64,000 bases of DNA, taken from contig NC_016946.1 in the NCBI RefSeq assembly GCF_000277125.1, forward strand, positions 4,092,001 through 4,156,000, given 5' to 3'. Origin of the DNA: Mycobacterium intracellulare ATCC 13950. GTDB taxonomy: Bacteria; Actinomycetota; Actinomycetes; Mycobacteriales; Mycobacteriaceae. Position 1 is the stretch's first letter; every line of letters starts with the position of its first letter. Below the pieces are notes generated by a model. The model saw only the letters and a list, made by a program, of their open reading frames with translations, did not search any database and was not told the origin of the DNA. Shown piece after piece: positions 1 to 64,000 of the stretch. The translations under genes were made by a program, and so were the position numbers.

Positions 1-237
1 GAATTGGACGGGCTGCGGCTGATCACCTGGCGCGGCGCGGCGCGTGCCGAGCAGGGCCTGCCCTTCATCCGCGAAGCGGCGCTGGCCAAGCGGCTCGGCG
101 CCGACAAGGGCATGCAGATCGGACTGGACGGCGTTCAGCTGCTCGGCGGCCACGGCTACACCAAGGAGCACCCAGTCGAGCGGTGGTACCGCGACCTGCG
201 GGCCATCGGCGTCGCCGAGGGTGTCGTCGTCATCTAA
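1..237 (+). CDS. fadE24: Acyl-CoA dehydrogenase, C-terminal part (FadE24-like, truncated by window edge)
   Basis: This is the last 78 codons of a gene whose start lies outside the window. The frame is open from base 1 and ends at TAA 235-237. The translation has the C-terminal helical-bundle signature of acyl-CoA dehydrogenases, with GVQLLGGHGYTKEHPVERWYR followed by a DLRAIGVAEG tail. Its place directly before a FadE23 orthologue matches fadE24-fadE23 of M. tuberculosis. These paired FadE proteins are thought to form mixed tetramers that catalyse the first, FAD-dependent step of beta-oxidation. Family is certain; the FadE24 name rests on synteny and the short visible part. Confidence 0.85.
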   Translation, partial: ELDGLRLITWRGAARAEQGLPFIREAALAKRLGADKGMQIGLDGVQLLGGHGYTKEHPVERWYRDLRAIGVAEGVVVI

Positions 238-269
238 GTCGTTAACTCATTCGAGCTGAAAGTTCAATC

Positions 270-1475
270 ATGGCAATCAATCTGGAACTGCCCCGCAAGA
301 TGCAAGCGGTCACGACCAAGACGCATCAGGGCGCCGCTGAGTTGATGCGGCCGATCGCCCGCAAGTACGACCTCAAGGAGCACGCGTACCCGGTCGAGCT
401 CGACACCCTGTTCAGCCTCTTCGAAGGCGCTTCGGAGTCATTCGAATTCGCCGGAGCGAACGCGCTCGGCGGCGAGGACGAAGAGCGCGACAAAAACCAC
501 AACGGCGCCAACATGGCCGCGCTGCTCCAGACGCTGGAAGCCAGCTGGGGCGACCTCGCGATGATGCTGTCGGTCCCCTACCAGGGGCTGGGCAACGCCG
601 CCATCTCCGCCGTCGCGAACGACGAGCAGCTACAACGCCTCGGCAAGGTGTGGGCGGCGATGGCGATCACCGAACCCGGCTTCGGGTCGGACTCGGCGGC
701 GGTCGCGACGACCGCCACCCTGGACGGCGACGAGTACGTGATCAACGGCGAGAAGATCTTCGTCACCGCCGGGTCGCGCGCCACGCACATCGTGGTGTGG
801 GCCACCCTGGACAAGTCGCAGGGCCGCGCGGCGATCAAGTCGTTCGTCGTGCCGCGCGAGCACCCCGGGGTCACGGTCGAGCGGCTCGAGCACAAGCTGG
901 GCATCAAGGGTTCCGATACCGCCGCCATCCGGTTCGACAATGTCCGCATCCCGAAGGAAAACCTGCTCGGCAACCCCGAAATCGAGGTCGGCAAGGGCTT
1001 TTCCGGTGTCATGGAGACCTTCGACAACACCCGGCCCATCGTCGCCGCCATGGCCGTCGGCGTGGGGCGCGCGGCGCTCGAGGAGATCCGCAAGATCCTG
1101 ACCGAGGCCGGCGTGGAGATCTCTTACGACCGACCGGCGCACGTTCAGAGCGCGGCGGCCGCCGAGTTCTTGCGAATGGAAGCCGACTGGGAGGCCAGCT
1201 ACCTGCTCTCGTTGCGGGCGGCCTGGCAGGCCGACAACAAGATCCCCAACTCCAAAGAGGCGTCGATGAGCAAGGCCAAGGCCGGCCGGATGGTCACCGA
1301 CGTCACCCTCAAGTCCGTCGAATTGGCCGGCACCGCAGGGTATTCCGAACAGACCCTGCTGGAGAAGTGGGCGCGCGACTCGAAGATCCTGGACATCTTC
1401 GAGGGCACCCAACAGATCCAGCAGCTGGTCGTCGCGCGCCGACTGCTGGGCCTGTCCTCGGCCGAGCTCAGGTAG
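270..1475 (+). CDS. fadE23: Acyl-CoA dehydrogenase FadE23
   Basis: This 401-residue FAD flavoprotein would oxidise an acyl-CoA to the 2,3-enoyl-CoA in the cytoplasm. Its length equals M. tuberculosis FadE23. Visible features are the N-terminal helical domain, the flavin-binding middle-domain segment AITEPGFGSDSAAV (about residues 130-143), and the C-terminal FEGTQQIQQLV segment near residue 380. The ATG at 270 lies 32 bp after the fadE24 stop, so the two genes are probably cotranscribed and the products may form a heteromer. The 3' end overlaps the convergent aldo/keto reductase gene by 8 bp. The natural substrate cannot be told from sequence. Confidence 0.9.
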   Translation: MAINLELPRKMQAVTTKTHQGAAELMRPIARKYDLKEHAYPVELDTLFSLFEGASESFEFAGANALGGEDEERDKNHNGANMAALLQTLEASWGDLAMMLSVPYQGLGNAAISAVANDEQLQRLGKVWAAMAITEPGFGSDSAAVATTATLDGDEYVINGEKIFVTAGSRATHIVVWATLDKSQGRAAIKSFVVPREHPGVTVERLEHKLGIKGSDTAAIRFDNVRIPKENLLGNPEIEVGKGFSGVMETFDNTRPIVAAMAVGVGRAALEEIRKILTEAGVEISYDRPAHVQSAAAAEFLRMEADWEASYLLSLRAAWQADNKIPNSKEASMSKAKAGRMVTDVTLKSVELAGTAGYSEQTLLEKWARDSKILDIFEGTQQIQQLVVARRLLGLSSAELR

Positions 1476-2325
1476 CGACCGCGTTCAGCCGCTCGCGGTC
1501 GTCGTCGTCCAGTTCGATCGAGGCGACGTCGACGTTCTCCTCCAGGTGCCGCAGCGACGAGGTGCCGGGGATCAGCAGCACGTTGGGCGCCACGCCGAGC
1601 GTCCACGCCAGCGCGACCTGGGCCGGGGTGCGGCCGAGGCGCTGCGCGATCCCCTGGACCAGCTGATGGCCGAGCACGGGGTTGGGACGCATGAACGCCG
1701 CGCCCAGCGGGAAGAAGGGGACGAACGCAATCCCCCGCGTCGTGCACTCGCCGAGCACCGCGGCCGACTCGCGGTGAATGAGATTGAATGCGTTTTGCAC
1801 ACAGGCGATTTCGGTGCGCTCGCACGCATGGGCCAGCTGCTCGCGGCTGACGTTGCTCAGTCCGATTGCGCCGATCAGCCCGGCGTCGCGCGCGGAGATC
1901 ATGGCCGAGAGCTGGTCGTCGAACAGCTGATCGGGAGCCGAGCTGTCGAACACCCGCAGGTTGACCACGGCGAGCCGCTCGACGCCGAGAGTGCGCAGGT
2001 TCGTCTCGATGTCGCGGCGCAGCTCGGCCGGCTCGCCGGCCGGCAGCCAGGCCCCGTCGCCGTCGCGGCGCCCGCCGACCTTGCTGACCAGCGCCAGGTT
2101 TGGCGGATAGGGATGCAGCGCCTCGCGGATCAACTCGTTGGCAACGTCGGGCCCATAGATCTGGGCGGTGTCGATGTGGTCGACGCCGAGTTCGACCGCG
2201 CGCCGCAGTACGGCCAACGCCTCGTCGCGGTCGCGCGGCGGGCCGAACGCGTTCGGACCGGGCAGTTGCATGGCGCCGAAGCCCACGCGGTTGACCGAAA
2301 ACCCACCGAGTGGAAAGGGATCCAT
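1468..2325 (-). CDS. Aldo/keto reductase
   Basis: A 285-residue (alpha/beta)8-barrel oxidoreductase, expected to reduce carbonyl substrates with NADPH in the cytosol. The AKR signatures are present: GFGAMQLPGP near the N-terminus, the DHIDTAQIYG box (Asp and Tyr of the catalytic tetrad, about residues 46-55), SKVGGR with the catalytic Lys, GAIGLSNVS for cofactor binding, and the LLIPGTSS loop near the C-terminus that grips the nicotinamide cofactor. It is transcribed away from the quinone-reductase-like gene at 2348 with only 22 bp between the start codons. It lacks a Shine-Dalgarno sequence and has TAACCT exactly at -12 to -7, which suggests a leaderless mRNA. Substrate unknown. Confidence 0.88.
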   Translation of the reverse strand: MDPFPLGGFSVNRVGFGAMQLPGPNAFGPPRDRDEALAVLRRAVELGVDHIDTAQIYGPDVANELIREALHPYPPNLALVSKVGGRRDGDGAWLPAGEPAELRRDIETNLRTLGVERLAVVNLRVFDSSAPDQLFDDQLSAMISARDAGLIGAIGLSNVSREQLAHACERTEIACVQNAFNLIHRESAAVLGECTTRGIAFVPFFPLGAAFMRPNPVLGHQLVQGIAQRLGRTPAQVALAWTLGVAPNVLLIPGTSSLRHLEENVDVASIELDDDDRERLNAVAT

Positions 2326-2347
2326 ACGGTGAGGTTAGCGTCGAAGC
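2326..2347. promoter_or_regulatory. Interlocked divergent leaderless promoters
   Basis: The 22 bp between two divergent start codons hold a TANNNT -10 hexamer for each strand, each exactly at -12 to -7 from the A of its ATG. The plus strand has TAGCGT (2336-2341) for the gene at 2348; the minus strand has TAACCT (2337-2332) for the gene starting at 2325. The hexamers overlap by 2 bp and neither gene has a Shine-Dalgarno sequence. Mycobacterial leaderless transcripts typically start 7 nt after such a hexamer. No start-site data were available. Confidence 0.6.
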
Positions 2348-3346
2348 ATGGACACGTTTCACGCGCTCGTCGCGCGCCAAGATGGTGACCGGATAACCGC
2401 GTCGGTCGAGACGCTTCGTCCCGACGACCTACCGCCCGGGGACGTGACGATCCGGGTCCTGTATTCGAGCGTCAACTACAAAGACGCGCTGGCGCTGACG
2501 CCCGGCGGCGGCGTGGTGCGCAACTATCCGGTGGTGCCCGGCATCGACCTGACCGGCGAGGTCGTGGAGTCCACCTCACCGGACTTCGCCGTCGGCGACG
2601 CGGTGCTGGCCCACGGCTATGCGATCGGCACCGGCCACCACGGCGGCTACGCCGAATACGCGCGGTTGCCGGCCGACCAGGTGGTGGCGCTCGGCGCGTT
2701 GAGCCCCCACGAGGGCGCGGCGATCGGAACCGCGGGCTTCACCGCGGCGATGAGCGTGCAGGCGCTGATCGACTGGGGCATCGCACCCGACGCCGGCGAC
2801 ATCGTCGTCACCGGCGCGACCGGCGGAGTCGGCTCGGTCAGCGTGGACCTGCTGGCGGCCGCCGGGTACCGGGTCGTCGCCTCGACCGGCAAGGCCGACG
2901 CCGCCGAGCGGCTGAAAACCCTTGGTGCCGCGGAGGTTATCGGTCGCCTGCCCGCCGATCCCGACGCCAAACCGCGACCGCTCGGCAAGGCCCGCTGGGC
3001 GGGCGGGGTGGATTGCGTGGGCGGGGCGACGCTCGCCGACGTGCTCAGCACCATCGACTACGGCGGCGCGGTGGCGGCCAGCGGTCTCACCGGCGGTCCC
3101 GCCCTGCACACCACGGTCATGCCGTTCATCCTGCGCGGTGTGGCGCTGCTGGGCATGGACTCGGTGCTGATGCCGATCGGGCCGCGGCGCGCGCTGTGGG
3201 CCCGGCTGGGTGATTCGTTGCGGCCGCGTCACTTGGACTCGCTGGTCAGCGACGTCGACGTGAAGGACGTCGTCGGCGTGATCGATCAGGTGCGCGCCGG
3301 CAAGTTCTCCGGCCGGGCCGTGGTGCGGGTCGCGGGCGGTTTTTGA
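2348..3346 (+). CDS. NADPH:quinone reductase / acrylyl-CoA reductase-like MDR protein (AcuI/YhdH type)
   Basis: A 332-residue medium-chain dehydrogenase/reductase without zinc-ligand motifs. It has the N-terminal GroES-like domain with YSSVNYKDALALTPGG (the KD pair typical of YhdH/AcuI proteins), then a Rossmann domain with VVTGATGGVGSVSVDLLAAAG (about residues 153-173) for NADPH. Family members reduce acryloyl-CoA or quinones, so a role in clearing reactive enoyl species from acyl-CoA catabolism is plausible next to fadE and fadB4 genes. It ends 22 bp before fadB4. The start at 2348 has no ribosome-binding site and appears leaderless. The exact substrate is an inference. Confidence 0.85.
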   Translation: MDTFHALVARQDGDRITASVETLRPDDLPPGDVTIRVLYSSVNYKDALALTPGGGVVRNYPVVPGIDLTGEVVESTSPDFAVGDAVLAHGYAIGTGHHGGYAEYARLPADQVVALGALSPHEGAAIGTAGFTAAMSVQALIDWGIAPDAGDIVVTGATGGVGSVSVDLLAAAGYRVVASTGKADAAERLKTLGAAEVIGRLPADPDAKPRPLGKARWAGGVDCVGGATLADVLSTIDYGGAVAASGLTGGPALHTTVMPFILRGVALLGMDSVLMPIGPRRALWARLGDSLRPRHLDSLVSDVDVKDVVGVIDQVRAGKFSGRAVVRVAGGF

Positions 3347-3354
3347 GGCGGCAG

Positions 3355-3360
3355 TAGGCT
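3355..3360 (+). promoter_or_regulatory. Candidate -10 element for fadB4
   Basis: TAGGCT fits the mycobacterial TANNNT -10 and sits 8 nt before the fadB4 ATG at 3369, where no Shine-Dalgarno sequence is visible. A leaderless or nearly leaderless transcript is likely. It could equally be unused read-through sequence. Confidence 0.4.
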
Positions 3361-3368
3361 CTGCTGGC

Positions 3369-4340
3369 ATGCGCGCGGTACGGGTGACTCGGCTCGATGG
3401 TCCAGACTCGGTCGAGTTGGCCGACATCGACGAACCGACTGGTGACGGGGTCGTCGTCGACGTGCACGCCGCCGGGGTGGCGTTCCCGGACGCCCTGCTC
3501 ACCCGCGGCCTGTACCAGTACCGCCCGCAATTGCCCTTTGTGCTGGGCGCCGAAATCGCCGGCGTGGTCCGGTCGGCGCCCGAGGGCGCGCACGTGGGTC
3601 CCGGCGACCGGGTCGTCGGCCTCACGATGCTGTCCGGCGGCATGGCCGAGGTCGCAATCTTGGCCCCGGACCGGGTGTTCAAGCTGCCCGACAACGTGAG
3701 CTTCGAGGCCGGCGCCGGCCTGCTGTTCAACGACCTGACGGTGTACTTCGCGCTCACCGTGCGGGGCCGGTTGCAGCGCGGCGAGACGGTGCTGGTCCAC
3801 GGCGCGGCCGGCGGCATCGGCACCTCGGCGCTGCGGTTGGCGCCGGCGCTGGGCGCCTCGCGCACCATCGCCGTCGTCAGCACGCAGGACAAGGCCGACA
3901 TCGCCACGGCCGCCGGCGCGACGGACGTGGTGCTGGCTGACGGGTTCAAGGACGCGGTCAAGGAGCTGACCCACGGCCGTGGCGTCGACATCGTCGTCGA
4001 CCCGGTCGGCGGCGACCGGTTCACCGATTCCCTGCGCTCGCTCGCCCCCGGCGGACGACTGCTGGTCGTCGGATTCACCGGCGGTGAGATCCCCACCGTC
4101 AAGGTAAACCGATTGCTGCTCAACAACATTGACGTCGTCGGCGTGGGCTGGGGCGCGTGGGCGGGCACGCATCCGGGCGCGCTGGCCGAGCAATGGGCCG
4201 GCCTCGAACGTCTGCTCACCTCCGGGGAGCTGGCTCCGCCCGAGCCGGCCACCTACCCGCTGGACGAGGCCGCGGCCACCGTCGCCTCACTCGAAAACCG
4301 CACCGCCAAGGGCAAGGTCGTGCTGCGCGTCCGGGGTTGA
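3369..4340 (+). CDS. fadB4: FadB4, zinc-independent NADPH quinone oxidoreductase-like protein
   Basis: A 323-residue MDR-superfamily oxidoreductase, the same length as and closely similar throughout to M. tuberculosis FadB4 (Rv3141), and in the same position after fadE23. It opens with an alcohol-dehydrogenase-like domain (VDVHAAGVAFPDALLTRG). It has the coenzyme loop VLVHGAAGGIGTSALRLA (about residues 142-159) and a conserved C-terminal NRTAKGKVVLRVRG. The name suggests 3-hydroxyacyl-CoA dehydrogenase, but the sequence is of the quinone oxidoreductase type; in vivo activity is not settled. An inverted repeat starts 20 bp beyond the stop. Confidence 0.9.
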   Translation: MRAVRVTRLDGPDSVELADIDEPTGDGVVVDVHAAGVAFPDALLTRGLYQYRPQLPFVLGAEIAGVVRSAPEGAHVGPGDRVVGLTMLSGGMAEVAILAPDRVFKLPDNVSFEAGAGLLFNDLTVYFALTVRGRLQRGETVLVHGAAGGIGTSALRLAPALGASRTIAVVSTQDKADIATAAGATDVVLADGFKDAVKELTHGRGVDIVVDPVGGDRFTDSLRSLAPGGRLLVVGFTGGEIPTVKVNRLLLNNIDVVGVGWGAWAGTHPGALAEQWAGLERLLTSGELAPPEPATYPLDEAAATVASLENRTAKGKVVLRVRG

Positions 4341-4359
4341 CGGACGTATTTGTTGGCCG

Positions 4360-4405
4360 CCTCCCAGCGAGCGGGCGCGTTGCCATCGGAGTTGTCGCTG
4401 GGAGG
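4360..4405 (+). terminator. Inverted repeat downstream of fadB4
   Basis: CCTCCCAGCGA (4360-4370) and its exact reverse complement TCGCTGGGAGG (4395-4405) flank a 24-nt loop, starting 20 bp after the fadB4 stop. No U-tract follows. It may be a GC-rich factor-independent terminator or RNA-end stabiliser separating fadB4 from the next operon. Confidence 0.45.
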
Positions 4406-4508
4406 TGGGCACCGAGCGGGTCCGGCCTGCCGGAGACGCCTGTGGCGACTGTGACTGACGCGAGACGACGACGGCCTGGCGCTCTTGCGGCCCTTGTGTC
4501 CGACCAAA

Positions 4509-4537
4509 ACAAAAAGTAATGTCACTTTCAGTTTTGT
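4509..4537 (+). promoter_or_regulatory. Candidate promoter with overlapping TetR-type operator
   Basis: An AT-rich island in GC-rich DNA, 35 bp upstream of the dioxygenase-like start. TAATGT (4517-4522) fits a -10 element. It sits inside an imperfect dyad centred on 4523 with outer arms ACAAAA (4509-4514) and TTTTGT (4532-4537); 10 of 14 positions pair. A second, shorter pair GTCAC/GTGAC (4521-4525, 4536-4540) overlaps it. A dyad over the -10 suits repression by the TetR protein encoded five genes downstream. This is inference from geometry. Confidence 0.45.
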
Positions 4538-4571
4538 GACCGCCGAGCTTGGCCCATCGGAGGAGCCGTCC

Positions 4572-5666
4572 ATGGAATCCTTTGTGCACCTGCGGAAAGG
4601 GAAGACGCCACGCCGGCTTCATGCGGATCTTGACGGGCTCAAGGACGACGAGCTGGGCCGCGGCGGGTTCACCGGTCGCACCGCCAACCTCTACCGGCGC
4701 AACGATCCCACCGCCTACCGGTCGGTCGGTCCGCTGCGCCCCCTCGACGTGCTGTCCAGCGAGCTCAAGCCCGGCGACGCCACCGACGCGGGTGGCGGGC
4801 CGCTGCTGATGTTCAGCAACGACGACTGCCGAATTCTGTTGAGCCGTCGCCATGAGCCGATGCCGTTCTTCGCTCGTCACGTCGACGGCGACCTGCTGTG
4901 CTTCGTCCACCAAGGCACCGGTCTGGCCGAGACGGAGTTCGGGCCGCTGCGCTATCGGGAGGGCGATTGGCTGTACATCCCGAAGGCGTGCACCTGGCGC
5001 CAGCTGCCCGATACCGCGACGACGATGCTGATGATCGAGGCCCGCGACGAGTTTCGGATACCGCCCCCCGGCGCGCTCGGCCGCCACTTCCCCTTCGACC
5101 CGTCGCAGGTCGTCATCCCCGAGCCGGTCCCCGCCGACGACGACGCGTCCGGCGGCGAGTACGAGGTCCGGCTGATCCACGAGGGCGGACCGACAACGCT
5201 GTTCTACCAACACAATCCGCTCGACGTCGAGGGCTGGCGCGGCGATAACTTCGCGTTCACGTTCAACATCGCAGACTACAACGTGGTCACCTCCGACAGC
5301 GTCCACCTGCCGCCGACCGTGCACCTGTTCATGCAGGCCACCGGCGTCTACGTGATGAACTTCCTGCCCAAGCCCGCCGAGGGCGTCCCGGGCACCGAGC
5401 GCACACCGTGGTATCACCGCAACGTCGACTACGACGAGATCGCCTTCTTCCACGGCGGCTCGCTCTACGGCATCCCGATGCCGCCAGGTTTGATTTCGCA
5501 TGCGCCGCAAGGGGTTCACCACGGCGCACCCGAAAAGGCGCGCGAACGGGCGCGCCGCAAGTTCGACGAATACTCCCGCGTCGACTGGCAGGTGATCGCC
5601 ATCGACACCCGCCGCCGGCTGACCCCGTCGGCGGAAATACTCGCCCACGACCTAGGACAACATTGA
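4572..5666 (+). CDS. Homogentisate 1,2-dioxygenase-like cupin
   Basis: A 364-residue cupin of the homogentisate dioxygenase (HmgA) family, whose members use Fe(II) to cleave the ring of homogentisate. The C-terminal metal-site region is intact: HRNVDYDE (His282, Glu289), then SHAPQGVHHG (His310, His316/317). The N-terminal half has the cupin pattern with FVHQGTGLAETEFGPLRY and EGDWLYIPKA. It is shorter than the human enzyme (445 residues) but normal for the bacterial branch. No hydroxyphenylpyruvate dioxygenase or fumarylacetoacetase gene lies nearby, so the substrate is probably not homogentisate. Start chosen at ATG 4572 because GGAGGAG sits just upstream; it heads the operon. Confidence 0.82.
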   Translation: MESFVHLRKGKTPRRLHADLDGLKDDELGRGGFTGRTANLYRRNDPTAYRSVGPLRPLDVLSSELKPGDATDAGGGPLLMFSNDDCRILLSRRHEPMPFFARHVDGDLLCFVHQGTGLAETEFGPLRYREGDWLYIPKACTWRQLPDTATTMLMIEARDEFRIPPPGALGRHFPFDPSQVVIPEPVPADDDASGGEYEVRLIHEGGPTTLFYQHNPLDVEGWRGDNFAFTFNIADYNVVTSDSVHLPPTVHLFMQATGVYVMNFLPKPAEGVPGTERTPWYHRNVDYDEIAFFHGGSLYGIPMPPGLISHAPQGVHHGAPEKARERARRKFDEYSRVDWQVIAIDTRRRLTPSAEILAHDLGQH

Positions 5667-5694
5667 TGACCCGCGATGAGGAGGAGCGGCGCTA
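5667..5694 (+). repeat. MIRU-like fragment between operon genes 1 and 2
   Basis: The 20-nt stretch 5673-5692 is identical to the 3' end of the MIRU-type unit between nuoG and nuoH (21498-21517). Here too it fills the whole gap between one gene's stop and the next gene's ATG and supplies the GAGGAG ribosome-binding site. Only the distal part of a unit is present. The MIRU assignment is from recognition of the family. Confidence 0.55.
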
Positions 5695-6891
5695 ATGACG
5701 CACGCCGTGAAACCCAAGAAGCACGAGTACGATCGCATCCCCTATCTCGTTGCCTTCCAGAACAATTCCGGTGTCCGGGACGTCTACGGCGGCCTGGCCG
5801 AGATCACCGTGCTGGAAAGCTACCTGCTCAAGCCCAGGGACAATCCGTCGGACACCGTGCTGGTGTTCATGCACCCGATCGGCGGTGGCGCCTACCTGCC
5901 GATGATCAATGCCCTGGCCCGCGCCGGTCATCACGTCATCTACTGCAACAGCCGCTTCCGCGGCACCGACTCGGCGCTGCTGATGGAGAAGGTGGTCGAG
6001 GACCTCGGCGAGTGCATCAAGGACGCCAAGAAACGGCTGGGGTACTCCAAGGTGGTGCTGGCCGGATGGAGTGGCGGCGGTTCGCTGTCGGTGTTCTACC
6101 AGCAGCAGGCGCAGAATCCGACGATCACCTCCAGCCCGACCGGTGACGGCCCCGACCTGACCAAACTCGACCTGCCCGCCGCCGACGGCATCATGCTGCT
6201 GGCCGCGCACATCAGCCGGCACGGCACGCTGACCGAGTGGCTGGACGCATCGATCCTCGACGAATCCGACCCGACCAAGCGCGATCCCGAGCTTGACCTG
6301 TACAACCCCGACAACCCCAACCAGCCGCCTTACAGCCAAGGATTCCTGGCCCGGTACCGGCAGGCGCAGATCGACCGCAACCGCCGCATCACCGCGTGGG
6401 TCAAAGACAAGTTGGCCGAGCTGAGGGCCGCCGGCCGGCCGGACGACGAGTTCGGGTTCGTCGTGCACGGCACCATGGCCGACCCGCGATGGCTGGACCC
6501 GACCGTCGATCCCAACGAACGCGCCCCGGGGACTTGCTACCTGGGGGATCCTCAAGTGGTGAACATGAGCCCCGTCGGGTTGGCCCGGTTCTCCACGTTG
6601 CGCGGCTGGCTCTCGCAGTGGAGTTACGACGACGCCCGCGGCGACGCGGTGTCCTGCGGGCCCGATATCGCGATCCCGGCGCTGGTGATCGGTAACCTGG
6701 CCGACGACGCGTGCACACCCAGCCACACCCGCCGGCTTTTCGAAGCGATCGGGCACCCGGACAAGGAGATACACGAAATCCCAGGCGCCACACACTATTA
6801 CGCGGGACCCGACCAGCGTGACGCGCTGCGCACGGCGGTCACCATCGTCACGGACTGGCTCGTCCGGCACGACTTCGCGAGCGCCGAGTGA
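5695..6891 (+). CDS. Alpha/beta hydrolase of the catabolic operon
   Basis: A 398-residue cytosolic alpha/beta-fold hydrolase. The nucleophile elbow is GWSGGG with Ser126. The oxyanion-hole region FMHPIGGGAYLP lies about residue 60. The likely acid is in NLADDACTP and the catalytic His in PGATHYYAGP near residue 360. It lies directly after the ring-cleavage-like dioxygenase, so hydrolysis of a cleavage product, an ester or a lactone is a reasonable guess; no family member I recognise fixes the reaction. Its 3' end overlaps the CoA-transferase start as GTGA, which implies translational coupling. No signal peptide is visible. Confidence 0.75.
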   Translation: MTHAVKPKKHEYDRIPYLVAFQNNSGVRDVYGGLAEITVLESYLLKPRDNPSDTVLVFMHPIGGGAYLPMINALARAGHHVIYCNSRFRGTDSALLMEKVVEDLGECIKDAKKRLGYSKVVLAGWSGGGSLSVFYQQQAQNPTITSSPTGDGPDLTKLDLPAADGIMLLAAHISRHGTLTEWLDASILDESDPTKRDPELDLYNPDNPNQPPYSQGFLARYRQAQIDRNRRITAWVKDKLAELRAAGRPDDEFGFVVHGTMADPRWLDPTVDPNERAPGTCYLGDPQVVNMSPVGLARFSTLRGWLSQWSYDDARGDAVSCGPDIAIPALVIGNLADDACTPSHTRRLFEAIGHPDKEIHEIPGATHYYAGPDQRDALRTAVTIVTDWLVRHDFASAE

Positions 6892-8093
6892 TTCCCACAG
6901 GTCCGCTGGACGGCGTCCGGGTGCTCGAACTGGGCACCCTGATCGCCGGCCCGTTCGCCGGGCGGCTGCTGGGCGACATGGGCGCCGACGTCATCAAGGT
7001 GGAACTTCCCAAGGCCCCGGACCCGTTGCGCACCTGGGGCCAGGCCGAAGTCGACGGGCAGCACGTCTTCTGGACGGTGCACGCGCGCAACAAACGAGCC
7101 ATCACCCTCGACCTGCGCCACCCCCAGGGCCGCGAACTGTTCTGCGAGCTCGTCGAGAAATCCGACATCGTGGTGGAGAACTTCCGCCCGGGCACCCTGG
7201 AGAAGTGGAACCTGGGCTACGACGTGCTGTCCGAGCGCAACCCCGGCATCATCCTGGTGCGCGTCTCCGGTTACGGACAGACCGGACCCGACGCGTCCAA
7301 GGCCGGTTACGCGTCGGTCGCCGAGGCGGCGAGCGGACTGCGACACCTCAACGGTTTCCCGGGCGGCCCGCCGCCCCGGCTGGCGCTCTCGCTCGGCGAC
7401 AGCCTCGCGGGCATGTTCGGCGCCCAGGGAGCGCTGGCCGCGCTGTACCGCCGCAGCGTGACCGGGCGCGGCCAGGTGGTCGACGTCGCGCTCACCGAAT
7501 CCTGTTTGGCCGTTCAGGAATCCACGATCCCCGACTACGACGTCGGCGGCGTGGTGCGCGGACCGTCGGGCACCCGGCTCGAGGGCATCGCCCCGTCCAA
7601 CATCTACCGCAGCGCCGACGGCTCGTGGGTGGTGATCGCCGCCAACCAGGACACCGTCTTCGCCCGGCTGTGCAAGGCCATGGGGCGCCCGGAGCTGGCC
7701 ACCGACGACCGGTTCGCCACGCACGTCGCGCGCGGCCGCAACCAGGACGAGCTCGACAACATCATCGGCTGCTGGGCGGCCGAACGCCAGCCGGGCGAGG
7801 TCATCGAAACCCTTTCCGCCGCAGGGGTGATCGCGGGTCCCATCAACACGGTCGCCGAGGTCGTCAACGACCCGCAGCTGCGGGCCCGCGACATGCTGGT
7901 CGAGCACTACGACGAGCGGTTGCAGCGCAATGTGCTCGGACCCGGCATCGTTCCGGTGCTCTCGGAATCTCCGGGCCGGCTGCGCAACGCCGGCCCGGCG
8001 CGTCCGGGCGAACACAACGACGACGTCTACGTCGGGTTGCTGGGCAAGACCGCCGCGGAACTCGAGGAGCTGCGGGCCCAGGAGGTGCTATGA
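6888..8093 (+). CDS. Class III (CaiB/BaiF) CoA-transferase
   Basis: A 401-residue family III CoA-transferase, which moves CoA between carboxylic acids through an enzyme-anhydride intermediate. It opens with PLDGVRVLELGTLIAGPFAG, has RNKRAITLDLRHPQGRE and VENFRPGTLEKWNLGYD, and the catalytic Asp is expected at Asp171 in SLGDSLAG, close to Asp169 of formyl-CoA transferase. In this operon it probably activates the acid released upstream to a CoA thioester for the lyase and dehydrogenase. GTG start overlaps the previous stop; its own stop overlaps the lyase start as ATGA. Donor and acceptor are not deducible. Confidence 0.87.
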   Translation: MIPTGPLDGVRVLELGTLIAGPFAGRLLGDMGADVIKVELPKAPDPLRTWGQAEVDGQHVFWTVHARNKRAITLDLRHPQGRELFCELVEKSDIVVENFRPGTLEKWNLGYDVLSERNPGIILVRVSGYGQTGPDASKAGYASVAEAASGLRHLNGFPGGPPPRLALSLGDSLAGMFGAQGALAALYRRSVTGRGQVVDVALTESCLAVQESTIPDYDVGGVVRGPSGTRLEGIAPSNIYRSADGSWVVIAANQDTVFARLCKAMGRPELATDDRFATHVARGRNQDELDNIIGCWAAERQPGEVIETLSAAGVIAGPINTVAEVVNDPQLRARDMLVEHYDERLQRNVLGPGIVPVLSESPGRLRNAGPARPGEHNDDVYVGLLGKTAAELEELRAQEVL

Positions 8094-9001
8094 CCACCCA
8101 GCATGTCCAGATTCGAGAAGTGGCCCTGCGCGATGGCCTGCAGATCGAGGCGCCAATCCCGTTGTCGGCCAAGCTCGAACTGCTGGCCGCGGTGGCGGCC
8201 ACCGGCGTCCGCGAGGTGGAGGCCACCGCGTTCGTCTCCCCGACGAAGGTGCCGTCGATGGCCGACGCCGCCGAGCTCGCCGCCCACCTGCACGACTACC
8301 CCGACATCGAATTCTCCGCCCTGGTCGCCAGCCCGAACGGGGCCAGGCGGGCCGTCGCCGCGGGCCTGCGCTCCATCGAGTACGTGGTGGCCGCCGACGA
8401 CACCTTCAGCGAGGCCAACGTCGGGCGCACCAGCGCGGAGGCTACCCACCAGATCGACGAGATCGTCGCGATCGCGCACGACGGCCCCACCGGCGTCCCT
8501 GTCACCGTCGAGGTCGTCATCGCCACCGCGTGGGATTCGCCGTTCGAAGGCCCCACCCCGCCGCAGCGGGTGCTCGACATCGCCGCGGCCGCACGCGAGC
8601 GCGGCGCCGACCGGCTGTCGATCGCCGACACCATCGGCACCACCACCCCGGGCCGCGTGAGTTCGCTGATCGCGCAACTGCGTCCGGTCATCGGGGACAT
8701 GCCGCTGGGCGGCCACTTCCACAACACCCGCGGCTCCGGACTGGCCAGCGCCTACGCCGCGGTCACCGCCGGGGTGACCCGGCTGGACGCCTCGGTCGGT
8801 GGGCTGGGCGGCTGCCCGTTCGCCCCGGGCGCCACGGGCAACATCGCCACCGAGGACCTGGTGTATCTGCTGCGCGACAGCGGTGTCGACGTCGACGTCG
8901 ACCTGCAAGCCGCCATCGCCGCGGCCGCCGTGGCGAAGTCGTTGGTGGGCCACGATTTACCGAGCTCCCTGCTGCGCGCCGGCGACCGGATACAGAATTG
9001 A
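8090..9001 (+). CDS. HMG-CoA lyase-like carbon-carbon lyase
   Basis: A 303-residue DRE-TIM metallolyase of the hydroxymethylglutaryl-CoA lyase type, cleaving a tertiary 3-hydroxyacyl-CoA to acetyl-CoA plus a keto product. Family residues are visible: IREVALRDGLQIE (Arg-Asp pair at the active site), GHFHNTRGSG with the His-x-His metal ligands (about residues 207-216), and GGLGGCPFAPGATGN with the catalytic Cys in the glycine-rich loop. True HMG-CoA lyases serve leucine breakdown, but the usual liu partner genes are absent here, so a branched analogue of HMG-CoA may be the substrate. Coupled to its neighbours by 4-bp and 1-bp overlaps. Confidence 0.85.
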   Translation: MTTQHVQIREVALRDGLQIEAPIPLSAKLELLAAVAATGVREVEATAFVSPTKVPSMADAAELAAHLHDYPDIEFSALVASPNGARRAVAAGLRSIEYVVAADDTFSEANVGRTSAEATHQIDEIVAIAHDGPTGVPVTVEVVIATAWDSPFEGPTPPQRVLDIAAAARERGADRLSIADTIGTTTPGRVSSLIAQLRPVIGDMPLGGHFHNTRGSGLASAYAAVTAGVTRLDASVGGLGGCPFAPGATGNIATEDLVYLLRDSGVDVDVDLQAAIAAAAVAKSLVGHDLPSSLLRAGDRIQN

Positions 9002-9624
9002 TGTCCGCCCCGGAGGCAACCCGCGAGCTGACCGCCAAAGGCCGCCAAACCAGGCAGGCCATCGAGCAGGCCGCCCGTAAACTGTTCGCCGAACGGGGGT
9101 TTCACGGCACCACGGTGGCCGACATCACGTCGGCCGCCGGGAAATCGCCGGCGGTGTTCTACCGCTACTTCACCGACAAGGAAGACCTGCTGGCGGCGCT
9201 GGCGAAATCGTTCCTGCACGAGGTGGTGACGCCGTCGGGGGCCAGTGTTCACCTGCCCGACGCCCCCGACGACGACGCCTTTTTCACCTCGGTGGTCACC
9301 GGCTACTGGAACATGTTCAAGCAGAACATCGGGATCATGATCGCGGTGGCCCAGCTGGCCGCCACCCAGCGCCGGTTCGCCGCCGTGCAGAACGAATTCC
9401 GGCGATTGGGCATCGATCTCGTGGCGGCATCGGTGCGCCGCGCCCAGGAGCAGGGCTACGGCGCCGAATTGAACCCCGAACACACCGCGGCGGCCATCGC
9501 GCTGCTGTTCGAGAACTTCACCACCGTGTTCGTCGGTCCCTCCAACCTGGGCATCAAGATCAGCGACAAGGACGCCATCGCCACGCTGTCGACGATCTGG
9601 AAGAGAACCCTGTACGGCGCATAA
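9001..9624 (+). CDS. TetR-family transcriptional regulator of the operon
   Basis: A 207-residue TetR regulator. The N-terminal helix-turn-helix is clear: AARKLFAERGFHGTTVADI then TSAAGKSPAVFYRYFTDKED (residues about 20-60). The rest is the variable ligand-binding domain. It is inside the operon, its ATG sharing one base with the lyase stop, so it probably autoregulates. The dyad at 4509-4537 is the most likely operator, and an acyl-CoA or pathway acid the likely inducer; both points are inferred from location. Another TetR gene at 34743 is not closely related. Confidence 0.88.
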   Translation: MSAPEATRELTAKGRQTRQAIEQAARKLFAERGFHGTTVADITSAAGKSPAVFYRYFTDKEDLLAALAKSFLHEVVTPSGASVHLPDAPDDDAFFTSVVTGYWNMFKQNIGIMIAVAQLAATQRRFAAVQNEFRRLGIDLVAASVRRAQEQGYGAELNPEHTAAAIALLFENFTTVFVGPSNLGIKISDKDAIATLSTIWKRTLYGA

Positions 9625-9634
9625 GGAGAAAACC

Positions 9635-10873
9635 ATGGATTTCACGCTGCCCGAGCACCTTCCGGGTGTGCTCGCCGAGATGGACGAGTTCATCGAGACC
9701 GAGATCAAACCGCTGGAACGCGAGAACATCCAGTATTTCGACCAGCGCCGCGAGCACGCGCGCACCGATTGGGACAACGACGGCATTCCCACCCGCGAGT
9801 GGGAGGACCTGCTCGCCGAGATGCGCAGGCGCGCCGACAAGGCGGGCTGGCTGCGCTACGGCCTGCCGGCCTCGCTCGGCGGCCGCGACGGCAGCAACGT
9901 CGACATGGCCGTCATCCGGGAACACCTGGCGCGCAAGGGACTTGGCCTGCACAACGACCTGCAGAACGAGTCGTCGATCGTCGGGAACTTCCCGCAGGTG
10001 ATCATGATGGAGCGCTTCGGCACCGACGAGCAACGCCGGGTGTGGTCGGAAGCGCTGATCACCGGGGAACGTTCGATGGCGTTCGGACTGACCGAGCCCA
10101 AGCACGGCTCGGATGCCACCTGGCTGGAAACACACGCCGAACGTGACGGCGACACCTGGGTGATCAACGGCTCCAAGCGGTTCAACACCGGCGTGCACCG
10201 CGCCACCCACGACCTGGTCTTCGCCCGCACCTCCGGGGAGCCCGGCGGCGCACGCGGAATCACCGCGTTTCTGGTGCCGACCGATACGCCGGGGTTCGAC
10301 GTTCCGTACTACTGGTGGACGTTCAACATGCCCACCGACCACGGCGAGGTCGAGCTGACCGACGTTCGGGTGCCCGCGGACGCGGTGCTCGGCGAGGTGG
10401 ATCGCGGCCTGGAGGTGGCGCAAACCTTCCTGCACGAGAACAGGATTCGGCAGGCGGCCAGCAGCCTGGGCGCCGCGCAATACTGCATCGACCGCGCCGC
10501 CGAATACGCCGGCGGCCGAACTGTGTTCGGCAAGCCGCTGTCGGTCAACCAGGCGGTGCAGTGGCCGCTGGCCGAGTTGCAGACCGAAGCACAGATGGTG
10601 CGCCTGCTGGTCCAATACGCCGCCTGGCATCTGGACCGCGACCACCACATGGAGGTCTCCGACAAGGTGTCGATGGCGAATTACCGCGCCAATCGCCTGG
10701 TCTGCGACGCCGCCGATCGCGCCATGCAGATCTTCGGCGGCCTCGGGTACAGCCGGCACGAGCCGTTCGAGCACATCTACCGACACCACCGTCGTTACCG
10801 GATCACCGAGGGCGCCGAAGAGATCCAGATTCGCCGGGTGGCGCAGCGGCTGTTCAACTTCGGCCGAAAATGA
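9635..10873 (+). CDS. Acyl-CoA dehydrogenase (LvaC/ACAD10-11-like partner)
   Basis: A 412-residue acyl-CoA dehydrogenase: AFGLTEPKHGSDATW (flavin-binding middle domain, about residues 149-163), C-terminal bundle with QIFGGLGYSRHEPFEHIYRH, and RITEGAEEIQIRRV containing the presumed catalytic Glu. AAGGAGA lies just before the ATG. The stop overlaps the start of an APH-DUF6285 protein. ACADs paired with APH-type kinases occur in Pseudomonas levulinate catabolism (LvaC with LvaA/LvaB) and in animal ACAD10/11, where they handle 4-hydroxyacyl-CoAs through a phosphorylated intermediate. That pairing is the best clue to function; ordinary beta-oxidation remains possible. Confidence 0.88.
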   Translation: MDFTLPEHLPGVLAEMDEFIETEIKPLERENIQYFDQRREHARTDWDNDGIPTREWEDLLAEMRRRADKAGWLRYGLPASLGGRDGSNVDMAVIREHLARKGLGLHNDLQNESSIVGNFPQVIMMERFGTDEQRRVWSEALITGERSMAFGLTEPKHGSDATWLETHAERDGDTWVINGSKRFNTGVHRATHDLVFARTSGEPGGARGITAFLVPTDTPGFDVPYYWWTFNMPTDHGEVELTDVRVPADAVLGEVDRGLEVAQTFLHENRIRQAASSLGAAQYCIDRAAEYAGGRTVFGKPLSVNQAVQWPLAELQTEAQMVRLLVQYAAWHLDRDHHMEVSDKVSMANYRANRLVCDAADRAMQIFGGLGYSRHEPFEHIYRHHRRYRITEGAEEIQIRRVAQRLFNFGRK

Positions 10874-12258
10874 TGCACGATGACGAGTCGGCCGAGCTGA
10901 CCGCCAAACTCGCCGCCGTGCTCACGTCGGCCATCGGCACCGACACGGCGGTCGAGAACCTGCGCGCGCTAACCGGCGGCGCCAGCAGAACCACCTGGGC
11001 GTTCGAGGCCGTGACCGGCGCGCAACGCCGCTCGCTGATCCTGCGCACCGGTCCGCCCGACGACGTGCATGCCGGCATGGAACTCGAGGCCCGGTCCCAG
11101 GCCGCCGCCGCGGCCGCCGGAGCTCCGGTCCCCCACGTCCTGATCGCCGACGATTCGCCTGCGGCACTGGGTAATCCGTTTCTGATCTGCGATGAGATCA
11201 AGGGCGAGACCATCGTGCGGCGCATCCAACGCCGGCTCGACTCCGGTGACGGGCACGCCGGCCGCGCCCGATTGCTGCAGCAGTGCGCGCAGGCGGCGGC
11301 CGCCATTCACCGCGCCGACCCACACGGCCCGGGCCTGGCCCACGAGGACCAGCTCGACGAATGGCGCCGGCGCCTTGACGACATGGGCGACACCACCGCC
11401 ACCTTCGAATGGGGGTTTCGCTGGCTGGCCGCAAACCGGCCCGACCCGACGCCGGCGGTGCTGGTGCACGGCGACTTCCGGATGGGCAACCTCATCGTCG
11501 ACGGATCCGACCTTGCCGCCGTGCTGGATTGGGAACTGGTGCACGTCGGCCAGGCGTACGAAGACCTGGCGTGGTTCTGCATTAGGGCCTGGCGATTCGG
11601 CGCCCCGGCCAGCCTGGGCGCCGGCGGCCTCGGCAGCATCGAGAGCTTCCTGCGGGCCTACGAGCAGGCCGGCGCGACTACCGTCGACCGGGTGGCGTTT
11701 CACTGGTGGCTGGTGCTGGCCACGCTGCGCTGGGGTGTCATCTGCCGATTCCAGGCGGAACGGCATCTGAGCGGTCAGCACCGCTCGGTCGAGCTGGCCA
11801 CCATCGGGCGCCGCGTCTGCGAGACCGAGTGGGACCTGCTCAACCTGCTCGCGCCCGCCGACGATGGGCGCCGCGCGGCGGCGCGAGGAGGAGGCGGGCA
11901 ATCGGGGCCGGGCGGCCCCGTGAGCGGTGCGTACGGCCGCCCGCGGGCGGCCGAACTCGTGGCCGCGGTGGCCGAATTCCTGGAGACCGACGTCCGGGCC
12001 GCGACCGACGGCCAGGTCAACTTTCACGCCAGGGTGGCGGCCAACGCCCTGCGCATCGTCGAGCGCGAACTACTCGACGACAGCGGGGCCGAATCCCGTG
12101 CGGCGCTGGCCGGCCTGGGTGTCGCCGACGAGGACCAGCTGGCCGCCGCGATCCGGTCCGGCGAGATGGACGACCGGGCGGCCGACGTCACGGCCTGCCT
12201 GCGCACCCTGGTACGGCGCCGGCTCGCCGTCGCCCACCCCGGATACGACAGCGAATAG
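10870..12258 (+). CDS. APH-fold kinase fused to DUF6285-like domain (LvaA-LvaB-like)
   Basis: A 462-residue protein with two parts. Residues 1 to about 330 are an aminoglycoside-phosphotransferase/choline-kinase fold: LTGGASRTTWAFE near the N-terminus, the catalytic loop HGDFRMGN at His200, and the metal-binding DWE at Asp220. After a Gly/Ala/Arg-rich linker (about 330-350), residues 351-462 form a helical domain (GRPRAAELVAAVAEFLETDV..., ending AHPGYDSE) that resembles DUF6285/LvaB proteins, normally a separate gene. An in-frame GTG at 11920 could start the second part alone. With the preceding ACAD it suggests phosphorylation of a 4-hydroxyacyl-CoA. Whether the fusion is real or a frameshift is discussed in the findings. 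Confidence 0.82.
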   Translation: MMHDDESAELTAKLAAVLTSAIGTDTAVENLRALTGGASRTTWAFEAVTGAQRRSLILRTGPPDDVHAGMELEARSQAAAAAAGAPVPHVLIADDSPAALGNPFLICDEIKGETIVRRIQRRLDSGDGHAGRARLLQQCAQAAAAIHRADPHGPGLAHEDQLDEWRRRLDDMGDTTATFEWGFRWLAANRPDPTPAVLVHGDFRMGNLIVDGSDLAAVLDWELVHVGQAYEDLAWFCIRAWRFGAPASLGAGGLGSIESFLRAYEQAGATTVDRVAFHWWLVLATLRWGVICRFQAERHLSGQHRSVELATIGRRVCETEWDLLNLLAPADDGRRAAARGGGGQSGPGGPVSGAYGRPRAAELVAAVAEFLETDVRAATDGQVNFHARVAANALRIVERELLDDSGAESRAALAGLGVADEDQLAAAIRSGEMDDRAADVTACLRTLVRRRLAVAHPGYDSE

Positions 12259-12269
12259 GAGCCACCGCC

Positions 12270-12683
12270 ATGCCCGCGTCCCGCGCAGAAACGGTCATCG
12301 AGGCCGCCGACCGCCTGTTCACGGCGATCGAGCGAGGCGATGTCGCGGCGGTCGGCGCGATGTGGAGCGACGACATCGCGGTATGGCGCGTCGGCTCGCG
12401 CCACGACCCCCTCAAAACGGACGACAAGGCCCGCGCGATGCGGGTCATCGAGTGGTTCATCGGCGCGACCACGCAGCGCCGCTACGAAATTCTCGACCGG
12501 CAGCTCTTCGACGACGGGTCCGCTCAGGGCTTCGTCCAGCAGCACGTCCTGCACGCGACCGGGCATGCGGGGCAATCGATCTCGCTGCGCGTGTGCATCG
12601 TGATCCGGGTGGGCACCGACGGCCGGATCGAGCGCATCGACGAATATTTCGACCCCGCCGGGATCGCGCCGTTGCTGGATTGA
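12270..12683 (+). CDS. SnoaL/NTF2-like small protein
   Basis: A 137-residue alpha+beta-barrel (NTF2/SnoaL-like) protein: an N-terminal helix pair (VIEAADRLFTAIERGDVAAV), then MWSDDIAVWR, and a C-terminal strand-rich half ending RIERIDEYFDPAGIAPLLD. Such proteins are often isomerases, dehydratases or ligand carriers, but many are uncharacterised. GGAGCC precedes the ATG, 11 bp after the kinase fusion stop, so it is probably the last operon gene. No catalytic residue can be assigned with confidence. Confidence 0.75.
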   Translation: MPASRAETVIEAADRLFTAIERGDVAAVGAMWSDDIAVWRVGSRHDPLKTDDKARAMRVIEWFIGATTQRRYEILDRQLFDDGSAQGFVQQHVLHATGHAGQSISLRVCIVIRVGTDGRIERIDEYFDPAGIAPLLD

Positions 12684-12715
12684 GACTAGATTCGCCACCA
12701 GACATGGGGGTGACG

Positions 12716-13252
12716 ATGACGACTTTGGAGACACTGCTTCACGATCCCGACCTCGCCGGCGGGTGGAACCTGGTCTTGGATCGCTCGGCCATCACGTTCA
12801 AGGGCCGCAACATGTGGGGGCTCGTCAACGTCAAGGGCCGCTTCACCGACTTCACCGGCGACGGCCAACTGACCGGCAAGGGAGCGGTTTTCGGGCGCGT
12901 CGACATCCGGGCCGCCTCGCTGGACACCGGGATCGGCCGCCGCGACAAACACCTGCGCTCGGCGGACTTCTTCGACGTGGACCGCTTTCCCGAGATCGGC
13001 GTCGTCGTCACCGCGCTGCGCCCCACGACGGGCAAGGCCGCCGACGTTCGGGCCAACTTCACCATCAAGGGCATCACCGCGGAGCTGCCGCTGCCCGTCA
13101 CGATCTCCGAACTCGACGACGGCTCGGTCCGCGTCGCCGGCGAGACCACGCTCGATCGTGCCCGGTTCGACCTGGGTTGGAACCGGCTCGGCATGATCGG
13201 CCCGACGGTGACCGCGGCGGCGGAAGCCATCTTCGTGCGCGAATCGCGATGA
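12716..13252 (+). CDS. YceI-family lipocalin-like protein
   Basis: A YceI-domain protein of 178 residues. The family fold is a beta-barrel that binds polyisoprenoid or other hydrophobic ligands. Typical blocks are WNLVLDRSAITFKGRNMWGL, VKGRFTDFTGDG, DTGIGRRDKHLRSADFFDVDRFP and the closing strand TLDRARFDLGWNRLGMIG. No signal peptide is visible, so it is probably cytoplasmic, unlike periplasmic E. coli YceI. ATG 12716 was preferred because GGGGGTGA (12706-12713), close to the ideal Shine-Dalgarno, precedes it; an in-frame ATG at 12704 would add four residues. It is separated from the upstream operon by 32 bp. Confidence 0.85.
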   Translation: MTTLETLLHDPDLAGGWNLVLDRSAITFKGRNMWGLVNVKGRFTDFTGDGQLTGKGAVFGRVDIRAASLDTGIGRRDKHLRSADFFDVDRFPEIGVVVTALRPTTGKAADVRANFTIKGITAELPLPVTISELDDGSVRVAGETTLDRARFDLGWNRLGMIGPTVTAAAEAIFVRESR

Positions 13253-13293
13253 GATTTCTGCGGGCACCGGCGATAAACCCGCAGCGACCCCAG

Positions 13294-13299
13294 TAGCAT
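13294..13299 (+). promoter_or_regulatory. Candidate -10 for leaderless Rv3143-like mRNA
   Basis: TAGCAT matches TANNNT and ends 8 nt before the GTG at 13307. No Shine-Dalgarno sequence lies between them, so transcription probably begins at or next to the start codon. Confidence 0.5.
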
Positions 13300-13306
13300 C
13301 TGCACC

Positions 13307-13720
13307 GTGTCCGACAGCCTCCCCCAATCCAGCGTCGCCCTGCGGATCCTCGTCTACAGCAGCAACGCCCAAACCCGCGAACGGGTGATGCGCGCGCTCG
13401 GCAAGCAGCTGCACCCGGATTTGCCCGAGTTGAGCTATGTCGAGGTGGCGACCGGTCCGATGGTGGTGCGCACGATGGACGAGGGCGGCATCGACTTGGC
13501 CATCCTGGACGGCGAGGCCACCCCGACGGGCGGCATGGGAATCGCGAAACAGCTCAAAGACGAACTCGAGACCTGCCCACCGCTGGTGGTGCTCACCGGG
13601 CGTCCCGACGACGCGTGGCTGGCATCCTGGTCGCGCGCCGAGGGTGCGGTGCCACATCCCATCGACCCCATCCTGCTGGGCCGCACGGTCCTCAATTTGC
13701 TGCGAACCCCGGTTCGCTGA
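13307..13720 (+). CDS. Receiver-domain response regulator, Rv3143-like
   Basis: A stand-alone receiver-like protein of 137 residues without an output domain, orthologous to Rv3143 by sequence, size and position before nuo. It begins ALRILVYSSNAQTRERV, where a canonical receiver has two acidic residues after the first strand. It contains VDLAILDG-type GGIDLAILDGEATPTGGM with the candidate phospho-acceptor Asp in LAILDG, and VLTGRPDDAW at the Thr switch. The acidic pocket looks weak, so phosphorylation is uncertain. No cognate kinase gene is adjacent. An intrinsic terminator follows. Confidence 0.87.
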   Translation: MSDSLPQSSVALRILVYSSNAQTRERVMRALGKQLHPDLPELSYVEVATGPMVVRTMDEGGIDLAILDGEATPTGGMGIAKQLKDELETCPPLVVLTGRPDDAWLASWSRAEGAVPHPIDPILLGRTVLNLLRTPVR

Positions 13721-13730
13721 CCTTCTCCTC

Positions 13731-13753
13731 GCCGCGGCCATGCCGCGGCTTTT
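13731..13753 (+). terminator. Intrinsic terminator after the Rv3143-like gene
   Basis: GCCGCGG (13731-13737) pairs perfectly with CCGCGGC (13743-13749) over a 5-nt loop and is followed by TTTT. A second hairpin, ACCGCC-TGC-GGCGGT, lies at 13765-13779. These isolate the receiver gene from nuo. Confidence 0.7.
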
Positions 13754-13883
13754 GCCTTCCGCTGACCGCCTGCGGCGGTTCTGACCACCGGCGCCGGTCC
13801 GAGTTCGCGCAGCACAGCACGCGCGCGGCCCCCCAATAGTGCAAAACGCCCACCCCGGGCAAGCGCACCGCGCGCCGCGACGC

Positions 13884-13889
13884 TATGTT
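13884..13889 (+). promoter_or_regulatory. Candidate -10 of the nuo operon
   Basis: TATGTT is the best TANNNT match in the 233 bp between the terminator and nuoA. It would give a leader of roughly 90 nt. TCACTGTGA, a small GTGA-type dyad, lies just downstream (13895-13903), but it lacks the spacing of a CRP site. Weak evidence. Confidence 0.3.
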
Positions 13890-13986
13890 GAAGATCACTG
13901 TGACGGGCTTCAGACCCAGTTCGTCACAGCAGCCCGGTTACCGCCTGGCCGCTGCAGGCGGCTCGTACGACGGATCATGGAGCGAA

Positions 13987-14364
13987 TTGAACGTCTACAT
14001 ACCCATCCTGGTGCTCGGTGCGATCGCCGCGGCCTTTGCCGTGGGCTCGGTGGTGATCGCGAGCCTGGCGGGCCCGTCACGGTTCAACAAGTCGAAGATG
14101 GCGGCCTACGAGTGTGGGATCGAGCCCACCGAGACCTCGGTGAGCGGGCCGCATGCGACGGCAGGACAGCGGTTTCCGGTGAAGTACTACCTGACCGCGA
14201 TGCTGTTCATCGTCTTCGACATCGAAATCGTGTTCCTGTATCCGTGGGCGGTCAGCTATGACGCGTTGGGCACGTTTGCTCTGGTCGAAATGGTCGTGTT
14301 CATGCTCACGGTCTTCGTGGCCTACGCGTACGTGTGGCGCCGCGGCGGCCTGACGTGGGATTGA
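13987..14364 (+). CDS. nuoA: NADH-quinone oxidoreductase subunit A
   Basis: The small membrane subunit of complex I, with three transmembrane helices, at the junction of the membrane and peripheral arms. The segment MAAYECGIEP and the conserved acidic helix FIVFDIEIVFLYPWA are diagnostic. The start is taken as TTG 13987, with GGAG at 13979-13982 before it, because the product then begins LNVYIPILVLG like M. tuberculosis NuoA. An upstream ATG at 13885 would add 34 residues that do not resemble the family. It is the first gene of the complete nuoA-N operon. Confidence 0.88.
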   Translation: MNVYIPILVLGAIAAAFAVGSVVIASLAGPSRFNKSKMAAYECGIEPTETSVSGPHATAGQRFPVKYYLTAMLFIVFDIEIVFLYPWAVSYDALGTFALVEMVVFMLTVFVAYAYVWRRGGLTWD

Positions 14365-14372
14365 GGTAAGAC

Positions 14373-14927
14373 GTGGGTCTTGAGGAACAGCTGCCCGGCG
14401 GGATTCTGCTGTCCACGGTCGAGAAGGTGGCGGGCTATGTCCGCAAGAACTCGCTGTGGCCGGCGACATTCGGGTTGGCCTGCTGCGCCATCGAGATGAT
14501 GGCAACCGCCGGGCCAAGATTCGACATCGCTCGGTTCGGCATGGAACGCTTCTCGGCCACCCCCCGGCAGGCCGATCTGATGATCGTCGCCGGCCGGGTC
14601 AGCCAGAAGATGGCACCGGTATTGCGGCAGATCTACGACCAGATGGCCGAGCCGAAATGGGTGCTCGCCATGGGCGTGTGCGCGTCGTCGGGCGGAATGT
14701 TCAACAACTACGCGATCGTCCAGGGCGTGGATCACGTGGTCCCGGTGGACATCTACCTGCCCGGATGCCCGCCGCGGCCGGAGATGCTGCTGTACGCAAT
14801 CCTGAAGCTGCACGAGAAGATTCAGGAGATGCCGCTGGGCGTCAACCGGGAAGACGCCATCGCCGAGGCCGAGCAGGCGGCGCTGTCGGCCCGGCCCACC
14901 ATCGAGATGCGCGGACTGCTGCGATGA
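14373..14927 (+). CDS. nuoB: NADH-quinone oxidoreductase subunit B
   Basis: The 184-residue subunit that carries iron-sulfur cluster N2, the last centre before quinone. All four ligand cysteines are present: adjacent Cys37-Cys38 in [10 protein letters not shown], Cys103 in MGVCASSGG, and Cys132 in [13 protein letters not shown] start at 14373 with GAGG upstream, 8 bp after nuoA. The stop overlaps the nuoC start as ATGA. Confidence 0.95.
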
Positions 14928-15631
14928 GTTCGCCGAATCAGGATCCACACGAGGCGATCGGCCGCGCCGACGAAGAAGTCATCGACGTGCGCCGCGGCAT
15001 GTTCGGCGTCCAAGGCTCGGGTGACACGTCCGGCTACGGCCGGCTGGTGCGCGAAGTCCTGCTTCCGGGCAGCAGCCCGCGGCCCTACGGCGGCTACTTC
15101 GACGAGCTCGTCGACGGACTGGCCGAGGCCCTGAAAAAGGGCGGCGTCGAATTCACGGACGCGATCGAAAAAGTGGTGGTGTACCGCAACGAGCTCACCT
15201 TGCATGTGCGCCGGGAGGCGCTGCCGCAGGTCGCCCAGCGCCTTCGCGACGAACCGCAACTGCGCTTCGAAATGTGCCTGGGCGTCAGCGGGGTGCACTA
15301 CCCGCACGAGGCCGGCCGCGAGCTGCACGCGGTTTATCCGCTGCAATCGATCACGCACAACCGCCGCGTCCGCCTGGAAGTGTCTGCGCCCGACGATGAT
15401 CCGCACATCCCGTCGCTGTTCGGCATCTATCCGACCACCGACTGGCACGAGCGTGAGACCTACGACTTCTTCGGCATCATCTTCGACGGTCACCCGTCGC
15501 TGACCCGCATCGAAATGCCCGACGACTGGCACGGACATCCGCAGCGCAAGGACTACCCTCTCGGCGGAATTCCCGTCGAATACAAAGGCGCACAGATCCC
15601 CCCGCCCGACGAGCGGAGAGCGTACAACTGA
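14924..15631 (+). CDS. nuoC: NADH-quinone oxidoreductase subunit C
   Basis: The 235-residue 30-kDa subunit of the peripheral arm, which packs against NuoD and NuoB and has no cofactor. The family signature is seen as [19 protein letters not shown] and [19 protein letters not shown] mycobacterial N-terminal extension of about 50 residues ([20 protein letters not shown]) precedes the core. It is separate from nuoD, unlike the fused nuoCD of E. coli; stop and next start share one base (TGATG). Confidence 0.94.
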
Positions 15632-16956
15632 TGAGCACCACCACCGAATCGACGCACGACGGCGCCGGCGAGACACTCGTGGTCGCCGGCGGCCAGGACT
15701 GGGACAAGGTCGTCGAAGCCGCCCGCAACGCCGATCCCGGCGAACGCATCGTCGTCAACATGGGGCCCCAGCACCCGTCCACACACGGGGTGCTGCGGCT
15801 GATCCTGGAAATCGAGGGCGAGACGGTCACCGACGCCCGCTGCGGCATCGGGTACCTGCACACCGGCATCGAAAAGAACCTCGAATACCGCTACTGGACC
15901 CAGGGCGTCACCTTCGTGACCCGGATGGATTACCTCGCACCGTTTTTCAACGAGACCGCCTACTGCCTGGGCGTGGAGAAGCTACTCGGCATCACCGACC
16001 AGATACCCGAGCGCGTCGACGTCATCCGGGTGTTGATGATGGAGCTCAACCGGATTTCGTCGCACCTGGTGGCCTTGGCCACCGGCGGCATGGAACTGGG
16101 CGCCATGACCCCGATGTTCGTCGGTTTCCGGGGCCGCGAGATCGTGCTGACCCTGTTCGAATCGATCACCGGCTTGCGGATGAACAGCAACTACATCCGG
16201 CCCGGCGGCGTGGCCCAGGACCTGCCGCCGAACGCGCAGACCGAGATCGCCGAGGCCCTCGAACCGCTGCGGGAAGTGCTGCGCGAGATGAGCGGTCTGC
16301 TCAACGAGAACGCGATCTGGAAGGCCCGCACCCAGGACGTCGGCTACCTGGACCTGACCGGGTGCATGGCGCTGGGCATCACCGGGCCGATCCTGCGTGC
16401 CACCGGGCTGCCGCACGATCTGCGCAAGAGCGAACCGTACTGCGGATATGAAAACTACGAATTCGACGTAATCACCGAAGACACGTGTGATGCTTACGGG
16501 CGCTACATGATTCGTGTCAACGAGATGTGGGAGTCGATCAAGATCGTCGAGCAGTGTCTGGACAAGTTGAAGCCCGGCCCGACCATGGTCGAGGATCGCA
16601 AGATCGCCTGGCCGGCCGACCTGAAGGTGGGGCCGGACGGCATGGGCAACTCGCCGGAGCACATCGCCAAGATCATGGGCGGTTCGATGGAGGCCTTGAT
16701 CCACCACTTCAAATTGGTCACCGAGGGCATCAGGGTTCCGCCCGGCCAGGTGTACACCGCGGTCGAGTCGCCGCGCGGGGAGCTCGGCGTGCACATGGTC
16801 AGCGACGGCGGCACCCGGCCCTACCGAGTGCATTACCGAGACCCCTCGTTCACCAACCTGCAGTCGGTCGCCGCGATGTGCGAGGGCGGGTTGGTCGCCG
16901 ACCTGATCACCTCGGTCGCCAGCATCGACCCGGTCATGGGCGGGGTGGACCGGTGA
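15631..16956 (+). CDS. nuoD: NADH-quinone oxidoreductase subunit D
   Basis: The 441-residue 49-kDa subunit that forms the quinone-binding cavity with NuoB. Conserved segments include [19 protein letters not shown] (about residues 46-64), the [10 protein letters not shown] loop with its quinone-facing His, [11 protein letters not shown], and the C-terminal DPSFTNLQ...DPVMGGVDR. The family derives from [NiFe] hydrogenase large subunits but lacks the nickel cysteines. Coupled to nuoE by a GTGA overlap. Confidence 0.95.
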
Positions 16957-17707
16957 CCGGCCCGCAGGGACAGCCAGTCTTCCTGCGGCTCGGCCCGCCG
17001 CCGGACGAGCCCAACGCGTTCGTCGTCGAGGGCGCGCCCACGTCGTATCCGCCCGAGGTGCGGGCCCGGCTGGAGGTCGACGCCAAGGAGATCATGGGCC
17101 GCTACCCCGAGAAGCGCTCGGCGCTGCTGCCGTTGCTGCACCTGGTGCAGGCGCAGGATTCCTACCTGACGCCGGCGGGCCTGGAGTTCTGCGGTGAGCA
17201 GCTGGGACTCAGCGGAGCCGAGGTGTCCGCCGTGGCGAGCTTTTACACGATGTATCGCCGCGGCCCCACCGGCGACTACCTGGTGGGCGTCTGCACCAAC
17301 ACGCTGTGCGCCGTCATGGGCGGCGACGCCATTTTCGATGCCCTGAAAGAACATTTGGGCATCGGCAACGACGAGACGACCGCCGACGGATCGGTCACTC
17401 TGCAACACATCGAATGCAACGCCGCCTGCGACTACGCGCCCGTGGTGATGGTCAACTGGGAGTTCTTCGACAACCAGACTTGCGAATCGGCACGCGAACT
17501 CGTCGACTCGCTGCGTTCCGGTGAGCCCAAGGCCCCGACCCGCGGCGCGCCGCTGTGCGCCTTCCGGGAGACGTCGCGCATCCTGGCCGGCCTGCCCGAC
17601 GAGCGGCCCGACCAGGGGCAGGGAGGCGCCGGTGCGGCGACCCTGGCCGGCCTGAAGGTAGCCAAGGAACACGGCATGCAGGCGCCCGGCGCGCCGGAAG
17701 GCCAGCC

Positions 17708-17711
<4 letters not shown>
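16953..17711 (+). CDS. nuoE: NADH-quinone oxidoreductase subunit E
   Basis: The 252-residue 24-kDa subunit with cluster N1a ([2Fe-2S], thioredoxin-like fold). The four ligands are Cys114, Cys119, Cys155 and Cys159 in CTNTLC and CNAAC. A C-terminal tail of about 60 residues (from [13 protein letters not shown] on) extends beyond the E. coli length and is typical of mycobacteria. GTG start is fixed by the 4-bp overlap with nuoD. It pairs with NuoF in the NADH-oxidising tip of the complex. Confidence 0.94.
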
Positions 17712-19048
<1,337 letters not shown>

Positions 19049-19055
19049 CGAGCTG

Positions 19056-21470
19056 ATGACGAGCCTTGCCAAAACCGAGACCGGCGACGAAGTGCGTCCG
19101 CCGGAGATGGTGACGCTGACCATCGACGGCATCGAAATCAGCGTTCCCAAGGGAACTCTGGTGATCCGGGCCGCCGAGCTGATGGGCATCCAGATCCCGC
19201 GGTTCTGCGACCACCCGCTGCTGGAGCCGGTCGGCGCGTGCCGCCAGTGCCTGGTCGAGGTCGAGGGCCAGCGCAAGCCGATGGCCTCGTGCACCACCGT
19301 GGCCACCGACGACATGGTCGTGCGCACCCAGCTCACCTCCGAGGCCGCCGACAAGGCGCAGCACGGCGTGATGGAGCTGCTGCTGATCAACCATCCGCTC
19401 GACTGCCCCATGTGCGACAAGGGCGGCGAATGCCCGCTGCAGAACCAGGCAATGTCCAACGGGCGGGCCGATTCTCGCTTCACCGACGAGAAGCGCACCT
19501 TCGCCAAGCCGATCAACATCTCCTCGCAGGTGCTGCTCGACCGCGAGCGCTGCATCCTGTGCGCGCGCTGCACGCGGTTCTCCGAACAGATCGCCGGCGA
19601 CCCGTTCATCGACATGCAGGAGCGGGGCGCCCTGCAGCAGGTCGGCATCTACGCCAACGAGCCGTTCGACTCCTACTTCTCGGGCAACACGGTGCAGATC
19701 TGCCCGGTGGGCGCGCTGACCGGGACCGCCTACCGCTTCCGGGCCCGTCCGTTCGATCTCGTCTCCAGCCCGAGCGTCTGCGAACACTGTGCCTCCGGAT
19801 GCGCACAGCGCACCGACCACCGCCGCGGCAAGGTGCTGCGCCGGCTGGCCGGCGACGACCCGGAAGTCAACGAGGAGTGGAACTGCGACAAGGGCCGGTG
19901 GGCGTTCACTTACGCGACCCAGCCCGACGTGATCACCACTCCCCTGGTTCGCGACGCCGACGGCTCGCTGCAGCCGACCTCGTGGTCACACGCGATCGCC
20001 GTCGCGACGCAGGGCCTCGAGGCGGCGCGCGGGCGCACGGGGGTGCTGGTCGGCGGCCGCGCGACCCTGGAGGACGCCTACGCCTACTCCAAGTTCGCGC
20101 GAATCGTGCTGGACAGCAACGACATCGACTTCCGCGCCCGGCCGAGTTCGGCCGAGGAGGCCGACTTCCTGGCGGCCCGCATCGCCGGCAGGCCGATGAC
20201 CGTCAGCTACGCCGACCTGGAGTCGGCGCCGGTGGTCGTGCTGGCCGGGTTCGAGCCCGAGGACGAGTCGCCGATCGTGTTCCTGCGGCTGCGCAAGGCG
20301 GCCCGCAAACGCGGGTTGCCCGTCTACGCGGTGGCGCCGTTCGCCACCCGGGCGCTGGACAAGATGTCCGGCCGGCTGATCAAGACCGTGCCCGGCGCCG
20401 AAGCCGCGGCGCTGGACGGGTTGGCCACCGGCGAGGTGGGTGACCTGCTGTCCACCCCCGGCGCGGTCATCATGGTCGGCGAACGCTTGGCCACCGTGCC
20501 GGGCGGATTGTCCGCTGCGGCGCGGCTCGCCGATACCACCGGCGCCCGCCTGGCCTGGGTGCCGCGGCGCGCCGGCGAGCGGGGCGCGCTGGAGGCCGGT
20601 GCGCTGCCCGGGCTGCTGCCCGGCGGCCGTCCGGTGGACGACGAGACCGCCCGGGCGCAGGTGGCGCGGGCCTGGAACGTGTCCGAATTGCCCTCCGGCC
20701 GTGGGCGTGACGCCGACGGCATCCTGGCCGCCGCCACCGACGGGACGCTGGGCGCGCTGCTGGTGGGTGGCGTCGAGCCCGACGACTTCGCCGACCCCGA
20801 AGCGGTGCTGGCGGCGCTGGACGGCGCCGGCTTCGTGGTCAGCCTCGAGATGCGGGACAGCGCCGTCACGCAGCGCGCCGACGTGGTGTTCCCGGTCGCG
20901 TCGACGACACAGAAGGCCGGCGCGTTCGTCAACTGGGAGGGCCGCTTCCGGCCCTTCGACGCCGCGCTGCGCAACACCCAGGACGCCACCCAGTCCGACC
21001 ACCAGGTGCTCGATGCGCTGGCCGACGAGATGGGCGTCTACCTGGGCATGTCCACCGTCGACGCGGCCCGCGAAGAACTGGCCGCGCTGCGGCACTGGGA
21101 CGGCAAGCGCCCCGCGAGCCCGGACGTCGCGGCGCCGCAGCCACCCGAGGTCGGCGCTGGCGAGGCGGTGCTGGCCGGCTGGCGGATGTTGCTGGACAAC
21201 GCCCGAATGCAGGACGGTGAGCCACATCTGGCGGGAACGGCCCGCAAATCCGTCGTGCGGCTGTCCGCCGACACGGCCGCCGAGATCGGCGCCGCCGAGG
21301 GCGACGCGGTGACCGTCAGCACGTCACGCGGGTCCATCAGCCTGCCGCTGCTCGTCACCGACATGCCCGACCGGGTGGCGTGGCTCCCACTCAACTCGTC
21401 GGCGTCGGCGGTGCACCGCCAGCTCGGGGCAACCCCCGGCAGCACAGTGAAAATCGGAGTGGGCAAATGA
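19056..21470 (+). CDS. nuoG: NADH-quinone oxidoreductase subunit G
   Basis: The 804-residue 75-kDa subunit that carries most of the iron-sulfur wire. The first 250 residues hold the [2Fe-2S] site ([16 protein letters not shown]), the His/Cys site of a [4Fe-4S] cluster ([18 protein letters not shown]), and [13 protein letters not shown] with a downstream [16 protein letters not shown] near residue 240 begins the molybdopterin-oxidoreductase-like domain, which has lost molybdenum function. Length is nearly that of M. tuberculosis NuoG (806). The stop is the first base triplet of a MIRU-like spacer before nuoH. Confidence 0.94.
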
Positions 21471-21522
21471 CTCGCGCCGGCGACGATGCAGAGCGAAGCG
21501 ATGAGGAGGAGCGGCGCACATG
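21468..21522 (+). repeat. MIRU-type interspersed repeat between nuoG and nuoH
   Basis: The whole 49-bp gap between the nuoG stop (21468-21470) and the nuoH ATG (21520) looks like a short mycobacterial interspersed repetitive unit. It runs from GACTCGCGCCGGCGACGATG through AGCGAAGCGATGAGGAGGAG to CGGCGCACATG. As in known MIRUs, the unit begins at a stop codon, ends at a start codon and supplies a strong GAGGAG ribosome-binding site. Its last 20 nt recur at 5673-5692. Confidence 0.7.
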
Positions 21523-22803
21523 ACCACCGGCTTGACGGTCTTCGGGCACGACACCTGGTGGCTGGTGCTCGGCAAGGCGCTGGCCATCTTCGTGTTCCTC
21601 ATGCTCAACGTCCTCGTCGCGATCCTGCTCGAACGCAAGATCCTCGGCTGGATGCAGCGCAGGCCCGGACCGAACCGGGCGGGACCCTGGGGCGTCCTGC
21701 AGAGCCTGGCCGACGGAATCAAGTTGGCGCTCAAGGAAACGATCACGCCCGGTGGTGTCGACAAGTTCGTCTACTTCGCGGCGCCGGTCATCTCCACGAT
21801 CCCGGCGTTCACCGCCTTCGCGTTCATCCCGTTCGGCCCGGTGGTGTCGGTGTTCGGCCACCGGACGCCGCTGCAACTGACCGACCTCCCCGTCGCGGTG
21901 CTGTTCATTCTGGGGCTGTCGGCCATCGGGGTGTACGGAATCGTGTTGGGCGGCTGGGCATCCGGGTCCACCTATCCACTGCTGGGCGGGGTGCGCTCCA
22001 CCGCCCAGGTCATCTCCTACGAGGTGGCGATGGGACTGTCGTTCGCGGCGGTGTTCCTCTACGCCGGCTCCATGTCGACGTCACAGATCGTCGCCGCACA
22101 GGACCGGGTCTGGTACGTGTTCCTGCTGCTGCCGTCGTTCGTGATCTACCTGATCTCGATGGTCGGCGAAACCAACCGGGCGCCCTTCGATTTGCCCGAG
22201 GCCGAGGGTGAACTGGTCGCGGGATTCCACACCGAGTACTCGTCGCTGAAGTTCGCGATGTTCATGCTGGCCGAGTACGTCAACATGATGACGGTGTCCT
22301 CGCTCGCCACCGCCTTGTTCTTCGGCGGCTGGCATGCGCCGTGGCCGCTGAACATGTGGGCCGGCGCCAACACCGGGTGGTGGCCGGTGCTGTGGTTCAC
22401 CGCCAAGATGTGGACCTTCTTGTTCATCTACTTCTGGCTGCGGGCCTCGCTGCCCCGGCTGCGCTACGACCAGTTCATGGGCCTGGGCTGGAAGCTTTTG
22501 ATCCCGGCCTCGCTGGTCTGGGTGCTGATCGCGGCGGTGGTCCGCACACTGCGCAACCAGGGGTATCAGCACTGGACCCCGGTACTCGTGGTGAGCAGCA
22601 TCGTGTTCGCCACGGTCCTGGTGATGTTGCTGCGAAAACCGTTCAGCGCGCCGGGGATTCGCGCGCTGGAGCGCCAGCTGCGGCGTCAGGCGAAGAAGCT
22701 GCCGGCCGCATCGATCTCCACACCGGTATTCCCGACACCGCCGCTGCCGGCGAAAGAGATGAAGTCGCTGGCGGCGGCGAGCAAGGAGGAAGCACGTGGC
22801 TAA
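21520..22803 (+). CDS. nuoH: NADH-quinone oxidoreductase subunit H
   Basis: The 427-residue membrane subunit next to the quinone channel, with about eight or nine transmembrane helices. Conserved parts are [21 protein letters not shown] (cytoplasmic loop), [10 protein letters not shown], and the acidic loop [26 protein letters not shown]. The C-terminal tail of about 80 residues ([10 protein letters not shown] to the end) is longer than in E. coli and polar. Translation is likely driven by the GAGGAG of the repeat just upstream. The stop lies 8 bp inside nuoI. Confidence 0.94.
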
Positions 22804-23341
22804 ATTCTTGGACGCCGTGGCCGGATTCGGCGTGACGCTGGGATCGATGTTCAAAAAGCGCGTGACCGAGGAGTATCCGGAAAAGCCGGGCCCGGTCATG
22901 CCCCGCTATCACGGGCGTCACCAGCTGAACCGCTACCCCGACGGCCTGGAGAAGTGCATCGGCTGCGAACTGTGCGCGTGGGCGTGCCCAGCCGACGCGA
23001 TCTACGTCGAGGGTGCCGACAACACCGAGGAACTCAGGTACTCCCCCGGGGAACGCTACGGCCGGGTGTATCAGATCAACTATCTACGCTGCATCGGCTG
23101 CGGCCTGTGCATCGAAGCCTGCCCGACCCGGGCGCTGACGATGACCAACGACTACGAGATGGCCGACGACAATCGCGCCGACCTCATCTACGAGAAGGAC
23201 CGGCTGCTGGCTCCGCTGCTGCAAGACATGCTCGCGCCGCCGCATCCCAGGGCCGAGGGCGCCACCGACAAGGACTACTACCTGGGCAACGTGACCGCAC
23301 ACGGGCTGCGGGACAACCAGCACGCCGGAGACTCCCGGTGA
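22796..23341 (+). CDS. nuoI: NADH-quinone oxidoreductase subunit I
   Basis: The 181-residue TYKY/23-kDa subunit with clusters N6a and N6b. It has two complete ferredoxin motifs: [12 protein letters not shown] (Cys54, 57, 60, 64) and [12 protein letters not shown] (Cys99, 102, 105, 109). It lines the electron path between NuoG and NuoB. GTG start with AAGGAGG upstream inside the nuoH 3' end. Confidence 0.95.
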
Positions 23342-24162
23342 CCGGTTTCGCGGGCCACGCCGTCACGTCCGTGATGGCCTCCAGTTTCGCCCACGACACC
23401 ATCGCTCGAACCTCCACCGGCGAAGCGGTGACGTTCTGGGTGCTGGGGGCGCTGGCGGTGATCGGTGCGCTCGGGGTGGTGTTGGCGGTCAACGCCGTCT
23501 ACTCGGCGATGTTTTTGGCCATGACGATGATCATCCTGGCGGTGTTCTACATGATCCAGGACGCGTTGTTCTTGGGCGTCGTTCAGGTCGTCGTCTACAC
23601 CGGCGCGGTCATGATGCTGTTCCTGTTCGTGCTCATGCTCATCGGCGTGGACTCCGCCGAATCGCTGCGGGAGACGCTGCGGGGCCAGCGCGTCGCCGCG
23701 GTGGCCGCCGGTGTCGGATTCGGCATCCTGCTCATCGCCGCCATCGGCGACGTGGCCACGGGCGGCTTCGCCGGGCTGACCACCGCGAACGCCGCCGGGA
23801 ACGTGGAAGGGCTGGCGGCGCTGATCTTTTCGCGCTACCTGTGGGCATTCGAACTCACCAGCGCATTGCTGATCACCGCGGCCGTCGGGGCCATGGTGCT
23901 GGCGCATCGCGAGCGTTTCGAACGCCGCAAGACGCAACGCGAGCTCTCCCAGGAACGATTCCAGCCCGGCGGGCACCCCACCCCGCTGCCCGGCCCCGGC
24001 GTGTACGCCCGCCACAACGCCGTCGACGTGGCCGCGCTGCTGCCGGACGGCTCGTACTCGAAGCTGTCGGTGTCGCCGATGCTGCAAAGCCGCGGCGCCG
24101 ACGGCAAGAAGACCCAGTCCCCCGAGGCAAGCTCGAGTCTGTCACAAGGCGGTCTGTCGTGA
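23338..24162 (+). CDS. nuoJ: NADH-quinone oxidoreductase subunit J
   Basis: A 274-residue membrane subunit with five predicted transmembrane helices in the first 190 residues (for example [20 protein letters not shown] and [20 protein letters not shown], which holds the conserved pi-bulge helix). A hydrophilic tail of about 80 residues follows. The GTG at 23338 overlaps the nuoI stop and is preferred; a GTG/ATG pair at 23371/23374 would give a length nearer to the M. tuberculosis protein (about 262). Confidence 0.92.
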
Positions 24163-24458
24163 ATCCCGCTAATTACCTGTACCTTTCGGCGCTGCTGTTC
24201 ACCATCGGCGCCGCCGGTGTGTTGCTGCGCCGCAACGCCATCGTGATGTTCATGTGCGTCGAGCTCATGCTCAACGCCGTCAACCTCGCGTTCGTCACGT
24301 TCGCGCGGATGCACGGCCACCTGGACGGACAGATGATCGCGTTCTTCACGATGGTGGTGGCCGCCTGCGAGGTGGTCATCGGCCTGGCCATCATCATGAC
24401 CATTTTCCGTGCCCGCAAATCGGCGTCCGTCGACGACGCGAACCTACTCAAAGGCTGA
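24159..24458 (+). CDS. nuoK: NADH-quinone oxidoreductase subunit K
   Basis: A 99-residue protein of three transmembrane helices, homologous to MrpC. The second helix has the conserved acidic residue in [16 protein letters not shown], and the third has [15 protein letters not shown] with the second buried Glu of the proton path. GTG start overlaps the nuoJ stop. The Mrp operon at 51-55 kb encodes its paralogue. Confidence 0.94.
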
Positions 24459-24468
24459 AGAGCGCCAC

Positions 24469-26370
24469 GTGACGAATCTTATTGGGACTCAATACAGCTG
24501 GCTGCTGGTCGCGCTGCCGTTAGCGGGTGCCACCATCCTGCTGTTCGGCGGGCGGCGCACCGACCGCTGGGGGCATTGGCTGGGCTGCGCCACCGCGCTG
24601 GCGGCATTCGCCCTGGGCCTGAGCCTGCTGGGCGAGTTGCTCGGCCGCCCCGCCGACGACCGCGTCATCCACCAAAAGGTGTTCAGCTGGATTCCGGTCG
24701 GCCAGCTCCAGGTCGACCTCGGGCTCCAGATCGACCAGCTGTCGGTGTGTTTCGTGTTGCTGATCTCCGGGGTCGGCTCGCTGATCCACATCTATTCGGT
24801 CGCCTACATGGCCGAAGACCCCGATCGCCGGCGCTTTTTCGGCTACCTCAACTTGTTCCTTGCCTCGATGCTGCTGCTCGTGGTCGCCGACAACTACGTG
24901 GTGCTCTACGTCGGCTGGGAAGGGGTGGGCCTGGCGTCCTACCTGCTGATCGGGTTCTGGTACCACAAGCCGACCGCCGCCACCGCCGCCAAGAAGGCTT
25001 TCGTGATGAACCGGGTCGGCGACGCGGGGCTGGCGCTCGGAATGTTCTTGATGTTCAGCACTTTCGGCACGCTGTCGTACGCGGGGGTGTTCGCCGGGGC
25101 GCCGGCCGCAGGGCGGGGCGCGCTGACCGCGATGGGGCTGTTGCTGCTGCTGGGCGCCTGCGCCAAATCCGCGCAGGTGCCGCTGCAGGCCTGGCTGGGT
25201 GACGCCATGGAGGGCCCCACCCCGGTGTCCGCGTTGATCCACGCCGCCACCATGGTGACCGCCGGGGTGTATCTGATCGTGCGGTCCAACCCGCTGTACA
25301 ACCTCTCGCCCGACGCGCAACTGGCGGTGGTCGTCGTGGGTGCGGTCACGTTGCTGCTCGGGGCCTTCATCGGCTGCGCCAAGGACGACATCAAGCGGGC
25401 GCTGGCGGCCTCGACGATGAGCCAGATCGGTTACATGGTGCTGGCCGCGGGCCTGGGCCCGGCCGGCTACGCGTTCGCGATCATGCATCTGCTCACCCAC
25501 GGCTTCTTCAAGGCCGGGCTGTTCCTGGGATCCGGCGCGGTGATCCACGCGATGGACGAAGAGCAGGACATGCGCCGCTACGGCGGCCTGCGCGCCGCGT
25601 TGCCGATCACGTTCGCCACGTTCGGCCTGGGGTACCTGGCGATCATCGGTGTGCCGCCCTTCGCGGGCTACTTCTCCAAGGACGCCATCATCGAGGCGGC
25701 GCTGGCCGCCGGCGGCGTCAGGGGTTACGTGCTGGGCGGGGCGGCGCTGCTGGGGGCGGGCGTCACCGCGTTCTACATGACCCGCGTCATGCTGATGACC
25801 TTCTTCGGTAAAAAGCGCTGGGCGCCCGGCGCCCACCCGCACGAGGCGCCCGGCCTGATGACGTGGCCCATGATCCTGCTGGCGATCGGCTCGGTGTTCT
25901 CCGGCGGCCTGCTCGCGGTCGGTGGCACCTTGGCGCGCTGGCTCGAACCGGTCGTCGGGAAACACGAAGAAGTCACCCACGCGTTCCCGGTCTGGGTCAG
26001 CAGCGCGCTGGCATTGGGTGTGGTCGCCATCGGGATCGCCGTCGCCTACCGGCTTTACGCCACCGCGGACATCCCCCGGGTGGCCCCGCTGTCGGTCTCG
26101 GCCCTGACGACGGCCGTCCGCAAGGACTTCTACGGCGATGCCCTCAACGAGGAGGTGTTCATGCGCCCCGGTGCGCAACTGACCCACGCGCTTGTCGAAG
26201 TCGACAACGCGGGCGTCGACGGCTCGGTCAACGCGCTGGCGGCGCTCGTGAGCCAGACGTCGAATCGGCTGCGAGGCCTGCAAACCGGCTTCGCCCGCAA
26301 CTACGCACTGTCGATGCTGACGGGCGCGGTGCTGGTGGTCGCGCTGATCCTGGCGGTGAAACTGTGGTGA
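24469..26370 (+). CDS. nuoL: NADH-quinone oxidoreductase subunit L
   Basis: A 633-residue antiporter-like subunit, the distal proton pump with the long lateral helix at its C-terminus. Signature segments are [21 protein letters not shown] (conserved Glu), [35 protein letters not shown] in two parts around residues 225-260 (conserved Lys and His), and [20 protein letters not shown] start 11 bp after nuoK. Homologous to NuoM, NuoN and MrpD elsewhere in the window. Confidence 0.94.
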
Positions 26371-27959
26371 ACCCGATGACCTCGGTTCCGTGGCTCAGCG
26401 TGCTGTGGCTGGTGCCGCTGGCCGGAGCGGTGCTGATCATCCTGATGCCACCCGGGCTGCGGCAGCTCGCCAAGTGGACGGGCCTGGTGTTCGGCATCGC
26501 GACCCTGGCGGTCGCGATCGTCGTCACCCTCGGGTTCAAGACCGGCGGCGCCCCGTATCAGTTCGTCGAAAAGCACCAGTGGATCCCGGCTTTCGGGGCC
26601 GGCTACACCCTGGGCGTCGACGGCATCGCGGTGGTGCTGGTGCTGCTGACCGCGGTGCTGATCCCGGTGCTGCAGATCGCCGGCTGGAACGACGGGGGCC
26701 AGCGCACGCGCGGCGTGCACGCCTACGTCGCGCTGACGCTGGCCATCGAATCCATGGTGCTGATCTCGGTGATCGCGTTGGACGTGCTGCTGTTCTACGT
26801 GTTCTTCGAAGCCATGCTCATCCCGATGTACTTCCTGATCGGCGGCTTCGGCGGGGGGTCGGGCCGCTCACGCGCGGCCGTGAAGTTCTTGCTGTACAAC
26901 CTGTTCGGCGGGCTGATCATGCTGGCCGCGGTGATCGGGCTGTACGTGGTGACCTCGCAGCACGGGTCGGGCACGTTCGACTTCCGTGAGATCGTCGCCG
27001 GCGTCGCCTCCGGGCGCTACGGGGCGGACTCCGCGGTGTTCAAGGCGCTCTTCCTGGGCTTCATGTTCGCGTTCGCGATCAAGGCCCCGCTGTGGCCGTT
27101 CCACCGCTGGCTGCCCGACGCCGCGGTCGAGGCCACCCCAGCCACCGCGGTGCTGATGATGGCCGTGATGGACAAGGTCGGCACCTTCGGCATGCTGCGC
27201 TACTGCCTGCAGCTGTTCCCCGATGCCTCAACGTATTTCCGTCCGCTTATCGTCGTGCTGGCGGTCATCGGGGTGGTCTACGGGGCGATCGTCGCCATCG
27301 GCCAGACCGACATCATGCGCCTGATCGCCTACACGTCGATCTCGCACTTCGGGTTCATCATCCTCGGCATCTTCGTGATGACCAGCCAGGGCCAGAGCGG
27401 GTCGACGCTGTACATGCTCAATCACGGGCTGTCCACGGCGGCGGTGTTCCTGATCGCCGGCTTCCTGATCTCGCGGCACGGCAGCCGGGCGATCGCCGAC
27501 TACGGCGGCGTGCAGAAGGTGGCGCCCATCTTGGCGGGCACCTTCCTGGTCTCCGCCATGGCCACCCTGTCATTGCCCGGCCTGGCCCCGTTCATCAGCG
27601 AATTCCTGGTCCTGCTGGGAACTTTCAACCGGTACTGGCTGGCCGCCGGATTCGGCGTCACCGCGCTGGTGCTGTCGGCAGTGTACATGCTGTGGCTCTA
27701 CCAGCGCGTGATGACCGGGCCGGTGGCCACCGGCAACGAGAAGATCGGCGACCTGAGGGCGCGCGAATTGATCGTCGTCGCACCGTTGATCGCGCTGCTG
27801 CTCGTGCTCGGGATCTATCCCAAGCCCGTCCTCGACATCATCAATCCGGCCGTCGAGAACACCATGACCACCATCGGCCAGCACGACCCCAAACCAACGG
27901 TGCCGGTGGTGGGCAATCCCAGGCCGGCCCAAGCCCGGACCGCTGAAGGACCGCGATGA
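26367..27959 (+). CDS. nuoM: NADH-quinone oxidoreductase subunit M
   Basis: A 530-residue antiporter-like proton-pumping subunit with about 14 transmembrane helices. The conserved Glu helix is [20 protein letters not shown], and the Lys/Trp segment is [23 protein letters not shown]. The helix around [20 protein letters not shown] is also typical. GTG overlaps the nuoL stop; an ATG three codons in is an alternative. The tail of about 35 residues after NPAVENT is polar. Confidence 0.94.
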
Positions 27960-29545
27960 CCCTCCCCACCCCCAGCATCCAGTACTTCCTGCTGTCCCCG
28001 ACCCTCATCGTGTTCGGCATCGCCGTGGTGGGGGTCCTCGCCGAAGCGTTCCTGCCCAGGCGCATCCGCTACGCCGGCCAGGTGACGCTGGCCCTCGGCG
28101 GCTTGATCGCGGCGTTCGTCGCCGTCGTCGCCGTGAGCCGCTCGATCAAGAGCTCGGGGCGGGCCGCGGTCCTGGGCGCCATGGCCATCGACCGTCCGAC
28201 GCTGTACCTGCAGGGCACCGTGCTGCTGGTCGCGGTGATGGCCGTCATCTTCATCGCCGAACGGACCCAAACCAAAACGGAGAGCAAGGTTTCCGTCGCA
28301 ACGGGCGCCGGCGGCACGGGAGGCCTGGACTCGTTCACCCCGCAGGCGTCGGCGGTGCCCGACAGCGACGCGGAGCGGGAGGCCGAGCGGGCCGGAGCCG
28401 CCCAGACGGAGCTCTTCCCGCTGGCGATGCTGTCGGTCGGCGGCATGATGGTCTTTTCGGCGTCCAACGACCTACTGACGATGTTCGTCGCGCTGGAAGT
28501 GTTGTCCTTGCCGCTGTACCTGATGTGCGGCCTGGCCCGCCACCGTCGCCTGCTGTCGCAGGAAGCGGCCATGAAATACTTTCTGCTGGGCGCGTTTTCG
28601 TCGGCCTTCTTCCTCTACGGTGTGGCGCTGCTCTACGGCGCGACCGGCACGCTGCTGCTGACCGGTATCCGCGACGCGCTGGCCACACGCGGCGACAGCT
28701 CGCTGGCGCTGGTCGGTGTCGCGCTGCTGTCGGTCGGTCTGCTGTTCAAGGTCGGCGCCGTTCCGTTCCACTCGTGGATTCCCGACGTGTACCAGGGCGC
28801 CCCCACCCCGATCACGGGATTCATGGCGGCGGCCACCAAGGTGGCGGCGTTCGGCGCGCTGCTTCGGGTGATCTACGTGGCGCTGCCGCCGCTGCATGAC
28901 CAGTGGCGGCCGGTGCTGTGGACGATTTCCATCCTGACCATGGTGGTGGGGACCATCACCGCGGTGAACCAAACCGACGTCAAGCGGATGCTGGCCTACT
29001 CCTCGGTCGCCCACGTCGGATTCATCCTCACCGGCGTCATCGCCGACAACCACACCGGACTTTCCTCCACATTGTTCTATTTGCTCGCCTACAGCTTCAG
29101 CACCGTGGGCGCGTTCGCCATCGTGGGCCTGATTCGCGACGACGACGGTGTCGAGGATGCCGCGCTGTCGCACTGGGCCGGGCTGGGACAGCGCTCCCCC
29201 ATTGTGGGCGTGATGTTTTCGATGTTCTTGTTGGCGTTCGCCGGCATCCCGCTGACCAGTGGATTCGTCAGCAAGCTCGCCGTGTTCAAGGCCGCCGCCC
29301 AGGGGGGCGCCGCGCCCCTGGTGATCGTCGGTGTGGTCGCCAGCGGTGTCGCCGCCTACTTCTACGTGCGGGTGATCGTGTCGATGTTCTTCACCGAAGC
29401 CACCGAGGACACCCCGCACGTGGTGGCGCCGGGCATCCTGAGCAAGGCCGCGATCGCGGTCTGCGCCGCGGTCACCGTGGTGTTGGGCATCTTCCCGCAG
29501 CCGCTGCTCGACCTGGCCGATCACGCCGCGCACCTGCTGCACTGA
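27956..29545 (+). CDS. nuoN: NADH-quinone oxidoreductase subunit N
   Basis: A 529-residue antiporter-like subunit closing the nuo operon. It has LTMFVALEVLSLPLYLMCGL (conserved Glu helix), LLFKVGAVPFHSWIPDVYQGAP, and MLAYSSVAHVGFILTGVIAD. A hydrophilic stretch of about 50 residues (around 105-155, ERTQTKTESK to ERAGAAQTEL) is inserted between early helices and is longer than in E. coli NuoN. ATG overlaps the nuoM stop. It ends 19 bp before the convergent gene of the MoxR operon. Confidence 0.94.
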   Translation: MTLPTPSIQYFLLSPTLIVFGIAVVGVLAEAFLPRRIRYAGQVTLALGGLIAAFVAVVAVSRSIKSSGRAAVLGAMAIDRPTLYLQGTVLLVAVMAVIFIAERTQTKTESKVSVATGAGGTGGLDSFTPQASAVPDSDAEREAERAGAAQTELFPLAMLSVGGMMVFSASNDLLTMFVALEVLSLPLYLMCGLARHRRLLSQEAAMKYFLLGAFSSAFFLYGVALLYGATGTLLLTGIRDALATRGDSSLALVGVALLSVGLLFKVGAVPFHSWIPDVYQGAPTPITGFMAAATKVAAFGALLRVIYVALPPLHDQWRPVLWTISILTMVVGTITAVNQTDVKRMLAYSSVAHVGFILTGVIADNHTGLSSTLFYLLAYSFSTVGAFAIVGLIRDDDGVEDAALSHWAGLGQRSPIVGVMFSMFLLAFAGIPLTSGFVSKLAVFKAAAQGGAAPLVIVGVVASGVAAYFYVRVIVSMFFTEATEDTPHVVAPGILSKAAIAVCAAVTVVLGIFPQPLLDLADHAAHLLH

Positions 29546-29564
29546 CGGTGACCGACGTCGGCGC

Positions 29565-30029
29565 TCAGGCCAAGAACGGCCGGATCGCCAGCAGGTAGAT
29601 CACCAGCGCACCCAGCGGGGCGGCCAACGGCAACCACGGCAACTGCAACGGGAACGACGTTGCGACCAACCCGGCGAACGTAAACCCCACCGCGGCAACG
29701 GCCGTCGGCCAGCTGCTCAGCACCACCGGGGCGGCCGCGCCGGCCGCATGGCGGCACACCAGGTAGGCGGCCGCGCACAATCCGGACAGCGCGACGAACA
29801 CGACCGGCGGATCGGACAGCGTGACCGTCACGACCGCCAGCAGCACGGCAACCGTTGCGGCGAACCGGAATACCGTCCCCGCACCCACCGAAACCAGGGC
29901 CGCCACCCACGCGGCCACGGCGAAACCGTGCGAGCCCCCGGCCGCCGATCCCACCATGAGCAGACCGAACCCGGTCGCGAACGCGGGCGAGCCCAGCCGA
30001 CCCAGCGCGCCCGCACCACCGCTATCCAC
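29565..30029 (-). CDS. Small integral membrane protein, Rv3162c-like
   Basis: A 154-residue hydrophobic protein with about four or five transmembrane segments (FATGFGLLMVGSAAGG, FAVAAWVAALVSVGAG, FAATVAVLLAVVTVTL, and LGALVIYLLAIRPFLA at the end). No catalytic motif is visible and I do not recognise a characterised family. The GTG start at 30029 overlaps the stop of the DUF58 gene by 8 bp. Its place as last gene of the MoxR operon matches Rv3162c. A supporting role in the MoxR-DUF58 membrane system is inferred from linkage. Confidence 0.75.
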   Translation of the reverse strand: MDSGGAGALGRLGSPAFATGFGLLMVGSAAGGSHGFAVAAWVAALVSVGAGTVFRFAATVAVLLAVVTVTLSDPPVVFVALSGLCAAAYLVCRHAAGAAAPVVLSSWPTAVAAVGFTFAGLVATSFPLQLPWLPLAAPLGALVIYLLAIRPFLA

Positions 30030-31284
30030 GCAGCCTCCCGCGCACCCGGCGGCGGCGATCGGGCAGCACACCCATCGACTGCTCGAGGCCGCTCTCGCCC
30101 CGCCACGACACGATGTCCACACCGACGGTGGCCATGTCGCGATACATCGAGGAGCGCTGCAGCACCCACATCCGATCGACCAACGGATCCTGATCGTCTT
30201 CGAACGGCGAACTGTCGAGGATGTCCACGGCCAACACGACATGGCCCCGCCTCCGCAGATCGATGAGGGCGAGCGCGAATTCGGTGTCGAGCAGCGTGGA
30301 GAACGCGATGACGATCGCCCCGGCAGGCACCGCCGCGCGCGGCGCCAGCGTGCCCGTGGTGCGCTCGAATCGGTCACCGGCACCGAGCACGGTGTCGAGC
30401 ACCCGATAGAACTGGCGCTGCCCGATGTCGGCGCCGAGCCAGCGCGGACGGTTGCCCCCGAGCGCGACGATCCCGGCCCGATCACCGTGCCGCAGGGCGG
30501 TTTGCACCACTTGCGCCGCGCCCCGGACGACCCGTTCGGTGGCTACGGTCGCCGGACCCGCCGGCTGCCGATACCCGTCGATCAGCACGACCACGTCCGC
30601 CGCGCGGTCGGTCAACCGCTCCGTGACGTGCAGCTGGCCGCGGCGCGCGCTCACCGGCCAATTCACCGCGCGCAGTTGGTCTCCCGGCACGTAGGGACGA
30701 ATGTCGGCGTATTCCACCCCGGGGCCGACGTGCCGGGTCAGGTGGGCGCCCAGCCGGTCGAGCAACTCGATCTGCGGGATGGGCGTGGCCTGCGGCGGCG
30801 TCAGCGGAAACACGATGACCTCGGCGGCGTCGACAACGCCGGTGCCGGTGAGCAGCCCACCGCGTGCGATCACCTCGACGCGGGCCGCGATCCGGTACCG
30901 TCCCCAGCGCTGCGCCGTGGCCGCGACCGTCTTCGCCCGGCCCGCATCGGCATCGGCGATCTCGAGCTCCATCCCCTCCACGTCCGGGACCGTGAGCCGG
31001 GCGGCCGACAACCCTTGTTCTTCCCCGCTGATCCACACCCGCAGGTGCGCCTGCTCGCTTTCGAAGCATCGCTGGGCGTCGGGCTCGCCGTGCACGCGAA
31101 TTTCCGGCACCCGCCGCTGCCAGCTGATCGAACACAGCACGCCGAGCAGCGGCGCCGCGAACGCGATCAGCTGCCACCGGGCGCCGATGACGGCCGCGGC
31201 CATCGCGAACCCCGCGCAGGTGGCAACCGCGCGCGTCAATCCCGATGCGCGCCAGCGAAACTCGATCTCGCGGCCCTGCGTCAC
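30022..31284 (-). CDS. DUF58 / von Willebrand A-like membrane protein, Rv3163c-like
   Basis: A 420-residue protein with two N-terminal transmembrane helices (about residues 20-60) followed by a cytosolic or surface domain. The DUF58 hallmark is RPYVPGDQLRAVNWPVSARRGQLHV near residues 205-229, and a vWA-type region follows (VVVLIDGYRQ, IVALGGNRP, IVIAFSTLL). DUF58 proteins almost always sit beside MoxR ATPases, as here, and are thought to be their partners or substrates. GTG start lies 7 bp after the moxR stop. Confidence 0.86.
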   Translation of the reverse strand: MTQGREIEFRWRASGLTRAVATCAGFAMAAAVIGARWQLIAFAAPLLGVLCSISWQRRVPEIRVHGEPDAQRCFESEQAHLRVWISGEEQGLSAARLTVPDVEGMELEIADADAGRAKTVAATAQRWGRYRIAARVEVIARGGLLTGTGVVDAAEVIVFPLTPPQATPIPQIELLDRLGAHLTRHVGPGVEYADIRPYVPGDQLRAVNWPVSARRGQLHVTERLTDRAADVVVLIDGYRQPAGPATVATERVVRGAAQVVQTALRHGDRAGIVALGGNRPRWLGADIGQRQFYRVLDTVLGAGDRFERTTGTLAPRAAVPAGAIVIAFSTLLDTEFALALIDLRRRGHVVLAVDILDSSPFEDDQDPLVDRMWVLQRSSMYRDMATVGVDIVSWRGESGLEQSMGVLPDRRRRVRGRLRG

Positions 31285-31291
31285 GCCGGAC

Positions 31292-32269
31292 TCATCCGGT
31301 GTCCCCCGGGCTCGCGCCGGTGCGCGGCACCGGCAGCCGGTGCAGCAGCTCCCCGATGACGTCGGCGCCCTGGATCTTTCGCACCCACATCTCCGGGCGC
31401 AAGGTGATGCGGTGCGCGACCGCCGCGGTGGCGAGCGCCTTGACGTCCTCGGGGATCACGTAGTCGCGGCCGAGCAGCAGCGCGCGGGCGCGGGCGAGCT
31501 GGACCAGGTCGAGTTCGGCGCGCGGGCTGGCCCCGACCGCGACCTGCGGGTGGTGCCGCGTCGCGTTGGCCAGCGAGACCACGTAGTGCAGGACGTCTTC
31601 GTGCACGGTCACCTGCTCGACCGATTCCCGCATCGCCAGCAGGTCGTGCGCGTCCACGACCTGATTGACGGTCGGCTCGGCCGATCCGCGTTCGAGGCGC
31701 CGCCGCAACATCGAGGTCTCGTCGCGTTCGGAGAGATACCGCAGTTCCAGCCGGATCGCGAATCGGTCGAGCTGCGCCTCGGGCAGCGGATACGTGCCCT
31801 CGTACTCGATCGGGTTGTCGGTGGCCAGAACGATGAAAGGCCGTGACAGCTGGTGTGTTTCGCCGTCGATGCTGACCTGTCGTTCGGCCATCGCCTCCAG
31901 CAGCGCCGCCTGGGTTTTCGGTGGCGTGCGATTGATCTCGTCGGCGAGCAACAGGTTGGTGAAGATCGGTCCGGGCCGGAACGCGAAGCGCCCCGACTGC
32001 ATGTCGTAGATCGTCGACCCGAGCAGGTCCGCCGGCAGCAGGTCGGGGGTGAACTGCACACGGGTGAATTGCAGCCCCAGCGCGGCCGCAAAGGATCTCG
32101 CGATCAGCGTCTTGCCCAGGCCCGGCAGGTCCTCGATGAGGATGTGACCGCGCGCGAGAACGGCGGTCAGGATGAGCTTGAGCGCGGCGCGCTTGCCCAC
32201 CACCACGCGTTCTATTTCGTCGAGGATCGCCTCGCAGTGTGCGGTCGTGGTTGCTGCCGGCAGCGTCAT
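31292..32269 (-). CDS. moxR3: MoxR-family AAA+ ATPase
   Basis: A 325-residue MoxR AAA+ ATPase. Walker A is DLPGLGKT (residues 47-54), Walker B is LLLADEIN (106-113), and sensor 1 is in VLATDNP; the lid domain follows with EGTYPLPEAQLDRF, the region carrying the arginine finger. MoxR proteins act as chaperone-like ATPases that mature protein complexes with vWA partners. Position and neighbours equal Rv3164c (moxR3) of M. tuberculosis. ATG 32269 is taken because upstream in-frame sequence does not resemble the family. Confidence 0.92.
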   Translation of the reverse strand: MTLPAATTTAHCEAILDEIERVVVGKRAALKLILTAVLARGHILIEDLPGLGKTLIARSFAAALGLQFTRVQFTPDLLPADLLGSTIYDMQSGRFAFRPGPIFTNLLLADEINRTPPKTQAALLEAMAERQVSIDGETHQLSRPFIVLATDNPIEYEGTYPLPEAQLDRFAIRLELRYLSERDETSMLRRRLERGSAEPTVNQVVDAHDLLAMRESVEQVTVHEDVLHYVVSLANATRHHPQVAVGASPRAELDLVQLARARALLLGRDYVIPEDVKALATAAVAHRITLRPEMWVRKIQGADVIGELLHRLPVPRTGASPGDTG

Positions 32270-32288
32270 TTCTGGATCGCGCCCCCTG

Positions 32289-32771
32289 TCATACCTGCTC
32301 CAACTTTCGCAGAATCTCTTCCAGTGCCGCCCGGCCCGGCCCCGGCTGGCGGTCACCGTTGCGGATGACGTTGTTGGGGTTGACCCAGTCCCACAGCTCG
32401 ACACCAAAGAGCATTCGGCCGGTCGCGTGGAAGGCGGCGGGATCTTTGGCTTGCCGTTGGCCCGTGGCGATTTCGTACCGTCGGGCCAGCATCGGGCGCA
32501 GATGCCGGTCCCAGTCCGCCCGGGTGGCCTCCGACCGGCGGATGGTCGTCTCGGTGGTGGAAAGCCAGCGGCGCAACGAATCCCCGATGTCGTCGGCCTC
32601 GGGCTCGGTGCCGGCCTCGGGCCCGCGTCCCAGCGTGCGCCGCAGGCCGAGCAGTACCACGGCCAGCCCGATACCGGAGGCCGCCAACACGAGTCGGCGG
32701 TCATGCTGCGTCAGCGTCAGCAGTTCGATGGCGATGATGAGGCAAACCCCGAGGGTCGCGGTCTTTTTCAT
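32289..32771 (-). CDS. Membrane-anchored protein, Rv3165c-like
   Basis: A 160-residue protein with two short N-terminal hydrophobic helices (TLGVCLIIAIELLTLT and LVLAASGIGLAVVLLGL) and a soluble C-terminal part with RRWLSTTETTIRRSEATRAD and LFGVELWDWVNPNN. I recognise no named domain. Synteny makes it the Rv3165c counterpart. It overlaps the preceding gene by 4 bp (ATGA) and precedes moxR, so it is likely a component of the same membrane system. Confidence 0.78.
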   Translation of the reverse strand: MKKTATLGVCLIIAIELLTLTQHDRRLVLAASGIGLAVVLLGLRRTLGRGPEAGTEPEADDIGDSLRRWLSTTETTIRRSEATRADWDRHLRPMLARRYEIATGQRQAKDPAAFHATGRMLFGVELWDWVNPNNVIRNGDRQPGPGRAALEEILRKLEQV

Positions 32772-33724
32772 GCGACGCTCAGCGATCGGAGTTCGTCGAG
32801 GACCAATCGAAGCACGCGCACCGCCACGTCGCGGTGTCCCTCGTTCATCACGTGCGGACTGAACCGCGCCTCGGTGAACAGGTTCACCAGTTGTACGGCG
32901 TTATCGGCATGCAGGGCATGGCGTTCGACCGCACGGGCCAACACCTCGGAGGGGGTATCGAAGTCCTGGGGGACGGCCCCGGGAACATGCGCGAGTTCGC
33001 GTTCCATCGCGGCGTAGCAGGCGATGATCGCCTCGCGCGGCTCGCGGCTGAGGTCCGTCATCTCCGCCAGCCCACGCTCGGCGGCCCGCGCCAGCGACCG
33101 CGGCGGCGCCGCGGCCGCCGGGGATTCGGCCGGCTCGTCGGCGATGCGGAGTGCGATCGGGTGCTGCCGTCGCCTCGCCGTGGCGACCGTTCCGGCGACG
33201 ATCACGAACAACATCGCGGCCGTGCTGGCGAGCAGCACGCCGAGCATGCTCTGGGAACCGTCGCGCGGCCGGTGCTGCTGCTGCGGTGGTGGCGGCGAGC
33301 CGCCATGCCCCGACGGCGGCTGGCCGCCGGTCTCGGATGGGGAGGGAGCCGGGCCGATGCCGTGGGGCGCCAGGAGCCTGCTCAGCAGCATCACGATCAG
33401 CAGCCACGCGACGATCACCGCGAGGCCGACCAGCAACACCCGCCAGCTCGGTCGGCCCCTCCCGGTGCCCAGCATGTCGGACAGCGCCCCGGCGGACGGC
33501 GCGGGTGCACGGGGGTCTCGCAACCGCGCGACGACCGCGATCGCGACCAAGGCCAGCGTCGCCGCCAGGATGGCGACCACGAACACCATGGCCGCCCGGC
33601 CCCCCGACTCGCTGCGGGCCGCATGCTGCTGAGCCGGGAAATACCCGCGCAGGGCGGCCGCGACCACGAGTAGGAGAACGATCAGGGCCACGACCCGCCC
33701 TGTCGGCTTATCCATACCAGGCAT
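32768..33724 (-). CDS. DUF4129-type membrane protein, Rv3166c-like
   Basis: First gene of the MoxR operon, 318 residues from the chosen start. It has three transmembrane segments (VVALIVLLLVVAAALRGYF, AAMVFVVAILAATLALVAIA, VLLVGLAVIVAWLLIVML), a Pro/Gln-rich loop (PPSGHGGSPPPPQQQH), a fourth helix (MLFVIVAGTVATA), and a cytosolic helical domain (REAIIACYAAMERELAHV...TPSEVLARAVERH) of DUF4129 character. In-frame starts at 33778, 33724 and 33715 are all possible and none has a strong ribosome-binding site. Such proteins co-occur with MoxR and DUF58 and resemble transglutaminase-system partners. Confidence 0.8.
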   Translation of the reverse strand: MPGMDKPTGRVVALIVLLLVVAAALRGYFPAQQHAARSESGGRAAMVFVVAILAATLALVAIAVVARLRDPRAPAPSAGALSDMLGTGRGRPSWRVLLVGLAVIVAWLLIVMLLSRLLAPHGIGPAPSPSETGGQPPSGHGGSPPPPQQQHRPRDGSQSMLGVLLASTAAMLFVIVAGTVATARRRQHPIALRIADEPAESPAAAAPPRSLARAAERGLAEMTDLSREPREAIIACYAAMERELAHVPGAVPQDFDTPSEVLARAVERHALHADNAVQLVNLFTEARFSPHVMNEGHRDVAVRVLRLVLDELRSLSVA

Positions 33725-33873
33725 GGGCACACCACTCAACCGGTTGCCTGCCGCCGTTGCGGCACTGGCTTTGCTCATACTTGCACGTCAGGCGGCCCTA
33801 GGGCCAGGACTGGCGTTCGATAGCGTCGGTGGCGTGGTCCAGGCTTCGCCGGAGTGCGATCGACCGCCCCGGC

Positions 33874-34742
33874 TCAGTCCAGCGCGAACGGCCGGAAACT
33901 GCCGTCGAGCACTTGTAGGTGCCCGATGGTGCGTCCGGTGACCTTGCCGGGGTCGACGAGCGCCAATTCCACTGCAGCGCGGGCGAATTCATCCGCGGAC
34001 GCGGTGTCGTCGAAGTTGCGGGCGTAGTAGGAAAGCCCCGGTGTGAGGATCGGCTTGGACGGCGACAGCGCGTTGACCGCGATGTTGTGGTCGGTGAGAT
34101 CGAATGCCGCGCATTGGGTTAGATGCTCGAGCGCCGCCTTGGACCCACCGTACCCGGGCAGCACACCGCCGCTGCGGTCGGCGTACGGGCCATCACCGGG
34201 CAGTCGCGACGCGACCGAGGTGATGTTGATGATCGACCCGCCACCCGCCTCGATCATGTCGGGGCACACCAGCTGCATCAGCTCGTAAGCCGCGAACACC
34301 GCGATGTCGAAATGCCGGCGATACGCGTGCAAGGGCGTACTGACGAACCCCGGCCAGCCGGGCTTGGCGGCGCCGCTCGGCGGTTTGGCGGGCTTGGGGC
34401 GCGGTTCGCCGCCGGGCGCCGGCGGGCGGCCGGGCGCGGTGAAGGCCGCATTGTTGACCAGAATCGCGATCGGGCCCAACGCATCTCGCGCCGAGTCCAC
34501 CAGCCGGGCGATCTCGTCGCGGTCGGTCAGATCGGCGCGCACCGCGACGGCGCGTCCGCCCGCGGCCTCGATGCCGGCGACCGTCTCACCGATCGTTCCC
34601 GGCAGCCGGTCATCCCAGACCTCTTCGGTGCGCCCGGCGACCGCCACCGCCGCGCCCTCGGCGGCCAGCGCCAACGCGATCGCTCGACCGAGGCCGCGGC
34701 TGGCACCGGTGACGATCGCGGCGCGCCCGGCGAGCCGGCCCG

Positions 34743-34746
<4 letters not shown>
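33874..34746 (-). CDS. SDR-family oxidoreductase with proline-rich insertion
   Basis: A 290-residue short-chain dehydrogenase/reductase. The cofactor loop is VTGASRGLGRAI (about residues 11-22), NNA motif ILVNNAAF (about 96-103), catalytic Ser in NITSVAS, and YGGSK with the Tyr and Lys. Unusually, about 30 residues rich in Pro, Gly and Lys (PGRPPAPGGEPRPKPAKPPS and on) are inserted straight after the NNA motif. It overlaps the TetR gene by 4 bp (ATGA), so regulator and enzyme form one transcript. Substrate unknown. Confidence 0.85.
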
Positions 34747-36541
<1,795 letters not shown>

Positions 36542-36542
<1 letters not shown>

Positions 36543-37657
36543 TGCTCGGACCGCTCGACGAATACCCGGTACATCAGATCCCCCAGCCGATCGCGTGGCC
36601 GGGCTCCTCGGACCGCAACTTCTACGACCGCTCCTACTTCAACGCCCACGACCGCACCGGGAACATCTTCGTCATCAGCGGCATCGGCTACTACCCCAAC
36701 CTCGGGGTCAAGGACGCGTTCCTGCTCGTCAGGCGGGGGGACACCCAGACCGCCGTGCACGTCTCGGACGCCATCGATCAGGACCGGCTCAACCAGCACG
36801 TCAACGGCTATCGCGTCGAGGTCATCGAACCGCTGCACCGGCTGCGCATCGTGCTCGACGAAACCGAAGGCATCGCAGCCGATCTCACCTGGAAGGGGTT
36901 GTTCGACGTCGTCCAGGAGCAGCCGCACATCCTGCGTTCGGGCAACCGGGTGACGCTGGACGCACAGCGTTTCGCGCAACTCGGCAGCTGGAGCGGCCAC
37001 ATCGTCGTCGACGGGGAGGAAATCACCGTCGACCCCAACACCTGGCTGGGCAGCCGCGACCGGTCCTGGGGCATCCGCCCGATCGGCGAGGCCGAGCCCG
37101 CCGGCCGGCCCGCCGACCCGCCGTTCGAGGGCATGTGGTGGCTCTATGTGCCCATGGCCTTCGACGATTTCGCGATCGTCCTGATCATTCAGGAGGAGCC
37201 CAACGGGTTCCGTTCGCTCAACGACTGCACCCGGATCTGGCGCGACGGCCGCGTCGAGCAGCTCGGCTGGCCGCGGGTCAAGATCCACTACCGCTCGGGC
37301 ACCCGCATCCCGACCGGCGCGACCATCGAGGCCACCTCCCCCGACGGCACCGAGGTCCACTTCGACGTGGAGTCCAAGCTGCCGGTCCCCATTCACGTCG
37401 GCGGCGGCTACGGCGGCGATTCCGACTGGATACACGGCATGTGGAAGGGCGAGAAGTTCGCCGAGCGGCTGACCTACGACATGACGGACCCGGCGATCGT
37501 CGCGCGCGCGGGGTTCGGCGTGATCGACCATGTCGGCCGGGCGCTGTGCCGCGACGGCGACAAGCCACCAGTGGAGGGCTGGGGCCTCTACGAGCACGGC
37601 GCGCTGGGCCGCCACGACCCGTCGGGATTCAAGGACTGGCTGACGGTCGCGCCGTAA
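36542..37657 (+). CDS. Conserved hypothetical protein, Rv3169-like
   Basis: A 371-residue soluble protein of unknown function. It is strand-rich, with [20 protein letters not shown] in the middle and [20 protein letters not shown] near the C-terminus; its layout resembles AttH/lipocalin-like hydroxyneurosporene-synthase-type double-barrels, but that is an impression only. The ATG shares one base with the kinase stop (TAATG), so the two are coupled. Conserved pairing with the APH-fold protein implies a shared pathway. No signal peptide or membrane segment is seen. Confidence 0.8.
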
Positions 37658-37716
37658 CCGGTCCGCGCTTCACGATTTCGCCCTGCAACTCGCAGAAATG
37701 CGGTTCACTAGACCGC

Positions 37717-39063
37717 GTGTCACAGCCGCCCCGGATCGTCGACGTCGTGGTGGTCGGAGCGGGCTTTGCCGGGCTGGCCGCCGCGCGCGAGCTGAACCGG
37801 CAGGGCCACGACGTGGTGGTCTTCGAGGGCCGCGACCGGGTCGGTGGGCGGTCGCTGACCGGCAGCGTCGCCGGATTGCCGGCCGATCTGGGCGGCACTT
37901 TCGTCGGGCCGACCCAAGACGCCGTGCTGGCGATGGCGGCCGAACTCGACGTCCCCACCACGCCCACGCACCACGACGGCAAGAACCTGATCCACTGGCG
38001 CGGCTGGACGCACGCGTATCGCGGCACCATTCCCAAGCTGTCCCTGACCGGGCTGCTGGACATCGGCCGGCTGCGCTGGCAGTTCGACCGGATCGCCCGC
38101 GGCGTCCCGCTGGCGGCCCCGTGGGACGCCCGCCGGGCGCGCGAACTCGACGGCCTGTCGCTCGGCGGCTGGCTGCGCTCGGTGCGGGCAACCGCCTCGT
38201 CGCGCGACCTGCTGGCGATCGTGGCGCGGGTGACCTGGGGGTGCGAGCCCGACGACGTGTCGATGCTGCACGCCGCCCGCTACGCGCACGCGGCCGGCGG
38301 CCTGGACCGACTGCTCGACGTCGAGGACGGCGCCCAACAGGACCGCTTTCCCGGCGGCACGCAACAGATCGCCGAAGCCGCGGCCGCCGAACTGGACACG
38401 CGGGTGGTGCTGGGCGCACCGGTGCGGCGCATCGAACGCCACGGTGCGGGCGTGACCGTGACGACCGATGTCGGCGAGACCGAGGCCGGCTTCGTCATCG
38501 TCGCGATCCCGCCGGCCCATCGCGCCTCGATCGAGTTCACTCCCCCGCTGCCCGCCGAGTACGAGCAGCTCGCCCGGCATTGGCCGCAGGGCCGGCTCAG
38601 CAAGGCGTACGCGGCCTATTCCACGCCGTTTTGGCGGGCCAACGGCTTTTCCGGGCAGGCGCTGTCCGACCGGGGCCCCGTTTTTATCACGTTCGACGTC
38701 AGCCCGCACCCGGACGGTCCGGGCATCCTCATGGGTTTCGTCGACGCCCGCGCGTTCGACTCACTGCCCGGCGACCAGCGCCGTCGCGACGTGTTACGTT
38801 GCTTTGCAACGCTTTTCGGTGACGACGCACTCAAACCGCTCGACTACGTCGATCATCGTTGGGGCGCAGAGGAATTCGCGCCGGGCGGCCCGACCGCGGC
38901 GGTGCCGCCGGGGTCGTGGACGCGGTTCGGGCGGTGGCTGCGCGAACCGGTCGGCCCGATCCACTGGGCGGGCACCGAGACCGCCGACGAATGGACCGGG
39001 TTCCTCGACGGGGCGATCAGGTCCGGCCAGCGTGCGGCCGCCGAGATCACCGCGCTGCTATGA
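37717..39063 (+). CDS. aofH: Flavin amine oxidase (AofH-like)
   Basis: A 448-residue FAD-dependent amine oxidase, the length of Rv3170. The dinucleotide fold is [20 protein letters not shown] at the N-terminus, with [15 protein letters not shown] next and the LGGTFVGP segment. The C-terminal FAD segment is [25 protein letters not shown]. It would oxidise an amine to an imine/aldehyde with release of H2O2 and ammonia. GTG start is 59 bp after Rv3169. The Cys for covalent FAD attachment in animal monoamine oxidase is absent from the C-terminal region (GTETADEW), so FAD is probably non-covalent. Confidence 0.9.
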
Positions 39064-40023
39064 GCTGATCCGGCTGGTCGCCGATTGGTGGATCGCCGCT
39101 TCGGCCAGCGTGCGCAGCTGGCGGCTCACCTCGCGCGGGTGCTCGAGCATCGAGCAGTGCCCACCGGGCAGCTCCACCAGACCGATCAGATTCGGCACGT
39201 CGCGTGCGATCCGGCGGGACTGGCTGATCGGTGTCAGCCGGTCGCGTTCGCTGCCGATGACCAGCGTCGGCACCGTCAGCCCGCTCAGGTCGAGATAGCG
39301 GGACCCCATCGACGTGACCAGCGCCCGCGCGCAGCCGGCCCGCCCCCGCGGCGACGTGTTCTCGAAGAGCTCGTAGACGAGGCGGGCGATGCTCGGGTCG
39401 GCGTCGCGCCCGGTCGCCAGCATCGCGACCACATAACGGCTCGGGATGCGGGCCGCACCCGGGACGGGAAACCCACCAAAGACGCCGATGAGGGCCTGCC
39501 CGGCGAGCACCCGCGCCGGCGACAGCCCGTGGGGCACCGCGAGAAGTTGCACGTTGCGAATCAGGTCGCCGCTCGTGGTGTTGATCAGCGCGACGGCGTC
39601 GGCGCGCCGCGGAACCTTGTGCCGGTAGCGCTCCGACCACGCGGCGATCGTGATGCCGCCCATCGAGTGGCCGGCCACCACCGCCCGTTCATGCGGCGCC
39701 AGCGTCGCGTCTAGCACCGAATCCAGATCGGACGCAAGGTGTTTGAGGCTGTACGCCTTGGCCCGCGGTACGCCGCTGCGGCCGTGCCCGCGATGGTCGA
39801 ACGCGATCACCCGGTAGTCGCCGGCCAGGTCGACGATCTGGTAGGCCCACGCGCGGATCGCGCACGTGATGCCGTGCGTCAAGACGATCGGATAACCGTC
39901 AGCAGGCCCGAACACCTCCGCGTGCAGCCAGGTGCCGTCGGCCGCGCGGACCGGCAGGGTCTCGCTCGGTGGCAGCCGTTCGGGGAACGGGTCAAAAGCG
40001 CGTACCGCCCGTCGAGCACTCAT
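39058..40023 (-). CDS. hpx: Alpha/beta hydrolase / non-haem haloperoxidase-like (Hpx)
   Basis: A 321-residue alpha/beta hydrolase. HG motif [13 protein letters not shown] (oxyanion region), nucleophile GHSMGG near residue 132, acid in GSERDRLTP and His in PGGHCSML are all present, so it is likely active as an esterase or similar; haloperoxidase activity of such proteins is usually a side reaction. It follows aofH convergently with a 6-bp overlap, as Rv3171c follows Rv3170. The start at ATG 40023 excludes about 36 upstream residues that do not fit the fold. Confidence 0.85.
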
Positions 40024-40254
40024 GCGCCGCTCCCCCCTCGAACACGGCCCCGTCGCCGCAGCTAAGGATGAGACGATTTTATCCCGACATTCGGTATTGG
40101 TTTGGGAAATCCGGCTCTTCGGGTACCACATCGCGCTGACCGACGTACGGACGTGGATCCGCCCGGCTCCGGCCGCCGCGACCGGCGCGGTGCTCGGTGG
40201 GCGCTATGCCGCGAAGCAACTGCTGCACCGGGTGAGCGGTTGATCGCGCGGCCG

Positions 40255-41346
40255 TCACGCCGGGGTCTGCTGGCGCAGCGTGGTGTGGGGGCTTTGCCCG
40301 TAGGTCTGCCGGTACAGCACCGCGAACCGCCCGGTGTGCGCGAACCCCCACCGCTGGGCGATTTCGGTGACGGTCGAGGTGCCCGCCGACGCCGCGATCA
40401 GCTCTAGATGGGCGCGGCGCAGCCGGACACGGCGCATGTACTCGGTGGGTGTGGTGTCGAGTTGGCGGCGGAACAGGTACTGGACCGCCCGGGGGGTCAG
40501 ATGCACCGCGGCCGCGACATCGTTGATGCCGATGTCCTCGGTGGTGTGACGGTGGATGAAAGACACCGCCTCCTTGAGCGTTTCGGGCAGCGTGCCGTCG
40601 CCGCCCGGATCCTGCTCGGTCACATTGGATGGATAACACTCGAGCAGCGCGCCGGCCAACAGGTTGGCCATGCCCGCGGCGATCATCGGTTGCTGGGCGG
40701 TGTCGGCACACGCCAACGTCGTCAACACGTAGTCGAGCGCGCGATGCCAGGCCCGCACGGCGGCACGCGAACGTGGTCGCCACTTCAAGAACTGGGTCCG
40801 TTGCGACAGCGCCGTGTGCCATTCGGCGGCGACCGCGTGCAGCACCTCCGCCGCGAGGACAACCACATCGAAACGTGCCCCGTTGCAGTGCAATACACAC
40901 GACATGCCGTGCGCGACGAGGATGGGGAAGTCCGCGGTCGCCGAGGGGCCGCCCGCGACGCTCAACGATCCCGCGCGCGGCTGTATGACGACAACGGTGT
41001 CGCCCGCCGGGATCTCGAGCGTCAATCGACCCTGGATCGCCACCTCGTCCACCGTCATCGATCCGGTGTCCCGGCGCCGATGCGACACCGCGCAGTGTCC
41101 GGTGAAGCCGGAGAGCCGCCAGCCCGGCCGATAGGCGGCGGCGAAAAGCCGGCGCGCCGCCCGCGCATCGATGCCGCGAAACTGCTTGTATTCCACCGCG
41201 ACTGGCTGGACCCCGTGCTCGTGCTCACCTCCGAGCTCGGGACGTGCGGGGCGGTACTCGGCCCGGGTCTCCTCGGCCGGTACGCCCGCAGAACCGACGA
41301 GCTCCGCGGAGGGCAAACTGGCGGTCGCGCGGGTCGCGGTGGTCAT
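40255..41346 (-). CDS. AraC-family transcriptional regulator
   Basis: A 363-residue AraC/XylS regulator. The C-terminal DNA-binding domain has both helix-turn-helices: IGINDVAAAVHLTPRAVQYLF and STVTEIAQRWGFAHTGRFAV followed by YRQTYGQSP. The N-terminal part is an AraC-ligand-binding-like cupin domain (GDTVVVIQPRAGSLSVAGG). It is isolated, 42 bp from the glycosyltransferase gene transcribed the same way and 231 bp from hpx. No neighbour points clearly to its target. Confidence 0.88.
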   Translation of the reverse strand: MTTATRATASLPSAELVGSAGVPAEETRAEYRPARPELGGEHEHGVQPVAVEYKQFRGIDARAARRLFAAAYRPGWRLSGFTGHCAVSHRRRDTGSMTVDEVAIQGRLTLEIPAGDTVVVIQPRAGSLSVAGGPSATADFPILVAHGMSCVLHCNGARFDVVVLAAEVLHAVAAEWHTALSQRTQFLKWRPRSRAAVRAWHRALDYVLTTLACADTAQQPMIAAGMANLLAGALLECYPSNVTEQDPGGDGTLPETLKEAVSFIHRHTTEDIGINDVAAAVHLTPRAVQYLFRRQLDTTPTEYMRRVRLRRAHLELIAASAGTSTVTEIAQRWGFAHTGRFAVLYRQTYGQSPHTTLRQQTPA

Positions 41347-41388
41347 GGCCGGCTCGGAGGAAAGACCGGGGGCAGCCTCGTCATTGCA

Positions 41389-42567
41389 TCACCGTGCCGC
41401 CGTCGATGACAGATCTGTGGATGCCCGGCCTTGCGCGCCCAGGCTCTGGTAGACATTCAGCGCGTCGAGCGCGATCCGCTCCCATGCGAAGCGTGACTGT
41501 GCGCGGCTGCGCCCGGCCGCGCCCATGCTTTCGCACTGAAAGCGCTGGGCGAGAAGCCGTCTCAGCGCGGCGGCCAGGCCGACCGGATTTTCGGGCGGCA
41601 GTACGACGCCGGTGATGTCGTCGAGGACGACGTCGGCGAGGGCGCCGACGGTCGCGGCGACCACCACCACGCCACTGGCCATGGCCTGCAACGCGGTCGA
41701 GGGGCGCAGCGGTTCGCGAGGGGTGCACACCATGATGTCGGCGGACCGGACCCACATCGGCATTTCCTTGCCGGGGATTGTGCCCGCGAAGCGGACACGA
41801 TCGGCGACCCCGAATTCCTTGGCGAGATACTGCAGCTGGGCCCGCGCGTCGTCGTGCACGGTGTTGGTCGCCTCGGTTTCCGCAATGACCACCTCGGCGC
41901 CCGGAACCCGGGACAGCGCGCTGATCGCAATGTCAAAACCGTTATGCTGCAGTGGATTCGGCGCGACACAGAGAATGCGCTGCAGCCCGTCGCGGGCTAT
42001 TTCAGGACCGGTAGGGGTGTATCGCTCGGAGTCCACTCCACAGGTCAGCGCGGACACCCGGGCCCGGCTGTGGCGCAGTTGGGCCAGCATGTCGACCTCG
42101 GCGCTGCTCTCGCCGGTCGCCCAAGCGGCGCTGCGCGCCAACAACGGCTCGATGCGCTGGCGTTCGCTCCTACGCGCCGAGGCCGCGTCGTGGGCGCGTG
42201 AGGCCGCGGTGAGGCCTAAGAACGTCTGCACGACCGGGACACGCCGACGTCGGGCGGCCAGCTGGGCGGCCAATCCGCCGAGCCACCCGTATGCGTGCAC
42301 GACGTCGGGTTGTTTTTTTGACCAGACGCGCTCGAGTTTCGCCGCCCAGTCCCCGACGTAAGGCAGCACGTCGATGGCGTCGGCTGCGGCGCGCGGACCA
42401 ACGGGAACCGCCACGCTGCGGCAGGCGCCGGCGGTGGCCTTGGCAGGCCGTGGACCGTTTCGCCGGAAGCACACGGTCGCGTCATGCCCCTGCGCCGTCA
42501 ATGCGACGCCCAACTGCTCGGGGTCCTCCCCGACCACGTCATCGCCGCTGACAATTGCGATCTTCAC
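41389..42567 (-). CDS. GT4-type glycosyltransferase
   Basis: A 392-residue GT-B glycosyltransferase of the GT4 type. The N-terminal Rossmann half has VKIAIVSGDDVVGEDPEQLG and PDVVHAYGWLGGLAA. The nucleotide-sugar half has RILCVAPNPLQHNGFDIAI and the acceptor E-x7-E-like region CTPREPLRPSTALQAMASGV, where a Pro-Ser replaces the usual Gly-Ile before ALEAMA. GTG start with GGAGGG upstream. Sugar donor and acceptor unknown. The next gene upstream on the same strand (STAS-HATPase) is 155 bp away. Confidence 0.86.
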   Translation of the reverse strand: MKIAIVSGDDVVGEDPEQLGVALTAQGHDATVCFRRNGPRPAKATAGACRSVAVPVGPRAAADAIDVLPYVGDWAAKLERVWSKKQPDVVHAYGWLGGLAAQLAARRRRVPVVQTFLGLTAASRAHDAASARRSERQRIEPLLARSAAWATGESSAEVDMLAQLRHSRARVSALTCGVDSERYTPTGPEIARDGLQRILCVAPNPLQHNGFDIAISALSRVPGAEVVIAETEATNTVHDDARAQLQYLAKEFGVADRVRFAGTIPGKEMPMWVRSADIMVCTPREPLRPSTALQAMASGVVVVAATVGALADVVLDDITGVVLPPENPVGLAAALRRLLAQRFQCESMGAAGRSRAQSRFAWERIALDALNVYQSLGAQGRASTDLSSTAAR

Positions 42568-42722
42568 TCGCGGTTCCCTCCGCGCGCCTCGTCCATCCGT
42601 CCCAACATCACGAGGCATACCACTTGCGGGCGTCCGCGAAACGAACAGATCGGCGCTTCGTTTCCTGGCCAGGCTTTCGCCTGTCGGCCCCAAGGAGACC
42701 TGGTGAAACGCCGGAGGCGATA

Positions 42723-43481
42723 TCAGAGCCGGTTTTCCCGCCCGACCAATGCCCAGACGGTTTTGCCCGACGACGTAGGGGCCGCGCCCCACGCCCGCGA
42801 TACCGCGGAGACGATCGCCAGACCGGAGACGACCTCGGCACGGCGGTCGACGGCTTCGCGCCGGCGGGGCAAGCGAGGACTGTCGTCCTCGACCGCGACA
42901 GTGACGGTGCCTCGATAGTTCTCGACGATCAACACCGGCGCGCTCTCGGTGTGGTCGAGCGCATTCTCGACAAAGACGGTCGCCACCGTGGCGGCGGCCG
43001 CGACCACTTCGCGGATGTCCCATTTGGTAAGCCGGTCGGTGACCAAGCCACGTGCATGGTCGATGCTGCCGCTGGATCGCGCAAGCTCGGTGCGCGCCCG
43101 TCGCCGGACCTTGAAGGTTTGATCGCGCACAGCCTCCAGCGCGAGCTTCCGGGTGGAATGTACCGGCACATATCGGGCCACCCCGGCCGTGGCGATCGCC
43201 CGGCGCACCGTCAGCTGTCCGCACACCAGCAATATCGGAACGTCCGGCCACACGCTGACATGCCAACGAGCGCTGTTGAACACCGTCCAGGCTGAAGCGG
43301 AGGACGCGCGCAAACGGTCGATATCGACAATCACCGCATGGGGCTCGTCGATCGCGGTCGCGATCACGGAGTTACGGATGGTGAGATAGCTTGCGCTATC
43401 CAGCACTCCTGTCATCGTCAGGATCGTTGTGTCGTGACGTGTTTCCGTCTCGATCCCGATCCCCGGAGGCGGGATATTCAT
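42723..43481 (-). CDS. STAS + HATPase fusion, partner-switch sigma regulator
   Basis: A 252-residue protein joining an N-terminal STAS domain (about 15-105; TTILTMTGVLDSASYLTIRN, VIVDIDRLRASSASAW) to a C-terminal serine-kinase-type HATPase domain (about 140-250). N-box VFVENALDHTES, G1-like VAVEDDSP, and G2-like GLAIVSAVSRAWGA are recognisable. Separate proteins of these types act as anti-anti-sigma and anti-sigma factors for SigF/SigB-type stress sigma factors; here both are in one chain. Ser residues in ASSASAW are the candidate phosphosite. It diverges from katE, fitting a stress-response role. Confidence 0.85.
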   Translation of the reverse strand: MNIPPPGIGIETETRHDTTILTMTGVLDSASYLTIRNSVIATAIDEPHAVIVDIDRLRASSASAWTVFNSARWHVSVWPDVPILLVCGQLTVRRAIATAGVARYVPVHSTRKLALEAVRDQTFKVRRRARTELARSSGSIDHARGLVTDRLTKWDIREVVAAAATVATVFVENALDHTESAPVLIVENYRGTVTVAVEDDSPRLPRRREAVDRRAEVVSGLAIVSAVSRAWGAAPTSSGKTVWALVGRENRL

Positions 43482-43556
43482 CGAACATCGCTCCGGCGGG
43501 ACTCCAGGGCCGCCCGATTCCCGCCGTTTTCGTTAGCCGCCGCAATCACCACTTCC

Positions 43557-43579
43557 GTCTACCCGCATCGATGGTAGAC
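43557..43579. promoter_or_regulatory. Perfect inverted repeat between STAS-HATPase gene and katE
   Basis: GTCTACC (43557-43563) and GGTAGAC (43573-43579) are exact reverse complements separated by 9 bp. The site lies 76 bp upstream of the STAS-HATPase start. Read on the minus strand its distal arm gives GGGTAGAC, and GGTTG lies 14 bp further upstream, so it also resembles a SigF-type promoter with a short spacer. Confidence 0.4.
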
Positions 43580-43615
43580 AACCCTCGAAAGGAGGGATAG
43601 GGCCGGATTGGGGCC

Positions 43616-43641
43616 GTTTTACACGGGTTTGACGGTGGTAC
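43616..43641 (+). promoter_or_regulatory. Candidate SigF-type promoter of katE
   Basis: GTTTT (43616-43620), 15 bp, then TGGTAC (43636-43641). This is one or two mismatches from the GGTTT-N15-GGGTAN pattern of mycobacterial SigF promoters and would give a leader of about 55 nt. Confidence 0.35.
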
Positions 43642-43702
43642 TCCACATCGTTGAGCGATCGTTGAGCGGCCCATCACAGCAAATCAAGCCAGAAAGGCAG
43701 TC

Positions 43703-45805
43703 ATGGCCACCGACCAGAATCCCAAGCAGCGCGACCTGGACTCCGCACGCTTCCGTCGGGACACCGGATACCTGACGACCCAGCAGGGCGTGCGCGTCGA
43801 CCACACCGACGATTCGCTGTCGGTCGGTGACCGGGGACCGACGCTGCTGGAGGACTTTCACGCCCGGGAGAAGATCACTCACTTCGACCACGAGCGCATC
43901 CCGGAGCGCGTGGTGCACGCGCGGGGCGCCGGCGCCTACGGCTATTTCGAACCGTACGACGACGCGTTGGCGCAATACACCGCGGCGAGATTCTTGACCA
44001 CTCCAGGCTTGCAGACCCCGGTGTTCGTGCGATTCTCCACGGTGGCCGGCTCGCGGGGTTCGGCCGACACCGTGCGCGACGTGCGCGGCTTCGCCACCAA
44101 GTTCTACACCGAACAAGGCAATTACGACCTGGTGGGCAACAACTTCCCGGTGTTCTTCATCCAGGACGGCATCAAGTTCCCCGATTTCGTGCACGCGGTG
44201 AAACCGGAGCCGCACAACGAGATTCCGCAGGCGCAGTCGGCCCACGACACGCTCTGGGACTTCGTGGCGCTGCAGCCCGAGACGCTGCACACCATCATGT
44301 GGCTGATGTCGGACCGGGCATTGCCGCGTAGCTACCGGATGATGCAGGGCTTCGGCGTGCACACCTTCCGGTTGGTAAACGACCGCGGCGAGGGCACTTT
44401 CGTGAAGTTCCACTGGAAGCCGCGGCTCGGCGTGCACTCTCTGATCTGGGACGAATGCCAAAAGATCGCCGGCAAAGACCCCGATTACAACCGCCGCGAC
44501 CTGTGGGAGGCCATCGAGTCGGGCCAGTACCCGGAGTGGGAGCTCGGCGTCCAGCTCGTGCCCGAGGAGGACGAGTTCAGCTTCGATTTCGATCTTCTCG
44601 ACGCGACGAAAATCATTCCCGAGGAACAGGTTCCGGTGCGCCCGGTGGGCAAGATGGTGCTCAACCGCAACCCGGACAACTTCTTCGCCGAGACCGAGCA
44701 GGTCGCGTTCCACACGGCGAACGTGGTGCCCGGCATCGACTTCACCAACGATCCGCTGCTGCAGTTCCGCAACTTCTCCTACCTGGACACCCAACTGATC
44801 CGGCTGGGCGGCCCCAACTTCGCCCAGCTGCCGATCAATCGGCCGGTGGCCGAGGTCCGGACCAACCAGCACGACGGCTACGGACAGCACGCGATTCCGC
44901 AGGGCCGCTCCAGCTACTACAAGAACACCATCGGCGGCGGCTGCCCAGCGCTGGCCGACGAGAACGTGTTCCGGCACTACACCCAGCGGCTCGACGGGCA
45001 GACCATGCGTAAGCGGGCCGAGTCCTTCGAGAATCACTACAGCCAGGCGCGGATGTTCTGGATGAGCATGACGCGCGTGGAGGCCGAACACATCGTCGCC
45101 GCGTTCGCTTTCGAGCTCGGCAAGGTGGAGATGCCCGAGATCCGTTCGGCGGTGGTGGCACAGCTCGCGCGGGTCGACGGCGAGTTGGCCGCCCAGGTGG
45201 CCGCGAAGCTGGGGCTTCCCGCGCCGCCCGAGGAGCAGGTCGACACGGTGACCGCCTCACCGGCGCTGTCACAGGTCACCGACGCCGGCGACACCATCGA
45301 ATCGCGCAAGGTCGCCGTGCTGGCCGCCAACGGCGTCGATGTGGTGGGGACACAGCGCTTTATCGAGCTGATGGGACAGCGCGGGGCCGTGGTCGAGGTG
45401 TTGGCGCCGGTGGCCGGCGGCACGCTGGAGGGCGGGTCCGGCGGCGAACTGCCCGTTGACCGGTCCTTCACGACGATGGCGTCGGTGCTCTACGACGCGG
45501 TCGTGGTGGCGTGCGGGCCGCGGTCGATCGCGACGCTGTCCAACGACGGGTATGCGGTGCACTTCGTGACCGAGGCCTACAAGCATCTCAAGCCCATCGG
45601 GGCGTACGGCGCCGGCGTCGACCTGCTGCGCACCGCCGGTATCACCAACCGCCTCGCCGAGGACACCGACGTGCTCAACGACCAGTCCGTCATCACCACC
45701 AAGGCCGCCGCCGACGAGTTGCCCGATCGCTTCGTCGAGGAATTCGCCGGCGCGCTCGCCCAACACCGTTGCTGGCAACGGCGCACCGACCCGGTTCCGG
45801 CCTAG
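43703..45805 (+). CDS. katE: Large-subunit (clade 2) monofunctional catalase KatE
   Basis: A 700-residue haem catalase of the HPII type, breaking hydrogen peroxide into water and oxygen in the cytosol. Catalytic His72 is in [13 protein letters not shown]. The distal Asn is in [12 protein letters not shown] (146/147). The proximal Tyr region is [16 protein letters not shown]. After about residue 530 comes the extra flavodoxin/DJ-1-like domain of clade 2 enzymes ([20 protein letters not shown]). AGAAAGG precedes the ATG. M. tuberculosis lacks this gene and uses KatG, so it marks the window as non-tuberculous. A SigF-like promoter lies upstream. Confidence 0.95.
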
Positions 45806-45812
45806 CGCCGGT

Positions 45813-45838
45813 GTTTTCCCCGCGGCCCGGGCGGGCAT
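45813..45838 (+). promoter_or_regulatory. Candidate SigF-type promoter of the small Rho_N-like gene
   Basis: GTTTT (45813-45817), 15 bp, GGGCAT (45833-45838). One mismatch to GGGTAT. It starts 8 bp after the katE stop and would give a leader of about 33 nt. Confidence 0.45.
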
Positions 45839-45877
45839 AACTGAAAAGGTGTCTCATCGTGGACAGGAGGATGGATC

Positions 45878-46135
45878 ATGCCGCGTTCGTCGATCAAGAA
45901 CGAGAAGCTGTACCAGGATCTGCGCAAGAAGGGCGACTCCAAGGAGAAGGCCGCGCGGATTTCGAATGCGGCCGCCGGCCGGGGCAAGTCCTCGGTGGGC
46001 CGCAAGGGCGGAAAGTCCGGGTCTTACCAGGACTGGACCGTTCCGGAACTGAAGAAGCGGGCCAAAGAGCTTGGCATGTCAGGCTATTCGAGCCTGACCA
46101 AGGACAAGCTGGTGGCCAAGCTGCGTAATCACTGA
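45878..46135 (+). CDS. Small basic Rho_N/SAP-like protein
   Basis: An 85-residue lysine-rich protein. The N-terminal half (PRSSIKNEKLYQDLRKKGDS, then KEKAARISNAAAGRG) matches the DUF7218-type proteins of actinobacteria. The C-terminal half (WTVPELKKRAKELGMSGYSS followed by LTKDKLVAKLRNH) is a clear Rho-termination-factor N-terminal/SAP-like helical motif that can bind nucleic acid. AGGAGG precedes the ATG. Its 3' end overlaps the convergent nucleotidyltransferase gene by 7 bp. Likely a stress-linked DNA- or RNA-binding protein; direct evidence is lacking. Confidence 0.82.
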   Translation: MPRSSIKNEKLYQDLRKKGDSKEKAARISNAAAGRGKSSVGRKGGKSGSYQDWTVPELKKRAKELGMSGYSSLTKDKLVAKLRNH

Positions 46136-46707
46136 CGCGACAGGCCGAGCCGGTCGGCCAGCACCAAGAAGGCGACCGCGTAATCGTTTTCGGCAGTCTC
46201 CGCCTCGATGCGCTGCCAGTCCAGGCGTTCACGCACCGCGCGCACGGCCGGCAACAACCGGCCGAAGTCGCAGTGATGCTCCCCCAGGGAGCGCAACTGC
46301 TGGACGAGCACCATGGTCGGGGGCAGCACCGGCATGCCGATCGCCAGGACCTCCTGCTGTTCGGCCTGATCCAGCGTCGCGGCGTCGACGGGCACGCCGT
46401 TGATGCGATGCAGGACGTCGACGAGCGTGTCGCCGGTGCGGGCCTTGAACAACCAATCCTCCGGGGGACGTTCGATGGCGAAGCCCGCATTGGTCAGGGT
46501 GGCCACCGCCGTCTCCACGTCGGCCTCGGCCACCACGAGGTCCACGTCGTGGCTGGGTTCCGGTGCGCCGTAAGCCCATAACGCATAGCTGCCGGCCAGG
46601 GCGAAGCGCGGCCCATGTTCCTTGAGCGCCGAGGCGGCGCCTCTCAGCGCCTCTCGCAACCGCGAGGCGCAGCTGGTTGCGTCGGCATGTGCGTCGAGGG
46701 GTTCCAT
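46129..46707 (-). CDS. Nucleotidyltransferase-fold protein
   Basis: A 192-residue protein with the minimal nucleotidyltransferase core: GSYALWAYGAPEPSHDVDLV (Gly-Ser plus the Asp-x-Asp metal pair, about residues 39-58). It continues with FAIERPPEDWLFKAR and VDVLHRING, as in the AbiEii/MNT-like and DUF1814 groups. Those groups include toxin and antitoxin components, but no partner gene is adjacent here. The substrate is unknown. Confidence 0.8.
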   Translation of the reverse strand: MEPLDAHADATSCASRLREALRGAASALKEHGPRFALAGSYALWAYGAPEPSHDVDLVVAEADVETAVATLTNAGFAIERPPEDWLFKARTGDTLVDVLHRINGVPVDAATLDQAEQQEVLAIGMPVLPPTMVLVQQLRSLGEHHCDFGRLLPAVRAVRERLDWQRIEAETAENDYAVAFLVLADRLGLSRQ

Positions 46708-46910
46708 GGTGCATTAGGTGATACCCCGCGGGCCGGACCGGCAACCTGATGACGGACGGTCGTAAGGCCGTTTAACATGCGCGCAACGGGGAAATCGTCC
46801 GTTATGTCAACCGCGGTGCCACGTTCATACGATGCTGCGGCCGTCGTGATTTCGGCCCCCTCCCCCGACCCCATCAGGCGAGGGGGAACGCTCCCGGTGG
46901 GCGGCCCGGC

Positions 46911-47864
46911 GTGACGGCGGGGCTGGTCGAGCACTGGCTCGAGTCCGGACGGCTCGAGCTTCCCCTGCCCGCGTCGGGACGCACGGCCGAACGCTGGCAG
47001 CGGCTGGCGCGGCTGGCCGAGGACAACATCGTCGCGGCCAGGATCGCCGAGTCGCACGTGGATGCGGTCGCGATCCTGCACGAGTTGGGCGGCAAGCCCC
47101 CCGACCCCGGTCAGCTGTGGGGCGTGTGGGCCGCCGAAGCGCCGGACACGGCGTTGACGGCAACCGACACCGACGGCGCGTTCACCCTGAACGGCACCAG
47201 GGTCTGGTGCGCGGGCGCCGGGTTCTGCACGCATGCGCTGGTGACGGCGCGGCTCGAGGACGGGACCCAAGGCCTGTTCGCGGTGACCGTGACCGACCCC
47301 GCCGTCAAGGCCCTGCCCAGCACCTGGTGGAACGCGGGGATGGCCGGCAGCGACACCAGGCCGGTCCAGTTCACCAACGCCCAGGCCGTCGCCGTGGGTG
47401 ACCCCGGAGCCTACCTGAATCGACCGGGCTTCTGGCACGGCGCAATCGGTGTCGCCGCCTGTTGGCTCGGCGGTGCACGCAGGGTCGCCGACCCGCTATA
47501 CCGCTGCGCCGCAAGCCGATCCGCCGACGCGTACTCGCTGGCGCACCTGGGCGCGGTGGACGCCGCGCTGGCCGCCAGTGACGCGATGCTGGCCGAGGCC
47601 GCGGCGCAGGTCGACGCGGATCCGTTCGACCGATCCGGAACCGCGCAACTGCTGGCCCGCCGCGTCCGCACGGTCGTGGAACACGCTGTCGACGAAGCGA
47701 TTACGCGCACCGGCCGGGCCCTGGGCCCCGGCCCGCTGTGCCAGGACGGACGGCACGCTCAACGGGTCGCCGACCTGAGCATCTACATCCGGCAGAGCCA
47801 TGCGGAGCGGGACCTGGCCGAACTCGGGCAGCTGGCGGGCAGGCAGGCGATGAGGGCGCCGTGA
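46911..47864 (+). CDS. Acyl-CoA dehydrogenase-like protein, short form
   Basis: A 317-residue protein of the acyl-CoA dehydrogenase superfamily, about 70 residues shorter than normal. The middle beta-domain is visible (LWGVWAAEAPDTALTATDTDGAFTLNG in two parts, GTRVWCAGAGFCTHALVTAR). The C-terminal bundle is present but ends IYIRQSHAERDLAELGQL without the usual GG.GY/EGT segments, and I see no obvious catalytic Glu. It may be a non-catalytic or altered-chemistry relative. The GTG start has GGTGGG upstream. It overlaps a PIG-L deacetylase gene by 4 bp, which argues for a joint role, possibly in glycan or small-thiol-related modification. Confidence 0.78.
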   Translation: MTAGLVEHWLESGRLELPLPASGRTAERWQRLARLAEDNIVAARIAESHVDAVAILHELGGKPPDPGQLWGVWAAEAPDTALTATDTDGAFTLNGTRVWCAGAGFCTHALVTARLEDGTQGLFAVTVTDPAVKALPSTWWNAGMAGSDTRPVQFTNAQAVAVGDPGAYLNRPGFWHGAIGVAACWLGGARRVADPLYRCAASRSADAYSLAHLGAVDAALAASDAMLAEAAAQVDADPFDRSGTAQLLARRVRTVVEHAVDEAITRTGRALGPGPLCQDGRHAQRVADLSIYIRQSHAERDLAELGQLAGRQAMRAP

Positions 47865-48643
47865 AAACCGTGCCGGCGGGCAACTGCGCGTTCGCGGCCG
47901 ATCCGCTGACCCACGGCGGCACACCGGTGCCGTTGTGGCTGGCTGCTTTCGCCGAAAGTCCCCTGCCGACACTGGATCTGACGGAGTGCCGACGGCTGAT
48001 CGTCGTAGCCCCGCATCCCGACGACGAAACCCTCGGCCTGGGCGCGATGGCCACGCAGCTGACCGCGCTGGGGGTTGACGTTCAGGTGGTCTCGGTCAGC
48101 GACGGCGGCGCTGCCCAGCCCGATGTTTCGGTCACGGACCGACTTCGTATGGCAACCATCCGCAGATACGAATTGGGCCGGGCGGCCAGCCTTTTGAATG
48201 TCCCCAGCCCGATCTCGCTGGGTTTTCCCGCCGGTGAGCTGACCGATCAGGAGGACACGTTGGCCGACACGCTGGCGGAGATCCTCGAGGGTGGCGGCCC
48301 GGCGACCTGGTGTGCGGCGACGTGGCGGGGCGACGGGCATCCCGATCACGAAGCCGCCGGGCGCGCTGCCTCCGCGGCGTGCGCCCGCACCGGCACGACG
48401 CTGCTGGAATATCCGGTGCTGATGTGGCATTGGGCGCGCGTCGCCGATCCTGCGGTGCCGTGGGACCGGGCCTATTCGGTGCCGTCACCGAGTTGGGCGA
48501 TGTGCCGCAAACGCCGCGCGGCGCAATGCTATCGGAGCCAACTCGAGCCCGCCGGCGGGGAATCCTCGCCCACCTTGCCGGGTTTCGTGCTTGCGCGGCT
48601 GCTCGCGGTGGGTGCCGCGATGGGGGAGCTCGTATTCCGGTGA
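47861..48643 (+). CDS. PIG-L/LmbE-family deacetylase
   Basis: A 260-residue zinc-dependent N-deacetylase of the PIG-L fold. The zinc and catalytic motif APHPDDETLGLG is near residues 48-59, and the second ligand motif HPDHEAAG is near residue 163. Relatives include MshB and mycothiol-conjugate amidase, but the flanking genes differ from those loci. It would remove an acetyl group from an N-acetylglucosamine-type compound. GTG start overlaps the preceding stop (GTGA). Confidence 0.87.
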   Translation: MKTVPAGNCAFAADPLTHGGTPVPLWLAAFAESPLPTLDLTECRRLIVVAPHPDDETLGLGAMATQLTALGVDVQVVSVSDGGAAQPDVSVTDRLRMATIRRYELGRAASLLNVPSPISLGFPAGELTDQEDTLADTLAEILEGGGPATWCAATWRGDGHPDHEAAGRAASAACARTGTTLLEYPVLMWHWARVADPAVPWDRAYSVPSPSWAMCRKRRAAQCYRSQLEPAGGESSPTLPGFVLARLLAVGAAMGELVFR

Positions 48644-48712
48644 CCCCCGCGCCGATCCGCGACGAAATGCCGCGGTGAGTGCCCAGGCGGCAAAGTGGGT
48701 AGGTGAAAACCT

Positions 48713-49477
48713 ATGCGCGTGGCGACCTTCAACATCCTGCACGGCCGCACGGTCGGGGACGGTGTCGACGTTGCGCGCCTGCGCGATTGCGTGCGCCGTC
48801 TCGATCCGGACGTGCTCAGCCTGCAGGAGGTCGACTGCGATCAGCCACGCTCCGAGCGGGCCGACCTGACCGCCGCGGCGGCCGAGGCCATGGGCGCGGT
48901 CGAGCACCGGTTCGTGGCGGCGATTTCCGGTACCCCGGGCGCGACCTGGATGGCCGCCACCGGCCGGGAACAACCCGGGACAGCCGCGTACGGAATCGCC
49001 CTGCTGTCCCGATACCCCGTGGCCAGTTGGCAGGTGTTGCGACTGCCCCGCATCCCGATGCGGTTTCCGATGTACCTGCCCGGCCCCAACCGGGTGATGA
49101 TCGTCGACGAGGAGCCGCGGGCGGCGGTCATCGCGCAGCTGCGCACCCCGATGGGCGGGCTGACGGTGGCCAACACGCATTTGTCCTTCGTTCCGGGCTG
49201 GAACAGGCGCCAGCTGCTGCGGGTGATTCATGACCTGCGCGGCTTCCCCGGTCCACGGCTACTGACCGGCGACCTGAACATGACGCCGAAAACCGTTGGC
49301 CGCTGGTCGGGTATGCGGGCGTTGGCCACCGCCGAAACGTTTCCCGCCGATAACCCCAACCGCCAGCTCGATCACATCTTGACCGACGATCCCCGGCTGC
49401 GCGGCGGAGCGGTCGACGCCAGCCCCATGCCGATTTCCGATCACCGACCGCTGGTGGTGGACCTCCAGCGAGTCTGA
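48713..49477 (+). CDS. Endonuclease/exonuclease/phosphatase (EEP) family protein
   Basis: A 254-residue EEP-superfamily metal-dependent phosphoesterase. All core motifs are seen: TFNILHGR at the N-terminus, LSLQEVD (metal Glu, near residue 42), ANTHLSF, LTGDLNM (Asp and Asn, near residue 186), and the final SDHRPLVV with the catalytic Asp-His. It lacks a signal peptide, so substrates are probably cytosolic. The 3' end overlaps the DUF3349 gene on the other strand by 37 bp. Confidence 0.88.
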   Translation: MRVATFNILHGRTVGDGVDVARLRDCVRRLDPDVLSLQEVDCDQPRSERADLTAAAAEAMGAVEHRFVAAISGTPGATWMAATGREQPGTAAYGIALLSRYPVASWQVLRLPRIPMRFPMYLPGPNRVMIVDEEPRAAVIAQLRTPMGGLTVANTHLSFVPGWNRRQLLRVIHDLRGFPGPRLLTGDLNMTPKTVGRWSGMRALATAETFPADNPNRQLDHILTDDPRLRGGAVDASPMPISDHRPLVVDLQRV

Positions 49478-49776
49478 GCCCGCGGCGTCAGCACGGGGCG
49501 ATCGCCGGCCGATTTCATGGCACCCAGGACACGCTCGATGTCGTACGTCGACGGCGCCTCGCCGGTGACCCTGATGATCTCCACTCCGACGTCGGCGCTG
49601 TCGACCGGGTGATGCTGGGGCGCAACAAGTTTGCGGGCGATGGCCATGACCTCGTCGTCGGCCACCCGTCGCGGCAACAACGCCAGCAGCGGTGCGTACC
49701 CCGTGGCCGGGGCGAGCGGCGGGCAGCCCGCACGCAGAAACGCGACAACCCTGGACACCCGAGCTTGAAGGTTCAT
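49441..49776 (-). CDS. DUF3349 protein
   Basis: A 111-residue protein matching the actinobacterial DUF3349 family, helical proteins of unknown function: NLQARVSRVVAFLRAGCPPL, YAPLLALLPRRVADDEVMAI, and VDSADVGVEIIRVTGEAPS. The start MNLQA is chosen because GAGG lies 5 nt before it; starting five codons earlier (MSEVD) is possible. The last 12 codons are antisense to the EEP gene, making the C-terminus unusually long and basic for the family. Confidence 0.8.
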   Translation of the reverse strand: MNLQARVSRVVAFLRAGCPPLAPATGYAPLLALLPRRVADDEVMAIARKLVAPQHHPVDSADVGVEIIRVTGEAPSTYDIERVLGAMKSAGDRPVLTPRAQTRWRSTTSGR

Positions 49777-49882
49777 GTCCACCTCGCTCATCCACCGCCC
49801 GCCCGCTCCAGCGGGACACGGCAGGGATAACCGGGAGCGGCGGTTTGAAACCGGGCCCGACCCGCCCCCTCGAGCAAGCGGC

Positions 49883-50119
49883 TTACTGGTTTTTCTTCTG
49901 GCGCTCTTCGGCCGCGTCCGCGCCGGCCCGCGCCGACTCGGCTTCGGCTTCCTTCTTGCCCGCGTCGCGTTGGGCGTCGGCTTTGTCTTGCTGGGCCCGG
50001 CCCTCGTCGGCAAGGTCGTCACGGCCGAGCACGGCCCCGCCGACCTCCTTGGCCTTGCCCTTCACGCCCTCGACGGCGCCCTGCACCGCTTCCTGCGGCC
50101 CGCTCTTCTGGTCCCCCAT
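49883..50119 (-). CDS. CsbD-like / microaggregate-binding protein 1-like stress protein
   Basis: A 78-residue, highly charged and probably mostly helical protein. The N-terminal part (PQEAVQGAVEGVKGKAKEVG) is CsbD-like; the rest is an Ala/Glu/Lys repeat-like helix (QQDKADAQRDAGKKEAEAES). It matches proteins annotated in mycobacteria as microaggregate-binding protein 1. CsbD is a general-stress protein in Bacillus. GGGAGG precedes the ATG. A SigF-like promoter (minus strand, 50198-50174) fits stress control. Confidence 0.83.
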   Translation of the reverse strand: MGDQKSGPQEAVQGAVEGVKGKAKEVGGAVLGRDDLADEGRAQQDKADAQRDAGKKEAEAESARAGADAAEERQKKNQ

Positions 50120-50173
50120 GGGTCGACCTCCCTCTCGGTGGTGAGTGAGCTTGCGCTCGATGGCACCTAGGGC

Positions 50174-50198
50174 GTTCCCGCCGCACGCCTCGCCAAAC
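50174..50198 (-). promoter_or_regulatory. Candidate SigF-type promoter of the CsbD-like gene
   Basis: On the minus strand GTTT (50198-50195), 15 bp, GGGAAC (50179-50174). The -10 has two mismatches to GGGTAT. The expected leader is about 48 nt. Weaker than the two best cases in this window. Confidence 0.35.
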
Positions 50199-50246
50199 GC
50201 CCCGCCGTCGCATCCACGCCCCAACGTATCGGAGCGTCGATCGGTC

Positions 50247-50272
50247 GGTTTGAACGGGCTTTTACCGGGTAG
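50247..50272 (+). promoter_or_regulatory. SigF-type promoter of the NmrA-like gene
   Basis: GGTTT (50247-50251), 15 bp, GGGTAG (50267-50272). This matches the mycobacterial SigF consensus GGTTT-N15-GGGTAN at every fixed position and sits 36 bp before the GTG start. Confidence 0.65.
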
Positions 50273-50308
50273 TAGTACTAGCCGGCGGCGCGAAGGGGGG
50301 TGAAGGCG

Positions 50309-51103
50309 GTGACCACCATCGCCGTGATAGGGGCCACCGGCACGGCCGGGTCCCGCGTTGTCGCCCGGCTGAGGTCGCGCGACGTCGCGGTGGTCGAGAT
50401 CTCACGCGAGCAGGGCGTCGATGTGTTCAGCGGGTTGGACCTGTGCGAGGCGCTCCAGGGGGTGGACGTCGCGATCGACGTGTCCGATCCGGTGCCGCCC
50501 GAGCCGTCCGACATCGGCCAATCTCTGGCCACCGCCTCGCACAACATCGTGGGCGCCTGTGCCATCCAGGAGGTGCACCGCCTGGTGGTGCCGACGATCG
50601 CGGGCATCGACGACCCGGAATTCGACGGCATCCCCTACTACGAAGGCAAACGGGCGGCGAAGAACATCGTGCTCGACGGCCCGGTGCCGACCACGATCGT
50701 GAAGTCCACCCAGTGGTATGAATGCGCCACCCACTGCGATGCGGTGAGCTGCGACGGTGACGAGGTGATCGTCGAGGACTGGCTGATTCAGCCGATCGCC
50801 GCCGACACCGTCGCCGACGTCCTCGTCGAGGCGGCGCTGGGACAGTCGCACACCCCGCGCACCATCACCGGCCCGCACCCCATTCGCCTGCCCGAACTGA
50901 CATCGAAACTGCTTGCCCAGCAAGGCGATGGCCGGCAGGTGCGGACCGTGCGGCCCGCGGTGGCCGCGCTCGCCAACGGGGCGCTGTTGGCGTCCGGGCA
51001 CGCGGTGGTCGTCGGTCCCGACGTCGACACGTGGCTGCGGACATTGGCGCCGAGCACCGACGGGCACCATGCGGCCGACGGCGAAAAACCCGGCGGGGCT
51101 TAG
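50309..51103 (+). CDS. NmrA-like NAD(P)-binding protein
   Basis: A 264-residue atypical SDR. The Rossmann motif is TTIAVIGATGTAGSRVVARL at the N-terminus, and IPYYEGKRAAKNIVL holds the Tyr-x3-Lys-like pair (YEGKRAAK). The middle segment PTTIVKSTQWYE is typical of NmrA/SDR_a5 proteins, which sense NAD(P) or reduce quinones. GTG 50309 is favoured because GGGGGG lies 8 nt upstream; GTG 50300 would add three residues. The strong SigF-type promoter implies general-stress expression. It converges with mrpD with one base between the stop codons. Confidence 0.83.
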   Translation: MTTIAVIGATGTAGSRVVARLRSRDVAVVEISREQGVDVFSGLDLCEALQGVDVAIDVSDPVPPEPSDIGQSLATASHNIVGACAIQEVHRLVVPTIAGIDDPEFDGIPYYEGKRAAKNIVLDGPVPTTIVKSTQWYECATHCDAVSCDGDEVIVEDWLIQPIAADTVADVLVEAALGQSHTPRTITGPHPIRLPELTSKLLAQQGDGRQVRTVRPAVAALANGALLASGHAVVVGPDVDTWLRTLAPSTDGHHAADGEKPGGA

Positions 51104-51104
51104 C

Positions 51105-52847
51105 TCACAGCAGCAGCGCACAACTGACGACGATCATCCCGCCGGTGACGAACGCGGCGTAGTCGTTGATGCTCCCGGTGTGGACGCGCCGCAGCCACCC
51201 CAGCGATCGCGCAACGCCGTCGCGCCGCAGCGCCAGCACCAGCAGCGCCACCCCGAGGATCAGCTCGATGGCGATGCTTCCCAACGTCTTCGGTTCGACA
51301 TAGCCGAATCCCACGCCGGGGTTCGGCAGCGTGACCGCCGACCCCAGGGCGCCCGCCGCATATCCGGCCGGGTCGAGCAGCCCGGCGGTAGCGGGGCCGG
51401 CGACGTGCGCGACGAACGGGCCGGCCAACACGCCGAAGCCCAGGCAGCACGCGCTCAACATGATCAGGCTGGCCTTCATGCCCGGCCGGATCGGCTCCAA
51501 ATGGGCGTATGCCCGGTTCCGGCGGCGGTAGAAGCCCAGGTATGCGGCGCGCCCCAGGGCGGCGACGGTCAGGACCTGCGCCAGCAGCGCACAGCCCAGC
51601 ACGGCGGGCCGGTCGGACAAACCCTTGTGTATCAAGCCAAGTGAGGCATATCCGTTCAGCGGCGGCAGGCCGGCGATCGACAACACCCCGACCGTGAACG
51701 CCGCGGTCAGCAGCGGACGCCGACGCACCAGCCCGCCCATCTCGGAGAGCTTGGTCAGCCCGGTGGCGTGCACCACCGCGCCGGCGCACAGGAATAGCAG
51801 CGCCTTGAACAGTCCGTGGTTGACCAGGTGATAGACCGCACCCGCGACGCCGTCCGCGGTCCTGCTCGCGAATCCCGTTGTCAGGACTCCGGTTTGGGCG
51901 ACGGTGTCCCAGGCCAGCAATCGCTTGAGGTCGTCTTGCAGCAACGCCATCGCCGCGCCGACCAGCGCCGAGGCCAGGCCGAGTCCGGTCAGCAGCGCCG
52001 GCAGCGACGGCAGGTTCACGAATACCTGCAGCCTGAGGCGGGCCAGCGCCACCACCCCGAGGTCGACCATCAGCGCCGAGAACAGCGCCGACACGGCGCC
52101 CGGGACGGGGGTGTGAGTGTCGGGCAGCCAGGCGTGGAACGGCACCAGGCCGGCCTTGGTCGCGAAGCCCGCCACCAGAAACGCGACCGCGAGCAGCGTC
52201 GCCCTGGTGGCACCGGTGGCGACGGCGCCGTGCAGTTGCCCGAAGTTCAGCGCCCCGGTCGCCGAGTAGAGCATCGCGCTGCCGATGAAAACCGAGAAGC
52301 CGGCGATGCTGGTGAGGACCAGGTTTTTGAAGGCGGCCTCCACCGCGATGGGGCGTTCCAGAAAGAAACCGGTCAGGCCGTAGCTGGCCAGCGCGGCCAC
52401 CTCGAACCAGACGAACAGATTGACCGTGTCGGCGGTGAGCGCGGCCCCGATCAGCGCAGCCAACAGCAGCTGCACCAGGCAGGCCAGGCCACCCAGCTCT
52501 CGGCGGCCGAGGTCTCCGAGTTCGGAAAGCGCGCTGACCACCAACACGATGCCCACCCCGGCGGCCAGCGTGGCGAAGGTGAGCCCGAAAGGGTCTGCCA
52601 CCAAGGCGATTCCGAGCGACGCACCCCGCACCGGGTGTTCGTTGGACAGGAAGTGCGTCAACAGATGACCGGTACCGGCGAACACGCGCGCGGCGACGCC
52701 CAGCAGCACCGCCAGCGATGCGCTCAACGCGGTCACCGCCACCCACAGCGGCGCCCGCCGCGCCCGCCGGGCGGCCAGCGGGGCCAGCACCGCGCCGATC
52801 AGCGGGAGCACCACTGGCAACGGGAGCAGCTGCGCGGGCGTCGGCAC
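51105..52847 (-). CDS. mrpD: Mrp/Mnh antiporter subunit D
   Basis: A 580-residue antiporter-like membrane protein homologous to NuoL/M/N, with about 14 transmembrane helices. VNLFVWFEVAALASYGLTGFF carries the conserved Glu (near residue 145), ATKAGLVPFHAWLPDTHTPV the conserved Lys/His region (near 230), and YHLVNHGLFKALLFLCAGAV a further Lys. It is the only large pump-like subunit in this operon. GTG start 4 bp beyond the mrpC stop. It is the last gene of the operon and would move Na+ or K+ against H+ together with MrpB/C/E/F/G. Confidence 0.88.
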   Translation of the reverse strand: MPTPAQLLPLPVVLPLIGAVLAPLAARRARRAPLWVAVTALSASLAVLLGVAARVFAGTGHLLTHFLSNEHPVRGASLGIALVADPFGLTFATLAAGVGIVLVVSALSELGDLGRRELGGLACLVQLLLAALIGAALTADTVNLFVWFEVAALASYGLTGFFLERPIAVEAAFKNLVLTSIAGFSVFIGSAMLYSATGALNFGQLHGAVATGATRATLLAVAFLVAGFATKAGLVPFHAWLPDTHTPVPGAVSALFSALMVDLGVVALARLRLQVFVNLPSLPALLTGLGLASALVGAAMALLQDDLKRLLAWDTVAQTGVLTTGFASRTADGVAGAVYHLVNHGLFKALLFLCAGAVVHATGLTKLSEMGGLVRRRPLLTAAFTVGVLSIAGLPPLNGYASLGLIHKGLSDRPAVLGCALLAQVLTVAALGRAAYLGFYRRRNRAYAHLEPIRPGMKASLIMLSACCLGFGVLAGPFVAHVAGPATAGLLDPAGYAAGALGSAVTLPNPGVGFGYVEPKTLGSIAIELILGVALLVLALRRDGVARSLGWLRRVHTGSINDYAAFVTGGMIVVSCALLL

Positions 52848-52851
52848 CGGC

Positions 52852-53220
52852 TCAGCCCCGCAGCTCGGTCAGGTCCGCCGCGTCGACGCTGCGGTAGTGC
52901 TGGGCAACCCGGACCACCACCGTCAAGAACACCGCGGTGATGGCCACCCCGATGACCACCGCGGTGATGCAGAAGTTCTGCAGCACCGGATCGGCCACAT
53001 TCCCGGCAACCAGGTCTTTTTGAGTGCGCCCGCCCGGCAGCCCGGCGAGCACCGGCGCGGTCGAGTCGTTGCGATAGGCCATCGACACCAGCAGCAGATA
53101 GGTCGAGGACTCCATCAGTGACAGGCCGAGGACGATTTTGATCAGGTTGCGGCGCGACGTCACCGCGAACAAACCGAGGCAGAACAACACCCCGGCGGCG
53201 ACGTAGTTGGCGACGATCAT
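52852..53220 (-). CDS. mrpC: Mrp antiporter subunit C (NuoK-like)
   Basis: A 122-residue protein with three transmembrane helices: YVAAGVLFCLGLFAV, ILGL-type VLGLSLMESSTYLLLVSMAY (buried Glu in LMES), and QNFCITAVVIGVAITAVFLTVVV. It is homologous to NuoK. A polar loop of about 25 residues (STAPVLAGLPGGRTQKDLVA) sits between helices 2 and 3, as usual in MrpC. Overlaps the MnhB-like gene by 4 bp. Confidence 0.9.
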   Translation of the reverse strand: MIVANYVAAGVLFCLGLFAVTSRRNLIKIVLGLSLMESSTYLLLVSMAYRNDSTAPVLAGLPGGRTQKDLVAGNVADPVLQNFCITAVVIGVAITAVFLTVVVRVAQHYRSVDAADLTELRG

Positions 53221-54146
53221 GATTCGTCCTCGTCGGGTGTCCAGTCATGTCCCATGCCCAGCAACGCGAACACCGCGATCGTGATGCCGGTGGCCACCTC
53301 CACCAACTCGGCGGCCGAGATCACCTGCAGCGTGCCACCGGCGCGGATCGTCTGTTGGGGCGCCAGCGGAAGCCAATTGTCCAGGAATGAACCGGTCAGC
53401 CACATGCCCACCAGGCCAACCGCGACAATGGCTGCGGCACCGGCCATTTCGGCGACCTCCAGCGTCGCCGGGCGCACCGCGGCGCGCACCGCGCGGTGCC
53501 CGAGCGCCGTATAGAGCAGGACGACGCAGCCCGCCAGCACCACCCCGGCGGGAAAACCGCCGCCGGGCGTGTAGCCCCACGCGGCCAGGTAGACCCCGGC
53601 GACCGCCAGGATGACCGCCGCGACGCGCGCGCCCACTCGCACCACCACCGTCATCGCGACCGCTCGCTCCGGGGCGGGCGCGCCCAGCGCGTCGTCGTCG
53701 GCGTGCTCGGGGGCGGGCTCCGGCTCGTCCCGGCGCTCTTGGTCTTCCGCCGCACGCGCCTGTGACTCCCGCCGGTCGGGGCCTTCGTCGGGGTCGGCCT
53801 TCTCCTGCTCGGCGCGCCCGGCGCTGGCTTCGCCGACGAACTCCGATCGCGGTTCGCGGCCCCGCGAGAGCAGCAGCACCGCGACGACGGCGGCCAGCAA
53901 CAAAAACGTCTCGCCGAAGGTGTCGAAGGCTCGGCTGCCGTAGACCACTTCGCTGACCACCTCGGTGGTCCCCCACCGCGGCAGCGCGATCGCCATCGCG
54001 TGTCTTGCGATGTCCGGCAACGCGTTTGAACCGTCGGGCAAGGCCGTGAAGCCGACGGCCACCACGGCGGCGAAACCGCCGACCAGCAGCCCGCCCAGCC
54101 ACGCGCGATGCCACCCGGCCTCGCGCGGGGATCGTCGATCAGTCAT
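53217..54146 (-). CDS. mrpB: MnhB-domain subunit with MbhE-like N-terminus and acidic linker
   Basis: A 309-residue two-part membrane protein. Residues 1 to about 100 have two hydrophobic helices (WLGGLLVGGFAAVVAVGF and FLLLAAVVAVLLLS) around the motif VVYGSRAFDTFGE, which marks the MbhE / MrpA-C-terminal module. Residues about 105-165 are a highly charged linker (EQEKADPDEGPDRRESQARA then AEDQERRDEPEPAPEHADDD). The rest is a MnhB domain with about four helices, including GYTPGGGFPAGVVLAGCVVL. So a piece that in other bacteria belongs to MrpA is fused here to MrpB. ATG overlaps the DUF4040 gene by 8 bp. Confidence 0.85.
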   Translation of the reverse strand: MTDRRSPREAGWHRAWLGGLLVGGFAAVVAVGFTALPDGSNALPDIARHAMAIALPRWGTTEVVSEVVYGSRAFDTFGETFLLLAAVVAVLLLSRGREPRSEFVGEASAGRAEQEKADPDEGPDRRESQARAAEDQERRDEPEPAPEHADDDALGAPAPERAVAMTVVVRVGARVAAVILAVAGVYLAAWGYTPGGGFPAGVVLAGCVVLLYTALGHRAVRAAVRPATLEVAEMAGAAAIVAVGLVGMWLTGSFLDNWLPLAPQQTIRAGGTLQVISAAELVEVATGITIAVFALLGMGHDWTPDEDES

Positions 54147-54438
54147 CGCGGGCACCACCATCGTCGAGGGCCTCGCCCAGCTCACCGGCGTCGAAAACGT
54201 CGGTGCGAATCTTCCCGATGGCGATCAGGTACAGGACCGGCTGGGCGATCGCGCCGACCGCGACCGTGGCGAGCGCGACGTCCGGCGCGGCCATGACCAC
54301 GAACAGCGCGCCCAGCACGGTGCCCATCGCCGACAGGGCCATCACCGAACCGGTGATGCTGCGCAGGAACACCACCAGCACCGCGCAGCCGACGACCAGC
54401 GCCAGGCACAGATAGTCGACCGCCCACAGCGATGTCAC
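54139..54438 (-). CDS. DUF4040 (MbhD-like) subunit of the Mrp complex
   Basis: A 99-residue membrane protein with about three helices (YLCLALVVGCAVLVVFLRS, MALSAMGTVLGALFVVMAAP, VAVGAIAQPVLYLIAIGK). The motif MAAPDVALATVAVGA is the DUF4040/MbhD signature, the piece that forms the C-terminal part of MrpA in Bacillus. As a free subunit it is typical of operons where MrpA is split. GTG start overlaps the mrpG stop. Confidence 0.86.
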   Translation of the reverse strand: MTSLWAVDYLCLALVVGCAVLVVFLRSITGSVMALSAMGTVLGALFVVMAAPDVALATVAVGAIAQPVLYLIAIGKIRTDVFDAGELGEALDDGGARDD

Positions 54439-54782
54439 CGGCCCGCTCCGGGCCCCTCGGGCTGGTCGATGACCGCGCCGTGCCACATCGGCACCCCGGT
54501 CTTGTACGCCGCCCGCGCCAACGCGTGCGCGGCGATCGGATTGACCAGCAGGAGCAACACGGCGACCAGCAGCGCCCTCGAGCCGTACTCGGTGAAAGGC
54601 CCTTTGGCCACCGCCAGACCGGCCAACAGCGGTAACGCGCCGGCGGTGATTGTCTTGGAGGAACACTGGATTCGCGTGTAGACGTCGGGCATGCGCAGGA
54701 TGCCGATCGCCCCGCTCAGCGAAAAGAACACTCCCACAACGCATAAGACGATCACTAGTGCGTCGGTGACGACGGAGCTCAC
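54435..54782 (-). CDS. mrpG: Mrp antiporter subunit G
   Basis: A 115-residue protein with three transmembrane helices. GVFFSLSGAIGILRMPDVYTRIQCSS contains the MrpG signature R(M/L)PD-Y-R, read here as RMPDVYTRIQ. Later helices are GALPLLAGLAVA and ALLVAVLLLLVNPIAAHALARAA. The C-terminal TGVPMWHGAVIDQPEGP is polar and cytosolic. GTG start overlaps the mrpF stop. Confidence 0.9.
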   Translation of the reverse strand: MSSVVTDALVIVLCVVGVFFSLSGAIGILRMPDVYTRIQCSSKTITAGALPLLAGLAVAKGPFTEYGSRALLVAVLLLLVNPIAAHALARAAYKTGVPMWHGAVIDQPEGPGAGR

Positions 54783-55039
54783 AGCAGACCCCGCTCCAGG
54801 TACCGCGCCCACACCAGCGCGCCGAGGTAACTGAACGAGGCCAGCCACAGCGCCACGTCCAGATAAATCGCGCGTTCGGCCACGGCGGCGTAGAACAACA
54901 CCACCAGCGCGCACTGCGTGGAGATGGTGTTCAGCGCGACCACGCGATCCGACACCGACGGCCCCCGCGCCAGCCGAATCAGCAGGACGCACGCCACCAG
55001 CAGCTGCGCGATGCAGACCCCCGAAAGCACGCCGCTCAT
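54779..55039 (-). CDS. mrpF: Mrp antiporter subunit F
   Basis: An 86-residue protein of three transmembrane helices. The motif LARGPSVSDRVVALNTIS after the first helix is the MrpF signature (GP-x3-DR-x2-ALD-type), and the last helix is LALWLASFSYLGALVWARYLE-like. ATG overlaps the mrpE stop (ATGA). Confidence 0.9.
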   Translation of the reverse strand: MSGVLSGVCIAQLLVACVLLIRLARGPSVSDRVVALNTISTQCALVVLFYAAVAERAIYLDVALWLASFSYLGALVWARYLERGLL

Positions 55040-55575
55040 CCGCTTGTCCCGCCCCGAGACCGGCTCACCGCGATCACTCGGCTCTCCAGCGGCCCGTTCA
55101 CCGATTCCCGCGCCGGGCCGCGCGGCACGGCCATCGCGTGATACTGCAACAGGTGCCGGCCGCGATCGAGGTCGACGAACTGGTTGTCCACGACCAGGGA
55201 CGTCAGCAGGCCCGTCGCGGCGAGTTCCCCGTCGGAGCGCGCCTGGGTCGGCGCGATGATCATGCCCGAGCGCAGCGGCCGCGACGGCGACAAGATGCGG
55301 CGCGACAGCGACAGGTTGGCGGCCACGATGCGCGCCGCACAGGCGGCCGCGAGCGCCACCAATGCGGCGAGACGGCGAGGCGCCAACGCCGACCACGGCC
55401 CGGCGACCGGGCCCAGCGGAGCGAAAGCGAACCCGCACCCCACCGCCACCACCAGGCCGACCAGCAGGTTTTCCACTGTCGGGGTCCAGGTCAGCAGGAT
55501 CCACACCGCAAAAGCCCATGCCGTCAGCGCCACCACCCGCTGCGCACGCGCCGCAATGCCCACCCCGATGCCCAC
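55036..55575 (-). CDS. mrpE: Mrp antiporter subunit E
   Basis: First gene of the Mrp operon, 179 residues. N-terminal membrane helices (VVALTAWAFAVWILLTW, LLVGLVVAVGCGFAFAPLG, LAALVALAAACAARIVAAN) are followed by the soluble MrpE domain with PLRSGMIIAPTQARSDGELA and LVVDNQFVDLDRGRHLLQYH. GTG 55575 is chosen for the GAGGG ribosome-binding site 6 nt upstream; an ATG at 55620 would add 15 basic residues. Confidence 0.86.
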   Translation of the reverse strand: MGIGVGIAARAQRVVALTAWAFAVWILLTWTPTVENLLVGLVVAVGCGFAFAPLGPVAGPWSALAPRRLAALVALAAACAARIVAANLSLSRRILSPSRPLRSGMIIAPTQARSDGELAATGLLTSLVVDNQFVDLDRGRHLLQYHAMAVPRGPARESVNGPLESRVIAVSRSRGGTSG

Positions 55576-55899
55576 CTTTCGCCCTCGTATCGCGGGGACG
55601 GTCCGGGATACCCGTCGCACGGCATGATCAACCGTCCACGGTGGGCCGCACCCCGAATAACGATTGCGTCACGATCGACATCACGATTGGTTAAGAACGG
55701 GTGCGTTCTCTTAGAAATTTGCGGACCGCTTCACGGTTCGCTTAGCAAAGACGGCCGCGAGCGCCCTCAGCGGCCCAAGCGCGCCCCGTCGTTCGTCGTC
55801 AGCGAACATCGCCACTGTTTGCCTCCGCTACTTTGGATTTCGAGGATCGGGAGCCTCAGTCGAAAGAAATCCATTTCGTTTCGAAGGACAACAAACATC
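55576..55899. other. Divergent intergenic region, mrp operon / haem-binding protein gene
   Basis: This 324-bp gap is the least GC-rich part of the region and must hold promoters for both directions. TCACGAT occurs twice (near 55667 and 55680), and GGTTAAGAAC with a CTTAGAAAT stretch lies at about 55688-55721. TACTTT at 55829-55834 fits a plus-strand -10 without a convincing -35. A dyad at 55860-55884 is listed separately. I see no small ORF or RNA gene with support. Confidence 0.5.
55860..55884 (+). promoter_or_regulatory. Dyad at the ribosome-binding site of the haem-binding protein gene
   Basis: TCGAAAGAAAT (55860-55870) pairs with ATTTC-TTTCGA (55873-55884) with a single bulged G (55878) and a 2-bp centre. 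The right arm runs into the AAGGA ribosome-binding site (55884-55888). It could be a protein-binding operator or an RNA hairpin that masks translation. Confidence 0.45.
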
Positions 55900-56298
55900 A
55901 TGAAAATCAGCAGTATTGTCGCGCGCCGCCGAGTGGCCGGAGTCAGCGCCGGCTGCCTGCTCGGGGGGATGGCCATGGGCATCGTCGGCGCGCCGTCGGC
56001 TGCCGCGGCACCCGACTGCAGCCCCGCCGGTGTGAACTCCACCGTCTCCTCGGTGCAAGGATCCGCCGAGCAGTATCTGGCTGCGCACCCCGGGGCCAAC
56101 CAGGTGGTGACGGCCGCCTATGGCCAGCCGCGCCCCGAGGCCGCATCGAGCCTGCGCAGCTACTTCACCGGGCACCCGCAGGAGTACTACGACCTGCGCG
56201 GCATCCTGGCGCCGATCGGCGAGACCGAACGGCAGTGCAACGTCACCGCCCTGCCGCCGTACCTGGAGTCGGCCTACCACGAGTTCATGGCCGGCTGA
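55900..56298 (+). CDS. Secreted haem-binding protein (hemophore, Rv0203-like)
   Basis: A 132-residue exported protein. It has a Sec signal peptide: basic start (MKISSIVARRRVAG), hydrophobic core with AGCLLGGMAMGIVGA, and a likely cut after SAAAA near residue 36. The mature part is helical and matches the mycobacterial haem-binding family that includes Rv0203: VNSTVSSVQGSAEQYLAAHP, SLRSYFTGHPQEYYDL, and two Cys (in APDCSP and RQCNV) that may form a disulfide. The YY-containing helix could coordinate haem, as Tyr does in related proteins. A strong terminator follows. Confidence 0.83.
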   Translation: MKISSIVARRRVAGVSAGCLLGGMAMGIVGAPSAAAAPDCSPAGVNSTVSSVQGSAEQYLAAHPGANQVVTAAYGQPRPEAASSLRSYFTGHPQEYYDLRGILAPIGETERQCNVTALPPYLESAYHEFMAG

Positions 56299-56311
56299 TC
56301 CAGCCCACGAG

Positions 56312-56343
56312 ACGACCCGCCACGACGTTGTGGCGGGTCGTTT
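56312..56343 (+). terminator. Intrinsic terminator after the haem-binding protein gene
   Basis: ACGACCCGCCAC (56312-56323) pairs perfectly with GTGGCGGGTCGT (56330-56341) over a 6-nt loop and runs into TTT. It begins 13 bp after the stop codon. The best terminator in the window. Confidence 0.8.
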
Positions 56344-56436
56344 CCGCGTTGACCCCCGAGGACCCGTGTGAACGGCTTTGCGGGCGGGTACTTCTGGCGA
56401 ATATCGGTGCGGGCGGCGAACGGGAGTGGAGGGCCG

Positions 56437-57495
56437 ATGATGCGACTGCGTCGCAGCGTGCTGAGCAAGCCGGGAATCGCGCGCAAGCGTCGCGGAAAGG
56501 GCTTCTCGTACTACGAGCCGGGCGGCAAGCCGGTTTCCGATCCGGAAACCCTGCAGCGCATCAAGGATCTGGTCATCCCGCCGGCGTGGAAGAAGGTGTG
56601 GATCTCGCCGCATCCGAACGGCCACATCCAGGCCGTCGGCGTCGACGCCGCCGGCCGCCGGCAGTACCTCTACCACTCCGCGTGGCAGGCCGAACGCGCC
56701 GAGGAGAAGTTCGACCGGGTGCTGGAACTGTCGACGCGGCTTCCCGCGTGCCGCGCCGAGATCGCCAAAGACCTTGCGCGCCAAGGCCTGACCCGCAAGC
56801 GGGTGCTGGCGCTCGCGCTGCGGCTGCTCGACCGCGGTTACTTCCGCGCCGGCGGCGAGCAATACGCCGAGGAACACGAGTCCTACGGGTTGTCCACCCT
56901 GCTATGTGAGCACGTGGTGGTCCGGCGCGACGCCGTCGAATTCGACTTTCCGGCCAAGAGCGGGGTTCGTCGCACCGTGGAAATCGAGGACCCCGACGTG
57001 GTCCGCGCGGTGCGTGCGCTGATGCGCAGGCCCGACCGCACCGAGCGATTGCTGGTGTGCCGCAACTCTTCCGGGTGGATCGATGTGCGCGCCGATGACC
57101 TCAACGCCCGATTCAAGGAGCTGGCCGGCGACGACTACACCGTCAAGGACCTGCGAACGTGGCACGGCACGGTGCTGGCGGCCGCGGCCTTCGCCGACGC
57201 CGACCCGGCGGTATCGGGCCGGGTGGCCAAGCGCGTCGAGGCCGCCGTGATGAAAGAGGTCGCCGAGGAGCTGGGCAACACGCCCGCGGTGGCGCGCGGT
57301 TCCTACGTGGATCCCCGCGTCGTCACCGGCTATGAGCAGGGTCTGACCATCGCCGCGGCGGCGCGCCGCGCCGAGCGCGCCAAATCGCCCGACCTGGCGC
57401 AGGAGATTCTGGACAAGGCCACTCGAATGCTGATCCGGCGCCTGGCCAAGGCCGACAGCGCCAACGGATCGTCCGGCCTGCGCAAGACGGCATGA
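56437..57495 (+). CDS. Type IB DNA topoisomerase
   Basis: A 352-residue eukaryote/poxvirus-type topoisomerase IB, which relaxes supercoils through a 3'-phosphotyrosyl link. The N-terminal domain has RKRRGKGFSYYEPGG and IPPAWKKVWISPHPNGHIQA. The catalytic domain has VKDLRTWHGT (Arg and the His-containing pocket) and RGSYVDPRVV with the nucleophile at Tyr290. Bacteria carry it only sporadically, alongside the essential type IA enzyme. AGTGGAGG before ATG 56437 sets the start. Confidence 0.9.
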   Translation: MMRLRRSVLSKPGIARKRRGKGFSYYEPGGKPVSDPETLQRIKDLVIPPAWKKVWISPHPNGHIQAVGVDAAGRRQYLYHSAWQAERAEEKFDRVLELSTRLPACRAEIAKDLARQGLTRKRVLALALRLLDRGYFRAGGEQYAEEHESYGLSTLLCEHVVVRRDAVEFDFPAKSGVRRTVEIEDPDVVRAVRALMRRPDRTERLLVCRNSSGWIDVRADDLNARFKELAGDDYTVKDLRTWHGTVLAAAAFADADPAVSGRVAKRVEAAVMKEVAEELGNTPAVARGSYVDPRVVTGYEQGLTIAAAARRAERAKSPDLAQEILDKATRMLIRRLAKADSANGSSGLRKTA

Positions 57496-57718
57496 ACGAT
57501 TCCCCACCGCCAGCTGTTAACTCGCTGTGAGTCCACCGGGCGGACCGTGAAGGGGAATAACAACCCTCTTTGCGGGTAACCCGGCACCTGTGGGAAGTGC
57601 CAAAGCCGCCCATGCGCGGCCGCCTGCCGTAGTCACGCCTGCCTGCAGGTGGTTCAACCAACAGCCACACACGCCCACCCGCCAGCACTGAAGAACCGTC
57701 TGCCCAGGAGGGAACAAC

Positions 57719-59512
57719 ATGTCCAAACAAGAGGTCTCCGACTACCTGCTGGAACGGTTGCGGGCGTGGGGCGTCGAGCACGTGTTCGGCTACCCGGGCG
57801 ACGGCATCAACGGCCTGCTCGCCGCATGGGGCCGGGCGGATAACAAGCCCCAGTTCATTCAGTCGCGACACGAGGAGATGAGCGCCTTCGAGGCGGTCGG
57901 CTACGCGAAGTTCACCGGCCGAGTGGGCGTCTGCGCGGCGACATCGGGCCCCGGCGCGGTCCACCTGCTCAACGGCCTCTACGACGCCAAACTCGACCAT
58001 GTCCCGGTGGTGGCGATCGTCGGTCAAACCAACCGCAGCGCCATGGGCGGCAACTACCAGCAGGAGGTCGACCTGCTGAACCTGTTCAAGGACGTCGCCA
58101 GCGACTACGTCCAAATGGTCACCGTCCCCGAGCAATTGCCCAACGTGCTGGACCGCGCGATCCGCATCGCGATGACCCAGCGGGCGCCGACGGCGTTGAT
58201 CATCCCCAGCGACGTCCAGGAGCTGCCGTACTCGCCGCCCGAGCACGCGTTCAAGATGGTGCCCTCCAGCCTGGGCATCGAGTACCCAGACATCGCCCCC
58301 GACGACGCCGCCATCGCGCGCGCCGCCGACGTCCTCAACGCCGGCAAGAAGGTCGCCATGCTGGTGGGCACCGGGGCGCGCGGGGCCCACGAAGAGCTGG
58401 CCGAGGTCGCCGACCTGCTCGGCGCCGGCGCGGCCAAGGCGCTGTTGGGCAAGGACGTCCTTTCGGACGAATTGCCTTGGGTCACAGGATCGATCGGGCT
58501 GCTGGGAACGCGGCCGAGCTACGAGCTGATGATGGGCTGCGACACGCTGCTCACCGTCGGATCCAGTTTCCCCTACACGCAGTTCTTGCCGCAGTTCGAC
58601 CAGTGCCGGGCGGTGCAGATCGACATCGACGGGCGAATGATCGGGATGCGCTACCCGTACGAGGTCAACCTGGTCGCCGACGCGAAATCCGCACTGCGCG
58701 CCCTGATTCCGCACCTGCGCCGCAAGGAGGACCGGTCGTGGCGCGAAGGCGTCGAGAAGAACGTGGCGCGCTGGTGGGAGACGATGGACAAGGAAGCCAT
58801 GGTCAGCGCCGACCCGATCAACCCCATGCGGCTGTTCTCCGAGCTGTCCCCGCAGCTGCCCGAGAACGCCATCGTCACAGCCGATTCCGGCTCGTCGGCC
58901 AACTGGTACGCGCGCAACCTGCGCTTCCGCGGCAACATGCGCGGCTCGCTGTCGGGGACGCTGGCGACGATGGGCCCCGGGGTTCCCTACGGCATCGGCG
59001 CGAAATTCGGCCACCCGGACCGGCCGGTCATCGTGTTCGCGGGCGACGGCGCCATGCAGATGAACGGCATGGCCGAGCTGATCACGATTAAGCGCTACTG
59101 GAGCGAGTGGAAAGACCCCCGCCTGATCATCGCGATCCTGCACAACAACGACCTCAACCAGGTGACCTGGGAGATGCGTGCGATGGCCGGCGCCCCGAAA
59201 TTCGCGGAGTCCCAAAACCTTCCCGACGTCGACTTCGCCGCGTTCGCGGCCAGCCTGGGCCTGAACGCCATGGCGATCAAGGATCCGGACGAATTGTCCG
59301 ACGCGTGGCGCAATGCCTTGTCGGCCGACCGCCCCACCGTGCTGGACGTCTTCACCGATCCCGACATGCCGCCCATCCCGCCGCACGCCACCTGGGAGCA
59401 GTTCAAGTCGGCCACCACCGCGGTGTTGTCCGGTGACGAGGACCGTGTGGGCTTCGTCAAGGTTGGCCTGAAAACCAAGATGCAGGAGTTCATGCCGCAC
59501 AAGAAGAGCTGA
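57719..59512 (+). CDS. Thiamine-diphosphate enzyme, pyruvate oxidase/PoxB-like
   Basis: A 597-residue ThDP-dependent enzyme of the pyruvate oxidase/acetolactate synthase family. The catalytic Glu is in SRHEEMSAFEAVGYAKF (Glu52/53), the ThDP-Mg site is VFAGDGAMQM to LHNNDLNQVTWEM (GDG...NN, about residues 440-485), and TSGPGAVHLLNGLYDAK is the FAD/substrate-side region. It most resembles quinone-linked pyruvate dehydrogenases, giving acetate and CO2 from pyruvate, but the C-terminal membrane helix of E. coli PoxB is not obvious. AGGAGGG precedes the ATG. It converges with udgX. Confidence 0.85.
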   Translation: MSKQEVSDYLLERLRAWGVEHVFGYPGDGINGLLAAWGRADNKPQFIQSRHEEMSAFEAVGYAKFTGRVGVCAATSGPGAVHLLNGLYDAKLDHVPVVAIVGQTNRSAMGGNYQQEVDLLNLFKDVASDYVQMVTVPEQLPNVLDRAIRIAMTQRAPTALIIPSDVQELPYSPPEHAFKMVPSSLGIEYPDIAPDDAAIARAADVLNAGKKVAMLVGTGARGAHEELAEVADLLGAGAAKALLGKDVLSDELPWVTGSIGLLGTRPSYELMMGCDTLLTVGSSFPYTQFLPQFDQCRAVQIDIDGRMIGMRYPYEVNLVADAKSALRALIPHLRRKEDRSWREGVEKNVARWWETMDKEAMVSADPINPMRLFSELSPQLPENAIVTADSGSSANWYARNLRFRGNMRGSLSGTLATMGPGVPYGIGAKFGHPDRPVIVFAGDGAMQMNGMAELITIKRYWSEWKDPRLIIAILHNNDLNQVTWEMRAMAGAPKFAESQNLPDVDFAAFAASLGLNAMAIKDPDELSDAWRNALSADRPTVLDVFTDPDMPPIPPHATWEQFKSATTAVLSGDEDRVGFVKVGLKTKMQEFMPHKKS

Positions 59513-59524
59513 CCCGGCCGGGTC
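59511..59524. terminator. Short palindrome between convergent genes
   Basis: GACCCGGCCGGGTC is a perfect 14-bp palindrome overlapping the ThDP-enzyme stop and 10 bp from the udgX stop. It could form a small hairpin in either transcript (5-bp stem, GGCC loop). No U-tract, so terminator function is a guess. Confidence 0.25.
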
Positions 59525-59534
59525 GGCCGAGCGG

Positions 59535-60194
59535 CTACGCCAGCCCGGAGCGGGCGATGCGCAGGTCGTCGACGAACGACTGGTAGACCTCGTCGCGGCG
59601 GTCGCTGCGGTCGCGCAACACCGACGACGGGTGCACGGTCGCCACCACGATGGGCTCGGGCGTCCTTGCGATGTCGACGGACTCCGGGAGCTTCAGCTCC
59701 CGGCCCCGCTGCTCGGAAACCCGAAAGGTGGTGCCCAGCAACGATTGTGCGGCCGTTGCCCCCAGGCACACGATGACCTCGGGCTGCACGGCCTCGATCT
59801 CGGCGATCAGCCAGGGCCGGCAGGCGACGACCTCGGTGCGGCCGGGCTTTTGGTGGATGCGCCGTTTGCCACCCTTGCGGGTGAACTTGAAATGCTTGAC
59901 GGCGTTGGTCTGATAGGTGAGCACCGGGTCGATGCCGGCGTCTTCGAGCGCCCGGGCGAGCAGTCGGCCCGCCGGCCCGACGAACGGCTCACCGGCGCGG
60001 TCCTCCTGGTCACCGGGCTGCTCGCCCACCAACATGATCGGCGCCCCGGGATGCCCGTTGCCGAACACGGTTTGGGTGGCATCTTCGAAAAGCGCACAGC
60101 CGTGGCATGTTTCGGCCGCGCTGCGCAGCGCGTCGATGTCCCGCTCCTCGGGGAGATAGCGGTCGGCGCCGGGGGCCTTCGCGGTGGCTGTCAT
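59535..60194 (-). CDS. udgX: UdgX-type uracil-DNA glycosylase
   Basis: A 219-residue family-4-like uracil-DNA glycosylase. Iron-sulfur ligands Cys30 and Cys33 (TCHGC) with later VACRPW and VCLGAT are in place, and motif A is GEQPGDQED (58-66). The insertion KRRIH (110-114) is the UdgX hallmark: its His (here His114) forms a covalent bond with the abasic site after uracil release in the M. smegmatis enzyme. HPSSVLR at the C-terminal end is motif B. ATG 60194 fits the family length. Confidence 0.92.
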   Translation of the reverse strand: MTATAKAPGADRYLPEERDIDALRSAAETCHGCALFEDATQTVFGNGHPGAPIMLVGEQPGDQEDRAGEPFVGPAGRLLARALEDAGIDPVLTYQTNAVKHFKFTRKGGKRRIHQKPGRTEVVACRPWLIAEIEAVQPEVIVCLGATAAQSLLGTTFRVSEQRGRELKLPESVDIARTPEPIVVATVHPSSVLRDRSDRRDEVYQSFVDDLRIARSGLA

Positions 60195-60210
60195 GAGAAT
60201 GTGGCGGCGT

Positions 60211-60245
60211 GGGTACCCCCGCTCCCCCACCGAGCGGGGGTACCC
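60211..60245 (-). terminator. Perfect 13-bp hairpin between hemerythrin-like and udgX genes
   Basis: GGGTACCCCCGCT (60211-60223) and AGCGGGGGTACCC (60233-60245) are exact reverse complements with a 9-nt loop. It lies 17 bp past the hemerythrin-like stop and just upstream of udgX. No U-tract follows. Likely a GC-rich terminator or transcript-end stabiliser. Confidence 0.5.
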
Positions 60246-60261
60246 AGCCTCGGGTGGCTCG

Positions 60262-60819
60262 TCAGCCCTTGCCCACGATGGCGTCGCGGGCACGGTCGAG
60301 CATCGCGGCGAACGGGCCCGCGGCCAGGTTGGCCACCTGTGATTCCACACCGGCGTGGGGCCGGGTGGGCGCGATGGCTTCGGCGAGCTGCGCGGCGCGG
60401 CCCATCCGTTCCAGCTCGTCGGCGCTCAATTCCTCGCCCAGCTTGGCGAATTCGTCGTGCTCCTCGTGCTCGGCGTGGTCGATCACCGCGTCGCGCAGCT
60501 TGGTCAACTCGCGGGTGAATTCCTCGCTGTCGACGTCGAGCTTTTCCAGCCGCTGCAGCACGGTCTTGGCCTCGTGCTCTTCGTGCAGCCGCTTGTCGAC
60601 CACGGTGGTGCCATTGGCGATCTTGCGCTTGGCCCGCGGGTGAACGATTTCCTCCTCCGCGGTCTCGTGCACGGCGAGCAGCCGCCGAAGCTCGACGAAG
60701 GCCTTCTCCCGTGCTTCTCCGGACGCCGCCAGGGTGTCGGCGAACATCGCCTTGATCTGCTCGTGCTGACTGACGAGAAAGTCGACCACGTCGGTGGGCG
60801 ACGTGATGGCGCGTGCCAT
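60262..60819 (-). CDS. Hemerythrin-like (HHE) protein
   Basis: A 185-residue helical-bundle protein of the HHE hemerythrin-like family. Iron-ligand-type residues are seen in FLVSQHEQIKAMF (His19), LLAVHETAEEEIVHPRAK (His51, Glu55, His60), LHEEHEAK, and IDHAEHEEHDEF. Such proteins bind a di-iron centre and take part in peroxide or nitric oxide responses; in mycobacteria several are SigF targets. GGGAGG precedes the ATG. The SigF-like promoter at 60905-60880 supports stress control. Confidence 0.9.
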   Translation of the reverse strand: MARAITSPTDVVDFLVSQHEQIKAMFADTLAASGEAREKAFVELRRLLAVHETAEEEIVHPRAKRKIANGTTVVDKRLHEEHEAKTVLQRLEKLDVDSEEFTRELTKLRDAVIDHAEHEEHDEFAKLGEELSADELERMGRAAQLAEAIAPTRPHAGVESQVANLAAGPFAAMLDRARDAIVGKG

Positions 60820-60879
60820 GGTGTCCCTCCCATCTCCCTTGGTTCGACGCGCAGGGCTGCTGCGCGCTCACCGAAGCGG

Positions 60880-60905
60880 CTACCCGGCGAAATCGGCCAT
60901 CAAAC
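60880..60905 (-). promoter_or_regulatory. SigF-type promoter of the hemerythrin-like gene
   Basis: On the minus strand GTTT (60905-60902), 16 bp, GGGTAG (60885-60880), about 60 bp upstream of the ATG. It fits the mycobacterial SigF pattern at all fixed positions except the first G of GGTTT. Confidence 0.6.
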
Positions 60906-60988
60906 GGGTGTGGGCGCGCCCGGGTGGGGTATGTGTCCCTGGTCGTGGGCTACATTTCGGGCAGGTTCGGCCGCGAAGGAGGCACGGC

Positions 60989-61987
60989 GTGACCAACCCC
61001 CAGGACCCGTATTGGCAGAACCCGCTGAGTTACGACCCGCTCGGCCGGGTCCCCCCGATCGAGCCGATGGAGCCGATCGAGCCGCCGGCGGAACCGCCCG
61101 GGACCCCGCCGTACCGCCCGGCCGTCAACACCCTCGCGACGCTGTCACTGGTGTTCGCGTTCGTGTTCGCTCCCGCCGGAGCGGTTCTGGGGCACCTCGG
61201 GTTGGCGCGGATCCGGCGCACCGGCGAACTCGGCCGCGACCGCGCCCTGGTCGGGGTGACGCTGTCGTACGTGTTCATCCTGTTGGCGGTCGTCGCGCTG
61301 GCCGGATGGGCGACGCTGGGCGGGTCCACGTCGTCGCACCGGACGGCACGCGACTCGACCACGTCGGCCGGGCCGCCGCCCCCGACCGTCCCACCGGACA
61401 CGATCACCACGCTGCTGCCCGGATTGGACGCGCTGCGGAACATCACCTCCGACGCGAACCTCGAGGTCGGTCCGACGTGGAACAGCCCCGGCCGCTCGGC
61501 GCAGGACGGCAGCATCGACCGCCCGGAATGCTGGGGAAGCATCGCCGCGGGCAGCCCGGACGCCTACACCCCGGGCTCCTTCACCGGGTATCACGCCGGC
61601 GAGTTCACCGACACGCGCAGCATGTTCAAGTCGATCCAAGTCATCCAGGGCGTGGCGGCGTTCCGCGATCCGGCCGGGGCGCAGTCCCAACTGGACACGC
61701 TGCTGTCCGGATGGCGCCAGTGCGGCGGCTCGACCGTCACCGTGACGGCTTCGGGTGGGCAGCCGATCAAGATGGCGGTGAGCGCTCCCGCCGACGCCGG
61801 CAACGGCATCACCACATTGGACCTGACGCCCAAGGGAATACAGGTGCGCTCGGCGCGAGCGGTCGCGGCCAAGGCCAACGTCGTCCTCGACCTGAACGTG
61901 TCGGCCAGCGGCACCACGGACAGCGAGCGCCCGCGGCTGGCCGCGGTCACCATCGCCAACTACATCCTCGGCAAGATTCCGGGCTGA
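60989..61987 (+). CDS. DUF4190 membrane protein with PknH-like extracellular sensor domain
   Basis: A 332-residue membrane protein. A Pro-rich cytosolic start (PPIEPMEPIEPPAEPPGTPP) is followed by two helices of a DUF4190 unit (LATLSLVFAFVFAPAGAVLG and ALVGVTLSYVFILLAVVALA) with the typical GHLGLARIRRTGE between them. The outer part (about 140-332) resembles the PknH C-terminal sensor domain: RPECWGS and WRQCGG hold Cys expected to form a disulfide, and FKSIQVIQGVAAF is typical. GGAGG precedes the GTG start. A cell-surface ligand-binding or sensing role is inferred. Confidence 0.82.
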   Translation: MTNPQDPYWQNPLSYDPLGRVPPIEPMEPIEPPAEPPGTPPYRPAVNTLATLSLVFAFVFAPAGAVLGHLGLARIRRTGELGRDRALVGVTLSYVFILLAVVALAGWATLGGSTSSHRTARDSTTSAGPPPPTVPPDTITTLLPGLDALRNITSDANLEVGPTWNSPGRSAQDGSIDRPECWGSIAAGSPDAYTPGSFTGYHAGEFTDTRSMFKSIQVIQGVAAFRDPAGAQSQLDTLLSGWRQCGGSTVTVTASGGQPIKMAVSAPADAGNGITTLDLTPKGIQVRSARAVAAKANVVLDLNVSASGTTDSERPRLAAVTIANYILGKIPG

Positions 61988-62005
61988 GCGGCAGGCAAGG
62001 TCAGT

Positions 62006-62170
62006 GGCTCACGCGCGGCGACCCGCCGCGCCCGGCTCCGCCGCGCTTGCGATCGCCACCGGCTCACGCGTGGCGACCCGCCGCGCCCGGCTCCGCCGCG
62101 CTTGCGATCGCCACCGGCTCACGCGTGGCGACCCGCCGCGCCCGGCTCCGCCGCGCTTGCGATCGCCACT
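62006..62170 (+). repeat. Tandem repeat, three copies of 55 bp
   Basis: Units start at 62006, 62061 and 62116. Unit 1 differs from the others by one base (C for T at 62016) and unit 3 ends in T instead of C (62170); otherwise they are identical. Each begins GGCTCACGCG and ends GCGATCGCCAC(C/T). The array fills most of the gap between two plus-strand genes and ends 11 bp before the next start codon. It is a likely variable-number locus. Confidence 0.92.
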
Positions 62171-62175
62171 AGGCT
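62170..62175 (+). promoter_or_regulatory. Leaderless -10 at the edge of the tandem repeat
   Basis: TAGGCT is exactly at -12 to -7 from the ATG at 62182, with no Shine-Dalgarno sequence between. Its first T is the last base of the third 55-bp unit, where the other units have C. Confidence 0.55.
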
Positions 62176-62181
62176 GACCGG

Positions 62182-63153
62182 ATGAAATACGTCGACGTCG
62201 ACGGGGTCGGACGGGTCAGCCGGATCGGCTTGGGCACCTGGCAGTTCGGCTCGCGCGAATGGGGTTATGGCGACAGCTACGCCGCCGGCGCCGCGGGCGA
62301 CATCGTGCGGCGCGCCCGAGCCCTGGGGGTGACGCTGTTCGACACCGCCGAGGTCTACGGGTTGGGCAAGAGCGAGCGGATCCTGGGCGAGGCGCTCGGC
62401 GACGAACGCGCCGAGGTGGCGGTGGCCAGCAAGATCATGCCGGTCGCTCCCTTCCCCGCCGTCGTCAGGCAACGCGCGCGAGCCAGCGCCCGGCGGCTGG
62501 GACTGGACCGCATCCCGCTGTACCAGATCCACCAGCCCAACCCGGTGGTGCCGGACTCGGTGATCATGCCGGGGATGCGGGACCTGCTGGACCGCGGGAC
62601 GATCGGCGCGGCGGGCGTCTCGAACTATTCGCTGCAGCGATGGCAGAAGGCCGATACCGCGCTGGGCCGGCCGGTGATCAGCAACCAGGTGCATTTCTCG
62701 CTCGCCTATCCGAAGGCGCTCAAGAACCTGGTGCCTTTCGCCGAACGGGAGAACCGCATCGTGATCGCCTACAGCCCACTGGAGCAGGGACTGCTGGGCG
62801 GCAAGTACGGCGTCGACAACCGCCCCGGCGGCGTTCGCGCGATGAACTCGTTGTTCGGCACCGAGAACCTGCGCCGCGTCGAGCCGCTGCTGCAGTTGTT
62901 GCGCGACGTCGCAACGCAACTCGGCGCCAAGCCGGCACAGGTGGCGCTGGCCTGGTTGATCAGCTACCCGGGCGTGGTGGCCATCCCCGGCGCGTCCAGC
63001 GTCGAGCAGCTCGAGTTCAACGTCGCGGCCGCCGACATCGAGCTGCCGACCGAATCCCGTGACGCGCTCACCGAGGCGGCGCTGGCGTTCCGGCCGACGT
63101 CGGCGGCGCGCTTCCTCACCGACCTCGCGCGCGAGAAGCTCGGCCGGCGCTAG
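62182..63153 (+). CDS. Aldo/keto reductase
   Basis: A 323-residue (alpha/beta)8 aldo/keto reductase. Family marks are GLGTWQFGSREWGYG, LFDTAEVYGLGKSERILGEA (catalytic Asp and Tyr, about residues 54-73), VASKIMP with the Lys, IGAAGVSNYSLQRWQKA, and AIPGASSVEQLEFN near the C-terminus. It is more distant from the AKR at 1468 than typical paralogues and longer by 38 residues. It appears to be transcribed as a leaderless mRNA from the promoter abutting the 55-bp repeats. It converges with an SDR gene with a 4-bp overlap. Confidence 0.88.
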   Translation: MKYVDVDGVGRVSRIGLGTWQFGSREWGYGDSYAAGAAGDIVRRARALGVTLFDTAEVYGLGKSERILGEALGDERAEVAVASKIMPVAPFPAVVRQRARASARRLGLDRIPLYQIHQPNPVVPDSVIMPGMRDLLDRGTIGAAGVSNYSLQRWQKADTALGRPVISNQVHFSLAYPKALKNLVPFAERENRIVIAYSPLEQGLLGGKYGVDNRPGGVRAMNSLFGTENLRRVEPLLQLLRDVATQLGAKPAQVALAWLISYPGVVAIPGASSVEQLEFNVAAADIELPTESRDALTEAALAFRPTSAARFLTDLAREKLGRR

Positions 63154-63929
63154 GACTGGTTGGCCTCGGCGAACGCGGCCGGGCTGGCCGGCGCGCCGCG
63201 CGCGACCACGAGCGGCATCGACGTCGAGGCGTTGGTGCGCAGGATGGTGTGCACGACGTCGATCAGGTCGTCAACCGGCATCAATTTGCCGGGCATGCAG
63301 CCGCGCGACGACCACAGCGGAACCGCCTTCATGGCGAGGTCCATATCCCAGTCGGCGTTCATTCCGGTTGCCGCGTCGCCCTCGCCGCCCGCGCACTCCC
63401 CGACGATCAGGTTGGTGAAGCCGACGTCGGAGTGTTCGGCCCGCCACGCCTCCACGAGCCGTTCCAGGGCGGCCTTGCTGACGCCGTACGCGCCCAGGCC
63501 CGGCCACGGCGGTCCGAAGGTGCCCGCATCGGAGGACAGGTACACCGCCTTGCCGGCCGACGCGGTCAAGTGCGGCATCGCCGCGGCCGTCACCAACGAT
63601 GCGCCGATCACATTGGTGTCGAAGATGCGCCGCCACGTGTCGGCGTCGGTGTCCACCATGCGCACGAGCGGCCCGACGGCGGGTGTGTAGACGAGGTTGT
63701 CGATCCCGCCGAGGGCGTCGACGGCCCGACCGATCGCCGCCCGGCAGGACGCCTCGTCGGTGACGTCGCATTCGATGGCGGTCGCGTTCGGGCCGGCCTC
63801 CTTGGCCGCGGCCTCGATGCGCTGCAGACGCCGGGCAAGCAACGCGACCTGATCGCCGCGCTGCGCGAGACCGACCCCGATGCAACGCCCCAGCCCACTC
63901 GAGGCGCCGACCACCACTGTCCTTGACAT
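63150..63929 (-). CDS. SDR-family oxidoreductase
   Basis: A 259-residue short-chain dehydrogenase. VVGASSGLGRCIG is the NAD(P)-binding loop at the N-terminus, CDVTDEASC carries the adenine-contact Asp, YLSSDAG has the catalytic Ser, and YGVSKAALE the Tyr and Lys. The NNA motif is altered to VYTPAVG, unusual but known in divergent SDRs. GAGAGGG lies upstream of the ATG. Substrate unknown. Confidence 0.87.
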   Translation of the reverse strand: MSRTVVVGASSGLGRCIGVGLAQRGDQVALLARRLQRIEAAAKEAGPNATAIECDVTDEASCRAAIGRAVDALGGIDNLVYTPAVGPLVRMVDTDADTWRRIFDTNVIGASLVTAAAMPHLTASAGKAVYLSSDAGTFGPPWPGLGAYGVSKAALERLVEAWRAEHSDVGFTNLIVGECAGGEGDAATGMNADWDMDLAMKAVPLWSSRGCMPGKLMPVDDLIDVVHTILRTNASTSMPLVVARGAPASPAAFAEANQS

Positions 63930-64000
63930 ATTCGCCCTCTCTTGTAACGCGAGACGCTGTCGCCAGAAACCTACCGGATGCGACTCGTCCGTTGGCGATC

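Follow-up and report, generated by a model that had tools for sequence, protein, structure and literature searches.

Proteins that break down 4-hydroxyacyl-CoAs through a phosphorylated intermediate were identified in bacteria in 2017 and in mammals in 2024-2025; the acyl-CoA dehydrogenases (ACADs) among them are of one type. In the lva operon of Pseudomonas putida (PMC6692424, PMC11342911, PMC12440821), an APH-fold kinase (LvaA) adjoins an ACAD (LvaC) and has a small partner, the 12-kDa LvaB. In mammalian ACAD10 and ACAD11, the kinase and ACAD functions stand together on one polypeptide (PMC12440821, PMC11342911), the catalytic aspartate of mouse ACAD11 being D753.

Here we describe an eight-gene operon of Mycobacterium intracellulare ATCC 13950, located in a 64,000-nucleotide stretch of DNA that was analysed as a whole (the window). 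As in the lva operon, an APH-fold kinase adjoins an ACAD and has a small partner, here DUF6285, which in M. intracellulare ATCC 13950 is a domain of the kinase protein itself. As in ACAD10/11, kinase and ACAD functions occur together, but on separate proteins. Compared with lva, the window operon has a CoA-transferase where lva has the LvaE ligase, and adds a cupin, a hydrolase and an HMG-CoA lyase; its ACAD belongs to another clade, lacks the HCMR motif and has Glu for Asp. The operon is not described in the titles or abstracts of the literature searched, and DUF6285 is absent from the papers searched, a collection with few subscription papers.

A conserved and modular mycobacterial operon

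The operon consists of eight open reading frames, all on the + strand, and their family assignments agree with the preliminary description of this DNA. The features discussed below are:

4513..4534, +, imperfect palindrome AAAGTAATGTCACTTTCAGTTT, predicted TetR operator, 37 bp upstream of the cupin gene
4572..5666, +, HGD-family cupin (HgmA_N Pfam), putative ring-cleavage oxygenase, 364 aa
5695..6891, +, alpha/beta-hydrolase, 398 aa (best Pfam match Hydrolase_4)
6888..8093, +, CoA-transferase family III (Pfam and curated-family score)
8090..9001, +, HMG-CoA-lyase subfamily enzyme (NCBIfam cut-off passed)
9001..9624, +, TetR-family regulator
9635..10873, +, ACAD, class II as named here, 412 aa
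10433..10462, +, HENRIRQAAS, at the place of RxxxxRxxHxMR in LvaC/ACAD11 (class II core RIRQAA)
10805..10828, +, catalytic-base region TEGAEEIQ (Glu; Asp, DGPxE, in the LvaC/ACAD11 type)
10873..12258, +, APH-fold kinase fused to DUF6285 (DUF6285 at about 12001-12246)
12270..12683, +, SnoaL-like small protein, 137 aa

As had been claimed, the genes are mostly joined by short overlaps: these are of 1 or 4 bp at four of the seven junctions, and the remaining gaps are 28, 10 and 11 bp. The start codons of the TetR and kinase genes may each lie one codon earlier. The upstream neighbour is a gene for a quinone-oxidoreductase-like ADH (3369-4340; called fadB4 previously), and downstream, from 13885, come a gene for a YceI protein and six genes that Pfam assigns to nuoA-F of complex I.

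The operon can be called neither inserted nor accessory. Among 148 genomes of the genus, the cupin matched in 130 (G023 and G060 with fragments only), the lyase in 138 and the ACAD in 139, four of the latter at 64-66% and away from the lyase gene. The cupin count rules out an accessory island. The operon is near-core in the genus Mycobacterium, and from these near-genus-wide matches an old genus operon with losses is the simpler history. The suggested check of co-occurrence and linkage was run using tblastn, on which our statements of adjacency within the operon are based; the ORF calls used for some other neighbourhoods are crude and leave out some genes. In 63/63 mycobacterial loci (20 + 43, sets that may overlap, with 3 of the 43 assigned to mycobacteria by gene content), the members found keep their order and strand; the SnoaL-like protein is present at >50% identity in 46 of them. 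The eight genes behave as one unit.

The operon is nonetheless modular: the cupin/hydrolase, CoA-transferase/HMG-CoA-lyase and dehydrogenase/kinase-DUF6285 modules each occur on their own in some stretches. In the stretches of 18-19 kb compared, genome G029 retains ACAD-kinase-DUF6285-SnoaL, with the SnoaL in two pieces; neither cupin nor lyase was found in that genome. G002 and G063 retain the CoA-transferase and lyase, G063 also a hydrolase fragment, and in G105, G064 and G023 the cupin, hydrolase and TetR have been lost from the locus. Apart from the other modules we found ACAD-kinase-DUF6285-SnoaL in locus L166, the ACAD-kinase pair in L163-L165 and CoA-transferase-lyase in L170, L171 and L172. 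A cupin-hydrolase pair with no match to the window's lyase, ACAD or kinase is present in L064, L065 and L070. Since modules are lost separately, the single, obligatory linear pathway proposed earlier lacks support. Most sampled mycobacteria carry this conserved catabolic operon, and its natural partial versions are open to comparison. L070 also has two other ACAD-fold proteins.

Of 13 genus genomes, 11 have a single exact copy of the palindrome, always immediately 5' of the cupin, and 8 genomes outside the genus have none; it never occurs more than once per genome (21 genomes), and a reversed-pattern control gave 0 matches. In G010 the cupin is present and the exact site absent. Allowing <=2 mismatches, 57/63 loci have the palindrome (14 of the 63 gave two matches, possibly one palindrome seen on both strands). 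The six loci that do not are five stretches lacking the cupin, plus L212, where no TetR was found. TetR is absent, along with the cupin and hydrolase, from four stretches that keep the ACAD in operon place. From this distribution we infer that the palindrome is the operator of the operon's own TetR; L169, which keeps a perfect palindrome and has no TetR, and the cupin of G010 with no exact site count against this.

The probable ring-cleavage and CoA-ester modules

The cupin resembles homogentisate 1,2-dioxygenase (HGD; PDB 3zds, 1ey2), its best PDB match (E 3.5e-11), in sequence family and metal positions, which bears out the earlier view of a ring-cleavage-dioxygenase relative. Its His282 and His317 do not vary across 21 aligned rows, each of which also has a Glu at +6 or +7 from the first His (Glu289 in 17 close homologues), and the alignment places His, Glu and His at all the Fe ligand positions of HGD. 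By analogy with HGD, we take these residues to be metal ligands. The cupin is, however, shorter than the PDB chains matched (364 vs 433-496 aa), and the AWHG of HGD reads GWRG, with Arg replacing the second-sphere His; most other actinobacterial homologues aligned (31-37% identity) have Asp at this place. Because of this Arg, and with a score of 41.6 bits against a cut-off of 510.75 for the HGD equivalog, homogentisate is an unlikely substrate. No other homogentisate-pathway family was present among the operon neighbours scanned. We regard the cupin as a probable ring-cleavage oxygenase.

In the hydrolase, a Ser (in GWSGGG), an Asp and a His probably form a catalytic triad. In keeping with ring cleavage, redox enzymes accompany the cupin-hydrolase pair elsewhere: an HpaB-type hydroxylase adjoins it in L070; a flavodoxin-type reductase is nearby in L064 and L065; and in L100 it is immediately preceded by an ACAD-fold flavoprotein and an F420H2-dependent quinone reductase, both of which have homologues upstream of the pair in L091, L093 and L094. 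The best reading of the substrate is a hydroquinone-like compound. That it might be a methylated quinone or tocopherol-like, given the HGD-like enzyme, the quinone reductases and the HMG-type lyase, is only a guess.

The closest curated family of the CoA-transferase (best of seven matched) is succinate-glutarate CoA-transferase. The lyase passes the HMG-CoA-lyase subfamily cut-off of NCBIfam (260 vs 246 bits) and carries the signatures RDGLQ, HFHNTRG and the Cys-bearing GGLGGCPFAPGATGN, whose residues presumably have their usual catalytic roles. Human SUGCT has been described as a succinate-hydroxymethylglutarate CoA-transferase. Together with HMG-CoA lyase it represents the same two enzyme families, whose genes are adjacent in the window operon, although the window transferase scores far below the curated cut-off (262 vs 750 bits).

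The dehydrogenase and the neighbouring kinase

We refer to the LvaC/ACAD10/11 type as class I and to the clade of the window ACAD as class II. The preliminary description had taken the window ACAD for LvaC. By motif position, the class I residues R626, H634, R637 and catalytic Asp753 (ACAD11 numbering) are Phe, Gln, Ser and Glu in the window ACAD. At the place of the HCMR motif and its upstream Arg it reads FLHENRIRQAAS, whereas class I rows read RLGPGRIFH(A/C)MR or near variants such as RLDPARLTHCMR. The catalytic Glu is present as TEGAEE or TEGSEE in 20/20 genus loci; class I rows have Asp. Each class is a clade at SH-aLRT 100. The four residue differences and the separate clade rule out an LvaC. 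The two classes are placed close together (93); their grouping alone is not rejected (p-AU 0.33), and a Halostagnicola row is sister and closer to class II. This Halostagnicola protein is a conventional ACAD, and no kinase is annotated beside it. The class II clade reaches haloarchaea, proteobacteria, acidobacteria and actinobacteria. Clusters of paralogues contain P450s and a mycofactocin-coupled SDR, which name no substrate.

The identification of the kinase-DUF6285 protein held up: it carries the APH motifs HGDFRMGN (HGDxxxxN) and LDWE (DxE), matches Pfam APH and has ACAD11 among its PDB matches. For the HMM labelling of neighbourhoods, a home-made DUF6285 profile was used, some of whose sequences, such as that of L163, had been assigned by eye. 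The fusion is not universal: relatives L084 and L085 encode kinase and DUF6285 in two overlapping genes, and Thermus and Sulfitobacter have a small stand-alone DUF6285 protein next to the kinase.

An APH kinase lies within about 6 kb in 23/37 non-mycobacterial class II loci, compared with 3/79 other ACADs of the window's genome (within 6 kb); proximity is well above background. (The HMM labels used for neighbourhoods merge some overlapping frames, and absent lyase labels were disregarded there.) Five cupin-hydrolase clusters, from two families other than the window's, carry an LvaC-type ACAD with a related kinase: these come immediately after the pair in four clusters of one family (L066, L067, L069 and L071) and about 7 kb downstream in L068. 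The ACAD partner therefore differs between lineages. The window kinase groups with the other DUF6285-linked kinases (97/98 support), and members of this group occur with ACADs of both classes. A Nonomuraea kinase is adjoined by an LvaC-type ACAD; otherwise the Azotobacter region and the unannotated Nonomuraea and Rhodobacteraceae regions were of little use.

A proposed scheme and its alternatives

We propose, at roughly even chances of being right, that this is a TetR-repressed operon for a hydroquinone-like compound with three modules, one holding a second kind of kinase/ACAD pairing. TetR would repress the operon via the palindrome before the cupin. In the first module, the cupin, acting as an Fe(II) dioxygenase of the HGD type, would open a dihydroxylated, hydroquinone-like ring, and the product would be cut by the hydrolase with its Ser/Asp/His triad. 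In the second, a dicarboxylic acid similar to 3-hydroxy-3-methylglutarate would receive CoA through the CoA-transferase, with succinyl-CoA as the probable donor, and the lyase would split the CoA ester to acetyl-CoA and a 3-oxo acid. In the third (kinase-DUF6285 and class II ACAD, often with SnoaL), the kinase would phosphorylate the hydroxyl of a hydroxylated acyl-CoA, and the class II ACAD, in place of LvaC, would convert the resulting phospho-acyl-CoA to an enoyl-CoA that can enter beta-oxidation. All these reactions are predictions from sequence, above all the acceptance of a phosphorylated substrate by a class II ACAD; the window ACAD lacks the residues that bind the phosphate in models of ACAD11, which speaks against the scheme.

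A somewhat unlikely alternative is that the class II ACAD works as an ordinary alpha,beta-dehydrogenase on an acyl-CoA of an unusual kind (branched, cyclic or polar), with the kinase acting at another step of that pathway on no shared substrate. The Glu at the usual ACAD place, the missing HxMR motif and the plain ACAD as closest row outside class II all fit. In 14/37 non-mycobacterial class II loci there is no APH kinase in the stretch examined (nor, by tblastn, in Rhodobacteraceae region L155), so a class II ACAD may work without one. In L177 it adjoins a cyclohexanecarboxylate-CoA-ligase-like protein (667 bits vs a cut-off of 792). This reading must contend with the excess of kinases near class II ACADs, and with the LvaC type beside related kinases in the five cupin-hydrolase clusters. 

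Following the proposed scheme, we would tentatively, and with less confidence than in the scheme itself, suggest two active-site solutions feeding phosphorylated hydroxyacyl-CoAs into beta-oxidation, class I (Asp, HxMR) and class II (Glu, RIRQAA), which replace each other in cupin-hydrolase operons that otherwise match, next to kinases that are related and carry DUF6285. Either this widespread second clade near such kinases represents a second chemistry for the phospho-acyl-CoA step, or it shows that naming a pair LvaAC because a kinase gene lies near an ACAD gene is misleading.

It is unlikely that unrelated modules (CoA-ester cleavage of the HMG/leucine type, hydroxy-acid salvage and ring cleavage) merely share a promoter with no common substrate. 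The modules do occur alone, and with no other close HMG-CoA-lyase homologue in the window's genome, a housekeeping role for this one is possible. Set against this are the constant order in all 63 loci and the linkage of the CoA-transferase to both other modules: it adjoins the cupin-hydrolase pair in L064, L065 and L068, and shares a stretch with ACAD and kinase in 8/37 non-mycobacterial class II loci. Least probable, and doubtful indeed, is the original pathway, in which a ring is opened, hydrolysed and activated, an LvaA/LvaB/LvaC set shifts the 4-hydroxyl to C3 and the lyase splits the product: the ACAD is without all four LvaC-type residues and in the other clade, the modules are separable and nothing fixes the order of steps, although the gene families and their linkage are confirmed.

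Layout and distribution of the operon

To define the operon we used a start-codon listing, translation and profile searches, which confirmed eight genes on one strand, 1- or 4-bp overlaps being present at four of the seven junctions. Downstream lie a YceI gene and six genes of complex I. The window covers positions 4092001-4156000 of a 5.40-Mb one-contig genome, and the features concerned are:

3369-4340, quinone-oxidoreductase-like ADH (fadB4 of the preliminary description), upstream of the operon, from the profile search
before the cupin gene, palindrome AAASTAANSTYASTTTYASTTY, predicted TetR site
4572-12683, + strand, operon: cupin, hydrolase, CoA-transferase III, HMG-CoA-lyase family, TetR, ACAD, APH kinase-DUF6285, SnoaL-like

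The cupin matched in 130 of 148 genus genomes (only fragments in G023 and G060, and a few further copies split or frameshifted), the lyase in 138 and the ACAD in 139, the last with E below 1e-130; the ACADs of four genomes (G050, G088, G092, G147) have 64-66% identity and lie away from the lyase gene. Across 63 mycobacterial loci, of which several stretches end at contig ends and some genomes may coincide, order and strand were identical for every member found: ACAD and kinase in 63, lyase and TetR in 62, transferase in 61, cupin and hydrolase in 58 each, and SnoaL in 46. Because of these genus-wide matches and this constant order and strand, the gene set appears to be an old operon of the genus; the conserved linkage is upheld, and the accessory insertion proposed earlier is not borne out.

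Within the order, at least 197 of 249 genomes have a cupin match at 1e-10, those from other genera mostly at 31-39% identity among the matches listed. The close cupin family (66-76%) occurs in eight genomes outside the genus (G167, G361, G224, G158, G172, G176, G181, G189). At class level, 32 of 345 genomes match at 1e-45, and the named relatives, in the best 120 of 735, are nearly all Mycobacterium, Mycolicibacterium and kin.

Several variants were seen. The cupin gene is broken or fragmentary in G060, G074 and G076, the remaining operon up to the kinase being kept in G060 and G074. In four loci (L095-L098) two genes are inserted between those for lyase and TetR, one for a methyltransferase resembling mycolic-acid cyclopropane synthases and one with an S4 domain (Pfam assignment for L096, homologues in the other three). 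A transposase gene at L091:16678-18258, with a homologue in L093, separates the kinase and SnoaL genes. A cupin paralogue (48-51%) lies in P450/SDR/CoA-transferase clusters (L076-L079, L264), L264 being the M. avium plasmid pP7a.

Partial versions and modules

The operon is conserved and modular. For genomes without the full set we compared stretches of 18-19 kb. L166 has fadB4-ACAD-kinase-DUF6285-SnoaL, with SnoaL in two pieces. L167, L168 and L169 have CoA-transferase-lyase-ACAD-kinase-DUF6285, with SnoaL too in the latter two, and within these 18-19-kb stretches cupin, hydrolase and TetR gave no match. L170 retains CoA-transferase-lyase and L171 the same pair with a hydrolase fragment. Where the lyase lies elsewhere in the genome (L163-L165) an ACAD-kinase pair is present, and in L163 a small ORF, DUF6285-like by eye, lies ahead of it.

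Beyond the genus, cupin-hydrolase is the pair that stays constant. It occurs with the CoA-transferase (L064, L065), directly followed by ACAD and kinase (L066, L067, L069, L071), alongside CoA-transferase, SnoaL and a set of beta-oxidation genes, ACAD and kinase lying ~7 kb downstream (L068), or together with a hydroxylase of HpaB type and two further proteins of ACAD fold (L070).

The ACAD and its kinase

The preliminary description read the ACAD as LvaC-like. Two papers of 2024-2025 (PMC11342911, PMC12440821) distinguish the LvaC/ACAD10/11 type (class I here) by its catalytic aspartate (D753 in mouse ACAD11), and one of them adds R626, H634 and R637 around the HCMR motif. In the window's ACAD the matching stretches are FLHENRIRQAAS and TEGAEE; by motif position all four residues differ, which speaks against an LvaC. 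All 20 of the 20 genus loci share this motif, one of them with TEGSEE. In a tree of 52 ACADs, class I and the window's type (class II) each formed a clade at SH-aLRT 100, near each other (93); a plain haloarchaeal ACAD adjoins class II, and a joint class I and II clade was not rejected. The gene observation stands; the LvaC reading is rejected on residues and clade.

The ACADs of the other-family clusters L066-L069 and L071 are of LvaC type (RLGPGRIFHAMR or RLGPGRIFHCMR with DGPDEVH). The source genome itself has two LvaC/ACAD11-type ACADs (HHAMR, ADGPTE), at ~280.7 kb (L141) and ~4010.5 kb (L142) of G000:C1, each adjoining an APH kinase.

With tblastn we found class II ACADs at 58-65% on plasmids of Haloterrigena, Natrinema, Halomarina, Nocardia farcinica, Sulfitobacter and a Rhodobacteraceae bacterium. 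Both a kinase and a small protein adjoin the ACAD in the four annotated haloarchaeal records and Sulfitobacter, and a kinase match lies just upstream in N. farcinica; the Rhodobacteraceae stretch (L155) gave no kinase match, and the haloarchaeal small protein no DUF6285 match in Pfam. Eight such rows share RIRQAA, Glu two residues ahead and TEGxxE; in two of them Tyr or Asn stands in place of the His in the window's HEN. The scanned loci also include HQN, HKN and one RVRQAA variant.

A genome-collection scan gave at least 587 relatives. Among the best 80 loci, 37 are non-mycobacterial by title or gene content. Within at most 6 kb each side, 23 of these 37 have an APH kinase and 14 none; 10 have a DUF6285 match, 10 a CoA-transferase III (eight with the kinase too) and none a cupin. 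As background, 6 of 82 ACADs in the source genome have an APH at 6 kb or less, or 3 of 79 minus the window's ACAD and the two of LvaC type. Class II ACAD-kinase-CoA-transferase clusters were also seen in Proteobacteria (L177:2701-10161, L174, L180), with a cyclohexanecarboxylate-CoA-ligase-like protein in L177 and, by eye only, a ligase of similar appearance plus transporter genes in L174.

The window's kinase has HGDFRMGN and LDWE intact. In a 24-row tree it and the other DUF6285-linked kinases formed one 16-row group (97/98) that is not split by ACAD class, and related kinases therefore pair with either ACAD type. The operon carries a second kind of kinase/ACAD pairing; the reactions and substrate proposed for the operon's enzymes are inferred. 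APH and DUF6285 are fused in the window, L101 and another family (L066, L071); in the close relatives L084 and L085 DUF6285 is a separate gene overlapping the kinase gene. A Gly/Ala-rich linker joins the two at ~11830-11950 of the window. A Thermus cluster combines a class I ACAD, kinase, DUF6285, histidine phosphatase, SDR and AMP-binding protein; it resembles the lva clusters, among which one likewise includes a histidine phosphatase gene (PMC6692424), and by this analogy DUF6285 may be the LvaB family.

Candidate substrate and probable control by TetR

Aligned to homogentisate dioxygenase (HGD), the cupin has its first and last His invariant over 21 rows and Glu at +6 or +7 after the first; the His of the HGD AWHG is Arg in the window's cupin. 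Directly upstream of the cupin, L100 has an ACAD-fold flavoprotein and an F420H2-dependent quinone reductase (L100:7526-9108), and homologues lie upstream in L091, L093 and L094 (both genes) and in L103 (the flavoprotein); this tentatively suggests a hydroquinone-like substrate. The hydrolase keeps its Ser/Asp/His set, and relatives (~50% identity) on Neorhizobium and Sagittula plasmids lie beside FAD monooxygenases, near p-hydroxycinnamoyl-CoA hydratase/lyases. The lyase exceeds the HMG-CoA-lyase subfamily cut-off, the source genome having only two other, weak matches (28-30%); the transferase is nearest to succinate-glutarate CoA-transferase, with a score far below cut-off.

The operon is probably TetR-controlled, and the TetR likely represses it through the palindrome. 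No consensus promoter was found for the operon. The window has one exact palindrome site, none being expected by chance, and its only 3-mismatch match is this site read on the opposite strand. Among 21 genomes searched, the exact palindrome occurs once each in 11 of 13 from the genus, always just before the cupin, and in none of eight outside it; a reversed-pattern control gave no matches. The two genus genomes without it are G002 (no cupin) and G010 (cupin present). At up to two mismatches it was found in 57 of the 63 mycobacterial loci, the misses being five stretches without cupin and L212, which has a cupin and no TetR match. Of the partial versions, L167 has neither TetR nor palindrome and L168 a match only at three mismatches. 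The TetR/palindrome correlation is imperfect, since L169, where cupin, hydrolase and TetR are all missing, has retained a perfect site ahead of its CoA-transferase.
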